Below are positions 1 through 49,957 of a stretch of 49,957 bases of DNA, one piece after another (the stretch's first letter is position 1; every line of letters begins with the position of its first letter). Made by a program: the position numbers and the translations under genes. The DNA is from Cytophagales bacterium (GTDB taxonomy: Bacteria; Bacteroidota; Bacteroidia; Cytophagales; Cyclobacteriaceae), in the NCBI GenBank assembly GCA_022360055.1, contig JAKSDO010000105.1:1-49957 (forward strand), in the 5' to 3' direction. Below the pieces are notes generated by a model that did not search any database, had not been told where the DNA came from, and saw only the letters and a program-made list of their open reading frames with translations.

Positions 1-49
1 ATGTAAACTTCGACATTTGAAGGATTTTTCTAAGTAGATAATAATTCAT
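1..49 (-). CDS. SusC-like TonB-dependent transporter, N-terminal fragment (runs off left edge)
   Basis: Reading leftwards from the ATG at 49, the sequence gives MNYYLLRKILQMSKFT and stays open to the edge. This resembles the start of the complete SusC at 35937-39356 (MKSKLLRQVVSMSKKM), with the same LLR-x4-MSK pattern. It lies downstream of fecR exactly as the other two susC genes do, and the text around its start codon (TTCATAATTTT on the plus strand) is shared with both of them. Only 16 codons are visible, so the substrate and completeness cannot be judged. The call rests on N-terminal similarity, conserved position and the conserved leader (leader peptide plus hairpin). Confidence 0.75.
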   Translation of the reverse strand, partial: MNYYLLRKILQMSKFT

Positions 50-158
50 AATTTTAAGTGTTATTGTAAATCAATTTGTTTGCATTAACATGTAGATTTT
101 CACCGTCGAAAACATGATGCGTTCCCCAACGACACTGTCTTTGCGGGTGAAAGTCTTC

Positions 159-192
159 AACCAGTTGCATTTCTTTTGCAACTGGTTTTTTT
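159..192 (+). terminator. Hairpin with T-tract in the fecR-susC gap (left locus)
   Basis: Perfect 10-bp arms AACCAGTTGC and GCAACTGGTT with a 9-nt loop are followed by seven T on the plus strand. As an intrinsic terminator it would act on plus-strand RNA, antisense to the susC leader. In the mRNA sense the hairpin follows the leader-peptide stop codon and an A-run and has no U-tract. Confidence 0.7.
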
Positions 193-217
193 AGCTTGTA
201 TCGTTGTATTTTTCCAT
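191..217 (-). CDS. Putative 8-aa leader peptide MEKYNDTS upstream of susC
   Basis: The ATG is 5 nt after the fecR stop codon. The ORF reads Met-Glu-Lys-Tyr-Asn-Asp-Thr-Ser-stop, and its last codons are GAT ACA AGC TAA. The other two fecR-susC gaps have a counterpart ending in the same Asp-Thr-Ser-stop with different synonymous codons, which argues for selection on the peptide. The A-run and hairpin follow directly. No function is known to me. A translated cis-acting leader controlling susC is the inference. Confidence 0.5.
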   Translation of the reverse strand: MEKYNDTS

Positions 218-222
218 ATTTG

Positions 223-1269
223 TCAATTTATATATACATTTTTTCCCTCTATTCTATATTCAAAACCATATTCTCCTTTTAAGCCTTCCAACACGAGGTC
301 GAGGGGTTCATCCTTGTATTTGGCATTAAACCGACCCGCAAACGTGTTCTTACTTGTCACAAAGAATTCAACGCCATACCATCGCTGAAGTTTTTTGATA
401 ATCTGCTCAAAATCAGCATGATCGAATTGAATGATGTTGCTTTTCCAGGCGAATACATTTTCCGGGACGGATTCCGTCTTAGTCAGTGAATTGTCCACGG
501 CATTGTAGGATATCATCTGGTTTTCGCGCAGGAGAAAGTACGGGCCTACATGATTCCGGCCGCCCTCTCCTTTTATTACTTTTACTTTTCCCGATGCGAC
601 GGCAACCAACGATTCATTCTCATCGGCATATGACTTGATGTTAAACGAAGTCCCCAGAACGGTGGTCGTAAGGTCTTTGGTTTGAACGATAAAGGGTCTG
701 CTCGCATCCCTTTTTACATCAAAAAAAGCTTCTCCTTCCAACCAGACTTTTCTTTCACGGCCGAAAAATTCTTTCCGATAGACGAGTTTGCTCCCTGCAT
801 TCAGACGTACTGTCGTGCCGTCTGCCAATACAACCGTTGTCTTTTGACCGTTTGGGTTTATTTTCTCAACCATGGCAATTGGTCGATATTCCTCCATTAC
901 CGCATTTCCCGAATTCAGGAATAACGACAAAGCCACAAGACCGACTACAACCAACAAAGCGGCTGCATACTTCACGACCGATGTGAGCCTGTCATTTTTT
1001 TTATTGTAGCCTATCTGACTCCAGGAAGCAGGAGGCTTCAGGACATTTTCCAGCACATCGTTATATTCCTGGTCGGAAGGGAAGTATTGGCTTTTGTATT
1101 TTATGGATTCAATGATCTCTTTCGCATTGCGGATCGTATGCACTTTTTCAGGATGTTCTTTGATCCACGCCGTCCAAAAATGCTCTGTCTCCGGTCCCGG
1201 CTTCTTGACCCATCGCACAAAAAATTCATCAAATAAGAAATCCTCGACGCTGTATTCCTCGTATTGCAT
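223..1269 (-). CDS. FecR-family anti-sigma factor
   Basis: A 348-residue inner-membrane regulator that transmits a signal from a SusC transporter to its ECF sigma factor. About 99 cytoplasmic N-terminal residues precede one membrane span (about 100-118, VKYAAALLVVVGLVALSL). The periplasmic FecR domain follows (about 140-235; KTTVVLADGTTVRLNAGSKL and the EAFFDV and VLGTSFNIKSY motifs). The C-terminal DUF4974-type domain (about 278-347) contains FAGRFNAKYKDEPLDLVLEGL. Family knowledge says this C-terminal part contacts the SusC N-terminal signalling domain. It lies between its sigma gene (75 nt upstream) and the susC start at 49. The length is normal for Bacteroidota FecR proteins. Confidence 0.93.
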   Translation of the reverse strand: MQYEEYSVEDFLFDEFFVRWVKKPGPETEHFWTAWIKEHPEKVHTIRNAKEIIESIKYKSQYFPSDQEYNDVLENVLKPPASWSQIGYNKKNDRLTSVVKYAAALLVVVGLVALSLFLNSGNAVMEEYRPIAMVEKINPNGQKTTVVLADGTTVRLNAGSKLVYRKEFFGRERKVWLEGEAFFDVKRDASRPFIVQTKDLTTTVLGTSFNIKSYADENESLVAVASGKVKVIKGEGGRNHVGPYFLLRENQMISYNAVDNSLTKTESVPENVFAWKSNIIQFDHADFEQIIKKLQRWYGVEFFVTSKNTFAGRFNAKYKDEPLDLVLEGLKGEYGFEYRIEGKNVYIN

Positions 1270-1344
1270 TTAGTTTTTCGCTTTTCAATAATTAAGAATA
1301 AATTCGTTCAAAAATGCCCCCATGACTATTGAAAAAAGTCGAAC

Positions 1345-1980
1345 TTATGACTTTTGGATGTCATGCAGATCGCGTCGCAATACATCAATCGCTCTGTAAA
1401 TCAGCTTTCTGGCATACTTCACTTTTTTCAAATCCATGATCTCGGCTATTTCCCGGTAAGACATGCCCTCGTAATAAAAATGGATAACCGCTTCTTTTTG
1501 ACGGGAGGTCAGCTTGTTTACCGATCTCGACAGGCGCTCGGCTATTTCCTTATCAAGCGTTTGGTTGATCAGCTTTACTTCAGGCGATTCCGCAATTTCA
1601 ATTTCAAAGGCTTTTTTGTTGTCGGAATTGAAAAGGGGCAGAAAAGAAAATTTTTGTTTCTTATGGGCAAGCAGATTTCTTCTCAGAGATTTGAGCAGAT
1701 AGAATTTGATGGATTTTACATCGCTTAACCGAACCCGATTATTCCTGATATATATAAACAGTTCCTGTATCTGATCTTTTATCTGATCCGTGTCGAAGTT
1801 AAACTGCCTGGCATAGTTGTAGAGGACCTCAAAATAATTGCGGTAAATCCATATGAAGGCTTCTTCATCACCATTTTTGAACCTGAGCCATATCTCCGCC
1901 TCATCAACCCTGTTGTGGTTGCTCGGCACAAATTGAGCAGGATTCCCAGGTTTTTCGGGTCGAAATTCCTTCTGCGCCAT
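1345..1980 (-). CDS. ECF RNA polymerase sigma factor
   Basis: A 211-residue sigma-70 family protein of the extracytoplasmic-function type. The sigma2 region is around residues 25-95 (EEAFIWIYRNYFEVLYNYARQF, DQIQELFIYI). The sigma4 region is around 135-205 (LTSRQKEAVIHFYYEGMSYREIAEIM, then a helix with KKVKYARKLIYRAI). I chose the ATG at 1980; two further in-frame codons beginning with GTG exist upstream and are less likely. It is the first gene of a sigma-fecR-susC unit and presumably directs transcription of that unit. The sigma4 recognition helix is more basic than in its homologues in this window, so its promoter specificity probably differs. Confidence 0.92.
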   Translation of the reverse strand: MAQKEFRPEKPGNPAQFVPSNHNRVDEAEIWLRFKNGDEEAFIWIYRNYFEVLYNYARQFNFDTDQIKDQIQELFIYIRNNRVRLSDVKSIKFYLLKSLRRNLLAHKKQKFSFLPLFNSDNKKAFEIEIAESPEVKLINQTLDKEIAERLSRSVNKLTSRQKEAVIHFYYEGMSYREIAEIMDLKKVKYARKLIYRAIDVLRRDLHDIQKS

Positions 1981-2416
1981 TAACACTTGTTCTTAATTCG
2001 TACTGCTAATCCTAGAAAAAGACGATATCATCATATGACTTGTCCTCGAAGCAAACATCTCGTTTCTACTATACATAGTAAAAAAACTCGCAGCTATGCC
2101 CCCACGATCTGCCAATTTATTTTTGGATGATATGATTTTATTCCAAACACAGGATCAAATGTTTGATGCCCGATATCTTGATTTTTTCAACCGTGGTGCT
2201 TCGAAAAAAATCGCAATTTGGAAAGGCATTTTAAACCTTCTCCGTCATTTACCGGGATTTCAGGCAAAAAGCCATGCGGATACGGATTAATATTGAGGGT
2301 AAATTATTCTTACTTTAAGTAAAAATTCGTTACTTAGCGTGAGGTCAACATTATGATACCGTATCTAATACGCTTACCGTCGGCATATTAATACAAAAAT
2401 CATTTTGTTGCGTCGA
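1981..2416. promoter_or_regulatory. Divergent intergenic region with two palindromes
   Basis: This gap separates the minus-strand sigma gene from the plus-strand Nudix regulator and should hold promoters for both. Two palindromes are visible: TACTAT-AC-ATAGTA at 2067-2080 and TTACTT-T-AAGTAA at 2310-2322, the second about 95 nt before the Nudix start and followed by a half-site-like TTACTTAG at 2330-2337. Either could be an operator for the Nudix regulator. No clear match to the Bacteroidota -33/-7 promoter consensus was found by eye, and the 64-codon plus-strand ORF inside it has no recognizable features. Confidence 0.35.
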
Positions 2417-3145
2417 ATGAATACTATCGATTGGAAAATGGCAAATGCTCAAATCATACCGAACATTTCCGTAGATTGTGTGATCTTCGGATTTCAGGAA
2501 GCCAAGTTAAAAGTACTGTTGATCAAGCGGTCAAATGCGTTTATGAAAAGTCAGTGGTCCTTACCAGGTCAGTTTATTTTTACCTACGAAAGCGCAGAAG
2601 AGGCCGCAATAAGAATCCTGTACGAAATGTCGGGCGTGAAAGACATTTATCTTGATCAGATATCTACGTTTAGCGATGTGAACAGGGTAAAAACAAAAAG
2701 GATCGTTACCATTGCGTATATGGCTCTTGTGAATATCGAAAAGCACCGTTTGAAGCCGTTCATTAAAGAAGCCGAAGATGCCGAATGGTACGACTTAAAC
2801 CGAATACCCGGGCTTGCTCTGGATCACAACGAAATATTGAATACCGGCTTGACAAAACTTAAAAGAAGATTCCGGTTTGAGCCCCTGGGATTTGAGTTAC
2901 TTCCGGAAAAATTCAGCTTGCGAGATCTCCAAAACTTATACGAGTCGCTTTTTAAAATACAATTGGACAATCGAAATTTCAGAAAGAAAATCCTGAAAAT
3001 CGGGCATCTTACTCAACTGAACGAAAAACAGACCAATGTTTCCCACAGGAGCGCCAGCCTTTATAGCTTCAACAAAGAGAAATATAATCAGCTTCGAAAA
3101 AATGGGGTAAACATTGATTTGTTGCCCCAGGGATATATCTACTGA
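2417..3145 (+). CDS. Nudix-fold transcription regulator (NrtR/AraR-like), degenerate Nudix box
   Basis: This 242-residue protein (ATG at 2417; codons upstream begin with TTG) has an N-terminal Nudix domain (about 12-145) and a C-terminal winged-helix-like domain (about 160-240: LPEKFSLRDLQNLYESLFKIQLDNRNFRKKILKIG). That order is typical of Nudix-related regulators such as NrtR and the AraR group of Bacteroides. The Nudix box is eroded: GQFIFTYESAEEAAIRILYE lacks the consensus glycine after LPG, and the REL-x-EE core reads RIL-x-EM, so hydrolysis is unlikely and ligand sensing is inferred. The ligand may be a sugar or phosphosugar. It sits between the left SusC unit and the inositol cluster and could regulate either. 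Confidence 0.85.
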   Translation: MNTIDWKMANAQIIPNISVDCVIFGFQEAKLKVLLIKRSNAFMKSQWSLPGQFIFTYESAEEAAIRILYEMSGVKDIYLDQISTFSDVNRVKTKRIVTIAYMALVNIEKHRLKPFIKEAEDAEWYDLNRIPGLALDHNEILNTGLTKLKRRFRFEPLGFELLPEKFSLRDLQNLYESLFKIQLDNRNFRKKILKIGHLTQLNEKQTNVSHRSASLYSFNKEKYNQLRKNGVNIDLLPQGYIY

Positions 3146-3350
3146 GAACCACATGCCGGCCAAAGTCTGAAGCTCCAAATTTACAAGGGCATCAGGCGGG
3201 CGGGGCTTCACCCACAGAGATGTTTTTGATAATCCGAGGACACTCAGAGCCAAATACAGGGCAACACGGCGTCTTGAGAAGAAGTCCGGGCGAGACCTCA
3301 AATTCGTGTTAAACAAAAATAAAAACGACGTTTATGTTATTTCCTCCCTT

Positions 3351-3529
3351 GTCATCTCGAGGCCTAACTTTTTATACAAAACGCACAAATTTGAATAACG
3401 TATTCTTGTGTATTTATTTGATTTACAGATTTTTATGAAAGCACGTCATCGGTAACGAAGTGAGAGATCTGGCTTATTAGCAGTGGCCCGGCGTTGATTG
3501 AACCAGATTTCTCACAAGTTCGAAATGAT
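3351..3529. repeat. MITE/REP-like intergenic repeat, copy 1
   Basis: A 179-bp element bounded by imperfect terminal inverted repeats (GTCATCTCGA at 3351-3360, TCGAAATGAT at 3520-3529). Its left 100 bp closely match copy 2 at 17003-17179, including CCTAACTTTTTATACAAAAC and TGTGTATTTATTTGATTTAC. The right part is a large stem with arms GTGAGAGATCTGG and CCAGATTTCTCAC around a 30-nt loop (3473-3502) that starts CTTATT and ends GATTGAA. The loop is in the opposite orientation in copy 2. No coding capacity is seen. It lies in the 600-bp gap between the Nudix and LacI genes. Confidence 0.8.
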
Positions 3530-3587
3530 ACTTTTTACTTGACAGAAGAAATATTTCAGGACAATTAGTCAACTTTCACTATAATTG

Positions 3588-3616
3588 ACAAATTGCATGT
3601 GCGTAATGCAATTTGT
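3588..3616. promoter_or_regulatory. Perfect inverted repeat upstream of lacI-type gene
   Basis: Arms ACAAATTGCAT and ATGCAATTTGT (11 bp each, perfect) flank GTGCGTA, 130 bp before the LacI-type start. The inner TTGCAT and ATGCAA are the same pentamer-type core seen in the palindrome before the inositol operon, but in everted order. An autoregulatory operator is possible, and a structured untranslated leader is the alternative. Confidence 0.4.
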
Positions 3617-3745
3617 TTCAAAAAAAAATCGATCCGAGATAATCAATGGAAGCGGATGAAACCGGCGTGGCCGGAGCAAATTTAGGACACAGACGAGCAT
3701 GATTATAGTTCTCTGTGGGTTAGCAATCTAAAAAAATACAAACGG

Positions 3746-4780
3746 ATGAAAAAAAAACTCGCGACATTATCCGATATTGCCAGGCAATTGAATATATCCG
3801 TTTCTACGGTTTCGCGCGCCTTGCACGATCATCCCGCCATAAACATTAAAACCAAAAAAAAGGTCAGGCTGCTGGCCGAAAAGCTCAACTATCAACCAAA
3901 CCTGCTCGCCCTGAATTTATTAAATCGGAAAACCAACACCATTGGAGTCGTAGTCCCGGAGATTACCAGCTACTTTTTCTCGAGCGTAATCAATGGAATT
4001 CAGGATTTTGTGAATGATACGAATTACCAATTGATTATCGGCCAATCGGAAGAATCATGCGAAAAGGAAAAAAATATCCTGCAAGCATTGGCCAAAGTGC
4101 GGGTAGACGGATTTTTGATCTCTCCTACCTCCGAAACCGTAAAGCCCGATTATTACAATGGATTAATAAAAAGCGGCATTCCTTTGGTTCTATTCGACAG
4201 GGACTGCGTAGGGGCTAAGGCAGACAAAGTATTGGTTGACGACTATGACGGAGCTTTTCAGGCGGTCGAATACCTGATAAAAACCGGATGCAGGAGAATT
4301 GCCCATATTACAGGGCCATCGGATCTTTCCATTTCAAACCACCGGCTCAACGGTTATCTGGACGCCTTGAAAAAATATGATCTCCCCAAACAAGAGCACC
4401 GAATCATCGAGGTGGAAGGATTTAGTCCGGAATATGGTGTAAAGGCTGCGAAAAAGATCCTTGAATCACCGGATCTTCCGGACGCCATTTTCGCCATAAA
4501 CGACGGGATCGCAATTGGCGCTATGTATGTGATCAAGGAGGCCGGCATTAAAATTCCGGATCAGATATCCGTGGTCGGTTTCGACGATGAACCTCACTCT
4601 TCTTACTTCATTCCCCCGCTTACTTCCGTGTGGCAACCGGTATACGATATGGGGATGCTGTCTGCCAGAATTTTGTTGAATAAATTAAGTCGCCACCGGC
4701 AAGATAAATCCTTGAGGTTTGAACTTTTAAAACCTGAATTGATCATTCGAAAATCGTCGCTCAACCTTCCCCGTGAATAG
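3746..4780 (+). CDS. LacI-family transcriptional regulator, probable inositol operon regulator
   Basis: A 344-residue protein with an N-terminal LacI helix-turn-helix (LSDIARQLNISVSTVSRALH, residues about 7-26), a hinge (KLNYQPNLLALNLLNRKTNTIGVVVP) and a periplasmic-binding-protein-like sensor domain (about 62-335). The signature AVEYLIKTGCRRIAHITGP and the dimerization/effector segment PDAIFAINDGIAIGAMYVIKEAG are present. It precedes the inositol cluster on the same strand. The canonical IolR (DeoR or RpiR type) is absent, so I infer that this protein controls the cluster through the palindrome at 5021-5042. The effector may be an inositol catabolite. Its length is normal. Confidence 0.9.
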   Translation: MKKKLATLSDIARQLNISVSTVSRALHDHPAINIKTKKKVRLLAEKLNYQPNLLALNLLNRKTNTIGVVVPEITSYFFSSVINGIQDFVNDTNYQLIIGQSEESCEKEKNILQALAKVRVDGFLISPTSETVKPDYYNGLIKSGIPLVLFDRDCVGAKADKVLVDDYDGAFQAVEYLIKTGCRRIAHITGPSDLSISNHRLNGYLDALKKYDLPKQEHRIIEVEGFSPEYGVKAAKKILESPDLPDAIFAINDGIAIGAMYVIKEAGIKIPDQISVVGFDDEPHSSYFIPPLTSVWQPVYDMGMLSARILLNKLSRHRQDKSLRFELLKPELIIRKSSLNLPRE

Positions 4781-4850
4781 CGGTTGCAAATACCGGTATC
4801 TGAGGTCTGTGAGCCGGTAATCATGTTCATCCGGTCTGCTTAGGTGATCT

Positions 4851-4990
4851 TCCCTTCTATTGCCTCCGTACAGGAGCCTGCCTACGACACGGACATGCTT
4901 TCAGCGGAGTTTTGCTCAATAATAAATTGCGATCGACAAGACGAATCATTCCGGTCCGAACTTTTGGGGTTTGAAATGATCATTCAATAA
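4851..4990 (+). pseudogene. Decayed duplicate of the LacI-type gene 3' end
   Basis: About 60 bp after the LacI stop codon the sequence repeats the last ~140 bp of that gene in diverged form. CCTACGACACGGACATGCTT matches GTATACGATATGGGGATGCT. GACAAGACGAATC..CGGTCCGAACTTTT matches GGCAAGATAAATC..GAGGTTTGAACTTTT. Both end in GATCATTC, here followed by TAA. Translated, the tail (ELLGFEMIIQ-stop) mirrors ELLKPELIIRK. Small indels break the frame upstream. It is a remnant of a tandem regulator gene or of a partial duplication. Confidence 0.75.
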
Positions 4991-5020
4991 TTGGTTACAA
5001 TCTTCAGGCAATGGCATTGT

Positions 5021-5042
5021 ATTATGCAAAGGTTTGCATAAT
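5021..5042. promoter_or_regulatory. Candidate LacI-family operator before the inositol operon
   Basis: A perfect 22-bp palindrome with arms ATTATGCAAA and TTTGCATAAT around GG, centred about 90 bp before the first inositol gene. Even-length symmetry with a central two-base core is typical of LacI-family operators, and a LacI-type gene lies immediately upstream. I saw no second exact copy in the window. Confidence 0.65.
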
Positions 5043-5121
5043 GATTTTTTTCATATGCTGAGAAAAAAGCCTAATTTTCTAATCGATTTTAAAAAAAATC
5101 GGTTTCAGAAGGCACCTTGTT

Positions 5122-6060
5122 ATGCTGGTTTCAACGAAGGTCTTATTTAAGCACTGCTATGGAAAATTTGCCATTGGGGCATTGAACATCTGGTCGATGG
5201 AACAGACGCTGGCGCTCTTCCGCGCCGGAGAAAAAACCTCAAGCCCGTTTATTGTTCAGATGACTCCCGTCGCCAGAAATTATGCGCACAGTGAGATGCT
5301 GATTGGCATGGTCCGGGCCGCGGCGAAAATATATCCTAAGGCCGTTTATGCAACACACATTGATCATGGGGACGAAATGCATGTGTTGAATGCGATCGAA
5401 AGTGGCAGTTTTACCTCGGTCATGATCGATGCCTCGCATGATCCGTTTGAAGAAAACGTAAAAAGGACCAGGGCAATCGTTGATAAGGCCCATGAGAAAA
5501 ATATATCTGTCGAAGCGGAATTGGGGGTATTGAGTGGCGTGGAAGATCACCTGTCGGTGGATGAAGAACATGCACTGTATACCCAACCGGAGGAAGTAGA
5601 AGCGTTTGTCGGCCAAACCAATTGCGACAGTCTGGCGGTGGCTGTCGGGACGAGCCACGGAGCCTACAAATTTTCCGGAGGTGACGGATTGCAATTTGGA
5701 ATACTGAAAGAAATACAGCAAAAGCTCCCGGGGTTCCCGCTCGTGCTTCACGGTGGATCGGAAGTAAATCTCGACGATATAAAAAGAATCAATGCCACTG
5801 GCGGAGATATTGGAATGTCCGCAAAAGGCGTATCACCGGAAGAGTTGATGAAATCAATTGCCTATGGGGTTTGTAAAGTAAACATTGCGACAGATGCCAG
5901 GCTCATATGGACGAGGGTGCACAGAGAATTCTTTAACAGTTCTCCCGAATTGTTTGACCCCATTTTACCGGGGAAGACATACATGGATGAGCTTGAGAAA
6001 TTTATGACAGAAAAATTTGAACTGCTCGGATCTGCCGGAAAATCCGGACAAATAAAATAA
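5122..6060 (+). CDS. iolJ: Class II fructose-bisphosphate-type aldolase, probable 5-dehydro-2-deoxyphosphogluconate aldolase
   Basis: A 312-residue zinc-dependent aldolase. The metal and catalytic motifs of the class II family are visible: HIDHG (Asp81, His82), EAELG (Glu132, Glu134), VGTSHGAYKF (His179) and LHGGSE (His210). As the first gene of the inositol cluster, it is best assigned to cleavage of 2-deoxy-5-keto-gluconate 6-phosphate into dihydroxyacetone phosphate and malonic semialdehyde, the reaction of Bacillus IolJ. A conventional fructose- or tagatose-bisphosphate aldolase cannot be excluded from sequence alone. The stop codon is 7 nt before iolB, so the two are almost certainly cotranscribed. 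Confidence 0.82.
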   Translation: MLVSTKVLFKHCYGKFAIGALNIWSMEQTLALFRAGEKTSSPFIVQMTPVARNYAHSEMLIGMVRAAAKIYPKAVYATHIDHGDEMHVLNAIESGSFTSVMIDASHDPFEENVKRTRAIVDKAHEKNISVEAELGVLSGVEDHLSVDEEHALYTQPEEVEAFVGQTNCDSLAVAVGTSHGAYKFSGGDGLQFGILKEIQQKLPGFPLVLHGGSEVNLDDIKRINATGGDIGMSAKGVSPEELMKSIAYGVCKVNIATDARLIWTRVHREFFNSSPELFDPILPGKTYMDELEKFMTEKFELLGSAGKSGQIK

Positions 6061-6067
6061 ACAAAGT

Positions 6068-6964
6068 ATGAAAATCGATAAAAAGTATCCTTTATTGGCC
6101 AAACCGATTTCCGAAAGCGGAATTTATCAAAGCATCACCCGGGAAGAGGCCAACTGGCAATATTTAAACTTTCAAGCCAGGTTGATGAAACAGGGCGATA
6201 CCTGGAAAGGCGATACCGGCGGCAGCGAATACGGAATAGTGCTTCTGGGCGGAAATTTCAGCGTCAAATCAGACAAGGGAGATTGGGAAACCGTCAACGG
6301 TCGCAAAGACGTATTCTCCGGCATTGCCCATACCTTATACCTTCCGAGAAATACTTCTTTCGAACTAAAGGCCGAAAGCGAATTACTCGATATTGGCTAT
6401 GGATGGTGCGAAACCGACCGGGATTTTGATCCGGTGTTTAAGACTCCGGACCAGGCAGATATCGAGATCCGCGGGGGGGATAACGCCACCAGACAAATAA
6501 ATTCACTCATTCAACCGGGTTTCCCCTGTCACCGGTTGGTATCCGTAGAGGTTTACACACCTTCGGGCAACTGGAGCTCGTACCCGGCACATAAACATGA
6601 CCAAAGAAAGGTAGATGAAAACGGGCATGTGCTCGAGGCACGTCTTGAGGAAACCTATTTCTATAAAATAGACAAGCCTGCAGGCTTTGCCATACAACGG
6701 GTATACAATGATGACAGAAGCCTGGACGAAATTGCCGTCGCCCGAAACAACGATGTGGTCTTGGTTCCCAAAGGGTATCATCCGGTTGTTGCCGGCCACG
6801 GATACAATGTGTATTATCTCAATTTTCTCACAGGCAGCGACCAATCCCTGGCCAACACACCGGACCCGAACCATGTATGGATGTTTGATTCGTGGGAGTC
6901 GAAAGATCCGAGGATACCTATGGTGACTGCCGGGATGAATGGGAAAGGTGCCGGACACAGTTAA
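6068..6964 (+). CDS. iolB: 5-deoxy-glucuronate isomerase
   Basis: A 298-residue bicupin enzyme that converts 5-deoxy-glucuronate to 2-deoxy-5-keto-gluconate in the cytoplasmic inositol pathway. The family signature is nearly complete. YPAHKHDQR carries two metal-binding histidines (about residues 176-178), LEETYFYKI a metal-binding glutamate, FAIQRVYNDDRSLDE follows, and VPKGYHPV supplies the last histidine. It is slightly longer than the usual 270-290 residues. It follows the aldolase by 7 nt and is separated from iolC by 174 nt that include a hairpin. Confidence 0.95.
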   Translation: MKIDKKYPLLAKPISESGIYQSITREEANWQYLNFQARLMKQGDTWKGDTGGSEYGIVLLGGNFSVKSDKGDWETVNGRKDVFSGIAHTLYLPRNTSFELKAESELLDIGYGWCETDRDFDPVFKTPDQADIEIRGGDNATRQINSLIQPGFPCHRLVSVEVYTPSGNWSSYPAHKHDQRKVDENGHVLEARLEETYFYKIDKPAGFAIQRVYNDDRSLDEIAVARNNDVVLVPKGYHPVVAGHGYNVYYLNFLTGSDQSLANTPDPNHVWMFDSWESKDPRIPMVTAGMNGKGAGHS

Positions 6965-7040
6965 AAAGGCGCTCGGTTCTTGCGGCCCGGACCGGTATCG
7001 GTTTGTTGTGTGGCGGACGTAAAATAAATGTCGAATAATA

Positions 7041-7067
7041 CATGCATCAATTTGTTGCGGATGCATG
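7041..7067. other. Intercistronic hairpin between iolB and iolC
   Basis: Perfect 8-bp arms CATGCATC and GATGCATG around an 11-nt loop. No T-tract follows, so it is more likely an mRNA-stability or binding element than a terminator. Confidence 0.4.
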
Positions 7068-7138
7068 AAAATTTCCGCTTTGAAAAAATCTGCCTGTCGG
7101 TGGACATGGAGGTAAAGGGGATTAAAAAATAAGCAAAC

Positions 7139-8152
7139 ATGAAAAACAATAAATACGACGTAATCACCTATGGCAGATCTTCAATTGATCTGTATTCACA
7201 AAACATAGGAGCTGAATTTGTTGACATCAAAGGATTTGATGCTTTTGTGGGCGGATCACCGCTTAACATTGCCGTGGGATGCAGCCGGCTTGGCCTGAAG
7301 GCCGCCCTGCTCACCGGAGTCGGTGAAGATAAGGTCGGAGACTTTATTATTGAGTTTCTGAAGAAAGAAAATGTCGAAACATCGTTGATCCCGAGAATCC
7401 GGACAGCGAGAAGCAGCGCAGTTGTATTGGGCATTGAACCGCCTGACCGGTTCCCGCTGGTTTATTACCGGGACAATTGCGCAGACAGTCAGATTACCAT
7501 CGATGACGTGCTGGTGGCAGATATCGGGCAATGCCGGTTGCTGGAAATATCGGGTACAGCCATCAACATGGAGCCGACAAGAAGCTCTGCTTTCCTGGCA
7601 GCCGAGATCGCCCATGACAACGATATACCGGTTGTACTCGACCTGGATTTCAGGGCCGACCAGTGGCACGATCTCCGGTCGTTCGGAATTACCACGCGCG
7701 CCCTGCTTCCAAAAGTAAAGATCGCTTTGGGCACCGAAGAAGAGATTTTGGCGGCTACGTTAAGCGACGCCTCCCAGGTCTCCATAAAACATCAACAGAT
7801 TTCCGCGCCGGAGATCGCCGGCGACATTGAAATATCTATCGAGAAAATTTTATCGCTCGGTGTTGAATATCTGCTGGTCAAACGGGGATCGCAAGGTGTT
7901 ACGGTTTATTCAAAATCGGGTGATGTTCTGAAGGTCCCCGGTTTCCCTGTGGAAGTATTAAATATCCTCGGCGCCGGAGATGCATTTGCCAGCGGTTTTA
8001 TCTACGGATACCTGCAGGGTTGGGATATGTACAAATCATGCAGGATGGGTAATGCAAGCGGAGCCCAGGTAGTGCTCCAATCCGGATGTGCGAACTTCAT
8101 GCCCTACCTGGATGAATCCATGAAATTCATTGAGGAGCATGGAGGGTTTTAA
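7139..8152 (+). CDS. iolC: 5-dehydro-2-deoxygluconokinase (PfkB family)
   Basis: A 337-residue sugar kinase that phosphorylates 2-deoxy-5-keto-gluconate at C6. The PfkB signatures are visible. Near the N-terminus are GRSSIDLYSQ and the glycine-rich FVGGSPLNIAVGCSRLG. The C-terminal ATP/anion-hole motif LGAGDAFASGFIYGYLQG contains the catalytic aspartate at about residue 280. The YGRSSIDLY opening is typical of the IolC subgroup, including the IolC domain of IolC-DUF2090 fusions, and here the DUF2090 domain is absent. Its place between iolB and iolD supports the call. Confidence 0.94.
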   Translation: MKNNKYDVITYGRSSIDLYSQNIGAEFVDIKGFDAFVGGSPLNIAVGCSRLGLKAALLTGVGEDKVGDFIIEFLKKENVETSLIPRIRTARSSAVVLGIEPPDRFPLVYYRDNCADSQITIDDVLVADIGQCRLLEISGTAINMEPTRSSAFLAAEIAHDNDIPVVLDLDFRADQWHDLRSFGITTRALLPKVKIALGTEEEILAATLSDASQVSIKHQQISAPEIAGDIEISIEKILSLGVEYLLVKRGSQGVTVYSKSGDVLKVPGFPVEVLNILGAGDAFASGFIYGYLQGWDMYKSCRMGNASGAQVVLQSGCANFMPYLDESMKFIEEHGGF

Positions 8153-8298
8153 AAATACGGAAATAAAAATGAAAAGACTATGAATCATGTCATTGCTCAA
8201 CAAGACTGCGATCATGCGGGATGAAATTTATTAAATCTCAATCAATCTTTTCAGTTCTAAGCATCACTGATCTGTAAAAACGAATAAGATGAATTAAA

Positions 8299-10164
8299 AT
8301 GAAGACACGAAGATTAACAGTAGCCCAGGCTCTGATCACATTTTTACAAAAGCAATACACGGAAAGGGATGGCAAAGAGCATCCATTGTTTGCCGGGTGT
8401 TTTGGGATATTTGGTCATGGCAATATTGCAGGTATCGGCCAGGCCTTGTACCAGGATCCCGGATTTAAGTATTATCAATGCCGGAATGAACAGGCCATGG
8501 TTCATACTGCCGCAGCCTATGCCAAAATGAAAAACAGGCTCTCGACATTTGCCTGTACCTCCTCCATTGGCCCCGGGGCCACAAATATGGTGACCGCGGC
8601 CGCCGGAGCGACCATCAACCGCATCCCGGTACTCCTTTTGCCCGGAGATATTTTTGCCAGGCGAAATGTCGATCCCGTTCTTCAGCAATTAGAGGCGCCC
8701 CATTCCCAGGATATTTCGGTAAATGATTGCTTCAAACCTGTATCCAGGTATTGGGACAGAATCAACCGGGCCGAACAACTGATAACAACATTGCCTACCG
8801 CAATGCGCGTACTTACTTCGCCCGCAGATACAGGCACAGTGACGCTGGCCCTTCCTCAGGACGTACAGCCGGAAGCATTCGACTTTCCGGAGGAATTCTT
8901 CGAAAAAAGAATTTGGCATGTTCCGAGGTCAAGGCCCGACAGGACAACACTCGCAAAAGCCGTCGAGATGATAAGAAATGCCAAAAGGCCTATGATCATC
9001 GCAGGCGGAGGGACCATTTACAGTGAAGCGACAGACGCTTTGCAGAAGTTCGTAGATCAAACAGGAATTCCGGCTGGTGAGACTTTTGCCGGAAAGGGGG
9101 CGCTGCCGTATAACGATCCGCACAATCTCGGAGGAACCGGAGCTACCGGCACCGAAGGGGCCAATTACATAAGCGAAAGGGCCGATGTGGTGATCGGCAT
9201 AGGGACCCGGTACAGCGACTTTACCACAGCCTCAAAGTCGGCATTTCAGCACGAGCACGTTCAATTTATCAATATTAATGTGGCAGAATTTGATGCATAT
9301 AAACATGCAGGCCTGCCCGTTACCGGAGACGCGAAAGTAATCCTCGAAGAACTGACCGAGGCGCTGAATGACTATCGTGTCGACCCCGAGTACGAAGAAA
9401 GGGTGAAAGCATTCAATAAGTCATGGGACGAGAAGGTGGAATATGCCTATACTCCGGATGGCAACGGCCTGCCCAGCCAATCGGAAGTGGTTGGCGCCCT
9501 GAACAATTTTGTAGACCCCACGGATGTGTTGCTGAACGCTTCGGGCAGTCTCCCGGGCGATATTCACAAATTGTGGAGGACACGCGACCCTAAAGGATTT
9601 CACCATGAATACGGATATTCGTGCATGGGCTACGAAATCGCAGGCGCCCTCGGCGCCAAAATGGCCTGTCCGGACAGAGAGATCTATTCGATGATCGGAG
9701 ATGGCGGTTATCTTATGATGTCTTCGGAGATTGTCACCTCGGTCCAGGAAGGATATAAAATAATCATTGTAATCATAAACAATAAAGGTTTTGGAAGTAT
9801 CGGCGGCCTGTCGAAATCGATCGGCCAGGAAGGTTTTGGCACTGAATATAAATACCGAAACGAGCGGTCCGGACAACTGGATGGCGACGACCTGCCGGTG
9901 GACCTGGCGGCCAATGCCGCAAGCCTTGGGGCTGAAGTGATCTCCGCGACAGATATCAAATCGTTTTCCGAAGCGTTGAAAGTCGCCAAATCAAATGAAA
10001 AAACTACCGTAATCTATATTGAAACGGTTCCTGAGCGTAAGATTGCCGGCTACGGATGGGCCTGGTGGGATGTGCCGGTTTCGGAGGTGTCGGAAATCGA
10101 AGGCGTGAAAAGGGCATATGAAACCTATAAAGAAAATAAGAAGAAACAGAGGCACTTTTTGTAA
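8299..10164 (+). CDS. iolD: 3D-(3,5/4)-trihydroxycyclohexane-1,2-dione hydrolase
   Basis: A 621-residue thiamine-diphosphate enzyme that opens the ring of the trihydroxycyclohexanedione to 5-deoxy-glucuronate. The pyrimidine-binding domain is at the N-terminus with the cofactor-activating glutamate in YYQCRNEQAM (Glu64). The central transhydrogenase-like domain is at about 190-340. The diphosphate-binding motif starts at GDGGYLMMSSEI (about residue 467) and ends about 26 residues later at INNKGF. The length fits IolD. A 146-nt gap separates it from iolC; I see no terminator there. Confidence 0.96.
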   Translation: MKTRRLTVAQALITFLQKQYTERDGKEHPLFAGCFGIFGHGNIAGIGQALYQDPGFKYYQCRNEQAMVHTAAAYAKMKNRLSTFACTSSIGPGATNMVTAAAGATINRIPVLLLPGDIFARRNVDPVLQQLEAPHSQDISVNDCFKPVSRYWDRINRAEQLITTLPTAMRVLTSPADTGTVTLALPQDVQPEAFDFPEEFFEKRIWHVPRSRPDRTTLAKAVEMIRNAKRPMIIAGGGTIYSEATDALQKFVDQTGIPAGETFAGKGALPYNDPHNLGGTGATGTEGANYISERADVVIGIGTRYSDFTTASKSAFQHEHVQFININVAEFDAYKHAGLPVTGDAKVILEELTEALNDYRVDPEYEERVKAFNKSWDEKVEYAYTPDGNGLPSQSEVVGALNNFVDPTDVLLNASGSLPGDIHKLWRTRDPKGFHHEYGYSCMGYEIAGALGAKMACPDREIYSMIGDGGYLMMSSEIVTSVQEGYKIIIVIINNKGFGSIGGLSKSIGQEGFGTEYKYRNERSGQLDGDDLPVDLAANAASLGAEVISATDIKSFSEALKVAKSNEKTTVIYIETVPERKIAGYGWAWWDVPVSEVSEIEGVKRAYETYKENKKKQRHFL

Positions 10165-10221
10165 TGATCGGTTGCCGTACGGTTAACAGTTAATAGTTTA
10201 AGGTTGTGTGTTGCGGTTGGT

Positions 10222-10303
10222 AGATATTGGTTATTTGCAGCAGTATGTTGTTCTCGAAAAACCATACTACGGACGAGTTACGGATACAAAATAGCCAATA
10301 TCT
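10222..10303. other. Long inverted repeat upstream of the symporter gene
   Basis: Arms AGATATTGGTTATTT and AAATAGCCAATATCT pair over 15 bp with a single G-U pair. Inside them AGTATG (10242-10247) pairs with CATACT (10263-10268). The structure lies in the 213-nt gap between iolD and the symporter and ends about 75 nt before the symporter start. It could be an untranslated regulatory leader, a processing site that allows separate expression of transport, or a dead repeat. No U-tract follows. Confidence 0.45.
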
Positions 10304-10377
10304 CAACCCGTATAATTGTAGTGAAAGGATTTACCTGGATGACTTTCGAAAGTAATTGGATTTAAATAAACCATGAA

Positions 10378-11955
10378 ATGACTACAATAATTTCATTTAT
10401 TGCCTTTACCGGATTTGTAGCCGCTTATGCCTGGTACAAATTGCGAAAGGAAAAGCTTGATTCTCAGGATGGATACTTTCTTGGAGGCCGCAGCCTGACC
10501 GGAGTAATGATTGCGGGATCCATGCTCCTTACAAATATCTCAACCGAACACCTGGTGGGCATGAATGGATCCTCCTATAAAAACGGATTTGTGATCATTG
10601 CCTGGGAAGTCACTTCCGCTTTGGCATTGATCATCGCGGCCGTCTATTTTGTGCCAAAATATTTGAAAATGGGCCTCACGACTATTCCTCAATATCTGGA
10701 AAATAGATTTGACAGCGCTACGAGAACAATTGTGGCAATGTTTCTGGTCATATCCTTTGTAGTCACGTTATTGCCAATTGTATTGTATACAGGAGCGCTA
10801 AACCTGGAAAGCCTCTTTAATATTTCAGAGGTTTTTGGGATAAGCAAATCCGAAGGGTTATGGCTGACGGTGGTCGCAGTAGGAGTTATCGGATCGGTTT
10901 ACGCGATTTTCGGAGGATTGAAAGCCGTAGCCCTTTCAGATACCATAAACGGTTACGGTTTACTCATAGGTGGATTGTTGGTGCCGCTTCTGGCGTTGAT
11001 AAGTATCGGAGAAGGCAATCCGGCGACCGGTCTATCCAAAGTTTTTGAACATGCCCCTGAAAAATTCAATGTCGTTGGTTCCAAAGATTCGGTATTGCCG
11101 TTTGGGGCATTATTCACCGGATTGATCATTAATCAGTTGTATTTCTGGTGCATGAACCAGACCATCGTCCAGCGCGCGCTGGGCGCTAAAAATCTGGAGG
11201 AGGCCCAAAAGGGGCTGCTTTATACGGGAGTGCTTAAGATATTGGTACCGATCATCATTGTGTTGCCCGGAGTAATTGGCTTCTATTATTTTGGTGATTC
11301 GATGTACGAAGCTCAGGATCTGGTATACCCTGAGCTTGTTAAAAAAGTACTGCCGTTGAGCTTTACCGGCTTTTTCGCTGCAGTTGTAATGGGTGCCGTG
11401 CTCAGTACATTCAACAGCGTCCTGAATAGTGCGGCGACGATTTTCAGTGTTGACGTTTATAAGCGACATATCAATAGACTAGCCGGCGACCGATTGCTGG
11501 TAAAAGTCGGCAAGGCCACTTCAACGGTTCTTGCCGTCGCAGCTATTGTTACCGCCCCGTTTGTGGCCAATGCGCCGGAAGGTCTGTACCAGCTTTTACA
11601 GCAGCTCAACGGGATTTTCTTCATTCCTATTGCCTCGATTATGCTGGCCGGATTCTTTACCAAAAGCATTTCGGCGACCGGCGCAAAAGCCGCATTGTTT
11701 GTCGGGCTCGCTTTTTATATAACATCGACGTTCATTCTGAACGTTGAAATTCATTTTGTGCATATATGGGGGATTGAGTTTCTGCTAAACATTGCCGTGA
11801 TGTTTCTTGCCTCAAAGTTTTATCCGGTCAAAAAGGATATCACAATGGAGCGCACGGATGTGCTGGATCTCACGGAATGGAAATATGCGCGATTGATGTC
11901 CGTCATTTTGGTAGCCGTTACCATCGTGATCTACATATTATTGGGTAATGTTTAA
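10378..11955 (+). CDS. Sodium:solute symporter (SSS family), probable inositol importer
   Basis: A 525-residue polytopic membrane protein with about 13-14 hydrophobic spans. SSS family features include the early DGYFLGGRSLTGVMIAGSMLLTNISTEHLVGMNG segment (residues about 31-65), YAIFGGLKAVALSDTINGYGLLIGG, and FNSVLNSAATIFSVDVYKR near residue 350. These resemble SGLT/SMIT-type sugar and myo-inositol carriers. It lies between iolD and iolA, and no IolT/IolF major-facilitator transporter is present, so inositol or a related cyclitol is the likely substrate. The next gene starts 43 nt after its stop. Confidence 0.88.
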   Translation: MTTIISFIAFTGFVAAYAWYKLRKEKLDSQDGYFLGGRSLTGVMIAGSMLLTNISTEHLVGMNGSSYKNGFVIIAWEVTSALALIIAAVYFVPKYLKMGLTTIPQYLENRFDSATRTIVAMFLVISFVVTLLPIVLYTGALNLESLFNISEVFGISKSEGLWLTVVAVGVIGSVYAIFGGLKAVALSDTINGYGLLIGGLLVPLLALISIGEGNPATGLSKVFEHAPEKFNVVGSKDSVLPFGALFTGLIINQLYFWCMNQTIVQRALGAKNLEEAQKGLLYTGVLKILVPIIIVLPGVIGFYYFGDSMYEAQDLVYPELVKKVLPLSFTGFFAAVVMGAVLSTFNSVLNSAATIFSVDVYKRHINRLAGDRLLVKVGKATSTVLAVAAIVTAPFVANAPEGLYQLLQQLNGIFFIPIASIMLAGFFTKSISATGAKAALFVGLAFYITSTFILNVEIHFVHIWGIEFLLNIAVMFLASKFYPVKKDITMERTDVLDLTEWKYARLMSVILVAVTIVIYILLGNV

Positions 11956-11998
11956 AACAAGAATTGACCTGCAGGTCTGAGAAATAAAACTATATATC

Positions 11999-13474
11999 AT
12001 GGAAATACTAAAGAACTATACGAATGGAGGCTGGGAAAGCAGCAGGGAAATCCAAACAACAGATGTGATAAATCCTGCTAACCAGGAGGTGATCGGGAAA
12101 GTTCCCTACGGGCCAAAAACCGCAATTGATCTGGATATGGCCGTCGAATCCGCGCATAAGGCGTTTCAGGGCTGGTCACAGGAGCCGGTTATGAAAAGGG
12201 TACAACCGCTTTATAAATTGAAAAGCTTGCTGGAGGCCAACCTGGAGGACCTGGCCAAAACCATCACCATGGAATGTGGCAAGACACTGGCCGAATCCAG
12301 GGGTGAGCTCCAAAGAGCAATTGAAAATGTCGAGGTGGCCTGTGGCATGCCGGTCATGATGCAAAGTGAGTTTTCCGAGAACATTGCCAGCGGCATTGAT
12401 GAATTTATGATCCGCCAGCCTCTGGGGGTCTGCGGCTGCATCGCTCCGTTTAATTTTCCCGGGATGATCCCTTTTTGGTTCCTCCCTTATGCAATTGCTG
12501 CCGGTAATACTTTCATTATTAAACCGTCGGAAAAGGTTCCTTTGACCATGATGAAAGTATTCAAACTCATCGATCAATTGGATTTGCCGGATGGTGTCGT
12601 GAGCTTGGTGCATGGCGGCAAAGATACGGTAGATGCGATGCTCGATCACCTTGATATCAAAGCGATCAGCTTTGTCGGATCGACGAACGTCGCCAAATAT
12701 GTATATGCCCGCGGAACTGCAAACGGAAAACGCGTACAGGCCCAGGGAGGCGCCAAGAATCCGATTGTAGTATTGCCTGACGCGGATATTGAGATGTCGA
12801 CAAAGATCATTACCGATAGCACCTACGGTTGCGCGGGGCAACGGTGCCTGGCCGCTTCGACCATCGTAACGGTCGCCGACGATAGAGGTATCATAAAAGA
12901 ATCGCTCTACGAATCCGCCAAAAACCGCACCACAGGATACGGATTGGACGAAACCATTGAAATGGGGCCTGTCATTACGACCGAAAGCAAGGAAAGGATT
13001 TCGGGACTTATAGAAAAAGGACTTGGCGAAGGTGGAAAGCTTTTGCTGGATGGAAGAAATGTGAAAATCTCCGGTTTTGAAAATGGCAATTTTATCCGGC
13101 CGACAATTATCGAGGATCTTCCATTGGACGGTGAATTGGTAAAAACGGAAATATTCGGACCGGTCATGAGCCTGATTCAACTCGACACGATCGACCGTGC
13201 ATTGCAATTTGTAAATAGTGGCGCTTATGGCAATATGGCCTGCATTTTCACAAGCAGCGGGGCCAATGCGCGCAAATTCAGAAGTCTCGCCAACGCCGGT
13301 AACATAGGAATTAACATTGGTGTTGCCGCCCCGATGGCCCAATTCCCGTTTAGCGGTTGGAAAGAAAGTTTTTTTGGCGATCTTCATGGACAGGGGAGGC
13401 ACGCCGTCGAATTTTTCACCCAGACAAAAGTAGTTGTCGAACGATGGCCTAAGGAATGGTCGAGAAAGTTTTAG
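11999..13474 (+). CDS. iolA: Methylmalonate/malonate-semialdehyde dehydrogenase (CoA-acylating)
   Basis: A 491-residue aldehyde dehydrogenase superfamily enzyme that oxidizes malonic semialdehyde to acetyl-CoA and CO2 in inositol catabolism. Visible signatures are [19 protein letters not shown] (about 149-167), [24 protein letters not shown] and the catalytic cysteine in AGQRCLAAS (Cys283). The PFNFP motif and the absence of the usual general-base glutamate context ([19 protein letters not shown]) are characteristic of the MMSDH branch. It overlaps no gene, and iolE begins 4 nt after its stop, so translation is probably coupled. Confidence 0.95.
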
Positions 13475-13478
13475 GTAA

Positions 13479-14390
13479 ATGGAAGCACTAAAAATACAAA
13501 TCGCAAATGCCCCCTGTTCCTGGGGGGCCCTGGAGTTTGAACTGGAGGGCGAAGCGGTCGGATTTGAAACGGTATTGAATGAAATGCGGGAAACGGGTTA
13601 CGCCGGAACCGAATTGGGAGACTGGGGATTTATGCCTACGGATCCGGCAGAGCTGGCCCAAGAATTATCTTCCAGAAATCTTGAATTGCTGGGCGCTTTT
13701 GTGCCCGTGGCCCTGGCAAATGATCGCGCACATGCGGCCGGTGTAAGCAAAGCATTGAAGGTCGCTGAGTTGATGTCTTCCGCTGGTTACAAAGATGCTT
13801 TTATCGTACTGGCAGACGACAACGGCACCATTCCGGGACGAACCAAAAATGCCGGAAGAATTACAGCCCGAATGGGGCTTCGGGAGCATGAATGGAGTTT
13901 TTTTGCAAAAGGGGCAGAGCAGGTGGCTTCTGCCGTAAAAGAACAATTTGGCATGAGAACGGTCTTTCATCATCATTGTGCCGGTTATGTCGAAACGGCC
14001 GGCGAACTGGATGCATTGATGGAGCTTACCAACCCCGATCTGCTCGGCTTGTGCCTCGATATGGGTCATTTAGCATTTGGAGGCGGGGATCCGGTAGCGG
14101 CGTTGAACAAATATTATGACCGGATCTGGCATGTTCATTTTAAAGATTATGATCCCGGGGTCGGCGAAGCATCGCGCGCAAACGGATGGGATTATTTCGA
14201 ATCCGTAAACCGGGGTGTATTTTGTGAATTGGGCAAGGGAAATGTTGATTTCAAACAAATTGCTCGACAGTTGAAGGAAAAGGGGTACCAAGGATGGATC
14301 GTCGTGGAACAGGATGTATTGCCCGGGATGGGTTCCCCGAAGGTATGTGCCCAAAATAACCGGAATTATATCCGGTCTTTAGGGCTTTAA
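13479..14390 (+). CDS. iolE: Myo-inosose-2 dehydratase
   Basis: A 303-residue TIM-barrel protein of the xylose-isomerase-like superfamily that dehydrates 2-keto-myo-inositol to trihydroxycyclohexanedione. The opening IANAPCSWG is typical of IolE. Candidate metal ligands are in TELGDWGF, FHHHCAGYVET, LCLDMGHLAFGG and WHVHFKDYDP, spread along the barrel as expected. It follows iolA by 4 nt. Assignment over the related isomerase IolI rests on length (IolI is usually nearer 280), the NAPCSWG start and the need for a dehydratase in an otherwise complete pathway. Confidence 0.9.
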   Translation: MEALKIQIANAPCSWGALEFELEGEAVGFETVLNEMRETGYAGTELGDWGFMPTDPAELAQELSSRNLELLGAFVPVALANDRAHAAGVSKALKVAELMSSAGYKDAFIVLADDNGTIPGRTKNAGRITARMGLREHEWSFFAKGAEQVASAVKEQFGMRTVFHHHCAGYVETAGELDALMELTNPDLLGLCLDMGHLAFGGGDPVAALNKYYDRIWHVHFKDYDPGVGEASRANGWDYFESVNRGVFCELGKGNVDFKQIARQLKEKGYQGWIVVEQDVLPGMGSPKVCAQNNRNYIRSLGL

Positions 14391-14589
14391 TTTGATTACA
14401 GACAACAAATCAATGCATCAGGCCAAGCAAACATATCGTGTCGCCGCACTCGGTCCGGCGGGCAATCCGGGGACTTCTTTCCAAAAATTTACGAGTCCCG
14501 CCTGTCTGCCGACAAAACCGACCGCATGGTGACAAGAATGAAAATTACCTGATCGTATCAATTTTTTCGGACACTAATTTTTTTAAACA

Positions 14590-15594
14590 ATGAAGAAGAT
14601 GGAAATAGGAATAGCAGGCGTTGGCCGAATTGGCAAAATACATCTCGAAAATATTTTGCAACGGTTCCCTGATATAGATGTAACGCTTGTTGCCGATCCT
14701 TCGGAAGAAGCCGCGGCATATGTGCATGAGAAAAATCTCAACTTTTCCTACAATTATGAAGATATCGTCGGCAACAAAGAAGTCGATGCCGTAATCGTAT
14801 GCTCACCGACAAACACCCACGCAGATTTCGTGATCGATGCCGCGAAGGCAGGAAAGCATATTTTTTGCGAAAAACCCCTCGACCTTTCACTTGGAAGAGT
14901 GAAAGAGGTATTGGATATGGTTCATCACTCCGGCGTTAAGTTGATGCTTGGCTTTAATCGCAGGTTCGATCCTAACTTTTTGAAGATAAAAAGCATGGTC
15001 TCCTCCGGAAAAATCGGAGATCCGCAAATCCTGAAAATTACGAGCCGTGACCCCGGCCCTCCTCCCATCTCTTATGTGAAAGTCTCTGGCGGCCTGTTTA
15101 TGGATATGGCCATTCATGACTTCGATATGGCCAGGTACATTATGAATAAAGAAGTGGCGGAAGTCTACGCCAAAGGAGCGGTCCTGGTGGATAAAGCCAT
15201 CGGGGATGCCGGGGATATTGATTCTGCCTTAACCACCCTGGTTTTCGAAGACGGGACAATGGCAAATATCGATAACAGCCGCAAAGCCGTATACGGTTAC
15301 GATCAACGTCTGGAAGTATTCGGAGCAGAAGGGATGTTGAAAGCGGACAATAACTTTCCGGACAATCATCAATATTACGGAACGGAGGGCATTCACGGAT
15401 CACTGCCGTTAAACTTCTTTCTGGAAAGGTATACAACATCGTACCTGAACGAAATGGATGCATTTTTCAAGGCCATCAAAAACAACGCGGAAATGCCCGT
15501 TTCGGGAGATGACGGATTAGAAGCTATGAAGATTGCGCTCGCCGCAAAAATCTCAATCCGGGAAAACAGACCCGTTTCGTTAAACGAGATTTGA
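14590..15594 (+). CDS. iolG: Inositol 2-dehydrogenase (Gfo/Idh/MocA family)
   Basis: A 334-residue NAD(P)-dependent dehydrogenase that starts the pathway by oxidizing myo-inositol to scyllo-inosose. The Rossmann motif GVGRIGKIH (about 10-18) is followed by the family EKP motif in HIFCEKPLDLS (about residue 95). GGLFMDMAIHDFDMARYIM supplies the catalytic Asp and His typical of IolG. A 199-nt gap separates it from iolE, containing short GC-rich inverted repeats (GGGACT at about 14470 with AGTCCC) but no clear terminator. ATG codons at 14590 and 14599 are both plausible starts. Confidence 0.93.
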   Translation: MKKMEIGIAGVGRIGKIHLENILQRFPDIDVTLVADPSEEAAAYVHEKNLNFSYNYEDIVGNKEVDAVIVCSPTNTHADFVIDAAKAGKHIFCEKPLDLSLGRVKEVLDMVHHSGVKLMLGFNRRFDPNFLKIKSMVSSGKIGDPQILKITSRDPGPPPISYVKVSGGLFMDMAIHDFDMARYIMNKEVAEVYAKGAVLVDKAIGDAGDIDSALTTLVFEDGTMANIDNSRKAVYGYDQRLEVFGAEGMLKADNNFPDNHQYYGTEGIHGSLPLNFFLERYTTSYLNEMDAFFKAIKNNAEMPVSGDDGLEAMKIALAAKISIRENRPVSLNEI

Positions 15595-15770
15595 CCCGGC
15601 TTGGAGGACATAGGGGAAAGTACGGTGGAACCAGGTGCTTTCCGTCCCTCGGTCGATCACCGGGGACCGTTCAGTAGCAAGAAACCGGCAGGCAAGAACT
15701 GATCCTCTTCTCATTCACCTTCGACGAATTCTGTTTGAATTTGCCCCGGGCAAAACCGATTACCTGAACA

Positions 15771-16355
15771 CTACAAATTTTTCAACACGGCTATTAACAA
15801 TTTTCCTGAAAGCCGGGTCTTATAGTCTGGGTTAATGTATTCAAACAGAATCTTTCCGGATTTGTCAAGGATAAATACCGATGGTACCGGCAAAAATCCC
15901 TCATTTAATCCGTTACTTTTTTTCTCTAATAAGCCCGCGTATCTTTTCGGTGCTTTAAATGCAATGCCCATTGCCTTGATCAATTCCCCCTTCGCATCGG
16001 AATAAAGCTGATAACCGATGTTTTTCTCATCTTCAGTTATTTTAATATTCTCCGGAGCATCCGGACTAACCGCAACAATCTGGTAGCCCATATCTATTAT
16101 TTCCTTTTCGATATGCCGGATTTCCGAAAGATGAGCATTGCAATAAGGGCACCAGCCACCGCGATAAAAGAGTAATACGGTAGGCCTTTGTGACACGATG
16201 GCTGTCAATTCATGTACCGCATTATCTGCTGATCTTACTTGGGCTTCCGGCACCTTTTCGCCAATGAGTAAAGGGGATATGTGTTCTGCGAGATTGTTCG
16301 TCTGGGCAAGTGAAAATGTACGCACCAAAACCATGAATACTGTCAAATACTTCAT
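15771..16355 (-). CDS. Exported peroxiredoxin-like AhpC/TSA family protein
   Basis: A 194-residue protein from the ATG at 16355. The longer reading frame to 16478 overlaps the upstream gene and lacks a signal. An N-terminal hydrophobic stretch ending in SLAQ suggests export to the periplasm. The thioredoxin-fold core has the two-cysteine motif RGGWCPYC (Cys69, Cys72), as in Prx-like/BCP-type peroxidases, and a QIVAVSPDAPENI segment. It likely reduces peroxides. It follows the glutathione-peroxidase-type gene by 31 nt on the same strand, so the two form a peroxide-defence pair. It converges with iolG. Confidence 0.87.
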   Translation of the reverse strand: MKYLTVFMVLVRTFSLAQTNNLAEHISPLLIGEKVPEAQVRSADNAVHELTAIVSQRPTVLLFYRGGWCPYCNAHLSEIRHIEKEIIDMGYQIVAVSPDAPENIKITEDEKNIGYQLYSDAKGELIKAMGIAFKAPKRYAGLLEKKSNGLNEGFLPVPSVFILDKSGKILFEYINPDYKTRLSGKLLIAVLKNL

Positions 16356-16386
16356 TTTTTTAATCAAAATTGAATGTTGAATATTG

Positions 16387-16935
16387 TTATATCTCCCCGG
16401 TTCGTATCCATTTAACGATGCGCTCACTATCAGGCTCTTCCTTTGGTGGAGCAAAACCGACCAATTGTCCGTTCTCATCTATTAGAAATTTCTGGAAGTT
16501 CCAGGTCACGGGCGCATCAATTACTCCATTTTCAGATTTTTGTGACAGCCATTTGTAAATTGGGTGGATGTTTGTGCCAATAACATCTATTTTCTCCATC
16601 ATTTGAAAACTAACCCCATAATTGATCGTGCAAAATTGAGCAATTTCAGCATTGGTTCCGGGCTCCTGTTCCTGAAAGTTATTGGCTGGGAAACCCAATA
16701 TGGTAAATTCATCTCCACCATGAGTTTCAAACAACCTTTGAAGGTTTTTATATTGCGGCGTCAGACCACATTTTGAGGCGGTATTCACGATCATGACTTT
16801 TTTACCTTTTAAAGATGCAAAATCAAAAGGTTTGCCAACAATCGTATTCGCCTCGAAGGCGTACAAATTGCCTTTTTGGCCAAAGGCCCACTGGTTGATG
16901 GAGACCAGTAAGAGCATTAATAATAAATTTTTCAT
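16387..16935 (-). CDS. Exported glutathione-peroxidase-family thiol peroxidase
   Basis: A 182-residue protein from the ATG at 16935, chosen because it opens a clean signal peptide (MKNLLLMLLLVSINQWAFGQ). Family motifs are VNTASKCGLTPQYKNLQ with the peroxidatic Cys56 (cysteine, not selenocysteine), GFPANNFQEQEPG with the active-site glutamine, and VTWNFQKFLI with the tryptophan-asparagine pair. The usual GFPCNQF reads GFPANNF, so one commonly conserved cysteine is alanine. CTINYGVSF keeps the later cysteine. Like most bacterial members it probably uses thioredoxin-type reductants. The repeat copy at 17003-17179 lies just upstream. Confidence 0.92.
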   Translation of the reverse strand: MKNLLLMLLLVSINQWAFGQKGNLYAFEANTIVGKPFDFASLKGKKVMIVNTASKCGLTPQYKNLQRLFETHGGDEFTILGFPANNFQEQEPGTNAEIAQFCTINYGVSFQMMEKIDVIGTNIHPIYKWLSQKSENGVIDAPVTWNFQKFLIDENGQLVGFAPPKEEPDSERIVKWIRTGEI

Positions 16936-17002
16936 GTTTTTTGTCTTGTTTAATACCATTATCATGTAATGTTTGCTTTTAGTGTTAAGTAAAAAGTAAC
17001 GT

Positions 17003-17179
17003 GTCATTTCGAGACCTAACTTTTTATACAAAACGCACAAATCTGAATGACGTAGTCTTGTGTATTTATTTGATTTACAGGTTATTATAAAAATACCTCA
17101 TCGGTAACTTGTGAGAAAGCCGGTTCAATCAACACCGACCTCCACGAATAAGCCAGATCTCTCCTGACGTCGAGATGAC
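17003..17179. repeat. MITE/REP-like intergenic repeat, copy 2
   Basis: A 177-bp element with terminal inverted repeats GTCATTTCGA (17003-17012) and TCGAGATGAC (17170-17179, 9 of 10 complementary). Its left part is collinear with copy 1 at 3351-3529. The loop of its right-hand stem (17124-17152, begins TTCAATCAAC and ends AATAAG) is the reverse complement of the copy 1 loop. It lies between the peroxidase pair and the TMEM175-like gene and has no coding capacity. Confidence 0.8.
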
Positions 17180-17274
17180 AAGGTAGGAGCCTCAAAATGA
17201 CAAAAATGTCGTTTTTAATGCATTTACTTCGGTTTTAAGCCCATAAGGGCTCATGAATCATTTTTTCTAAGGTC

Positions 17275-17886
17275 TTATCTTTTGGCCAGTTTTACTTTTA
17301 CTTTTTTGCTCACAACCATCACCATAGGTATTAAGACAAAAGCGGCATCCCAGAAATAGGGATTGATATATGCCGCACCCATAGCAATCGCTGCGATGAC
17401 AGGTTCGGATAGCAACTGCTTTGTGAATTTTTTTATATAATCAAAGTCAAATTCTTTTTTTAGGAGATTTTTTCGATGCGCATAGTACATTCCTCCGTAC
17501 GCAATCAAACCTGAAAGAATCATTAGAACGCTAAACAACATCCGGGGCCCCGCACCTTCCGGGAAAAGCATAAAAAGTAAATTGGCAACTGGCAAAAGCA
17601 TAATAAATATGAGGTATAAGAGTTGCATCCAAACAAAGGTTTTGTCAATCTTCTCAATCACTCCGAAATACTCAAGGTTTTTAACCCAATACACGGCGAT
17701 CACTAAAAATGAGATAACAAATGTCGCCAAATTACTTCCCTGGCTAAAAAGCACTTTTAAAAATTCCTTTTCTGAAGCATTTCCGACTGCCTCCGGTATC
17801 TGGAATGTTATTATCAAAATAGTCATTGCCGAAACAAAAACCATATCAATGATAAATCGCATACGGTTTCGCCATTCTTTTTCCAT
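17275..17886 (-). CDS. TMEM175-like (DUF1211) membrane protein, putative potassium channel
   Basis: A 203-residue polytopic protein with six hydrophobic segments. The first span has the RMRFIIDMVFVSAMTILIITFQIPE pattern of the TMEM175 family (basic residue, FxxD, then AMT). The third and fourth spans contain SFLVIAVYWVKNLEYFGVIEKIDKTFVWMQLLYLIFIMLLP, the family's W-x3-H-like region followed by the LLP turn. Bacterial members are described as leak-type potassium channels. The canonical FSD of the first span reads IID, a conservative difference. It is a single gene. A short AGCCC-TTAT-GGGCT hairpin about 25 nt after the stop may help transcription end. Confidence 0.75.
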   Translation of the reverse strand: MEKEWRNRMRFIIDMVFVSAMTILIITFQIPEAVGNASEKEFLKVLFSQGSNLATFVISFLVIAVYWVKNLEYFGVIEKIDKTFVWMQLLYLIFIMLLPVANLLFMLFPEGAGPRMLFSVLMILSGLIAYGGMYYAHRKNLLKKEFDFDYIKKFTKQLLSEPVIAAIAMGAAYINPYFWDAAFVLIPMVMVVSKKVKVKLAKR

Positions 17887-18195
17887 ATTCGTTTTTAATT
17901 TTACTTAAGGGCTAGTTCTTTATAATTATCAGTATTAAAATTTAAGTGTTAAAAATAGTCTATTTACAAATAATTTATCATCAATGCTCTTAAGATACAT
18001 ATTTATGAATTATGCCACTAATTAATATCATCGGATCCAGTATATCCAGTTTTCCCGGAAACAAATAAGAATTTCTGCGATTGTTTACCGCTTCCTCGAA
18101 AACTGAAGACTCGGTACATACAACTGCCCAACCAATAGGAACTTTGTGTTTTGGACTGAAAGAATATTTCGCTCAACCGGGATATAAATATGCCA
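17887..18195. other. Intergenic region without recognizable features
   Basis: This AT-rich 309-bp stretch separates two minus-strand genes. It should carry the promoter of the TMEM175-like gene. A 68-codon minus-strand reading frame overlapping the end of the barrel-type gene has no recognizable domain and unconvincing composition, so I do not call it. Confidence 0.5.
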
Positions 18196-19404
18196 TCACC
18201 AAAGTTTATATCTGATGCCAACATTCAACCCAAAGCTAAAGGGATAGATCCTGAATACTGCTTTTTGGCCTTGCTTATTGAGCATGGAATAGCTGAGGTT
18301 GGGATTGATGTGAAACTCAAACTTGTCACTTAATTTAGTTTTCCAACCGGTTTCAATATTCAGGTAGGTTTGTCTCTTATTGAGATAAAAATTCTCCGTT
18401 AATTGATTATCAAACAATGTCTGAAAATCAATGTGCGCTCCAATATAAAATTTCCGGTTTGACTGAGGCAAATAATACCTGATGCCCAACTGGGCCCCCA
18501 TTGACCATACGCTTTCATCAATCGAGATCACTTCCTTTTGCGGTGCAATCTCGTAGGCACTTGCCTCTCGATTCAAAGTGAATATACCAGGCCCGTTTCC
18601 TGCTAGTGTAATATCATTGGCTATCCGCTGACTGTAGGCCGCTATTCCTGCCGTCAAATCAAAGTTTTTATTCAATTCCCAATTGATGCCACTATTTATT
18701 CTAAAACCAAGTCTCTTTGTAGAAAGCATCGATGGCGAAGAAATAGAGTGAACCACAATATCGTCCGTCGTGTTTGGCACAATACGTTGAAAGGTAATAA
18801 ACGTAAGGGCATCCAGGTCAACACTCAGTCTTTTTGTTTTTTTGACAGGGGAGATCACAATTACATCTATGGCCGTTTGGTTTGGTTTTTTCCGTATGAT
18901 GTCCGGAACATTTAAATGATTTTGCGCTGTAGAAAACTTAGACGCCAGGTTAGGTGGCAGATCTCTTCTATGTACAAGGTTTTTTTGATGTTCAGCCCTT
19001 TTATCGAGCGGCACTTTATATGGAGTCCTGAGATCGGGAGATTCTATAATAACAGATGCTTTTCCGGTATTTAAATCAGCATTTTTTTGTTCTGCTTTGA
19101 GATCGTATACAGGCTTCGCGTCCGACTCAGCGGTGTTGAGTTGAACGGATGATTTTATGCTTTCAGACAACTCCTTTTCTGAAGTATTTATCTCAGGCTC
19201 AATTCTGAAATAGTACCGCGTAGAAATCAATGCAGGAATAACCATGAAGAAGATGATGATGGCTCCCCTGTACCTTCGATACCATGGAACATGCAAGGCA
19301 TTGAAGATACGCGTCTTTAGATGGCCGGATGGATCTGCCTGATAATTTGACAGTCGCTCGGAGATGAGCTTTTCCAAATCCTGGGCGTTATACGGCTTTT
19401 TCAT
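18196..19404 (-). CDS. Membrane-anchored anti-sigma-like protein with outer-membrane-barrel-like C-terminus
   Basis: This 402-residue protein is unlike a plain porin because it has no signal peptide. A 47-residue hydrophilic N-terminus (MKKPYNAQDLEKLISERLSN...) is followed by one membrane span (about 48-64, RGAIIIFFMVIPALIST), a polar linker of about 120 residues, and a C-terminal part (about 191-402) of alternating hydrophobic strands ending in an aromatic residue (NVGIRYKLW). That end resembles small outer-membrane beta-barrels. Its start codon overlaps the sigma gene by 17 nt. I infer that the short cytoplasmic segment binds the sigma factor and the C-terminus senses the envelope. The barrel assignment is by pattern only. 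Confidence 0.65.
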   Translation of the reverse strand: MKKPYNAQDLEKLISERLSNYQADPSGHLKTRIFNALHVPWYRRYRGAIIIFFMVIPALISTRYYFRIEPEINTSEKELSESIKSSVQLNTAESDAKPVYDLKAEQKNADLNTGKASVIIESPDLRTPYKVPLDKRAEHQKNLVHRRDLPPNLASKFSTAQNHLNVPDIIRKKPNQTAIDVIVISPVKKTKRLSVDLDALTFITFQRIVPNTTDDIVVHSISSPSMLSTKRLGFRINSGINWELNKNFDLTAGIAAYSQRIANDITLAGNGPGIFTLNREASAYEIAPQKEVISIDESVWSMGAQLGIRYYLPQSNRKFYIGAHIDFQTLFDNQLTENFYLNKRQTYLNIETGWKTKLSDKFEFHINPNLSYSMLNKQGQKAVFRIYPFSFGLNVGIRYKLW

Positions 19405-19948
19405 ATCTGACGATCCCTATTTTTTTTAAATTCTCGCGCAAATGCAATCTGGCATTTCTCAATTGCGACTTTGAAGTACTCTCAGAAATACCCAACATCT
19501 CAGCGATCTCGCGATGCTTATAACCGTCAATTACATACATGTTAAACACTTCACGACATCCATCGGGCATCATATTGATAAATCGAATCAATTCTTCATT
19601 ACTCATTTTGCTTATTACATGCTCATAATGAAGACTTTCCACATACAATTCCGGTATTAATTCGCTTTCATTAATTCGCCTGTATTTTGCATTAAAATTG
19701 ATAGCTGTATGGATCGTTGTTCTTTTTATCCATGATGCCAGCGCATTATAATCTTGGATTTTTTCCAGGTACTGAAAAACCCGCGTAAATGACTCCTGAA
19801 ACATATCATCGACATCATCCTTTTTTTTTGCATATCGAATACAAATACCCATAACCATGCTCTTGTGGCTTTCATACAGCAAATCCTGGGCTTTCCTATT
19901 GCCCAGGATACACTGCTTAATCAGTTTTTCTCGATTGAGGTCGCCCAT
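19388..19948 (-). CDS. ECF RNA polymerase sigma factor
   Basis: A 186-residue ECF sigma factor. The sigma2 part (about 10-80) contains AQDLLYESHKSMVMGICIRYAKKKDDVDDMFQESFTRVFQYLEKI, with the DD-x-x-Q-E-x-F signature. The sigma4 part (about 120-175) contains MPDGCREVFNMYVIDGYKHREIAEMLGISESTSKSQLRNARLHLRE, a typical helix-turn-helix. It overlaps the downstream membrane-anchored gene by 17 nt and starts 41 nt after the Ig-repeat lipoprotein gene, so the three may form one operon. It is distinct from the three SusC-linked sigma factors, which have a ...PPKCQLIFR... type region or are otherwise diverged. Confidence 0.93.
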   Translation of the reverse strand: MGDLNREKLIKQCILGNRKAQDLLYESHKSMVMGICIRYAKKKDDVDDMFQESFTRVFQYLEKIQDYNALASWIKRTTIHTAINFNAKYRRINESELIPELYVESLHYEHVISKMSNEELIRFINMMPDGCREVFNMYVIDGYKHREIAEMLGISESTSKSQLRNARLHLRENLKKIGIVRYEKAV

Positions 19949-19989
19949 GCAGTTGAGTTGGCTAGTTCCATTGGACTAACATGATCTTG

Positions 19990-21288
19990 TCATTCATATT
20001 TTATGATTACAAAGGAACTATCACATTCAGCGCCTATACAAGCCTGGTATTGCAGGCTGTCCTTTTGGATCGATTTCAACGATTCAGGAAACTTATACAT
20101 GATCAACCGGTCTTCTACATAAACTTTTCCATACTTGCCTGCGTCCAAAACTGCCAACTGCAGGTTAGACAGATCATCGCAATAGATCTGATCATTTGAT
20201 AAAACATCCAGAGAAAATATGATCGAATCACTTTGAACGACCAGTGAAGTATCTCCATAAAAATGATAGAAATCATCCATGGTATTTACGGTACAAGTTG
20301 GATTAACCGGATTATTCATGAAACTGATTCTGATGGTGGCTACATTACTTACACCTAATGCAGAAATCAAACGGTATTTTATCGAATCATGAACCTCGGT
20401 AGTTTTATTTGGTGCCTTATAGTCGATACTGAAATTATAATCCTGAACTTTGGCATCGTATTTAATGGTCCCTTCTGCCGGGCCTTCTACTACTTCAAAA
20501 GTGTATTCTTCATCTATACACATCGAATCATTGAGCAACGGATATATAGTAATATTGCGTAGTGTGTCTTTATCAAAATAGAGGCGATCATCCACCACCT
20601 GCAACTTCGCGCATTCTTCGACCTTAATTACAATCAGTGCTACGCTTTCGTATATGTCGTCTGCGCTCAATTGTAAGCGTAACTGATACAGTGCCGTGTC
20701 TGAACCAATAAAATCAGCATTAGGCTTGTATTCGAAGATAAACGGTTCAGCGTCACCAACCGGCACCAGAGTTCCACCTTTTGTTGGTTGAAGTATTTTG
20801 ACATCCACTTCAGATACGTCACAGACCGCATCATTGGCCAGGACATTAATTCGTATTGCCGAGCTTGGCCGTGTGGTCACATAATCCGATAGGGCACCAT
20901 TGTGGCAAGGCAGATCAGTGGTGTCTTCTACCATGATAATTTTCACGGAGTCAAGTTCGAATTTGCTTTGGGAATTATGGTCGGTTTTAAAAACGATGAG
21001 GTCAGAACCTTTTTCAAAATCCGGCTTTGGGATATAATTTGCATAACCATCAGCGAGTAAATTGAGCTTACCTTTTTGCGGTGGGGAGGCGATAGATATC
21101 CTGCTTTGCTCACTGAAATTACGTTGGTTTTTAAAATCGAAAACTACACTGGTGTTTTGTGTTGTGAAGACCTCATTTTTTAAATTTTCCGGATGATCAA
21201 TGTCTGGAACTACATCATTTTCAAGTTTATCACAACCTAAAAATGCGGCTATAATTACTGTGCAAAAAGCAATACTAAGATTTCTCAT
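19990..21288 (-). CDS. Lipoprotein with repeated Ig/cadherin-like domains
   Basis: A 432-residue predicted lipoprotein (signal sequence with lipobox AAFLGC, Cys19). The mature part has three clear repeats of about 95 residues, each marked by a leu-x-asn-asp motif followed by a cysteine: NVLANDAVCD, YPLLNDSMC and DVLSNDQIYC. A more diverged N-terminal unit ends before DTTDLPC. The L-x-ND motif is typical of bacterial Ig-like/cadherin-like repeats of cell-surface proteins. Function is unknown; binding or adhesion at the cell surface is a guess. It is the first gene before the sigma factor at 19948 and could be a regulatory target or sensor of that system. Confidence 0.72.
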   Translation of the reverse strand: MRNLSIAFCTVIIAAFLGCDKLENDVVPDIDHPENLKNEVFTTQNTSVVFDFKNQRNFSEQSRISIASPPQKGKLNLLADGYANYIPKPDFEKGSDLIVFKTDHNSQSKFELDSVKIIMVEDTTDLPCHNGALSDYVTTRPSSAIRINVLANDAVCDVSEVDVKILQPTKGGTLVPVGDAEPFIFEYKPNADFIGSDTALYQLRLQLSADDIYESVALIVIKVEECAKLQVVDDRLYFDKDTLRNITIYPLLNDSMCIDEEYTFEVVEGPAEGTIKYDAKVQDYNFSIDYKAPNKTTEVHDSIKYRLISALGVSNVATIRISFMNNPVNPTCTVNTMDDFYHFYGDTSLVVQSDSIIFSLDVLSNDQIYCDDLSNLQLAVLDAGKYGKVYVEDRLIMYKFPESLKSIQKDSLQYQACIGAECDSSFVIIKYE

Positions 21289-21518
21289 TTCTTTTAGATT
21301 TTGATTTCATGTCCTTATGACAAGAACTAAAAGAAAATGGTTGATTGAAGATCGGAAATTTCTTAAAATATTGAATTTATTATCCGGAAATAGGCATATA
21401 TGAAGATCAGCAGCGTCGCTTTTCATGCGCCCAAATAGCCTTCGATTATTATGAGTTTTGTTTTCGATGTACTATTTCAATTCATCACCTGCTCCTTATC
21501 ATTTATAATCGGATCGGG

Positions 21519-24500
21519 TTACCCCAATTGAATTGTTAACTTATCTCCGGCTTTCAAATTGCTGCCTCTCCATGAAATCAAATACCTGTTGTCGCTGCCT
21601 GTAACACTGGAAGAGACTTCACGATCATTTATTTGCAATAGTACTTCTGACCTTCTGCTTCCTGCACAGAATACCTGAATCTCCGATAACTTTACAGTTC
21701 CATGCTGAATGGCTAAGGTATTAATTTGCGCCCCGTTTTCGCTTACTTGAGAAAAAGAACCCCAACCGTTCGCCGTTGTAAAAGGTGCTTTGAAGTTGTC
21801 AGGATTGATTTTCGGGTTAAAGGCCATGTAGCCCTTCGGCCCATGATAGTCAAACCCGGAAACGGCTAATAGTAAACCATAACTTGCCATAGAGCGGCTG
21901 TAGTGGTCGCTGCACTCTATTTCATTGTAAGGATTGCGTTTTAATGCGCTGTAACGGTCATGAACGGACCTGGCAATAGCCAATCCTTTTTCGAGCATGC
22001 CTTCCCAGATCATATGTGCCGCCACCTGATACTCGAATCCGTTCATGGTTTCGTCAAAGTAGCCTCCGGGGCCCGTCCACGTTTCGGACTTTGCCGGACG
22101 TTTCTCCATACCCGGTACGGCCTTATCATCGCCCCCCTTAGGCCAGGTACACATAATGGTTCCCGCCTCACCTTGAGTGGCGTAGATGCGAGGACCTTTG
22201 ATCGCCGTATGCCGTTCCTGGTAGGCATAGGCGTCCGGGGCAAAATTGTATTTCCATATCGACTCCAGGGCGGATCTGGTTTCCTTTTGGGGGACAACTC
22301 TTTCGGGGATACCGATTTGCATGGCGAAGCTTTGGCCAAGCACCTGATCGATATGGCACCCATCATTGGAATTGATCGCGCGCGGAAAGGCGGGATCCGG
22401 TTTATGAATAAAGTATTCCCCGTTGAACAACTGCTCTGCAATATTCTTCCTTCCTTTTTCAATAAGTGCAGCACATGTTTTTGCAAAACCGTTATCACCT
22501 ACCTCCAGGGCCATTTCTTTACCGGCGGCTAAAGCTCCGAGATAAAGGGAGCTGATCCAGCCCATTGGGCCAAACCAGGCGGCATCCAACGTGTTTTGCT
22601 GTCTGCCTTCGAGAAGCCCGTCTTTATTCTTGTCTTCATTGATCATGAAGCGGACCGTATTTTTTATCTTATGATAATTTTGTTTCAGGAATCGATTGTC
22701 CGGCGATATTTTGTGCTCCCGGTAGATGCGCATGATCGTACCGGCATGACCGTCATGGGCCACATCCATTCCATGTCTTCCGGCGGTCTCATCCCGGTGT
22801 CCCATACCCCCCGTCGTTTCATTATAACTGTACCCCAGGTCTGTCAACGCTCTCAACGTTCTTTCCAGTTCCGGGAATATCCTGGCCATTCCCTGGGCAT
22901 ACTGCCATACGTGCTGACATGTACCCGGGCAACATTCAACTCCTTCCCATCCCCAAACGCGGCCGTTATCGAACCAGTTCAGGGTATTGGTCGCCAAACA
23001 GTCGATCGGGATAAAGCTCCTGTCGAGCAGCCAGTACGGCAGTGTAGAATCGTAATAGGTCTTGTTCCACAATCGGGTATTGCCGGCGAGGTCATCGAAA
23101 TTTCCCGCTACATAATCCGCTACCTGATTGGCGGAATTGAACCAATTGTGATAGTGTCTTTTTAAGAATGTGATATCCCGAAGGCCGAGCAACTGGCCGG
23201 ACTCATATTCCTGCCGGTTAAGATGCGGGAAGAACCAGGACAGAATGAAGGTCACCTCTTTTTCCTCTCCGGGTTTCAAGGTAAACGCTTCTCCAAGGGC
23301 GCCGATCTGCTTCCGGTCGAATGAGCTGGTTCGGGAACTCCCCGGCGTCGTGTTTTCCATGGCATTCATGATCTCATCGGGGCTTGCGTCCCCCCCCAGA
23401 TCGAGCGCGGAGGTACTATGGGCCGATGGCCGGTAAAGCGACCAGGCCATGGACCCATAGCCATGTTGTTTTTCCAAGCTTGAATCTGTCATGGGACGAT
23501 CTGTAAACACAATATGGTCGACAGCAATATGACCCCAGCCACCGCGATGCTGATCCACAATTTGAATTTTACCGTTCCGCCCCATAAACTCGCTTACGTC
23601 AAAGAATTTTGTGCGCATGGCATTGCTATTGTTGCCTGTCTCGGATCGCACTACCTCGCCATCTACCATGAGGTTGATGGCCGTCAGGCCTTTGTGCGCA
23701 CCCCCGGAGATGCTGAACGTAATGTATTTATGTGTGATTTCGAAGGTCTTACTTGTAAGCGTTCCCGTAAGATCATCCGGGTTGGATACTTCCTCGCGGG
23801 CGTTGTAACCATTTATAAAATAGCCTCCTTCGAAACCTTTAAGGTCCTGGTTTGGCGACAAATCTTTGGCCTGGAAGGGCTTATCGCCAAAAGCCGCCCC
23901 TTCCGCCTTCCAGTTTTTGTAGCTCCCGCTTTCAAAGTCTTCAAAAACAAGGTCCGGTTTTGATCCTGCGATTTCTTTTTCTTCTTTCAGCGGTTCGGCT
24001 GTGCTGTATATGGTCAGCCTGTGATCATCCCCTGACAGGCGATTCCTTCGAATGCCCGCGGAACTGTCCGTATTATAGGGACAAACGGCATTTTCCAACC
24101 ATCCCGCAAGCTCCGCCTTTACCTCTTGCTTGGAGGTGTTTTTTACCCTGTAACTCATGATGGTTACCGGGAGGGCCGACTTTTCAGCTTCCAGCGGCAC
24201 AAAAGGTGAAAATGCTTCCAGCTGTACCTGTACGGGAAAATCATCTTCTTTATAGGTGACTTTTCCAATAGGATACTCACCGCGAAAACGAATATCGCCA
24301 AACCCGTTGCCATCGAGGGTCTTAAGTCGGGTTTTGCCTCCGGCCTTTACGCGGATGGCAGCACCCTGCACGACAGGACGCGTTTCTCTGGCAAACACCT
24401 TGTCCGGATATTCGTAGTGCCCGCCCAGTGTCATGGCCGCATAGCGCTGCCCGTGGTCCTTTTCTCTGGTGTATTCCATCTTAAAGATGTGCCAAAACCA

Positions 24501-24815
24501 AAGCCTGCCATCTCCTCCCAGGTAGAGTTGTCCGCAGGCAATCCCCCCGACGGGCATTCCAACATGTTTTAGTTCGCCTTTTTCAGCCGTGTAGATTTCA
24601 GGCACGCCTCTTTCATAGAGGGATTTGATCCACTCCCGGGAGAGTTTTTTATCCTCCGGAATCAGGTGCCCGTGTTCCCCGTAGGTAAACGGACCGGCAA
24701 AAACAGGCATTACCGGCATAGACAACGCCCCCGTACCCAAAGCCACTTTCTTTAAAAAATCCCTTCTTGAATCGGCCGGAATGGCCGTTTCTTTCGCTTT
24801 ATTCTTTTTACTCAT
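21519..24815 (-). CDS. GH116-family glycoside hydrolase with Tat signal and inserted beta-sandwich domain
   Basis: A 1098-residue enzyme of the GBA2-type family (GH116 N-terminal domain plus catalytic (alpha/alpha)6 domain). Members cleave beta-glucosides, beta-xylosides or related glycosides. A twin-arginine signal (SRRDFLKK, residues 16-23) indicates folded export. The GMPVGGIACGQLYLGGDGRLW opening is typical of the N-terminal domain. By position, the nucleophile candidate is Glu624 in WEGVE and the acid/base candidate is Asp744 in NTLD. A domain of about 150 residues (288-440; VFEDFESGSYKNW ... GGWGHIAVDHIVFTD), of the kind seen next to GH32-like enzymes, interrupts the N-terminal half and makes the protein about 200 residues longer than its paralogue. 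It is the last gene of the locus. Confidence 0.88.
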   Translation of the reverse strand: MSKKNKAKETAIPADSRRDFLKKVALGTGALSMPVMPVFAGPFTYGEHGHLIPEDKKLSREWIKSLYERGVPEIYTAEKGELKHVGMPVGGIACGQLYLGGDGRLWFWHIFKMEYTREKDHGQRYAAMTLGGHYEYPDKVFARETRPVVQGAAIRVKAGGKTRLKTLDGNGFGDIRFRGEYPIGKVTYKEDDFPVQVQLEAFSPFVPLEAEKSALPVTIMSYRVKNTSKQEVKAELAGWLENAVCPYNTDSSAGIRRNRLSGDDHRLTIYSTAEPLKEEKEIAGSKPDLVFEDFESGSYKNWKAEGAAFGDKPFQAKDLSPNQDLKGFEGGYFINGYNAREEVSNPDDLTGTLTSKTFEITHKYITFSISGGAHKGLTAINLMVDGEVVRSETGNNSNAMRTKFFDVSEFMGRNGKIQIVDQHRGGWGHIAVDHIVFTDRPMTDSSLEKQHGYGSMAWSLYRPSAHSTSALDLGGDASPDEIMNAMENTTPGSSRTSSFDRKQIGALGEAFTLKPGEEKEVTFILSWFFPHLNRQEYESGQLLGLRDITFLKRHYHNWFNSANQVADYVAGNFDDLAGNTRLWNKTYYDSTLPYWLLDRSFIPIDCLATNTLNWFDNGRVWGWEGVECCPGTCQHVWQYAQGMARIFPELERTLRALTDLGYSYNETTGGMGHRDETAGRHGMDVAHDGHAGTIMRIYREHKISPDNRFLKQNYHKIKNTVRFMINEDKNKDGLLEGRQQNTLDAAWFGPMGWISSLYLGALAAGKEMALEVGDNGFAKTCAALIEKGRKNIAEQLFNGEYFIHKPDPAFPRAINSNDGCHIDQVLGQSFAMQIGIPERVVPQKETRSALESIWKYNFAPDAYAYQERHTAIKGPRIYATQGEAGTIMCTWPKGGDDKAVPGMEKRPAKSETWTGPGGYFDETMNGFEYQVAAHMIWEGMLEKGLAIARSVHDRYSALKRNPYNEIECSDHYSRSMASYGLLLAVSGFDYHGPKGYMAFNPKINPDNFKAPFTTANGWGSFSQVSENGAQINTLAIQHGTVKLSEIQVFCAGSRRSEVLLQINDREVSSSVTGSDNRYLISWRGSNLKAGDKLTIQLG

Positions 24816-24899
24816 GATCTATTCATTTTTACAATTTCAAATCGAATTAAATACGCTTCATCCCCATTGTGCACCCTGCCGATGCACCGGGATGAACCG

Positions 24900-27587
24900 T
24901 TACAGTGTTGCGTTTTTTGGCAACCCGACTTCGGGGTCATTCCCAGAAATAACAAATTCATTCGGTTCGCCCTTTTTTAATACCTTCCCTTTTCTGAATT
25001 TTACTTTTCCATATCCGTTTAGTCCAAATGAATTAAGTGTCAGATCCCCATTCTCGCTGGTGAGCACTACTTTTTTGTTCGAACCACCGCCAATTTGTAT
25101 CGATCCGTATTGGTATCCGTTTGACCAAAAAAATGTGCCTTCCCTGTCATTAAAGCTCATGGTTTTCTCAACGGCGGAATATTGAAAACCGGTGTATGCC
25201 AATATCCCGGCCCAAGCTGCCATGGCCCTGGCGTAGCGGTGGCCATACTCCCCTTCATTAAAGGGGTTTCTCTTATAACCATCGTACCTGTCGCGAATGT
25301 CCCGGAATATCCGGAGGCCATTTTCTACCTGACCTTCGTAAATCATATGGGCGGCCGTGCTATATTCGAATCCTGTCATGAGCTCGGTGTAGTAAGGAAA
25401 GGGAAAGTCGAGCAAGGTGCCTTTCTTTGGATAAGAAGCCATAACCAATCCGGCTTCATCACCAAGTGCAAAACTTCGGAAGGTATTGAAGTGCTCGTTG
25501 AAATCATCCACATAGTTGTATTTCATAATGCTCTTTAGGGTCGTCTGAACATTGTCCTTATCTAAAACGTAACCAAGGCCGGCTGTGTGCGACAGATACT
25601 GTCCAACCAGTTGATCGATCAAACAACCTTTGCCTAATTGTGCAACTTTACTGGCTCCCTCGGGAATATGATGTTCATAGTATTCACCATTAAAAATATT
25701 AGCATCTATCCATTGCCGTCCGTTTTCATAGAGTTCCCTGCACTCTTTTGCAAAAACCTTGTCCCCGAGGTAAGACGCCATGTTTTCCGTAGCTTTCAAT
25801 GCCCCCAGATACCAGGCAGCCATTTGAGGATTGGGCCCGACATAGTTGATGTCCATGGTATTGTGCTGGCTACCTTCCATCACCCCGTCTTTGTTTTTAT
25901 CCCATATGCCGGTCCAGGCAAATGACATGGCTTTCTTGATATTCGGCCACATTTCTTTGAGTTTGGCGTCGTCGCCTGAAAGCTGCCAGTCGCGGTAGAC
26001 TTTGACAAGTGTACCCATTTGCCCATCGGCAGCCCAGTGCTTGAAGTTTGTTCCCTTTTCTATGGGAAGTGCTACTCGGTGACTTTGTGCTCCGTCTTCA
26101 TTAGTAGCGTGCATAAACTCAACCTCGCGGAATTTGGCAGAGAGGTTTCCAAACAAAAACGGGATCGTGGATTCGTAATTCCAAACGTGGAAACAGGTGC
26201 CAAATCCCCAGCCGGAGGATTTCTCCGCGCCTATGCGGGTTCCTTTTATACTCCCTGTACCTTCAAACCCAAAAGGCAGACCGTCAGCGGTGCGAAATAC
26301 CGTTTGACTTCTAAGATTGTTCAAATTAAAAAGCCCGGCTTCTTTGAGTACCTCGGGGACATCACTTTTCACCAGTTTACTGACAAAATTGACCGTTTCT
26401 TTTTCCAATGTTTCAAATTCATTTGCTGTTTTCTCTGCTACATTCCACGCATCGGTATATTGTGTGGTGTAGTAATTTCCTACAATATCATTACCGCCGT
26501 AATTTCCTGCGTGGTGTGTACCATGATCCCATGCTCTACGATTTGGAAAATGCCAGGTAAGCATATAAGTAACCGATTTAGACTCTCCCGGCTGCAATAC
26601 ATACTTTACAGCCAATGTAGCAGGCGGGGTTTTTATTTTAGCGGTTGCACTTCCGAGATTATCTCCTATAAACTCAGTGGAATCCCCTTTTTCAGTTCTA
26701 TTCCTTTCGGGATGATCAGCCAATAGCCCATCGGCAACAAAATCGTCCCAAAACTCGCGAAAAGTCCAGTTCCAACCCAGCTTGGCCCAGGAGGTCCGAT
26801 AGCTCACCTCTCCATCTGAGATGGTAGTCAACGCCATCGTCCCCCAATTTACATCTTTGGGGTCCACACCATTGGAATACATATAAAGCCCCTTCACCTT
26901 ACCGTTTTCTTTGTATTCGTTGAAATTACCTTTAGGCTCACCGGACCAACCGTCTGTTCCTATATAATTAGGTACCATTCCGACTACCGATGTTTCGACG
27001 GACTGGTTGGAAGTATTGGTGATCACATACCTCAAAATTGCCACCGGTATTCCGCTTCTGTCCTCATCTCCGACGATAAGGGGATTGAATGCTTCGAGGC
27101 GTACGTCAACGGGTACCTGTTCATGTTCAAAATTAATTTGAGCCAAAGGATAGGCTGCCGCAAAAGTCGTTTTTTCAAAGCGGGGAAACCCTGAATTTAC
27201 CGCTTCTGCTCCCCAGTCTCCATAATAGTCTTTGATATCAATAGGGCCTTCAAGAACTTTAATTTTGGCGTCTTCATTCGCCTTTTTGTAATAAATGGCA
27301 AAGAAAGGGCCATTGGCTATGGTGGGCGCTACTAATTTAAAAGCGGGAAGATAACCTATAGCTCCCCGATTCATGATCTCCCAATCGCGAAGGTCACCCT
27401 TTCCGCCTATCGACACGGTGCCCGTACCAATTCCCCCAAGAGGCATAGCCACTTCCGCCAGATCTTTCCCTTCATAGGTCTTAAGAATGGGCCACCCTCC
27501 GTTCCATTTCTGAGCGGACGACATCGAGATAAATATCATCATCAGACTTGTTGTATGTATTACCGCTTTAAGGTTTTTTCTTTTCAT
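24900..27587 (-). CDS. GH116-family glycoside hydrolase, divergent
   Basis: An 895-residue exported enzyme (ATG at 27587; the frame also opens from a TTG three codons earlier). The signal peptide ends near SMSSAQ. The N-terminal motif [25 protein letters not shown] is closer to the classical GBA2/archaeal glucosidases than that of the two paralogues in this locus. Catalytic candidates are Glu442 in FGFEG and Asp579 in HNTMD, followed by a long aromatic-rich barrel ([13 protein letters not shown]). It probably removes beta-linked glucose or xylose from a glycoside in the periplasm. It lies 84 nt upstream of the other GH116 gene, and their difference suggests different linkages or substrates. 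Confidence 0.87.
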
Positions 27588-27751
27588 GATTCGCAATGAT
27601 TTAAGGTTGTTGCCTTGTCGGCGTCAGAACAATTTTACGTACATCTTTTTCTGTGCTATTCATCTTGACCGCGCTTATGTCAAGCATTCTTGCGATCTCA
27701 CTAGCGCGCCACCTCTTATCGGGCTTTTTTATCTCATGCATCTGTTCAAAT

Positions 27752-30478
27752 TTATTGACCCAAAACGTCTCCCGCCCGGGTGGGCGCCTCTTTTGGCAAG
27801 GTAATACTCCCATCCGGCATTACTTTGATTCTAATACTACTCAGTTGATTATGGTGGTATGCTCCGACATCAATTCCATTGACAATTAACAGAAAGGACC
27901 CGCCAGGCAAGCCCTGCATTTTCAATTCGACCTCATAGCTTTTTTCCCATGGCCGGGCAAGCCCGCTAAGCATGTTCTCCAATTGAATAGTGACGGTGTT
28001 TTCTTCCAATGCGGCCGACGTAACTTTCACCCCATCCACTCCGACAAACATTTTTTTCTCAAAATCGAGATAGATCCCGCCTAAACCGCGTCGGGCTTCC
28101 GCCAAACCGGTAAATACACCCGAGCCTTCTCCCCAACTGGGATGTGTCCGCATCGCTGATTGAGGGTGCGCTTCATGATCGATGTTCTCCGGGCCCAAGC
28201 CAAACGGATAAATGTTGGTATGGCGATATATATTGTTGGACTTATGCCTCGGGTGATTCATAAGCACCACCGATGATCTTGCGGCCGCTATACCTCTTTC
28301 CAATAAATCCTGTCGCCCCAGCATTTTGCCGTACCAAACAAATGATCGGACCATTTCTGCCTGCCTGGCATCAAGAAAAGTAGCATTGTCGGTGTTGTCG
28401 ACGGTAAAACCGCCAAAAGGAAAAGCCGTGTAGACGAAGTGAGGTTCCCAGCACGCTTGAGTAAATGTCACATAGTCGATGCACTGCGCTCCGACTTTTA
28501 AATATTTGGGGTCATGGGTTGCCCTGTACAATGCAGCGTATCCTTCGATGGCCCAGAACAAAGACAGATTTCCCCGGGCGACCTGATTTTGCCATTGATC
28601 CCTGGTGAACTCAAAGGGTCTGTGACCGCAGGAAAAAAACTGCTCCATATCGACCCATTTTTGCTCAGGTAAGATCTCCCTTTCAATATAACCGGCAATT
28701 TTCTTCGCACCGTTCAGATATTCATTTGCTTCTGTTGCGTTGTACATTTCTGCCAAAAACCATAGGCTGGAAGCAGGCTGCGCGCTGTAATGCAGCACGG
28801 AAGAAGCAACCATATTCCTTTGATCAACGTACGAAGGAACCGCGCCTCGTTCATCGATCACTGAAAGTAACCAGTCTGCGTAGGGAGTAAGATATTCAGG
28901 GATCCGCTCATCTTGCTCGCATCGCAGGTAATAATCCAAAAGGTGGGCTCCTGTTTTACTCATGGTAGATACATCGTACGAATCGCTTTCCTTTAGAAAG
29001 AATACATATTTTTCATTTACCGGATCGGTAAAACCAAGACCCCATCTTTTGTCATTGGCCGCATAAAGCAAGGCAAAAAGTCCGTCTTTATTTCGAGGAG
29101 CAGACAAACACCAGTTTATAATACTTCTTCCCTTTTTAATCATATCCGGCCGGTCGAGTTCATGCCCCCAGTACCAAAATCCCTGGGCTTCGCGTGCATT
29201 ATTCCAAAATGCCGAATTATGCAATACGTCATTCCACCAGGAAATCGCTGATCTATAGCCTCCGAGTGTTTTCCCGGCTGCTTCCCATTCCAACCAAGAA
29301 CCATTGTCTTCATAGCCCTGAAGCGGCCGGTCAATTTCAATCTTTTCATAGGAGATCGGATGAAACGTAATGGAGTCGATGATCCTGAAATACTCATTGA
29401 ATGGCATGGCCAGATGAGGTCTGTTTAGAAACACCGGTTTCCCGAATTTCTCCCATTGATGCCTTGCTATCCTTTGAAATCCTGTGTATTCCGGAACATC
29501 CGCACCAATGAAAAGATCAAAATCATACCTCAGTTTATTGCTCTCAAGCGATCGAACCATGCTCGTGTCATTTACGCGCTGATAATGTATATGATGCGCA
29601 ATAATATTGTCCATATAGCCAAATGTCATAACAGGTTTGTCGGTCAATCCGGTTTTAACGTTTAGATCCATTCCGGTGGGCATCGTGTATTTATCAGCCT
29701 CTATCGGAACCGAAAACATATTGCGACCTATATCGATTTTCCTTCGTGCATCCGGCGATACGATTTTATATTTATTTATACTATTTAGATCCGGGACCAG
29801 CGCTGCGAAAAGGCTGCCTTCTTGCAAAATAATGGCCGGAGCATGAAATGCCCGGTCTCCGATCACCTGGTCTTTTCCTGGCAATAGATCGAATCGATCT
29901 TGTTTCGAATCCTCATTGTCAAACTTCAAGCCAGGTGTGTGTACAAAAGCGGGCGCACGATCAAGGTTAAAAGTAAAAACGGACAATGCATAATCCAGCT
30001 TTACGGGATTCCCCTCTAGTTCCATATTTACGCTAAAATGAAAATAGTTGTTATCTCCAGACAACGTTATGCGCTGTTCGATCGGTACGGGACCTTCCCG
30101 GCCCTTTAAAATCACCGTGGTCCGGCTGCCCCGCTTTTCTAAACTGAAATCTGTAAGTATCGAGTTACTTAAATACCTGTATTCGACTAAATTCTTGTCA
30201 AATAATTGTACGGCTTCATCCGGGAAGTCACCGGGCGGCACAAATGCCGATACCACCTTTTTCCAGCCATCACCTTTTCTGGCATAAAAGCTTTGTGAGA
30301 TCAGTCCCTCATCTTTAATGAATACTGCCTTAACCTTTGAATTATTGATTTCAATTCTATGATCTTTCTTAATAATCTTATGCGATCGTTGAACAAAATC
30401 ACATGATGCCATACCGGAAAGCGAGACAAAGACGATAAAAAACAATTCTGGCAAGTCAACGTATGATCTGTTTTTCAT
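27752..30478 (-). CDS. Lipoprotein with predicted (alpha/alpha) six-hairpin glycosidase-like fold, family not recognized
   Basis: A 908-residue protein from the ATG at 30478 (in-frame starts exist 2-3 codons upstream). It has a lipoprotein signal (VFVSLSGMASC). A beta-rich N-terminal part runs to about residue 330 (IEQRITLSGDNNYFHFSVNMEL). A helical middle (about 340-790) has repeated aromatic/acidic helices such as EAQGFWYWGHELDRPDMIKKG, GAHLLDYYLRCEQD and WAIEGYAALYRATHDPKYLKVG. A beta-rich C-terminal domain follows. This is the architecture of six-hairpin glycosidases and lyases, but I cannot place it in a named GH or PL family. Its place between the mutarotase and GH116 genes makes a role on the same glycan likely. 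Catalytic residues are not assigned. Confidence 0.6.
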   Translation of the reverse strand: MKNRSYVDLPELFFIVFVSLSGMASCDFVQRSHKIIKKDHRIEINNSKVKAVFIKDEGLISQSFYARKGDGWKKVVSAFVPPGDFPDEAVQLFDKNLVEYRYLSNSILTDFSLEKRGSRTTVILKGREGPVPIEQRITLSGDNNYFHFSVNMELEGNPVKLDYALSVFTFNLDRAPAFVHTPGLKFDNEDSKQDRFDLLPGKDQVIGDRAFHAPAIILQEGSLFAALVPDLNSINKYKIVSPDARRKIDIGRNMFSVPIEADKYTMPTGMDLNVKTGLTDKPVMTFGYMDNIIAHHIHYQRVNDTSMVRSLESNKLRYDFDLFIGADVPEYTGFQRIARHQWEKFGKPVFLNRPHLAMPFNEYFRIIDSITFHPISYEKIEIDRPLQGYEDNGSWLEWEAAGKTLGGYRSAISWWNDVLHNSAFWNNAREAQGFWYWGHELDRPDMIKKGRSIINWCLSAPRNKDGLFALLYAANDKRWGLGFTDPVNEKYVFFLKESDSYDVSTMSKTGAHLLDYYLRCEQDERIPEYLTPYADWLLSVIDERGAVPSYVDQRNMVASSVLHYSAQPASSLWFLAEMYNATEANEYLNGAKKIAGYIEREILPEQKWVDMEQFFSCGHRPFEFTRDQWQNQVARGNLSLFWAIEGYAALYRATHDPKYLKVGAQCIDYVTFTQACWEPHFVYTAFPFGGFTVDNTDNATFLDARQAEMVRSFVWYGKMLGRQDLLERGIAAARSSVVLMNHPRHKSNNIYRHTNIYPFGLGPENIDHEAHPQSAMRTHPSWGEGSGVFTGLAEARRGLGGIYLDFEKKMFVGVDGVKVTSAALEENTVTIQLENMLSGLARPWEKSYEVELKMQGLPGGSFLLIVNGIDVGAYHHNQLSSIRIKVMPDGSITLPKEAPTRAGDVLGQ

Positions 30479-30650
30479 GCACATCAATGAATTATAGGTT
30501 TCCGAATATATTTCCGAAAAGGGAGCAAGTTTGCTATGAGGGGTCGAGTCTTCATTTGCATTGAGCCCTTTTGATCATTCAACTTTTTTACATACTTATC
30601 TGAAAAAGAAATTTATGAATATGCTATGGGCCATATACACTCCATTTTCT

Positions 30651-31232
30651 TTAATCGCCTGGAATTGCTTCCCTGAGCTCTTTTTCAGCACCGGAATCCC
30701 AGTATCCGCATTCCAGTTGAAAGAAAACCGATGTATACGGTATGGAAAGATCCGTTTTGAGGATCAGAATATTGAACAGTTTGGCCGATTCGTCCAGTTT
30801 CCGGATGATCTCTTCGTGCATCAGGGCCTGCGTCGATTTACCGGACAGAACTTTGTCCAATCCGTTCCGATAACTTTCGATGCCCCTGGCATGCTTTTCA
30901 GGCACAAACGCCAGCTCCTCATCCACATATATGTTCGCATCCACATGCTTTGCTTTTTCGATCAGGCCGCTGACGAACTCCACGGCTTGCAGGTGGCTGG
31001 CATCAATCGCTATGGTTCTGATCGCAGGATTGCTTTGTTGAGGGTAGGCCGCATCAGCCACTACGATCCAGTTTCGATGACCATACACCTTTAAGAGATC
31101 GCGTACCTCCGACTTCCAGCTTGACTGTTTTTCCATAGCTTCTTGTTTTTTTGATTCCGTTGGCGTTGCACACCCGAAAAAAAGGACGGACGGCAATACC
31201 ACGACAATCAGCGAATGTTTTAATAAACCCAT
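30651..31232 (-). CDS. Exported RbsD/FucU-like sugar mutarotase lipoprotein
   Basis: A 193-residue protein with a lipoprotein signal (lipobox FFGC, Cys21) and an RbsD/FucU fold. YGHRNWIVVADAAYP (residues 50-64) matches the RbsD start GHTDTLVVCDAGLP, including the catalytic histidine (His52 here). TIAIDASHLQAVEFVSGLI follows. The C-terminal KTDLSIPYTSVFFQ (160-172) matches the family SGECSPYANIIL region with its conserved tyrosine (Tyr166), although the usual asparagine is serine. Cytoplasmic RbsD and FucU interconvert sugar anomers for kinases. A lipid-anchored version implies that anomerization happens in the periplasm, next to GH116 enzymes that release one anomer. Activity is inferred. Confidence 0.72.
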   Translation of the reverse strand: MGLLKHSLIVVVLPSVLFFGCATPTESKKQEAMEKQSSWKSEVRDLLKVYGHRNWIVVADAAYPQQSNPAIRTIAIDASHLQAVEFVSGLIEKAKHVDANIYVDEELAFVPEKHARGIESYRNGLDKVLSGKSTQALMHEEIIRKLDESAKLFNILILKTDLSIPYTSVFFQLECGYWDSGAEKELREAIPGD

Positions 31233-31437
31233 ATTGATTTTTATCGATATCCAAGAAATTTCTATTAGTAAACTAAAAATGACCCTTCATTAACAATATC
31301 CACGGCGTCACTTCCAGGGCTTTGATTTTCAATCCCCCTCCGGCAGGGAAGCCATCCCCAACCTGTCCCGCATCTCAATCGGGGGTGAAAGTCGATGTGC
31401 ACGGGCCTTTCATGGGAACCATCCAAAGAACTCCAAA

Positions 31438-34107
31438 TCATTCATCTGAAATCGTAATTTCAATTTTATCCCCTGCGTTCAAACGCGTTCCGCTCCAACC
31501 GATATGATATTGATTTCCCTGGCCCGTCAGCTTTGCACGTACGTTTTCGCCATTTACCTTCAGGCTCACAGACCTCTTTCGATCTCCTGTCCCATGCACT
31601 GTAACTTTGTTCAGATGTATTGCGCCGTACCTTACATCAATTGTATTTATTTGCCGGTTTCCCGCTCTTTTCTGAGTAAAAGTTCCCCAGCTTTTGCCGG
31701 AGGTATATGCTGATCTGAAATCATCCGGTGTGGTCTTTGGCGCAAAGCCCATCGCTCCTTGCGGTTCGTTTAGGGTAAATCCCGAGGCGCTCACAAAAGC
31801 GCCGTAGCTCGACATGGCGCGGGTATAATGATTGCCGTATTCGATCTCATTGTAGGGATTCCTGTTCACCGGGTCATAGCGGTCATGAATCGCCCGGATT
31901 ATCGTCATGCCTTCATTTACCAGGCCCTCGGCGATCATATGCGCAGCGGCCTGGTACGTAAACCCGGTCATGCTCTCACTGAAATAACCCACTACCAATT
32001 TTTCCCATTCATTTTGAATTTCTCCCGGCGCTTTGTCGGCTCCTCCTCTCGGGAAGCTGCACATCACCGTCCCGGGCTCGCCCGGCAATGCATAAAACCG
32101 CACGTTCTTTATCGATGCCGTATCCAGGTATTTCCCCAGATCTTCGTGGTAATTGTACTTATAGATCGACTGCAGCGCTTTCACTGTTTCTTCTTTTGGC
32201 AACACTCTGGGAAGACCTGCCTGGTGCGCCCAGGATTGTCCCAATACCTGATCAATATGGCAACCGATATAGGAATTGGGCGGCACCGGATGCTCCTTAT
32301 CCAGGACGTTGATGAAGTATTCTCCGTTGAAAAGCTCAGCGGTCATACGCTCCATTCCCATATCGGCGATCCGGTTGCACTTTTTTGCGAAAGCCTTGTC
32401 GCCCGCTTCGGTTGCCAATGCCGATCCTGCCCGCAAGGCCGCGTTGTACAAGCTGCTTGTCCAGGCGATTTTCCCATACCACATTCGATCCAGGGTATTG
32501 TATTGAATCCCTTCCAGGATGCCGTCTGGCTTTCCGGTTTTTTCCGAATCATGCGCGATCATGTATTCGATGCTCTTCTTGATTTTCGGCCAGTAGGCCT
32601 CGAGGTAGCTCATGTCCCGGGCCGTGGTGTGTTCGCGGTATGCCCGCAGGATGGTTCCTGCATGCCCGTCGACGGCATAGCCCCGGCCGTCGTGGCGCCC
32701 CATTCCGCTGAGTTCGCCCCTGTAACCGATTATCCCATTCTCCTTGTAGGAAAGGCCATAGTCGATCTGTGTTCTCAATTGTCTGGCCAATCCGGGAAAA
32801 ACCCTCCCCAACGCTTGTTCGTAATGGAACACATGCGTACAGGTGCCATGTCCGAGATACACCCCTTCCATGGCATAAAATCGACCTTCATTGTACGGAT
32901 CATCCGTAAGATCATCCAACCGGTAACACGAGGTCGTAGCCAGGGTACCAGTGTTAACGAATGTCCTGTCGAGAAACCAGGCGGGCAGGGTGGAATTGTA
33001 CCACGTCTCATTCCAAAGCTTGGTTGTGCCCAGGTAATGCTCCCGGTCCGAGATGATCCTATTCGCTACTTCGGAGGAAGATTTGAATTTGCCGCTGTAG
33101 TAGTGGCGCAGATGCTCTTTGTTGTTGAGGTGGTGAAAGCCGCTTTCTTTCCGGTGCACGTTGGGAAAGTACCAGGAAAGTATAAAGGTAAGGGTACGGC
33201 GCGCTCCGGGTTCCAGAATGATCTCTCTCCCGATTGCACCGGTCAGTGCGCTGCCCAGCACCGCTTCGGCTTCCGCGTTTTCGGACGGCGCCACTTCGGG
33301 CAGGTTGTAGTCCAGGTTAACCGGCGCCCGGGGGGTGCCCCAACCGCGATCGCCTTCCAGCAGGGTCAGGGTCATGTTGCCAAAGTCCGGCAGGTCTTCA
33401 TCTTGCTTGCGAACCTCCGACGACAACTGCAACTGGAGTGTGTTCCCCGTCCGGATGATTGCATTTTTATGTTTCCCCTCGGCCTTCCCTGCCGTCTGGA
33501 AATTAGCCATGTTTTGGAGCCAACCGATTAACTCCACTTCCAGCGTGTTTTCAGAGTCATTGCTCAGTGTGTACTCCATCACGATCGCCGGAAAATCCGA
33601 AGATTCGTGATCTGTGGGAATGAAAGGGCTGTACGCTTCCAAACGGGCCGATACGGGAAAGTCCGTGTCCCGGTAACGGACCTTGCCAATGGGATATTCG
33701 CCGCGAAAGCTTATATCCGAAAAACCCCCGGTTCGAAGCGGTTTCACACTTGGTGTAATTGTCGTCGACCGCAGCTTTTTGATCCTGAGGGCAAAGCCCT
33801 GCTCGAACCGTTTGTCCTGCACCATAGGGTTGAGGTAAAACTTATCCCCGGGACCTCCCGGCTGTATGCGCTGGATATTGAAGATGTCCCAATACCACAA
33901 CTGTCCGTCGCCACCCAAATACACCTGTCCGGCCGTTATGCCGCCAACGGGCATGCCGATGTAAGTGAGTTGATCCCCGGAAAAATACTCAGGTAAATTC
34001 TTTTGGGCCAGCGTCGAATTCGACTGCTCTAATCTTAAATGATTTGCAATTGCACTGTTTAAAAAAAGTATAATCGATGTCACGGCGATTCCGCTCATTG
34101 TCTTCAT
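31438..34107 (-). CDS. GH116-family glycoside hydrolase
   Basis: An 889-residue exported enzyme and the first enzyme gene after susD. The N-terminal hydrophobic stretch is [18 protein letters not shown]. The opening [27 protein letters not shown] closely resembles that of the Tat-exported paralogue at 21519. Catalytic candidates are Glu414 in [12 protein letters not shown] and Asp540 in [10 protein letters not shown]; the sequence between them ([30 protein letters not shown]) is shared with that paralogue too. Unlike the paralogue it has no inserted 150-residue domain. A beta-glycosidase acting on imported or surface-bound glycosides is the likely role. The 205-nt gap before the next gene contains a short C-rich/G-rich inverted repeat. 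Confidence 0.88.
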
Positions 34108-34350
34108 AGTCCAGCTCTTTATTTAGTAAAAAAAACGGAAAAAATATGGCATTTAAATTAAGTCGTTGAGTTCATTTTCAGCATATGAGACAATTGCATC
34201 GAACGTTTAAAAAAGCACCTGGTTTTTGTCCCAAAATATACACGATAATAACGAATTTAGGCTCAAATTAATTTGGCCCTTTTATTTTAAGACGCATATT
34301 CCGGAGTGTACCATTAACATCGGGGATAAATTATTGGTAAAACTTTGAAA

Positions 34351-34412
34351 GCGAGGTTGCAAATCTTTCAAGGACTTGCAACCTCGCGGCACTAACCGCT
34401 ACCGGCGGTAGC
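34351..34412 (-). other. Two intercistronic hairpins between susD and the GH116 genes
   Basis: GCGAGGTTGCAA (34351-34362) pairs perfectly with TTGCAACCTCGC (34376-34387), and GCTACC (34398-34403) pairs with GGTAGC (34407-34412). On the mRNA strand the first stem is followed by only a short TTTC. They lie 14-75 nt after the susD stop codon in the 318-nt gap. Such stems commonly protect susCD mRNA ends and set a higher susCD than enzyme level; partial termination is also possible. The remainder of the gap is AT-rich without recognized features. Confidence 0.6.
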
Positions 34413-34425
34413 CTGTAAGTTCCCA

Positions 34426-35922
34426 TCAGGGGTTCTGCTCAACAATTCCTCCCGAAACATCGATCTCCTGTTGCGGAATAGGATATATCAGACGCTTTGC
34501 GTCTACGGTCGGTACATCCGTATATTCATCCGACATATGGCTGTTAATAATATTCAATGCTTCGGATTCAGGCAATCTTCTAAGATCCAGCCATCTCTGA
34601 GATTCAAACACGAGCTCCCTTCTTCGCTCGAGCATTACTTTTTCGATAAAAGTTCCAGGGGTCGAAGCATCAATATCAATGCCTGGGTCGGGCGTCGAAG
34701 GGTCCTGTCCAAACGCCCTTCTCCTTACCTGATTGATCAGCTCATATGAAGCTGCGCTTTCGCCATCGGCCTCCGCTTTCATCAACAGTACATCGGCATA
34801 CCTGAGCACAACCATATTTATGTCGCTGCCATCGCCTGCCGCATCAAGATCCATGTACTTGCTTATGTAATAAGGTGCATTGCCTCCGGTATATGCCGTA
34901 AAAGACACATCGGCCCTCAGATCTCCGTCTTCATAAATAGTGGTAATATCCATTGTCGGGAAAGTCGGCAAAAGGGCCGTGCCTCCTGCCACAATACCCA
35001 ACTCACTCGCTACACTGGCAGGAATAAAAGCATTGTTCATACCCAATCCCGTTTGATTGGAAGGGTTAAAGCTTACCTCAAAGATGGATTCGGCAGTATT
35101 GTCGTTTCCTGCGGCATGAATGGCGGAATAATCCGCTAACAGCGAATACTTTCCAATCACACTTTGCAAAGCCGTTGAGGCGGCGGAAGGGTTTCCATTT
35201 TGCAATTGCACCTTTCCCAAAAGCGCCAGCGCGGCATATTTTGTAGCTCTGCCGATTTCATTAAAGGGTCCTCCATCATAAGATTCGGGGAGTATGTTGG
35301 AAGCATCTGTCAAATCCATAATAATCCGGTCGTATATGTCTGCTTCCGAACTTCTGGGTATGGAAGCATTGTCAAAGTCTGTCGTGGGCTCCGTTCTGAG
35401 CGGTAAACCGCCAAACATATTCACCAAAGTAAAATACGACATCGCTCTTAAGAATTTCGCCTCGCCAACTGCTCTATCGACTAATTCTTGCTCGACCTGA
35501 TTTTCAGTCGGAACATCCGGAGCTCTGGCAATAACCGTATTGGCATTGTTGATCAGCACATAATTTCTGGTCCATACATTGAGCATCAACAAATTCCCGG
35601 GGGTCTCTTCATACGTATCGGTCTCAACCCGTTCTTTTTGGTCTTCTTGATTCTGGCCGGCATTGTCCGATCTTGCTTCGATCAGATTGAAATGATCCAG
35701 GTTCCCATAAATGTTTCTTTGCTGTGCATAAACACCATTCAAAGCAAATAGCAGTTCATCAGGATTTGAAAAAAAAGCATTCGCATCAATTCTGTCTTCA
35801 GGTGCGATATCAATGAAATCATCGCAGGATGAAGAAATCAACAGTACCGCAATTGTTAATATTTTTATTTGAAAAAGATTAAAACCAGGTTTCAATAATT
35901 TTCTTGAGTATTTTATTTTCAT
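34426..35922 (-). CDS. SusD/RagB-family surface glycan-binding lipoprotein
   Basis: A 498-residue outer-surface lipoprotein that caps its SusC partner. The lipobox is ISSSC followed by DDFIDIAPEDRID, the typical SusD opening. TPR-type helices include AVGEAKFLRAMSYFTLVNMFGGLPL and ATKYAALALLGKVQLQNG. The C-terminal SusD region has VVLRYADVLLMKAEA, NQVRRRAF, LERRRELVFESQRWLDLRR and LIYPIPQQEIDVSGGIVEQNPG-like sequence. The stop is followed by hairpins and then enzyme genes; the susC stop lies 14 nt upstream of its start. Its ligand cannot be read from sequence, but the three GH116 genes downstream suggest beta-glycosides. Confidence 0.95.
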   Translation of the reverse strand: MKIKYSRKLLKPGFNLFQIKILTIAVLLISSSCDDFIDIAPEDRIDANAFFSNPDELLFALNGVYAQQRNIYGNLDHFNLIEARSDNAGQNQEDQKERVETDTYEETPGNLLMLNVWTRNYVLINNANTVIARAPDVPTENQVEQELVDRAVGEAKFLRAMSYFTLVNMFGGLPLRTEPTTDFDNASIPRSSEADIYDRIIMDLTDASNILPESYDGGPFNEIGRATKYAALALLGKVQLQNGNPSAASTALQSVIGKYSLLADYSAIHAAGNDNTAESIFEVSFNPSNQTGLGMNNAFIPASVASELGIVAGGTALLPTFPTMDITTIYEDGDLRADVSFTAYTGGNAPYYISKYMDLDAAGDGSDINMVVLRYADVLLMKAEADGESAASYELINQVRRRAFGQDPSTPDPGIDIDASTPGTFIEKVMLERRRELVFESQRWLDLRRLPESEALNIINSHMSDEYTDVPTVDAKRLIYPIPQQEIDVSGGIVEQNP

Positions 35923-35936
35923 GATACGATTCGTTT

Positions 35937-38900
35937 CTAAAAGTTAACATTTAAACCAATAGTCCAGGTACGCGGAAGCGGTAGTCCCGGAGGGCTGTTC
36001 AACCCGAGTTCCCGCCCGTCGGTGACTTCCGCAATTTGAGAGCCGCCTATCAGCGCAGGGCCGCCGGCAGAAACTCGTCTCGCCTCTGGATTGCCTCCGA
36101 CAAATTTTGTGAACGTGTGGAGGTTTTCGACCGAAGTAAAAATCCGGCCGCCGGTCATGTGTAATTTCGAAAGAAATGTCGTTGGCAGATTATAGCTTAA
36201 GGTCACATTTCGTATCCTCAAAAAATCCGTCTTCTGGACTCCTGCGCTGGACACCGGTGCAATACCGTCGTTAAAACTACCGGCGGCAGGTGTCTTTCCG
36301 TCTCCCGGATTATTCTCATCTATATATCTGCCGTCGTACCAGTACTCTTTGGATAGATTTACATTTCTAAACGGCGCTGCGACCTGAAGCAGCCAGAAGT
36401 CATAAACATATGCGCCGGATTGTCCATTAAACAGTACGGATAGATCGAAGTTCTTATAACTTAAGCTGGTGTTGATGCCATAGATATAGTCGATATTGGT
36501 ATCGCCGATAAGCTGACCATCAGCTCCCAGAAAGTTGCTTATGCTTCCATCTCCGTCCACATCTTCATATCTGTAAGCGCCCGCTTTACCTAATGGCACC
36601 CCATCAAAGTCTTCACCTTCCCGGGCGATACCGATCACTTTCGGACCTCGAATTTGCTGCAATTCTCCTCCTACTACCCTTCTCAGGGCGCCAAAGAAGT
36701 TTTGAATCTCTTGTTCTCCTCCCAGATCCAGGATCTCCTGATCATTAAAAGTGAGGTTCCCGCCTATGGACCAACGCCAATCCTGCGAATCTATGATTTG
36801 GGCATCAATTGTCAATTCGACCCCCTTGTTCCTCATACTGCCAATGTTTGTCAGAAATGATGAATATCCCGAGGATGGAACAACGTTTTTGGTGAGCAGC
36901 AGTGTGGTTGTCTCGTTATCATAATAGTCGAAAATGAGATTGAATCTATTGTTGATGAACCCTACATCCAAACCGATATCAAACTGAGTTGATGTTTCCC
37001 AGGTCAAATTGTCGTTTCCGGGCAGCCCCAGTGTGGTGCCAAATATCGCATTGGAACCAAATGCGTGACGAACGGAATTCATGGTTGCTCTGGAATCAAA
37101 ATCCCTGATCGAATTACTGCCTGTCGACCCGTAAGAAACCCTCAATTTGCCGTTTGACAAGAAATCCAATCCTTCCATAAATACTTCCTCGCTAAACCTC
37201 CAGCCCAAAGCAAATGAGCCAAATGTCTGATATCTTTTATTGCTTCCAAACCTTGAGCTTCCATCCGTTCTTACCGTAGCCGTTAAAAGGTATTTCCCCT
37301 TTAATCCATAATTCAACCTGGCAAGATAGGATACCAACGAATTACTTGAGCTACTGTTTCCCCCCTGGAGCGTTTCCACATTGCCAATGTTCACATTTCT
37401 TATTCCAGGCACCTGGAGCTCATTCACTCTGGCATTAACATTATATCCATTGTCTTTTTGCAGGGTGAATCCGCCCAATACATCGAATGAATGATCCCCG
37501 ATTTCTTTTTTGTAGTTGATCGTATTTTCATTCAACCAACCGAACTGCTGGTTCTGCGAAGTGCTGAACTGAGATACTGCAGGTAACTGAAATACATTAT
37601 CCTGCCCAACAGTTGGCAAATAATAGGTTTCGCTTTTATTGGTCCCATAGGTGGTTGAAAATGACGAATATAAAGTCAGGCCTTCAACTATCTCAATCCT
37701 GCCGTAGATCCCTCCTAAAAATCTGAATCTGTCGGTCTGATGATCGTAGTTCTCAAAAGTTTCAAGAGGATTGCCGACCGGAGGAAATCCTCCGAAGTCC
37801 GAGTTCATCGAAAATGTGCCGTCTGCACGTCTTACCGGAAGGATCGGCGCCATCATCAATGCCTGAGCATACAGGGAAGACCAATCGACGTTGGGCGTAG
37901 CAGGACTTCTCCGCTGAGTCGTGGTAAAATTCGGTGCAAGGTTCATTCCAATGGTAATATTATCCGAAGGCCTGTAATCGACCTTTAACCGCGTGGAGTA
38001 TTTTCTGAATTTCTCACCGATGATCACACCCTGCTGATCTAGATAATTCGCCGACAGCAGGTAGGAGACTTTTTTAGATCCGCCTGATCCTGAAATGGCA
38101 TAATTTTGATAAGGAGCGGATCTAAACACCAGATCCTGCCAGTCGGTATCCGTCGTACCGTCCCAAACGTCGGTAATCCAATCAGGTACGCTTCCTCCAT
38201 TTGCTTCCGTATGAAATTGTACATACTCTTCGGCATTCAGCACTTCCATACGAGATCCTTCCGGAACAGATGCCGAACCCGCAATAATGGAAAGATTAAG
38301 CACCGATTTTCCTTCCTGGCCGGATTTTGTAGTTATGATAATTACACCATTAGCGCCTCTTGAACCATAAATTGCCGTGGCAGAGGCATCTTTTAAAATC
38401 TCTACGGACTCGATGTCTGCAGGATTTATGGCTTGCGCATTTCGCTGGTCGGTGGGGAAACCGTCTACGACCCACAGCGGGGAAGTTCCGGCCGTAATCG
38501 AACCTAGAGCCCTGACCGAAACAGTTCCTAATTCCCCTGGCGACGCAGACCTCTGCACCACATTTACACCCGCAATCAATCCCTGCATCGCTTCCTCAAA
38601 AGAAGCAATGGGCCTGGCTTCAATTTGACCGGATTCCACGGATGCAATTGATCCGGTGACATCCTTCTTCTTTTGCACACCGTATCCGACCACAACGATT
38701 TCCTCCAGGGAAGTGAGGTCCGGGGTCATGACCATATCTATAATGGTGTTGTTCCCAACTTCGATTTCTTCCGTCACATAGCCTACCGAACTAAATACCA
38801 ACAGCGCATTTTCATTTGGCACGCCCAATTTATAATTCCCCTCGACATCGGTAACTGTTCCGATCGAGGTCCCCTGCACCAAAATATTTACTCCGGGCAA

Positions 38901-39356
38901 ACCTTCATCATATTCATCGGTAACCCGGCCCGAAATGGATATGTTTTGTTCATTGAACTTCTCTTCGATCTTTATTGATTCGTCAGTCTCCCTTTTGCCT
39001 ATGTGAATGTAGTTATTGATCCGCTTGAATTTTAATCCGGCATCCCTGGATATCTGCATTAGAATGCTGGCCAAATCCGTACCTACACAGTTCAGGGATA
39101 TTTTATAGTCGAGATCGATCTTTTCACTGTTGTAGGCAAAGGAAAAACCCGTTTCGTTTTCGATTTTGTCTAATACCTTTTTTACGGGAACTTTGGTAAC
39201 ATCGATGGTGATGTAGATATCCTGAATACTATTATCAAGAATCTGGGCATTCAAATCCTCGGCCATAATCGCGCTGTAACAGATGCAGCACAATGTAAAG
39301 CCGTAAAACATTTTCTTGGACATGCTTACTACTTGTCTGAGTAACTTTGATTTCAT
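35937..39356 (-). CDS. SusC/RagA TonB-dependent outer-membrane transporter with STN signalling domain
   Basis: An 1139-residue protein. The signal region is followed by an STN domain (about 47-120), a carboxypeptidase-regulatory-like domain (about 139-218; ISGRVTDEYDEGLPGVNILV), a TonB-box/plug segment (LEEIVVVGYGVQKKKDVTGSIASV) with DIESVEILKDASATAIYGSRGANGVIIITTK, and a long beta-barrel ending in the aromatic LNVNF. The STN domain contacts FecR in transducing-type transporters, so substrate occupancy should activate the cognate sigma factor. It precedes susD by 14 nt. The 173-nt leader to fecR contains the leader peptide and hairpins listed separately. Confidence 0.96.
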   Translation of the reverse strand: MKSKLLRQVVSMSKKMFYGFTLCCICYSAIMAEDLNAQILDNSIQDIYITIDVTKVPVKKVLDKIENETGFSFAYNSEKIDLDYKISLNCVGTDLASILMQISRDAGLKFKRINNYIHIGKRETDESIKIEEKFNEQNISISGRVTDEYDEGLPGVNILVQGTSIGTVTDVEGNYKLGVPNENALLVFSSVGYVTEEIEVGNNTIIDMVMTPDLTSLEEIVVVGYGVQKKKDVTGSIASVESGQIEARPIASFEEAMQGLIAGVNVVQRSASPGELGTVSVRALGSITAGTSPLWVVDGFPTDQRNAQAINPADIESVEILKDASATAIYGSRGANGVIIITTKSGQEGKSVLNLSIIAGSASVPEGSRMEVLNAEEYVQFHTEANGGSVPDWITDVWDGTTDTDWQDLVFRSAPYQNYAISGSGGSKKVSYLLSANYLDQQGVIIGEKFRKYSTRLKVDYRPSDNITIGMNLAPNFTTTQRRSPATPNVDWSSLYAQALMMAPILPVRRADGTFSMNSDFGGFPPVGNPLETFENYDHQTDRFRFLGGIYGRIEIVEGLTLYSSFSTTYGTNKSETYYLPTVGQDNVFQLPAVSQFSTSQNQQFGWLNENTINYKKEIGDHSFDVLGGFTLQKDNGYNVNARVNELQVPGIRNVNIGNVETLQGGNSSSSNSLVSYLARLNYGLKGKYLLTATVRTDGSSRFGSNKRYQTFGSFALGWRFSEEVFMEGLDFLSNGKLRVSYGSTGSNSIRDFDSRATMNSVRHAFGSNAIFGTTLGLPGNDNLTWETSTQFDIGLDVGFINNRFNLIFDYYDNETTTLLLTKNVVPSSGYSSFLTNIGSMRNKGVELTIDAQIIDSQDWRWSIGGNLTFNDQEILDLGGEQEIQNFFGALRRVVGGELQQIRGPKVIGIAREGEDFDGVPLGKAGAYRYEDVDGDGSISNFLGADGQLIGDTNIDYIYGINTSLSYKNFDLSVLFNGQSGAYVYDFWLLQVAAPFRNVNLSKEYWYDGRYIDENNPGDGKTPAAGSFNDGIAPVSSAGVQKTDFLRIRNVTLSYNLPTTFLSKLHMTGGRIFTSVENLHTFTKFVGGNPEARRVSAGGPALIGGSQIAEVTDGRELGLNSPPGLPLPRTWTIGLNVNF

Positions 39357-39396
39357 AATTTTGATTTTCTTAAGTGATTCGCATTACTTGAGATGA

Positions 39397-39454
39397 TGTG
39401 TCTCATATTGTTTATTTCGTCTGCCAAAACGTTTGAACAACATATACGAGACAT
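39397..39454. promoter_or_regulatory. Imperfect inverted repeat in the susC leader
   Basis: TGTGTCTCATATTGTT (39397-39412) and AACAACATATACGAGACAT (39436-39454) form an imperfect 16-18 bp stem around a 23-nt loop, between the leader-peptide hairpin and the susC ATG. A competing small stem TGAGA/TCTCA overlaps it (39389-39404). In the mRNA this allows alternative folds. The sequence could equally be a protein-binding site. Confidence 0.4.
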
Positions 39455-39458
39455 GGGT

Positions 39459-39496
39459 GAAAGTCAGCAATTCCGCTTGCTGACTTTCCGTTTTTT
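39459..39496 (+). terminator. Hairpin with T-tract in the fecR-susC gap (middle locus)
   Basis: Perfect 12-bp arms GAAAGTCAGCAA and TTGCTGACTTTC with a 6-nt loop, then CG and six T on the plus strand. It would end an RNA antisense to the susC leader. In the mRNA sense it follows the leader-peptide stop codon. The sequence GGGTGAAAGTC next to it is shared with the left locus. Confidence 0.72.
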
Positions 39497-39518
39497 AGCT
39501 GGTATCTTCCTGTTTCAT
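39495..39518 (-). CDS. Putative 7-aa leader peptide MKQEDTS upstream of susC
   Basis: Met-Lys-Gln-Glu-Asp-Thr-Ser-stop begins 11 nt after the fecR stop. It ends GAT ACC AGC TAA and is followed by A-rich sequence and a 12-bp hairpin. It corresponds in position and C-terminus to MEKYNDTS at 191-217 and MKNMEDTS at 46963-46989. Function is unknown; the conservation pattern suggests it is translated. Confidence 0.5.
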   Translation of the reverse strand: MKQEDTS

Positions 39519-39529
39519 ATTTATTGAGT

Positions 39530-40561
39530 TTATTTGATATATACTTTTTTCCCTCTTATTTCATAGGTGAAATCCGATGTGAAACCCATGCCTTCAAGTA
39601 CAACATCGAGCGAGGCATTTTTATATACACCGCTGAATCGACCGCTCATATCCGCCCCGGGAGCTACAATTATTTCCACGCCATACCATCTTTCCAACCT
39701 TTCTACGACCTCCCTGAATTCAGCCTCCTTAAAATTCAATTCACCATCTTTCCAGCCCAATACCTGATCGTGTGAAAATGATGTAACCTGAAATTCGGAT
39801 GATTGATGATTGTAGGTAAACATTTGATCCGGAACCAAATAATCCAACGTTCTGAATTCAAAGTCTTCCTGCTTGTCGATCATCAACTTTCCGGTTACCA
39901 ATGCCACTTTGACATCCCTTTCATACGGAAATGCTTCGACATTAAAAGATGTGCCAAGTACTTTAATGCACAAATCGCCTGTTTTTACTTCAAACGGTCT
40001 CAAACTATCTTTTACTACTTCAAAAAATGCTTCTCCTATTAACTTTACAGTGCGGTCGTCTTCAAAATCCGGGTAATATTCAATATGGCTTTCTGCGTTC
40101 AATTTTACTTTGCTCCCGTCCGGTAACGTAATGAGCGATTTCATTCCGCGAGGATTACTCTTAACAATCAATTCATGGGAAACGGCAATTTCGGTTGCAG
40201 GTCTCCAATAATTACCCGCCCGATAAATAATCCATGCGCCCGTAACCAGGATCAAAAATACCGCCGCAACTCTGTACCACTTCCTGAATGCATGCCGATA
40301 AAACCCGTCTGTTTTTTTGTTGTCTTGAAATTCCTTTGACGTATGGATCCCCAATTTATCCGAAAGCTTTTTGTAAACTTCCCCGGCACGCTTTGCTTTT
40401 AATTTGTATTCCCCGCTTATAAACGCCTCCTTGTAGCAATGATACAGGGTCTTATTAGCATTCGATTCAGAGAGCCAGTCATTCAATAAATCTTCCTCTT
40501 CTCCGGATATCTGCCCTGTAAGTTTATTGGTTATTAAAAAAAGTATCTTTTCGTCGATCAT
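39530..40561 (-). CDS. FecR-family anti-sigma factor
   Basis: A 343-residue inner-membrane anti-sigma factor; the ATG at 40561 is preferred to a TTG seven codons upstream. An acidic cytoplasmic N-terminus (LTGQISGEEEDLLNDWLSES) precedes one membrane span (about 96-114, YRVAAVFLILVTGAWIIY). The FecR domain (about 138-230) contains MKSLITLPDGSKVKLNAESHIEY and GEAFFEVVKD..FEVKTGDLCIKVLGTSFNVEAF. The DUF4974-type C-terminus has MSGRFSGVYKNASLDVVLEGM. It should couple the downstream SusC to the upstream sigma factor. It lies 173 nt before susC, and the sigma gene ends 113 nt before its start. Confidence 0.94.
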   Translation of the reverse strand: MIDEKILFLITNKLTGQISGEEEDLLNDWLSESNANKTLYHCYKEAFISGEYKLKAKRAGEVYKKLSDKLGIHTSKEFQDNKKTDGFYRHAFRKWYRVAAVFLILVTGAWIIYRAGNYWRPATEIAVSHELIVKSNPRGMKSLITLPDGSKVKLNAESHIEYYPDFEDDRTVKLIGEAFFEVVKDSLRPFEVKTGDLCIKVLGTSFNVEAFPYERDVKVALVTGKLMIDKQEDFEFRTLDYLVPDQMFTYNHQSSEFQVTSFSHDQVLGWKDGELNFKEAEFREVVERLERWYGVEIIVAPGADMSGRFSGVYKNASLDVVLEGMGFTSDFTYEIRGKKVYIK

Positions 40562-40674
40562 CTGTTCTGCTTCTCGTCTCAATAGACAACAAATTCGCCG
40601 TATACCCCAAAAAGGAAATTGATATTTTTTATTTTTAAGAGCTATCTGCGGTTTTTATAAAGGCTATAACGCAT

Positions 40675-41301
40675 TTATAAACAAAAAAGAAGGGACAAAA
40701 TCGTATCGTGCATGCTGCCGGGTTTAAGCCGTCTCGATTTGCCTTGAACATATGTTTCCAAAACGGGCTTTATACGCTTCATGGCAATGCTCAACTGATT
40801 CTCAACGGCCTTCAAACTGATATCCAATGTTTCCGCGACCTCCTTATATTTCAATCCGTCCTCTCTGACCATCCTGAAGATCAATTGGCATTTGGGAGGT
40901 AATTTACAAATTGCTTTTTCCAATTCTCTGGCCAGCTCTCTTCCCAGGTATATTTTTTCCGGCTCAACATATTCGATCATTTTCGATTCGGCATATTCAT
41001 CGATCTCGTGAAGATCGACCTTATTCCTGTTTAAATAATTAATGGCCTGGTTTTTTACCATGGTAAAGCCATAATTTCTAAAATTCTTTATTTCGGGAAG
41101 TTTCTTTCGATTTTGCCAAAGCTTGGAAAAAACATCCAATACCACCTCTTCCGCCAAATGATCTTTTTTGACGTAATAATGAGCTATTCTGTAAAATCGC
41201 GGGTAATAGTAATCATAAAAAGCCCGAAAGGAAGATTCTTTTCCATTCTTAATATCTATAAGATAACCTTTTAAATCAACGCTTTCCACGATTACCGACA
41301 A
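40675..41301 (-). CDS. ECF RNA polymerase sigma factor
   Basis: A 208-residue ECF sigma factor of the SusC/FecR-linked type. The sigma2 part is around 22-90 (SFRAFYDYYYPRFYRIAHYYVKKDHLAEEVVLDVFSKLWQNR). The sigma4 part is around 130-185 (LPPKCQLIFRMVREDGLKYKEVAETLDISLKAVENQLSIAMKRI). There is no ATG near the N-terminus: the frame opens from TTG at 41301 and has GTG at 41289, so one of these is the start. It heads the locus that carries the GH116 enzymes and should direct transcription of susC downstream. The C-terminal tail after about residue 190 is not part of the sigma fold. Confidence 0.91.
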   Translation of the reverse strand: MSVIVESVDLKGYLIDIKNGKESSFRAFYDYYYPRFYRIAHYYVKKDHLAEEVVLDVFSKLWQNRKKLPEIKNFRNYGFTMVKNQAINYLNRNKVDLHEIDEYAESKMIEYVEPEKIYLGRELARELEKAICKLPPKCQLIFRMVREDGLKYKEVAETLDISLKAVENQLSIAMKRIKPVLETYVQGKSRRLKPGSMHDTILSLLFCL

Positions 41302-41565
41302 CTGTGCTAGTACTTAACAAGGGTACCGGTGCCATCCGATCCATTCAAGATAATTAAAACACCGAACCAATACAAAAGAAAGAAAAAATCTGACATTGTG
41401 AAAATCGATGTATAGTCGTCGACTTTTAGTCCGAGATCATATCTTCCCGATGGTTGTCATGAAGTCACCCATCAAAATTTTGAGTGATGCTTTCTACAGA
41501 GCAAAGGCATATTTATTATCCGAACCCAAGCATACAATCCCATACACCTTATGCAACCGTCAAAT
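41302..41565. other. Promoter region of the middle sigma gene
   Basis: AT-rich sequence between the sigma gene start and the terminator of the upstream unit. It must contain the sigma gene's promoter. I see no convincing operator or small gene; an 86-codon plus-strand reading frame crosses the terminator and is rejected. Confidence 0.45.
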
Positions 41566-41600
41566 AAAAAAGAGTGACAGGCGCTATATCACTCTTTTTT
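41566..41600. terminator. Strong bidirectional-type terminator after susD
   Basis: Perfect 12-bp arms AAAAAAGAGTGA and TCACTCTTTTTT around an 11-nt loop give a stem with T-tracts on both strands. It starts 14 nt after the susD stop on the minus strand, so it closes the second sigma-fecR-susC-susD unit and separates it from the GH116 locus. Confidence 0.88.
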
Positions 41601-41613
41601 GTAAAACCATACT

Positions 41614-43347
41614 TTATTGTTCGGGCCATCCGGGATTTTGCTTCAGATTCGGATTGATGATCAACTGACGGATAGGCAGCGGCAACAGATAGTGCTTATT
41701 CGGATCGAATACCCTGTTGTCTTCGATAATAATAAATCCCTCCTGATCGGTTTGAAATACATTATCCGAATATCTCGGATCGGTTTCCCACTGGGTTCCC
41801 GTAAATTTCACGCCTTTAACCGGTTTGGGGAGTTCAATCTCTGCTGTTTTCCACCTTCTGAGATCATCGTATCGGAATCCTTCGTAGGACAACTCAACGG
41901 TTCGCTCCCTCCGGATTTCCTCCCTCATATTCAAACCGTTTGAAGATACGAATCCGTTGCTCAGATCCGGTAGTCCTACGCGATTTCTCAACAAATTGAT
42001 CGATCTGTTCAGATCCGCATCCGAGATACTTTCACTTTTTTCAAATACGGCCTCAGCATAAATCAAGAGTACCTCGGCCAGCCGAAATACCGGAAATTCT
42101 GTACCAAGGGGTATCTCCACTTCTGGCGTAAACTTCTGCCCGTTATAACCTGTAGCTGTCCTGCCTCCCCAGTAACTGCCATCTTCCATATAAATAAATC
42201 CGTTGACCGAAGGATCGTCCCAAACGCGCCACCATTCGGCAAACCGGAAAGACCAGTATCTGTTATCCGGCACATACATCATGGTACGCATGCGTATGTC
42301 CCGGTTCAGGTACTCATGGTGCGTACTGTCGTAGCCCATAAATAAAGGCGATTTATCGATCGGAAGACCGTCTTGGCATAAAAACAGATCCATCATCGCT
42401 TTTGTAGGATTCTGCATTCGGACATCCCATACCGGAAATCCACCATCCCCTTCCCACGGCGTGGGTCTTATGTCCCGGTTTTGCGGTGTCCGGAGAATAC
42501 TTTCCTTGTCATCCGCTTTGGTCAGACCAACCGGATTGGTTCGCCCGTCACTGTCAAGCACAAAATAAAAACGATAGCTCTCATCGCCGAACACATCCCT
42601 GCGATCGAACAATTCATAATTACCGCTGCTCATCACCTGATTCGCAGCGTCAACCGCCTGGTCGAGCAAGGCATTAAAATCACCCGAACCGTGGAACTTC
42701 CTCCAGGTACCTTCGAATAAAGCAACGCGCGCTTTTAAAGCAAGCGCCGCATATTTTGTAAGTCTGCCAATATTTATTCCTTCATTGCTTTCAGGCAACA
42801 GATCAATAGCTTCATCTACGTCTCCGATAATAAAGTTTACAACCTCTTCACGCGTATCTCTGGGTGCGTTCAATTCCTCGCTATCCGTATCCAACGGGAT
42901 TTCAACAATCGGCACACCCCCATAGGCTTTCAGCATTGAAAAATATGTATAAGCCCTGAAAAACAAGGCCTCCCCTTTGTATACCGCAATGTCGGATTGC
43001 AGCGCCTCTTCCGCCATGTCAATTTTCTCCAAAAGAAAGTTATAACTTCGAATGCTGCTGTAAGAACCATTCCAAAAATCACTTTGCTGGGGCGCGAGGT
43101 GGGTACCCCGGCTTATATCATTACCGCCTTCATTGTATCCGATATCGGATTGCCTGTCACGCAATCCTTCTCCGGAGGCCGGAAGGTTGTAGTAAAAGTC
43201 AGTGGCAAACAATTTGAAATCTTCCGCATTTAAGAAGAAACTTTCTTCGGACAGTACATCTTCCGGAGCTAAATCGAGATCCTTGGTGCACGACCAGCCA
43301 ACCAGGCAAAGTATGGCTATCGCAAATATTTTATCTAAAGTTTTCAT
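41614..43347 (-). CDS. SusD/RagB-family surface glycan-binding lipoprotein
   Basis: A 577-residue lipoprotein (lipobox LVGWSC, then TKDLDLAPEDVLSEESFF). The helical SusD core contains YKGEALFFRAYTYFSMLKAYGGVPIVEIPL and LTKYAALALKARVALFEG. The C-terminal signature is FRLAEVLLIYAEAVFE, INLLRNRVGLPDL, RRERTVELSYEGFRYDDLRRWK and YLLPLPIRQLIINPNLKQNPGW. It is about 80 residues longer than the other SusD, with an extra middle region (about 250-400). Its partner SusC ends 17 nt upstream. A terminator follows, so no enzyme gene is cotranscribed with this pair. Confidence 0.95.
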   Translation of the reverse strand: MKTLDKIFAIAILCLVGWSCTKDLDLAPEDVLSEESFFLNAEDFKLFATDFYYNLPASGEGLRDRQSDIGYNEGGNDISRGTHLAPQQSDFWNGSYSSIRSYNFLLEKIDMAEEALQSDIAVYKGEALFFRAYTYFSMLKAYGGVPIVEIPLDTDSEELNAPRDTREEVVNFIIGDVDEAIDLLPESNEGINIGRLTKYAALALKARVALFEGTWRKFHGSGDFNALLDQAVDAANQVMSSGNYELFDRRDVFGDESYRFYFVLDSDGRTNPVGLTKADDKESILRTPQNRDIRPTPWEGDGGFPVWDVRMQNPTKAMMDLFLCQDGLPIDKSPLFMGYDSTHHEYLNRDIRMRTMMYVPDNRYWSFRFAEWWRVWDDPSVNGFIYMEDGSYWGGRTATGYNGQKFTPEVEIPLGTEFPVFRLAEVLLIYAEAVFEKSESISDADLNRSINLLRNRVGLPDLSNGFVSSNGLNMREEIRRERTVELSYEGFRYDDLRRWKTAEIELPKPVKGVKFTGTQWETDPRYSDNVFQTDQEGFIIIEDNRVFDPNKHYLLPLPIRQLIINPNLKQNPGWPEQ

Positions 43348-43364
43348 TTGAAATCTTGTTTTTG

Positions 43365-46300
43365 TTAAAATGTAATGTTCAAACCGGTAGAAAGTAATCT
43401 GGGAAATGGCGAATAGTCAAATGCAAATGGTCTTTCCGGATCCTGTCCCTTGGGCAAATTATGAATTTCCCATAGATTGCTCCCACTTACGTAGATCCTC
43501 AGATTTTGCATCTTGATCTTATCGGTTACCTCACGCGGCAGCGTATAGCCGATCTGGATGTTTTTTAACCTCACATAAGCGTTGTTCCACAATTTGAATG
43601 GCGCCGCCGAGGTGGTCCAATTCCATCCGTCAATTCCGCCGTTTGACGTCATCTTGGGCCATGTGGCATTGGGCCGGTCTTCATGCCAGGTACGTTCATA
43701 TTCGTATTTCCAGGGCTGTTCCCACCAATTGCCGCCGAGCGGGCTATCATTGTTCTCCACTTTCCATCTGCCGACTCCCGTAAACATCGCCGAAAAATCA
43801 AATCCCTTCCAGTTTGCCCCTAAAGTGACCGAGAACTGGTGTCTGATGCGGTTGTTATCAAGCATTACGAGGTCGCCCGACTCCGGATCTCCCTCCTTGT
43901 ATAGCGTACCTCCTTCAAGCACACCGTCACCGTCCTTGTCGACCCACATTACGTCCCCTAACCTCAGGTTGCCCGGAACACCCTGAATGGTCTTGTATTC
44001 ATCCAAAACGCTTTGGTCCGTGATCAGCCCGCCGTATTCATATCCGAAATACGATCCCGTGCTGTATCCCTCCACATATTCATTGAAGCCAAAGCTTGGC
44101 AAAATGGCATCTTCGAGGCTCGTTACTTCATTCCTGTCGTCGCTGTATAGCCCTCTGACAAAGTAATTGAACTCGCCGATATTATCTTCCCATGTCAAAG
44201 ATATCTCCATCCCCTTGGTTTGGATCGTACCTCCATTTACGGTAGGAGGAGCAATCCCCAAAACCGATGGGAATTCCTGGGAAATGAGTATATCTTCCGT
44301 ATTCTTTATGAAGAAATCAACCGCTCCGGATAATCGGGAATCCAGAATTGCAAAGTCAATGCCCAAATTGTAAATATTCACCGTTTCCCAGGTCCTGTTT
44401 TCGCTTGCCAGCGGCGATGCCTCGTTGGCTGCTTGCGTTCTGGACGGGCTTACCGGATCGCCAAAGGGCAGCTCTCCCTTGAGGTTACCATCTCCCCACC
44501 TGCTGGGCACATTTATTCTTGAAAAGTGATCAAATCTCCCGACGTTGTTTTGGTTGCCAAGCTGGCCGAATGAGGCCCTGATCTTTAGGTTGCTCAGAAA
44601 GCTGCTGTTGGCCAAAAAGCTTTCGTTGCTGAGCACCCATCCGCCGGAGATCCCGTAAAAATCTCCCCATCTGAAATCTTTGGCAAACCGGGAAGATCCA
44701 TCTCTTCGGTAGCTGGCTTCGATCAGGTATTTGGAGTCGAAATTGTAACTGGCCCGGGCAAAAAATGAGCTGATGGCATACTGACTTTTGCTTTCTCCGG
44801 TAAACTGAAATTCAGGATCGCCCAGGGATAATACCCTTAACTGGTCGCTTACCAAAAAATCCCGGCCTGCACTAAAGTATCTGTTGTCAATTTCTTCGTG
44901 ACTGGCGCCAATCGTAAATTCCGTGTTGTGCTTTCCGCCGAAGGTGCGGTTGTAGGTAGCAAACATGTCAGCCACCATGTGCGTATCTCTCCAGTACTCG
45001 GACCCGGCGCCTGTTCGATCGCTGGACCTTATTGAAGGGTTTTCATCCCAGTTGTAAAACTGTATGATCTTCCGCAAGGCGGAGTCATCCCGCAAATCCA
45101 CAGCGGCGCTAAAGCGACCGACTACAGATAACCCATCCATTGGGGTCAGCGTGGCATTGAATTGCGCGCGCGTGTTGTAAAATTGTGAAATTCGATCCCC
45201 TCCGGCTTCGGCCCAGGCATGTGGGGGAGTAAAGCCGCCAAAATTGTAATATCTTCCTTCCGGGGTCGATAACGGCATGGATGTCCAGGCACTTGCAATC
45301 GCCCCGGTCACTCGATCGTAATTCTCCGGCTCTTTGATCTCCTGGCTTTCCAGGGAGATATTGGTACCTACATTCAGAAGTTCATCAATCAAATCGAAAT
45401 CGTATTTAAAACGGGCAAAGTATCTCAAATTCTTGTTTTCACCGTATTGCAACATCGATTGCTGGTCGAGTATCCCAAATGAAACAAAGTAGTTTGATTT
45501 TTTTGAATTGCCCGATACACTCAAATTATGGTTTTGCATTAACGCGGTGCCCCACATGGTCTCCATCCAGTCGTTATGCCCCAGCCACATCGTCGGTGTA
45601 TCGCCAAACGGCCCGGGCATGACCTTCCCCTCGTTAATGTCGAAATCCGGGTCAGTCACTGCTGCTGTCTGATCCACAAAAAAGTGATTAAAATTCCCAT
45701 CGTTTTCAAAGGCCTCCGATGCCATGATCATATGCTCCCTCACATCCGTGATTTCCGGCCTCAGCCCGGGCACATTCCATGAAAAGTTGCCGTCATAGCT
45801 TATCCTCGGCCTGTTCGATGTTCCCTTTTTCGTGGTGACCAGGATGACACCCCCGGCCGCCCTGGCGCCGTAAATGGCCGCCTGGGCATCTTTTAGTACG
45901 GTAATATCCTGAATATCACGCGGATTTAATTTGTTCAGGGCATTTGCGTTTGCCTCGCGCTGAGGAATGCCATCAATAATAATGAGCACTCCGGGATCGG
46001 ACCTTGATGTAATCCCTCTAATCTGAATATTATTTTCTTCACGGCCAACCCGTCCGTCGCCCCTCAGAACGAGCAAACCAGGTATCTCGCCCTGCAGTTG
46101 ATTTACCACTTCCGTCTGGGGCCGGCTTTCAAATACTTCTTCACCAACCGAAAATGTAGAGCCCGTAAGCGTCCCTTTCGTCTTCGTACCGTAGCCAATT
46201 ACTACAATTTCATTCAGGGCTTTGATGTCCGGCACCATCGCCAGATCAATCACGGATTGAGCACCTACGGATATCTCCTCGGTGATGTACCCGACGGAAC

Positions 46301-46865
46301 TGAAAACCAGCACCGAATTGTCATCGGGAACGGCTACCGAATAATTCCCTTCAATATCGGTAACAGAACCCGTAGTTGTCCCTTGTACGATCACGTTAAC
46401 TCCGGGTAATCCGGAATTATCTTCCGATGAGGTAACTTTACCCGTAATAACTCTTCCCTGGATGATGATTTCTATGGACGATCTTTCCTGATCCGACTCC
46501 AGCTTTTGTCGAACGTTGATGGTATTGTTTACCTGCCGGAATTTTAGCCTGCCCTTTTTTGAGATTTCGAGAAGCAGGTCCGAAACGGACCGGCCTTCGG
46601 ATTTAAAATCAATTCTTACCGTATTGTTTATGTCATTTATATTGTAGTTGAATGTGTATTCCGTGCTATTTTCTATGGCCTTAAAGCACTCCCGGATGCT
46701 CGCATTTTCAAAATCACCTGAAATGGCAACTTCCCGGACACTTTTTATCGCTTGTGCCTCCAGATTTGTAGCCATTACCATGCCCAGAAACAATGTCTGG
46801 AGAAATATTCCCAATAACGTTCCGTTTATTGCCATAACAGCAATTGATCTTAAATTTTTTTTCAT
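43365..46865 (-). CDS. SusC/RagA TonB-dependent outer-membrane transporter with STN signalling domain
   Basis: An 1166-residue transporter. The N-terminal hydrophobic signal is followed by an STN domain (about 42-118), a carboxypeptidase-regulatory-like domain (about 140-218; ITGKVTSSEDNSGLPGVNVIV), the junction LNEIVVIGYGTKTKGTLTGSTFSV and a plug (IQDITVLKDAQAAIYGARAAGGVILVTTKKG). The barrel ends in the aromatic TGLNITF. The STN domain and the adjacent fecR and sigma genes mark it as signal-transducing. The substrate is unknown. It is complete and clearly distinct in sequence from the SusC at 35937, so the two units probably take up different ligands. Confidence 0.96.
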   Translation of the reverse strand: MKKNLRSIAVMAINGTLLGIFLQTLFLGMVMATNLEAQAIKSVREVAISGDFENASIRECFKAIENSTEYTFNYNINDINNTVRIDFKSEGRSVSDLLLEISKKGRLKFRQVNNTINVRQKLESDQERSSIEIIIQGRVITGKVTSSEDNSGLPGVNVIVQGTTTGSVTDIEGNYSVAVPDDNSVLVFSSVGYITEEISVGAQSVIDLAMVPDIKALNEIVVIGYGTKTKGTLTGSTFSVGEEVFESRPQTEVVNQLQGEIPGLLVLRGDGRVGREENNIQIRGITSRSDPGVLIIIDGIPQREANANALNKLNPRDIQDITVLKDAQAAIYGARAAGGVILVTTKKGTSNRPRISYDGNFSWNVPGLRPEITDVREHMIMASEAFENDGNFNHFFVDQTAAVTDPDFDINEGKVMPGPFGDTPTMWLGHNDWMETMWGTALMQNHNLSVSGNSKKSNYFVSFGILDQQSMLQYGENKNLRYFARFKYDFDLIDELLNVGTNISLESQEIKEPENYDRVTGAIASAWTSMPLSTPEGRYYNFGGFTPPHAWAEAGGDRISQFYNTRAQFNATLTPMDGLSVVGRFSAAVDLRDDSALRKIIQFYNWDENPSIRSSDRTGAGSEYWRDTHMVADMFATYNRTFGGKHNTEFTIGASHEEIDNRYFSAGRDFLVSDQLRVLSLGDPEFQFTGESKSQYAISSFFARASYNFDSKYLIEASYRRDGSSRFAKDFRWGDFYGISGGWVLSNESFLANSSFLSNLKIRASFGQLGNQNNVGRFDHFSRINVPSRWGDGNLKGELPFGDPVSPSRTQAANEASPLASENRTWETVNIYNLGIDFAILDSRLSGAVDFFIKNTEDILISQEFPSVLGIAPPTVNGGTIQTKGMEISLTWEDNIGEFNYFVRGLYSDDRNEVTSLEDAILPSFGFNEYVEGYSTGSYFGYEYGGLITDQSVLDEYKTIQGVPGNLRLGDVMWVDKDGDGVLEGGTLYKEGDPESGDLVMLDNNRIRHQFSVTLGANWKGFDFSAMFTGVGRWKVENNDSPLGGNWWEQPWKYEYERTWHEDRPNATWPKMTSNGGIDGWNWTTSAAPFKLWNNAYVRLKNIQIGYTLPREVTDKIKMQNLRIYVSGSNLWEIHNLPKGQDPERPFAFDYSPFPRLLSTGLNITF

Positions 46866-46898
46866 AATTTTAAATGATTTATTTTAAACATTATTTGA

Positions 46899-46923
46899 AC
46901 CTTCAATTGTGGAGATTGAAGGT
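46899..46923. other. Extra hairpin in the susC leader (right locus)
   Basis: ACCTTCAAT pairs perfectly with ATTGAAGGT around a 7-nt loop, between the conserved hairpin and the susC start. It has no counterpart of the same sequence in the other two leaders, but the middle locus has a different inverted repeat in the corresponding place. Confidence 0.5.
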
Positions 46924-46930
46924 TTTGAAG

Positions 46931-46963
46931 AGCGATAATGAATTTTCCATTATCGCTTTTTTT
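46931..46963 (+). terminator. Hairpin with T-tract in the fecR-susC gap (right locus)
   Basis: Perfect 10-bp arms AGCGATAATG and CATTATCGCT with a 7-nt loop, running into seven T on the plus strand. It is the third example of a terminator-like hairpin pointing away from susC and abutting the leader-peptide stop codon. Confidence 0.72.
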
Positions 46964-46989
46964 CAGCTCGTGTCTTCCATATTTTTCAT
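46963..46989 (-). CDS. Putative 8-aa leader peptide MKNMEDTS upstream of susC
   Basis: Met-Lys-Asn-Met-Glu-Asp-Thr-Ser-stop, ending GAC ACG AGC TGA, followed directly by an A-run and hairpin. A shorter form could start at the internal ATG (46980). Here the ORF is 97 nt after the fecR stop rather than 5-11 nt, so its position relative to the hairpin is more constrained than its distance from fecR. Confidence 0.5.
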   Translation of the reverse strand: MKNMEDTS

Positions 46990-47086
46990 CTGCTTATATT
47001 TTTATAGTTTGCTGACACCCGGAGCACTATAATCATGCTCGTGTGTGTCTTAATAATTATCTCAGGCATGGCCTGTTTCATATTAG

Positions 47087-48103
47087 TTAAAAATTAATTT
47101 GCACTTTCTTACCCTCAAGTTCATACCTGAATTTTCCGGTGAAACTCAGGGCATATAAGACATTATCAAGCGCGTAGTTGTCAAACTTTCCGCTGTAATG
47201 CCATTCTTTGTCCGGTGTTCCTATTATGGTGAATTCGACCCCGTACCAACTGCCGAGTCTGTTCATGACCTCCTCGAACGAAGCATTTTCAAAATAGATC
47301 AACCCGTTTTTCCACCCAAAATCCGCTTCAGGATTGAACTTTGTGATTTCGGTAAATGACAAAGCAGCCGGGTCGTAGGAAATCGCTTGCCCGGGGAAAA
47401 GCATCACCTTGTCGATCGAACCATCATTTTGAACGTTCTCCAAAACTTCGACCTGCCCCCGGGCCAATGAGACTTTGTACTTTTTACGGTCCAATGCCAC
47501 GACATTAAAGGATGTGCCCAATACCCGTATGTCCATAACGTCGGTCTTTACGATGAAAGGCAACTTTTCATTTCGCTCCACTTCAAAAAACGCTTCTCCG
47601 CTTAGCCTGACCGTACGACTTTCGCCTTCAAATACGGACAAATACTCGATTCGGCTTTCCGAATTCAGAATGACCTTGCTGCCGTCGGGGAGAAAGACCG
47701 TGGACTTTTGGCCCCTGGGATTCTCCTTGACCACCTGCCTGGATAAAACCTGCTCTACCGGTTTGGAGGATGGATCGCTGATATACCAAAAAATAGTGAA
47801 TGCGACGGCGAGCAGGAAAACGATCGATGCGGCGATCCTTCCCAGGTATTGATAATCGCTCCTGTACCTCGAACGATATTGTCCGGATTCGGTCTGGATT
47901 TCACGCTTGATCCTGGACAACACACTTTGCGAATTCAATACCCGGTATTGTTCCCTGCTACCGGTCCAGATCTTTTCATACTTTCGACAAAGTTTACCGA
48001 ATTCGGGCTTTTCCATTAATTCACGGAATGTATCCTGCTCAGAATTTGTTAAACTCCCCGATAGTTTTTTGCCAATTAGCTCGATCTGTTTATCTGTGTG
48101 CAT
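47087..48103 (-). CDS. FecR-family anti-sigma factor
   Basis: A 338-residue inner-membrane anti-sigma factor. The cytoplasmic N-terminus (KQIELIGKKLSGSLTNSEQDTFRELM) is followed by a membrane span (about 90-108, AASIVFLLAVAFTIFWYI) and a FecR domain (about 128-220; QKSTVFLPDGSKVILNSESRIEY, RLSGEAFFEVERN, IRVLGTSFNVVAL). The DUF4974-type C-terminus has WHYSGKFDNYALDNVLYAL and ends KVQINF. It is paired with the sigma gene that ends 187 nt upstream of its start and with the SusC downstream. Confidence 0.94.
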   Translation of the reverse strand: MHTDKQIELIGKKLSGSLTNSEQDTFRELMEKPEFGKLCRKYEKIWTGSREQYRVLNSQSVLSRIKREIQTESGQYRSRYRSDYQYLGRIAASIVFLLAVAFTIFWYISDPSSKPVEQVLSRQVVKENPRGQKSTVFLPDGSKVILNSESRIEYLSVFEGESRTVRLSGEAFFEVERNEKLPFIVKTDVMDIRVLGTSFNVVALDRKKYKVSLARGQVEVLENVQNDGSIDKVMLFPGQAISYDPAALSFTEITKFNPEADFGWKNGLIYFENASFEEVMNRLGSWYGVEFTIIGTPDKEWHYSGKFDNYALDNVLYALSFTGKFRYELEGKKVQINF

Positions 48104-48290
48104 ACTTCCAGGCTCTTTGACTATATAAACTGCATTATTTAAAGCAGACCCTACTCGCTTGAAAAAAAAATCAGCTTTCTTGCAAAGATTTTTGGATATG
48201 CGATATTCCCATGCACACCTTAAAAGTATGCCCGGGCCTCTTATACCTGTATAAACCGATTGTATGTGACCGGGGCTGACGGTCTGAATT

Positions 48291-48890
48291 TCAAAACAAA
48301 ATCGACATTAAGAATCTGTACTTTTTATCGTCAAGATCATTAAAATAGGAGGATAGTTCTTCCTTAATTTTTTTTAATGCTTTTGTCATCTGATTTTTTA
48401 CGGTACTTTTCGACAGTTCCAGAATTTCGGCAATTTCCTCGTATTTAAATCCCTCATCCCGGGACAGTCTGAAGATCAACTGGCATTTGGGAGGGAGTTT
48501 TTCAACTGCCGCGTTCACCTTTTCAATCAACTCCCGGTCCAACAGCTCGCTTTCAGGATGTATTTTATGAATCAATGAAAAGTCATCAAATTCAATTACC
48601 TGCAATTTTTCAATGTTTCTTTGCTTGAGGTATGAAAGGGACTGGTTTCTGACCGACGTGAATAAATAATAGTCGATGTTGTCGATGTCCGGCAACCTGG
48701 ACCTGCTCTTCCATACTTTCAAAAAAATGTCTGAAACCGCCTCTTCTGCAAGTAATTCCGAATTCAAAATAAATAATGCAAAACGAAATAACCGGGGATA
48801 ATAGTGGTTGAAAAACGCCTCGAAGGATCTTTCGTTGTCGGATACGGCAAATTCTCTGATTAACTTTTTTATATTATCGGCGCTTTGCAT
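48291..48890 (-). CDS. ECF RNA polymerase sigma factor
   Basis: A 199-residue ECF sigma factor. The sigma2 part (about 18-88) contains SFEAFFNHYYPRLFRFALFILNSELLAEEAVSDIFLKVWKSR. The sigma4 part (about 128-180) contains LPPKCQLIFRLSRDEGFKYEEIAEILELSKSTVKNQMTKALKKI. It is close in sequence to the sigma factor at 40675 (both carry LPPKCQLIFR and xEGxKYxEIAExL) and less like the one at 1345, which suggests that the two right-hand units arose by duplication. It heads the second SusC/SusD unit. Confidence 0.94.
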   Translation of the reverse strand: MQSADNIKKLIREFAVSDNERSFEAFFNHYYPRLFRFALFILNSELLAEEAVSDIFLKVWKSRSRLPDIDNIDYYLFTSVRNQSLSYLKQRNIEKLQVIEFDDFSLIHKIHPESELLDRELIEKVNAAVEKLPPKCQLIFRLSRDEGFKYEEIAEILELSKSTVKNQMTKALKKIKEELSSYFNDLDDKKYRFLMSILF

Positions 48891-49315
48891 AATCCAAATA
48901 TGGCAAAGCCCGCCCTAAATAAAAAGACCAACCGATACACTGCGATAGAAAATCCGTTGCAAGTTCCCCGGTAAGAATATTTAATCCGGAAAATTCATAA
49001 TTTTCCGCCCGAAGGGCCGATCATTATTTTTATGCTCAAACAAGGAACCTTTCATGGGAGCACACATTTTTTGTTGCTCAAATCCGAGGAATGAAATTAA
49101 TGAGTGGGATTATCCCGAAGTAAATTTGATGATGATTCCATCTTTTACGGATATATTATTCTTTTGAAAATGATTTATCGGGAATAAATCGGGTTAAAAT
49201 CAATGCCTTGCAAAGCGGGCTCCGGAATTTTGACTAATGGAGATGAATCATACCGGTTAATTGCCTCGATGGGAGGTTGGAAACCATCTTTTGGACGATT
49301 TCCAACCGTGCACAG
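48891..49315. other. Intergenic region with a hairpin after the GH172 gene
   Basis: The region carries the promoter of the sigma gene. GGTTGGAAA (49275-49283) pairs with TTTCCAACC (49299-49307) 9 nt after the GH172 stop, without a T-tract on the minus strand, so it is a weak terminator or mRNA-end stem. Nothing else is recognized; a 69-70 codon plus-strand frame here runs antisense into the GH172 gene and is not called. Confidence 0.45.
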
Positions 49316-49957
49316 CTACTTCAATTTGTCCCACACCTTTTCCTTCATATCTTTTAACCGGTCTTCGAGCGGCTGCAATAGAGGCAAATTATTTTCCGGG
49401 CGATCCAGGTAAAAGTAGCTTGTGGCCGATACATCATCGCTTCGATAATAATTGGTTGATGCCCCTTCTATGAATTCATCGCTCTCCACACCCGGAGGAT
49501 CGTCCATGTCCAGCAATCTTATGTGCTCCATCGGCTTGCCCTCATCATTCCCTATCGCCTGACCGTGGGTCTGCAACTGCCAGACCGGTATGAACTCCAC
49601 ACCGTCGGCTTTCATCTTTCTCAACAGATCCCGGTTCGCATTACCCATCTGCTGAATGGTGACCCGGCAGTCTTTCTGAAAATACACCGCATCGGCCGTA
49701 TGGTACCGGTAAAAGGAATACAGGTCGTGCGCTTTGTCCGACACCAGCGAACCAAAACGTTGGCCGTAAAATACGCCTTGACCCCAGCCCGTACCAATGT
49801 AATCTTCCGTACCCGTGCCCTGCAACGACGGATGCGCTCTATCCCCATCAAGATAGATCTTCACTTCCCCCTCGCCAAACCAGGTGCCCAGGTATTTCTC
49901 ATCCCCGATTACACCGATGTTTGTGCCAATGAAACGACCGATACCCTCCACCTTCGG
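49316..49957 (-). CDS. GH172 (DUF2961) family glycoside hydrolase, C-terminal part (runs off right edge)
   Basis: The frame is open to the window edge (PKVEGIGRFIG...), so only about 213 C-terminal residues are visible. The DUF2961 signature WFGEGEVKIYLDGD..HPSLQGTGTEDYIGTGWG is complete. It is followed by FYRYHTADAVYFQKDCRVTIQQMG. Characterized GH172 members act on fructofuranosyl or arabinofuranosyl linkages by a retaining mechanism. Its place upstream of the second SusC/SusD unit on the same strand, separated by 425 nt, suggests it belongs to a neighbouring or overlapping utilization locus. The N-terminus and any signal peptide are outside the window. Confidence 0.9.
   Translation of the reverse strand, partial: PKVEGIGRFIGTNIGVIGDEKYLGTWFGEGEVKIYLDGDRAHPSLQGTGTEDYIGTGWGQGVFYGQRFGSLVSDKAHDLYSFYRYHTADAVYFQKDCRVTIQQMGNANRDLLRKMKADGVEFIPVWQLQTHGQAIGNDEGKPMEHIRLLDMDDPPGVESDEFIEGASTNYYRSDDVSATSYFYLDRPENNLPLLQPLEDRLKDMKEKVWDKLK

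Follow-up and report, generated by a model that had tools for sequence, protein, structure and literature searches.

A family of mini-ORFs with a conserved C-terminal tripeptide between fecR and susC in Bacteroidota, and its possible connection with a predicted antisense RNA

Glycan uptake in Bacteroidota is under the control of SusC/FecR systems. Termination-stage arrest peptides include TnaC and the MsrD leader. In Tap/CopA of plasmid R1 and RepY/Inc RNA of ColIb-P9, a leader ORF is combined with an antisense RNA directed against a nearby hairpin, and in systems of the RepY/Inc type a pseudoknot activates the target. Attenuators of the thrL type combine several regulatory codons in a row with an intrinsic terminator on the sense strand. 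For the susC homologues of Bacteroides, the accessible parts of two papers describe divergently encoded, DonS-type cis-antisense RNAs of 78-128 nt, whose mode of action they call unknown (PMC7366714, PMC11697453). The accessible text of the first of these also mentions, in general terms, that long 5' UTRs of B. thetaiotaomicron contain short ORFs (PMC7366714), and that of PMC4833913 places a peak of the leader-to-gene distance in Bacteroidetes at 11-14 bp and links it to reinitiation.

Here we describe a family of very short ORFs, referred to as mini-ORFs, located between fecR and susC. The first-pass annotation of the DNA knew of no described leader peptide of this type, and we likewise found no report of such a fecR-susC mini-ORF in the open-access literature on SusC/FecR/TonB-dependent leader peptides and small ORFs, as far as its accessible text extends. 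Peptides of 6-8 residues fall below the reach of gene annotation.

Three mini-ORFs and their frequency at fecR loci

The window, i.e. the whole stretch of 49,957 nt that was analysed, is an entire contig of the source genome (7.55 Mb, 300 contigs). Pfam assignments identify loci 2 and 3 as sigma-fecR-susC units and locus 1 as a sigma-fecR pair with a susC-like start at the contig end, all on the minus strand. Locus 1 comprises an ECF-type sigma factor gene (1345-1986, recognized by sigma region 4 models only and with an uncertain start codon), fecR 1 (223-1269, with FecR and FecR_C) and a susC-like ORF (1-49, ATG at 49-47). Owing to the window being the entire contig, only the first ~16 codons of this susC 1 lie inside it, too short for a family search, and its assignment is based on position and start context. 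Locus 2 contains ECF sigma factor 2 (40675-41301), fecR 2 (39530-40582) and susC 2 (35937-39356), the last with Plug and CarbopepD_reg_2 matches and an STN match below its cut-off. Locus 3 contains ECF sigma factor 3 (48291-48890), fecR 3 (47087-48103) and susC 3 (43365-46865, Plug and CarbopepD_reg_2). The best-scoring named relatives of FecR come mostly from Cyclobacteriaceae and other Cytophagales, among matches that may omit records of the source genome itself.

At all three loci a mini-ORF on the minus strand precedes susC in sequence. Mini-ORF 1 (191-217) encodes MEKYNDTS and starts 5 nt past the stop codon of fecR 1, mini-ORF 2 (39495-39518) encodes MKQEDTS and starts 11 nt past fecR 2, and mini-ORF 3 (46963-46989) encodes MKNMEDTS, or MEDTS from an inner ATG, and starts 97 nt past fecR 3. 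Their final codons are GAT ACA AGC TAA, GAT ACC AGC TAA and GAC ACG AGC TGA, respectively. These coordinates, distances and codons agree with the first-pass annotation, which had also spoken of three fecR-susC gaps: the three ORFs are all real, whereas susC 1 is there only as its first codons. The distance from the mini-ORF stop to the susC start is 141, 138 and 97 nt at loci 1, 2 and 3. On both strands of the window, D-T-S-stop words are confined to these three mini-ORFs, and the wider ending [DN][ST]S closes 3/522 ATG ORFs of 4-14 codons (0/248 on the plus strand, 3/274 on the minus strand).

Further loci were sampled using fecR (FecR_C, PF16344) as the anchor, so that they were not picked by presence of the motif. 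Of 108 FecR_C matches in the source genome, 70 were taken as fecR loci. The remaining 38 were left out; they consist of 27 in frames of 848 aa or more, about six lower-scoring FecR-sized matches and a few partial ones, which places at least 27/108 matches in SusC-sized frames. With at least 70 FecR genes, the source genome has a very large set of sigma-FecR-SusC units. The first set comprised 242 fecR loci from 54 genomes (the source genome, its family and the phylum), and the tested stretch covered 90 nt past the fecR stop, with an in-frame ATG at least three codons before the stop codon.

In this first set, [DN][ST]S-stop ends 57/234 short ATG ORFs compared to 2/1020 stops without an ATG (Fisher p 7e-42, loci treated as independent). 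On the antisense strand, the motif is seen in 0/103 ATG ORFs and at 1/1003 stops without an ATG, and 200 rounds of first-order Markov resampling yielded 0.10 motif ORFs on average and never more than 2, against the 57 observed. The motif occurs in 24/70 sampled fecR loci of the source genome (25 counting window locus 3) and in 33/172 first-set loci outside it. Since the motif had been defined after inspection of the 70 source-genome loci, the test was repeated on 97 loci gathered afterwards, of which the order contributed 49 and a second family 48 (all counted as sampled, a few of them looking alike). This later set gave 12/57 ATG ORFs against 0/360 stops without an ATG, with six loci in each part (Fisher p 1.4e-11, loci again treated as independent). 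The enrichment of DTS-stop-type ORFs that the first-pass annotation had suggested looking for in a large collection of gaps is therefore present in both sets. Three examples alone are few, and a chance similarity of three short ORFs could have produced them; with 3/522 in the window, enrichment among the 242 loci and again among the 97, the probability of such a coincidence is negligible and we consider it ruled out.

After removal of nine duplicates, the motif is found in 73/313 loci, distributed as 54/186 in the source family, 5/12 in a second family of the class and 14/72 named loci. It is absent from two further sampled families (0/18 and 0/11) and from 14 other loci (0/14). Named carriers belong to Dyadobacter, Larkinella, Flexithrix, Roseivirga, Fulvivirga, Agaribacillus, Indibacter and Lunatimonas, in addition to several MAGs. 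Being present in only 73/313 loci, and in 12/97 of the later set, the motif is dispensable for a fecR-susC unit.

Conservation of the peptide end

The 73 motif loci carry DTS (27), NTS (19), NSS (18) or DSS (9) before the stop codon, which is TAA in 49, TGA in 13 and TAG in 11 of them. The last Ser is encoded by AGY in 46 loci and by TCN in 27. All four Thr codons, both types of Ser codon, GAY as well as AAY, and all three stops are thus found in the motif. The use of both AGY and TCN for the last Ser points to selection on the peptide, as the two differ at two positions and such a mix is unexpected from a nucleotide signal. A clear case is given by Dyadobacter fermentans and Dyadobacter sp. 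LHD-138, with GAC ACC TCC TGA and GAT ACA AGC TAA, in which all four codons have changed while the residues are identical.

In 13 pairs of similar gaps in which each gap carries the motif, 15 synonymous and 8 non-synonymous differences fall in the last three codons, compared to 1 and 25 in the preceding codons; these pairs share loci, four or five rest on alignments shorter than 50 nt, and all are conditioned on the motif in both members. The eight non-synonymous differences, read from the listing, are seven D/N and one T/S exchange. Without this conditioning, 12 homologous gap pairs have the motif in at least one member, of which 7 have it in both and 5 lack it in one. The excess of synonymous over non-synonymous changes that the first-pass annotation had named as a check is thus seen where the motif lies. 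Its case for selection on the peptide, made from three examples, gains strong support from the codon mix, the dependence on an ATG, the 0/103 on the antisense strand and the repeat in the 97 loci. Judging from these patterns, it is almost certain in our estimate that selection acts on the mini-ORF peptide. Like described leader peptides, the mini-ORFs are short ORFs conserved at the amino-acid level near a putative arrest site.

A nucleotide motif merely resembling codons, be it a promoter or a protein or RNA site, could be suspected from the conserved start context GCCTATG, present in 55/410 loci. It would have to tolerate the interchange of AGY and TCN, a free third position in the middle codon and a free choice between D and N, and also to require an in-frame ATG. 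As endings without an ATG number only 2/1020 and 0/360, this explanation is nearly refuted, and we regard it as extremely improbable.

Conservation is limited to the C-terminus, the N-terminal part differing in length and sequence. The mini-ORFs encode 6-8 residues in 59/73 loci and range from 4 to 14 codons, where 14 codons is the limit of the search and longer ORFs fall outside it. One of F, I, L, Y and M occupies position -4 in 40/73 loci, and the shortest motif peptides are MNTS and MNDTS. PDZ-type domains read C-termini, and a conserved end behind a variable N-terminal part would also be expected if the released peptide were the product and its free C-terminal [DN][ST]S were recognized by a protein. 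Such a role is harder to reconcile with peptides as short as these two, and it leaves the placement by fecR and hairpin unexplained; we consider it distinctly unlikely.

Several other features of the sampled gaps were recorded. The GCCTATG context near the fecR stop (loci L019, L021, L149 and L288, for example) occurs 0 times when this stretch is read on the other strand, and it is often the start of an ORF of just one to four codons (M-stop, MK-stop, MR-stop, MPMK-stop), Flagellimonas included. In a looser locus set, positions -13 and -12 relative to the ATG are often A. Some other peptide ends are also found repeatedly, encoded by varied codons: [DE]T-stop in loci L024, L027, L032, L133 and L139 (4/5 as P[DE]T), [DN][TS]G-stop in L006, L035, L190, L256 and L259 (5/377 with an ATG versus 0/1569 without, a post hoc count), and [SN]YP-stop in two Flavobacteriaceae (L270, L283). 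The ends [DE]T, [KR]T and Pro are weakly enriched, also post hoc.

Placement after fecR, hairpin 1 and a predicted antisense RNA

The offset of the mini-ORF start from the fecR stop peaks at +11 nt (15/73 loci), and the mini-ORF overlaps the fecR stop as ATGA in 5/73 loci; the 97 nt of window locus 3 represent the extreme of the range. The first-pass annotation had the ORF placed by the hairpin, with its distance from fecR free. This does not agree with the +11 peak and the ATGA overlaps, by which the ORF is at least as visibly tied to fecR as to susC. The +11 peak falls within the 11-14 bp peak given in the accessible text of PMC4833913, and the placement is thus as for reinitiation. Loci without the motif likewise often have an ATG at +11 or -4 (15 and 21, n=240), showing that the placement is not peculiar to it. 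Moreover, 118/167 motif-free gaps of at least 45 nt contain a short ATG ORF, compared to 74 expected by resampling (range 62-87).

The same placement with and without the motif, together with this surplus of short ATG ORFs in motif-free gaps, would suit a coupling or end-of-message device, in which ribosomes reinitiate and then stop before hairpin 1, the tripeptide serving clean, fast termination or recycling without any regulation of susC. However, a generic terminating ORF has no need of [DN][ST]S, and other ends are far less enriched, so that we hold this possibility to be unlikely.

Hairpin 1 follows the mini-ORF stop on the minus strand at 159-187 in locus 1 (11 bp, 7-nt loop, z -5.95), at 39459-39488 in locus 2 (12 bp, 6-nt loop, z -5.30) and at 46931-46957 in locus 3 (12 bp, 3-nt loop, z -6.50). 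For each of the three, 0/200 shuffles were as stable. The succession of stop, A-run and hairpin is as first annotated, with stems beginning 3, 6 and 5 nt past the stop. The spacing, described there as fixed, is close to constant in the window but only roughly so in the larger set, where single minimum-energy folds place the hairpin at a median of 6 nt from the stop (quartiles 4 and 14.5) and within 15 nt in 50/65 cases. In these folds, a stem of at least 7 bp lies past the stop in 65/72 motif gaps, which include one duplicate pair, and none is found in 7/72. Relative to shuffles, the 60 nt past the stop have a median z of -2.55, with z < -2 in 41/70 and z > 0 in 9/70. Rfam was searched with the window at gathering scores and with 20 loci at E 0.1; both searches gave 0 matches, and membership in a known RNA family was rejected on these grounds.

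Within 8 nt after the hairpin TTTT is found in 0/65 cases, while AAAA is found within 8 nt before it in 38/65. With no U-run after it and an A-run before it, hairpin 1 has the shape of a terminator of the opposite strand. On the plus strand it reads as a stem with a T-run behind it, and the scan lists it as terminator-like at loci 1 and 2; the T-run of locus 3 was seen by reading, this hairpin being unlisted by the terminator scan. The hairpin consequently has another likely owner, an antisense RNA, and the earlier view of it as a leader-side control element is not supported in that form. The lack of a sense terminator also bears on an amino-acid attenuator sensing the supply of Ser, Thr or Asp, to which a short ORF closing with Ser and Thr codons ahead of a hairpin might point. 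With only two or three such codons and no run of regulatory codons, an attenuator is highly improbable and was rejected.

As to hairpins elsewhere in the gaps, loops of the type CNNN(N)AA (CGCCAA, CGGCAA, CTGCAA) occur in 41/457 stems of at least 7 bp and in 39/256 loci, a raw count without a null. On an antisense RNA they read TTGGCG and similar, which we take to resemble the U-turn loops of antisense systems. Kissing between hairpin loops within one RNA was dropped by eye, as CGCCAA-type loops recur in the same orientation. An extra hairpin, GACACACACGAGCATGATTATAGTGCTCCGGGTGTC, is located at 47014-47049 on the minus strand between fecR 3 and mini-ORF 3, and near copies of it are present in L027 and L057 of the source genome.

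Hallmarks of DonS-type RNAs are a sigma-ABfr-type promoter, an intrinsic terminator and repression of susC. TAnnTTTG is the -7 box consensus of the Bacteroidota housekeeping sigma. On the plus strand, the -7 box-like TAATTTTA, with its last letter off this consensus, overlaps the susC 1 start codon at 49-56 as a putative antisense promoter. At the susC 2 start codon, the putative antisense promoter TAATTTTG (39356-39363, plus strand) is a full TAnnTTTG, found in the window at locus 2 only, and at the susC 3 start codon TAATTTTA is again present (46865-46872, plus strand), differing in the last letter. In the source genome, [CT]AAANNTATG, the complement of which is TAnnTTT(G/A), occurs at 46/65 susC starts versus 0/30 fecR starts, the latter being the sole control. 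Outside the source genome it is found at 107/226 susC starts; susC starts were assigned mechanically, and some are wrong where gaps are short. A CAA is positioned as a -33 box in 14/46 of the box-carrying starts. The box may in part be a translation-start context.

Assuming a start ~7 nt past the -7 box, box-to-T-run arithmetic predicts antisense RNAs of ~84, 125 and 128 nt at the three loci. By these predicted ends, they would be antisense to the 5' region of susC, as DonS is. The -7 box at the susC start, the opposite-strand terminator shape and the length of 84-128 nt suggest that the mini-ORF stop is probably where a DonS-type antisense RNA ends. Loci with the motif have the antisense box only somewhat more often (45/72) than loci without it (107/213); no clear difference being seen, a link of the motif to the box was set aside, and peptide and antisense RNA may be independent of each other. 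No sense susC promoter emerged from a search for k-mers and dyads, and as a result the mini-ORF may be off the main susC mRNA.

Proposed mechanism and comparison with known systems

We propose, with a probability of roughly 0.4, that mini-ORFs of the family M-x(n)-[DN]-[TS]-S-stop are translated by reinitiation after fecR and hold the ribosome at their stop codon, which would limit antisense pairing and tune susC. The three window ORFs would then be members of a translated family between fecR and susC, on which ribosomes done with fecR probably reinitiate. Only the last three residues are clearly kept. With the stop codon in the A site, these are the ones at the peptidyl-transferase centre, and the tripeptide would therefore slow termination and make the ribosome dwell at the stop. 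That peptides as short as MNTS carry the motif also suggests that the ribosome is acted on at the stop codon. A dwelling ribosome would cover the few nucleotides past the stop as well as the base of hairpin 1. With a coverage of ~12 nt downstream of the codon, as stated in the accessible text of PMC4833913, and a median spacing of 6 nt, it would reach into hairpin 1. On the other strand, this hairpin is the probable terminator of the predicted DonS-type antisense RNA, whose start would lie close to the start codon of susC. The ribosome at the stop may thereby limit both formation of the hairpin and antisense pairing on the fecR-susC read-through RNA, and the basal SusC level would be set by ribosome occupancy of the mini-ORF. 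Ribosome position may thus control the hairpin, as was proposed in the first place.

A bolder form of this model is doubtful in our estimate. Here, [DN]-[ST]-S at the stop would be a cofactor-free, three-residue termination-arrest signal, active even in a peptide of four residues and used in parallel at dozens of paralogous uptake loci per genome; it would park the ribosome exactly at the end point of the susC antisense RNA, and antisense control of the transporter would in this way be gated by anti-sigma factor translation. The evidence for selection at the amino-acid level is very strong and repeated inside a single genome (24/70 loci, or 25 with window locus 3). This suggests that a conserved peptide end, read at the stop codon, has a role in the control of uptake genes. 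If the tripeptide matters only at the stop codon, it would provide a compact handle on the control of glycan uptake and on DonS action.

Compared to the DonS family of Bacteroides, the antisense RNAs of the window loci have similar lengths (~84, 125 and 128 nt versus 78-128 nt), those of the window being predictions. In their accessible parts, the DonS descriptions contain no conserved mini-ORF at the antisense end (PMC7366714, PMC11697453), whereas one is present at the window loci. A thrL-type attenuator differs in its codon run and sense terminator, in place of which these loci have 2-3 codons and 0/65 hairpins followed by TTTT. With TnaC and the MsrD leader, the mini-ORFs share a short ORF, conserved residues by the stop and a structure right after it. 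They differ in a length of only 4-14 residues, a three-residue motif, a variable N-terminus and no known ligand, and arrest is here a proposal. The layout of Tap/CopA and RepY/Inc, a leader ORF and an antisense RNA against an adjacent hairpin, is the one proposed for the window loci. In those systems leader translation is coupled to the target start, whereas here 97-141 nt separate the mini-ORF stop from the susC start; unlike the Tap and RepY leaders, the mini-ORF has a conserved peptide end, and loop sequences were compared by eye only. Finally, the reinitiation leader ORFs in the accessible text of PMC4833913 are, like the mini-ORF, short ORFs at reinitiation distance. Those leaders precede their gene, whereas the mini-ORF follows fecR as the downstream member of the pair and has a conserved peptide end.
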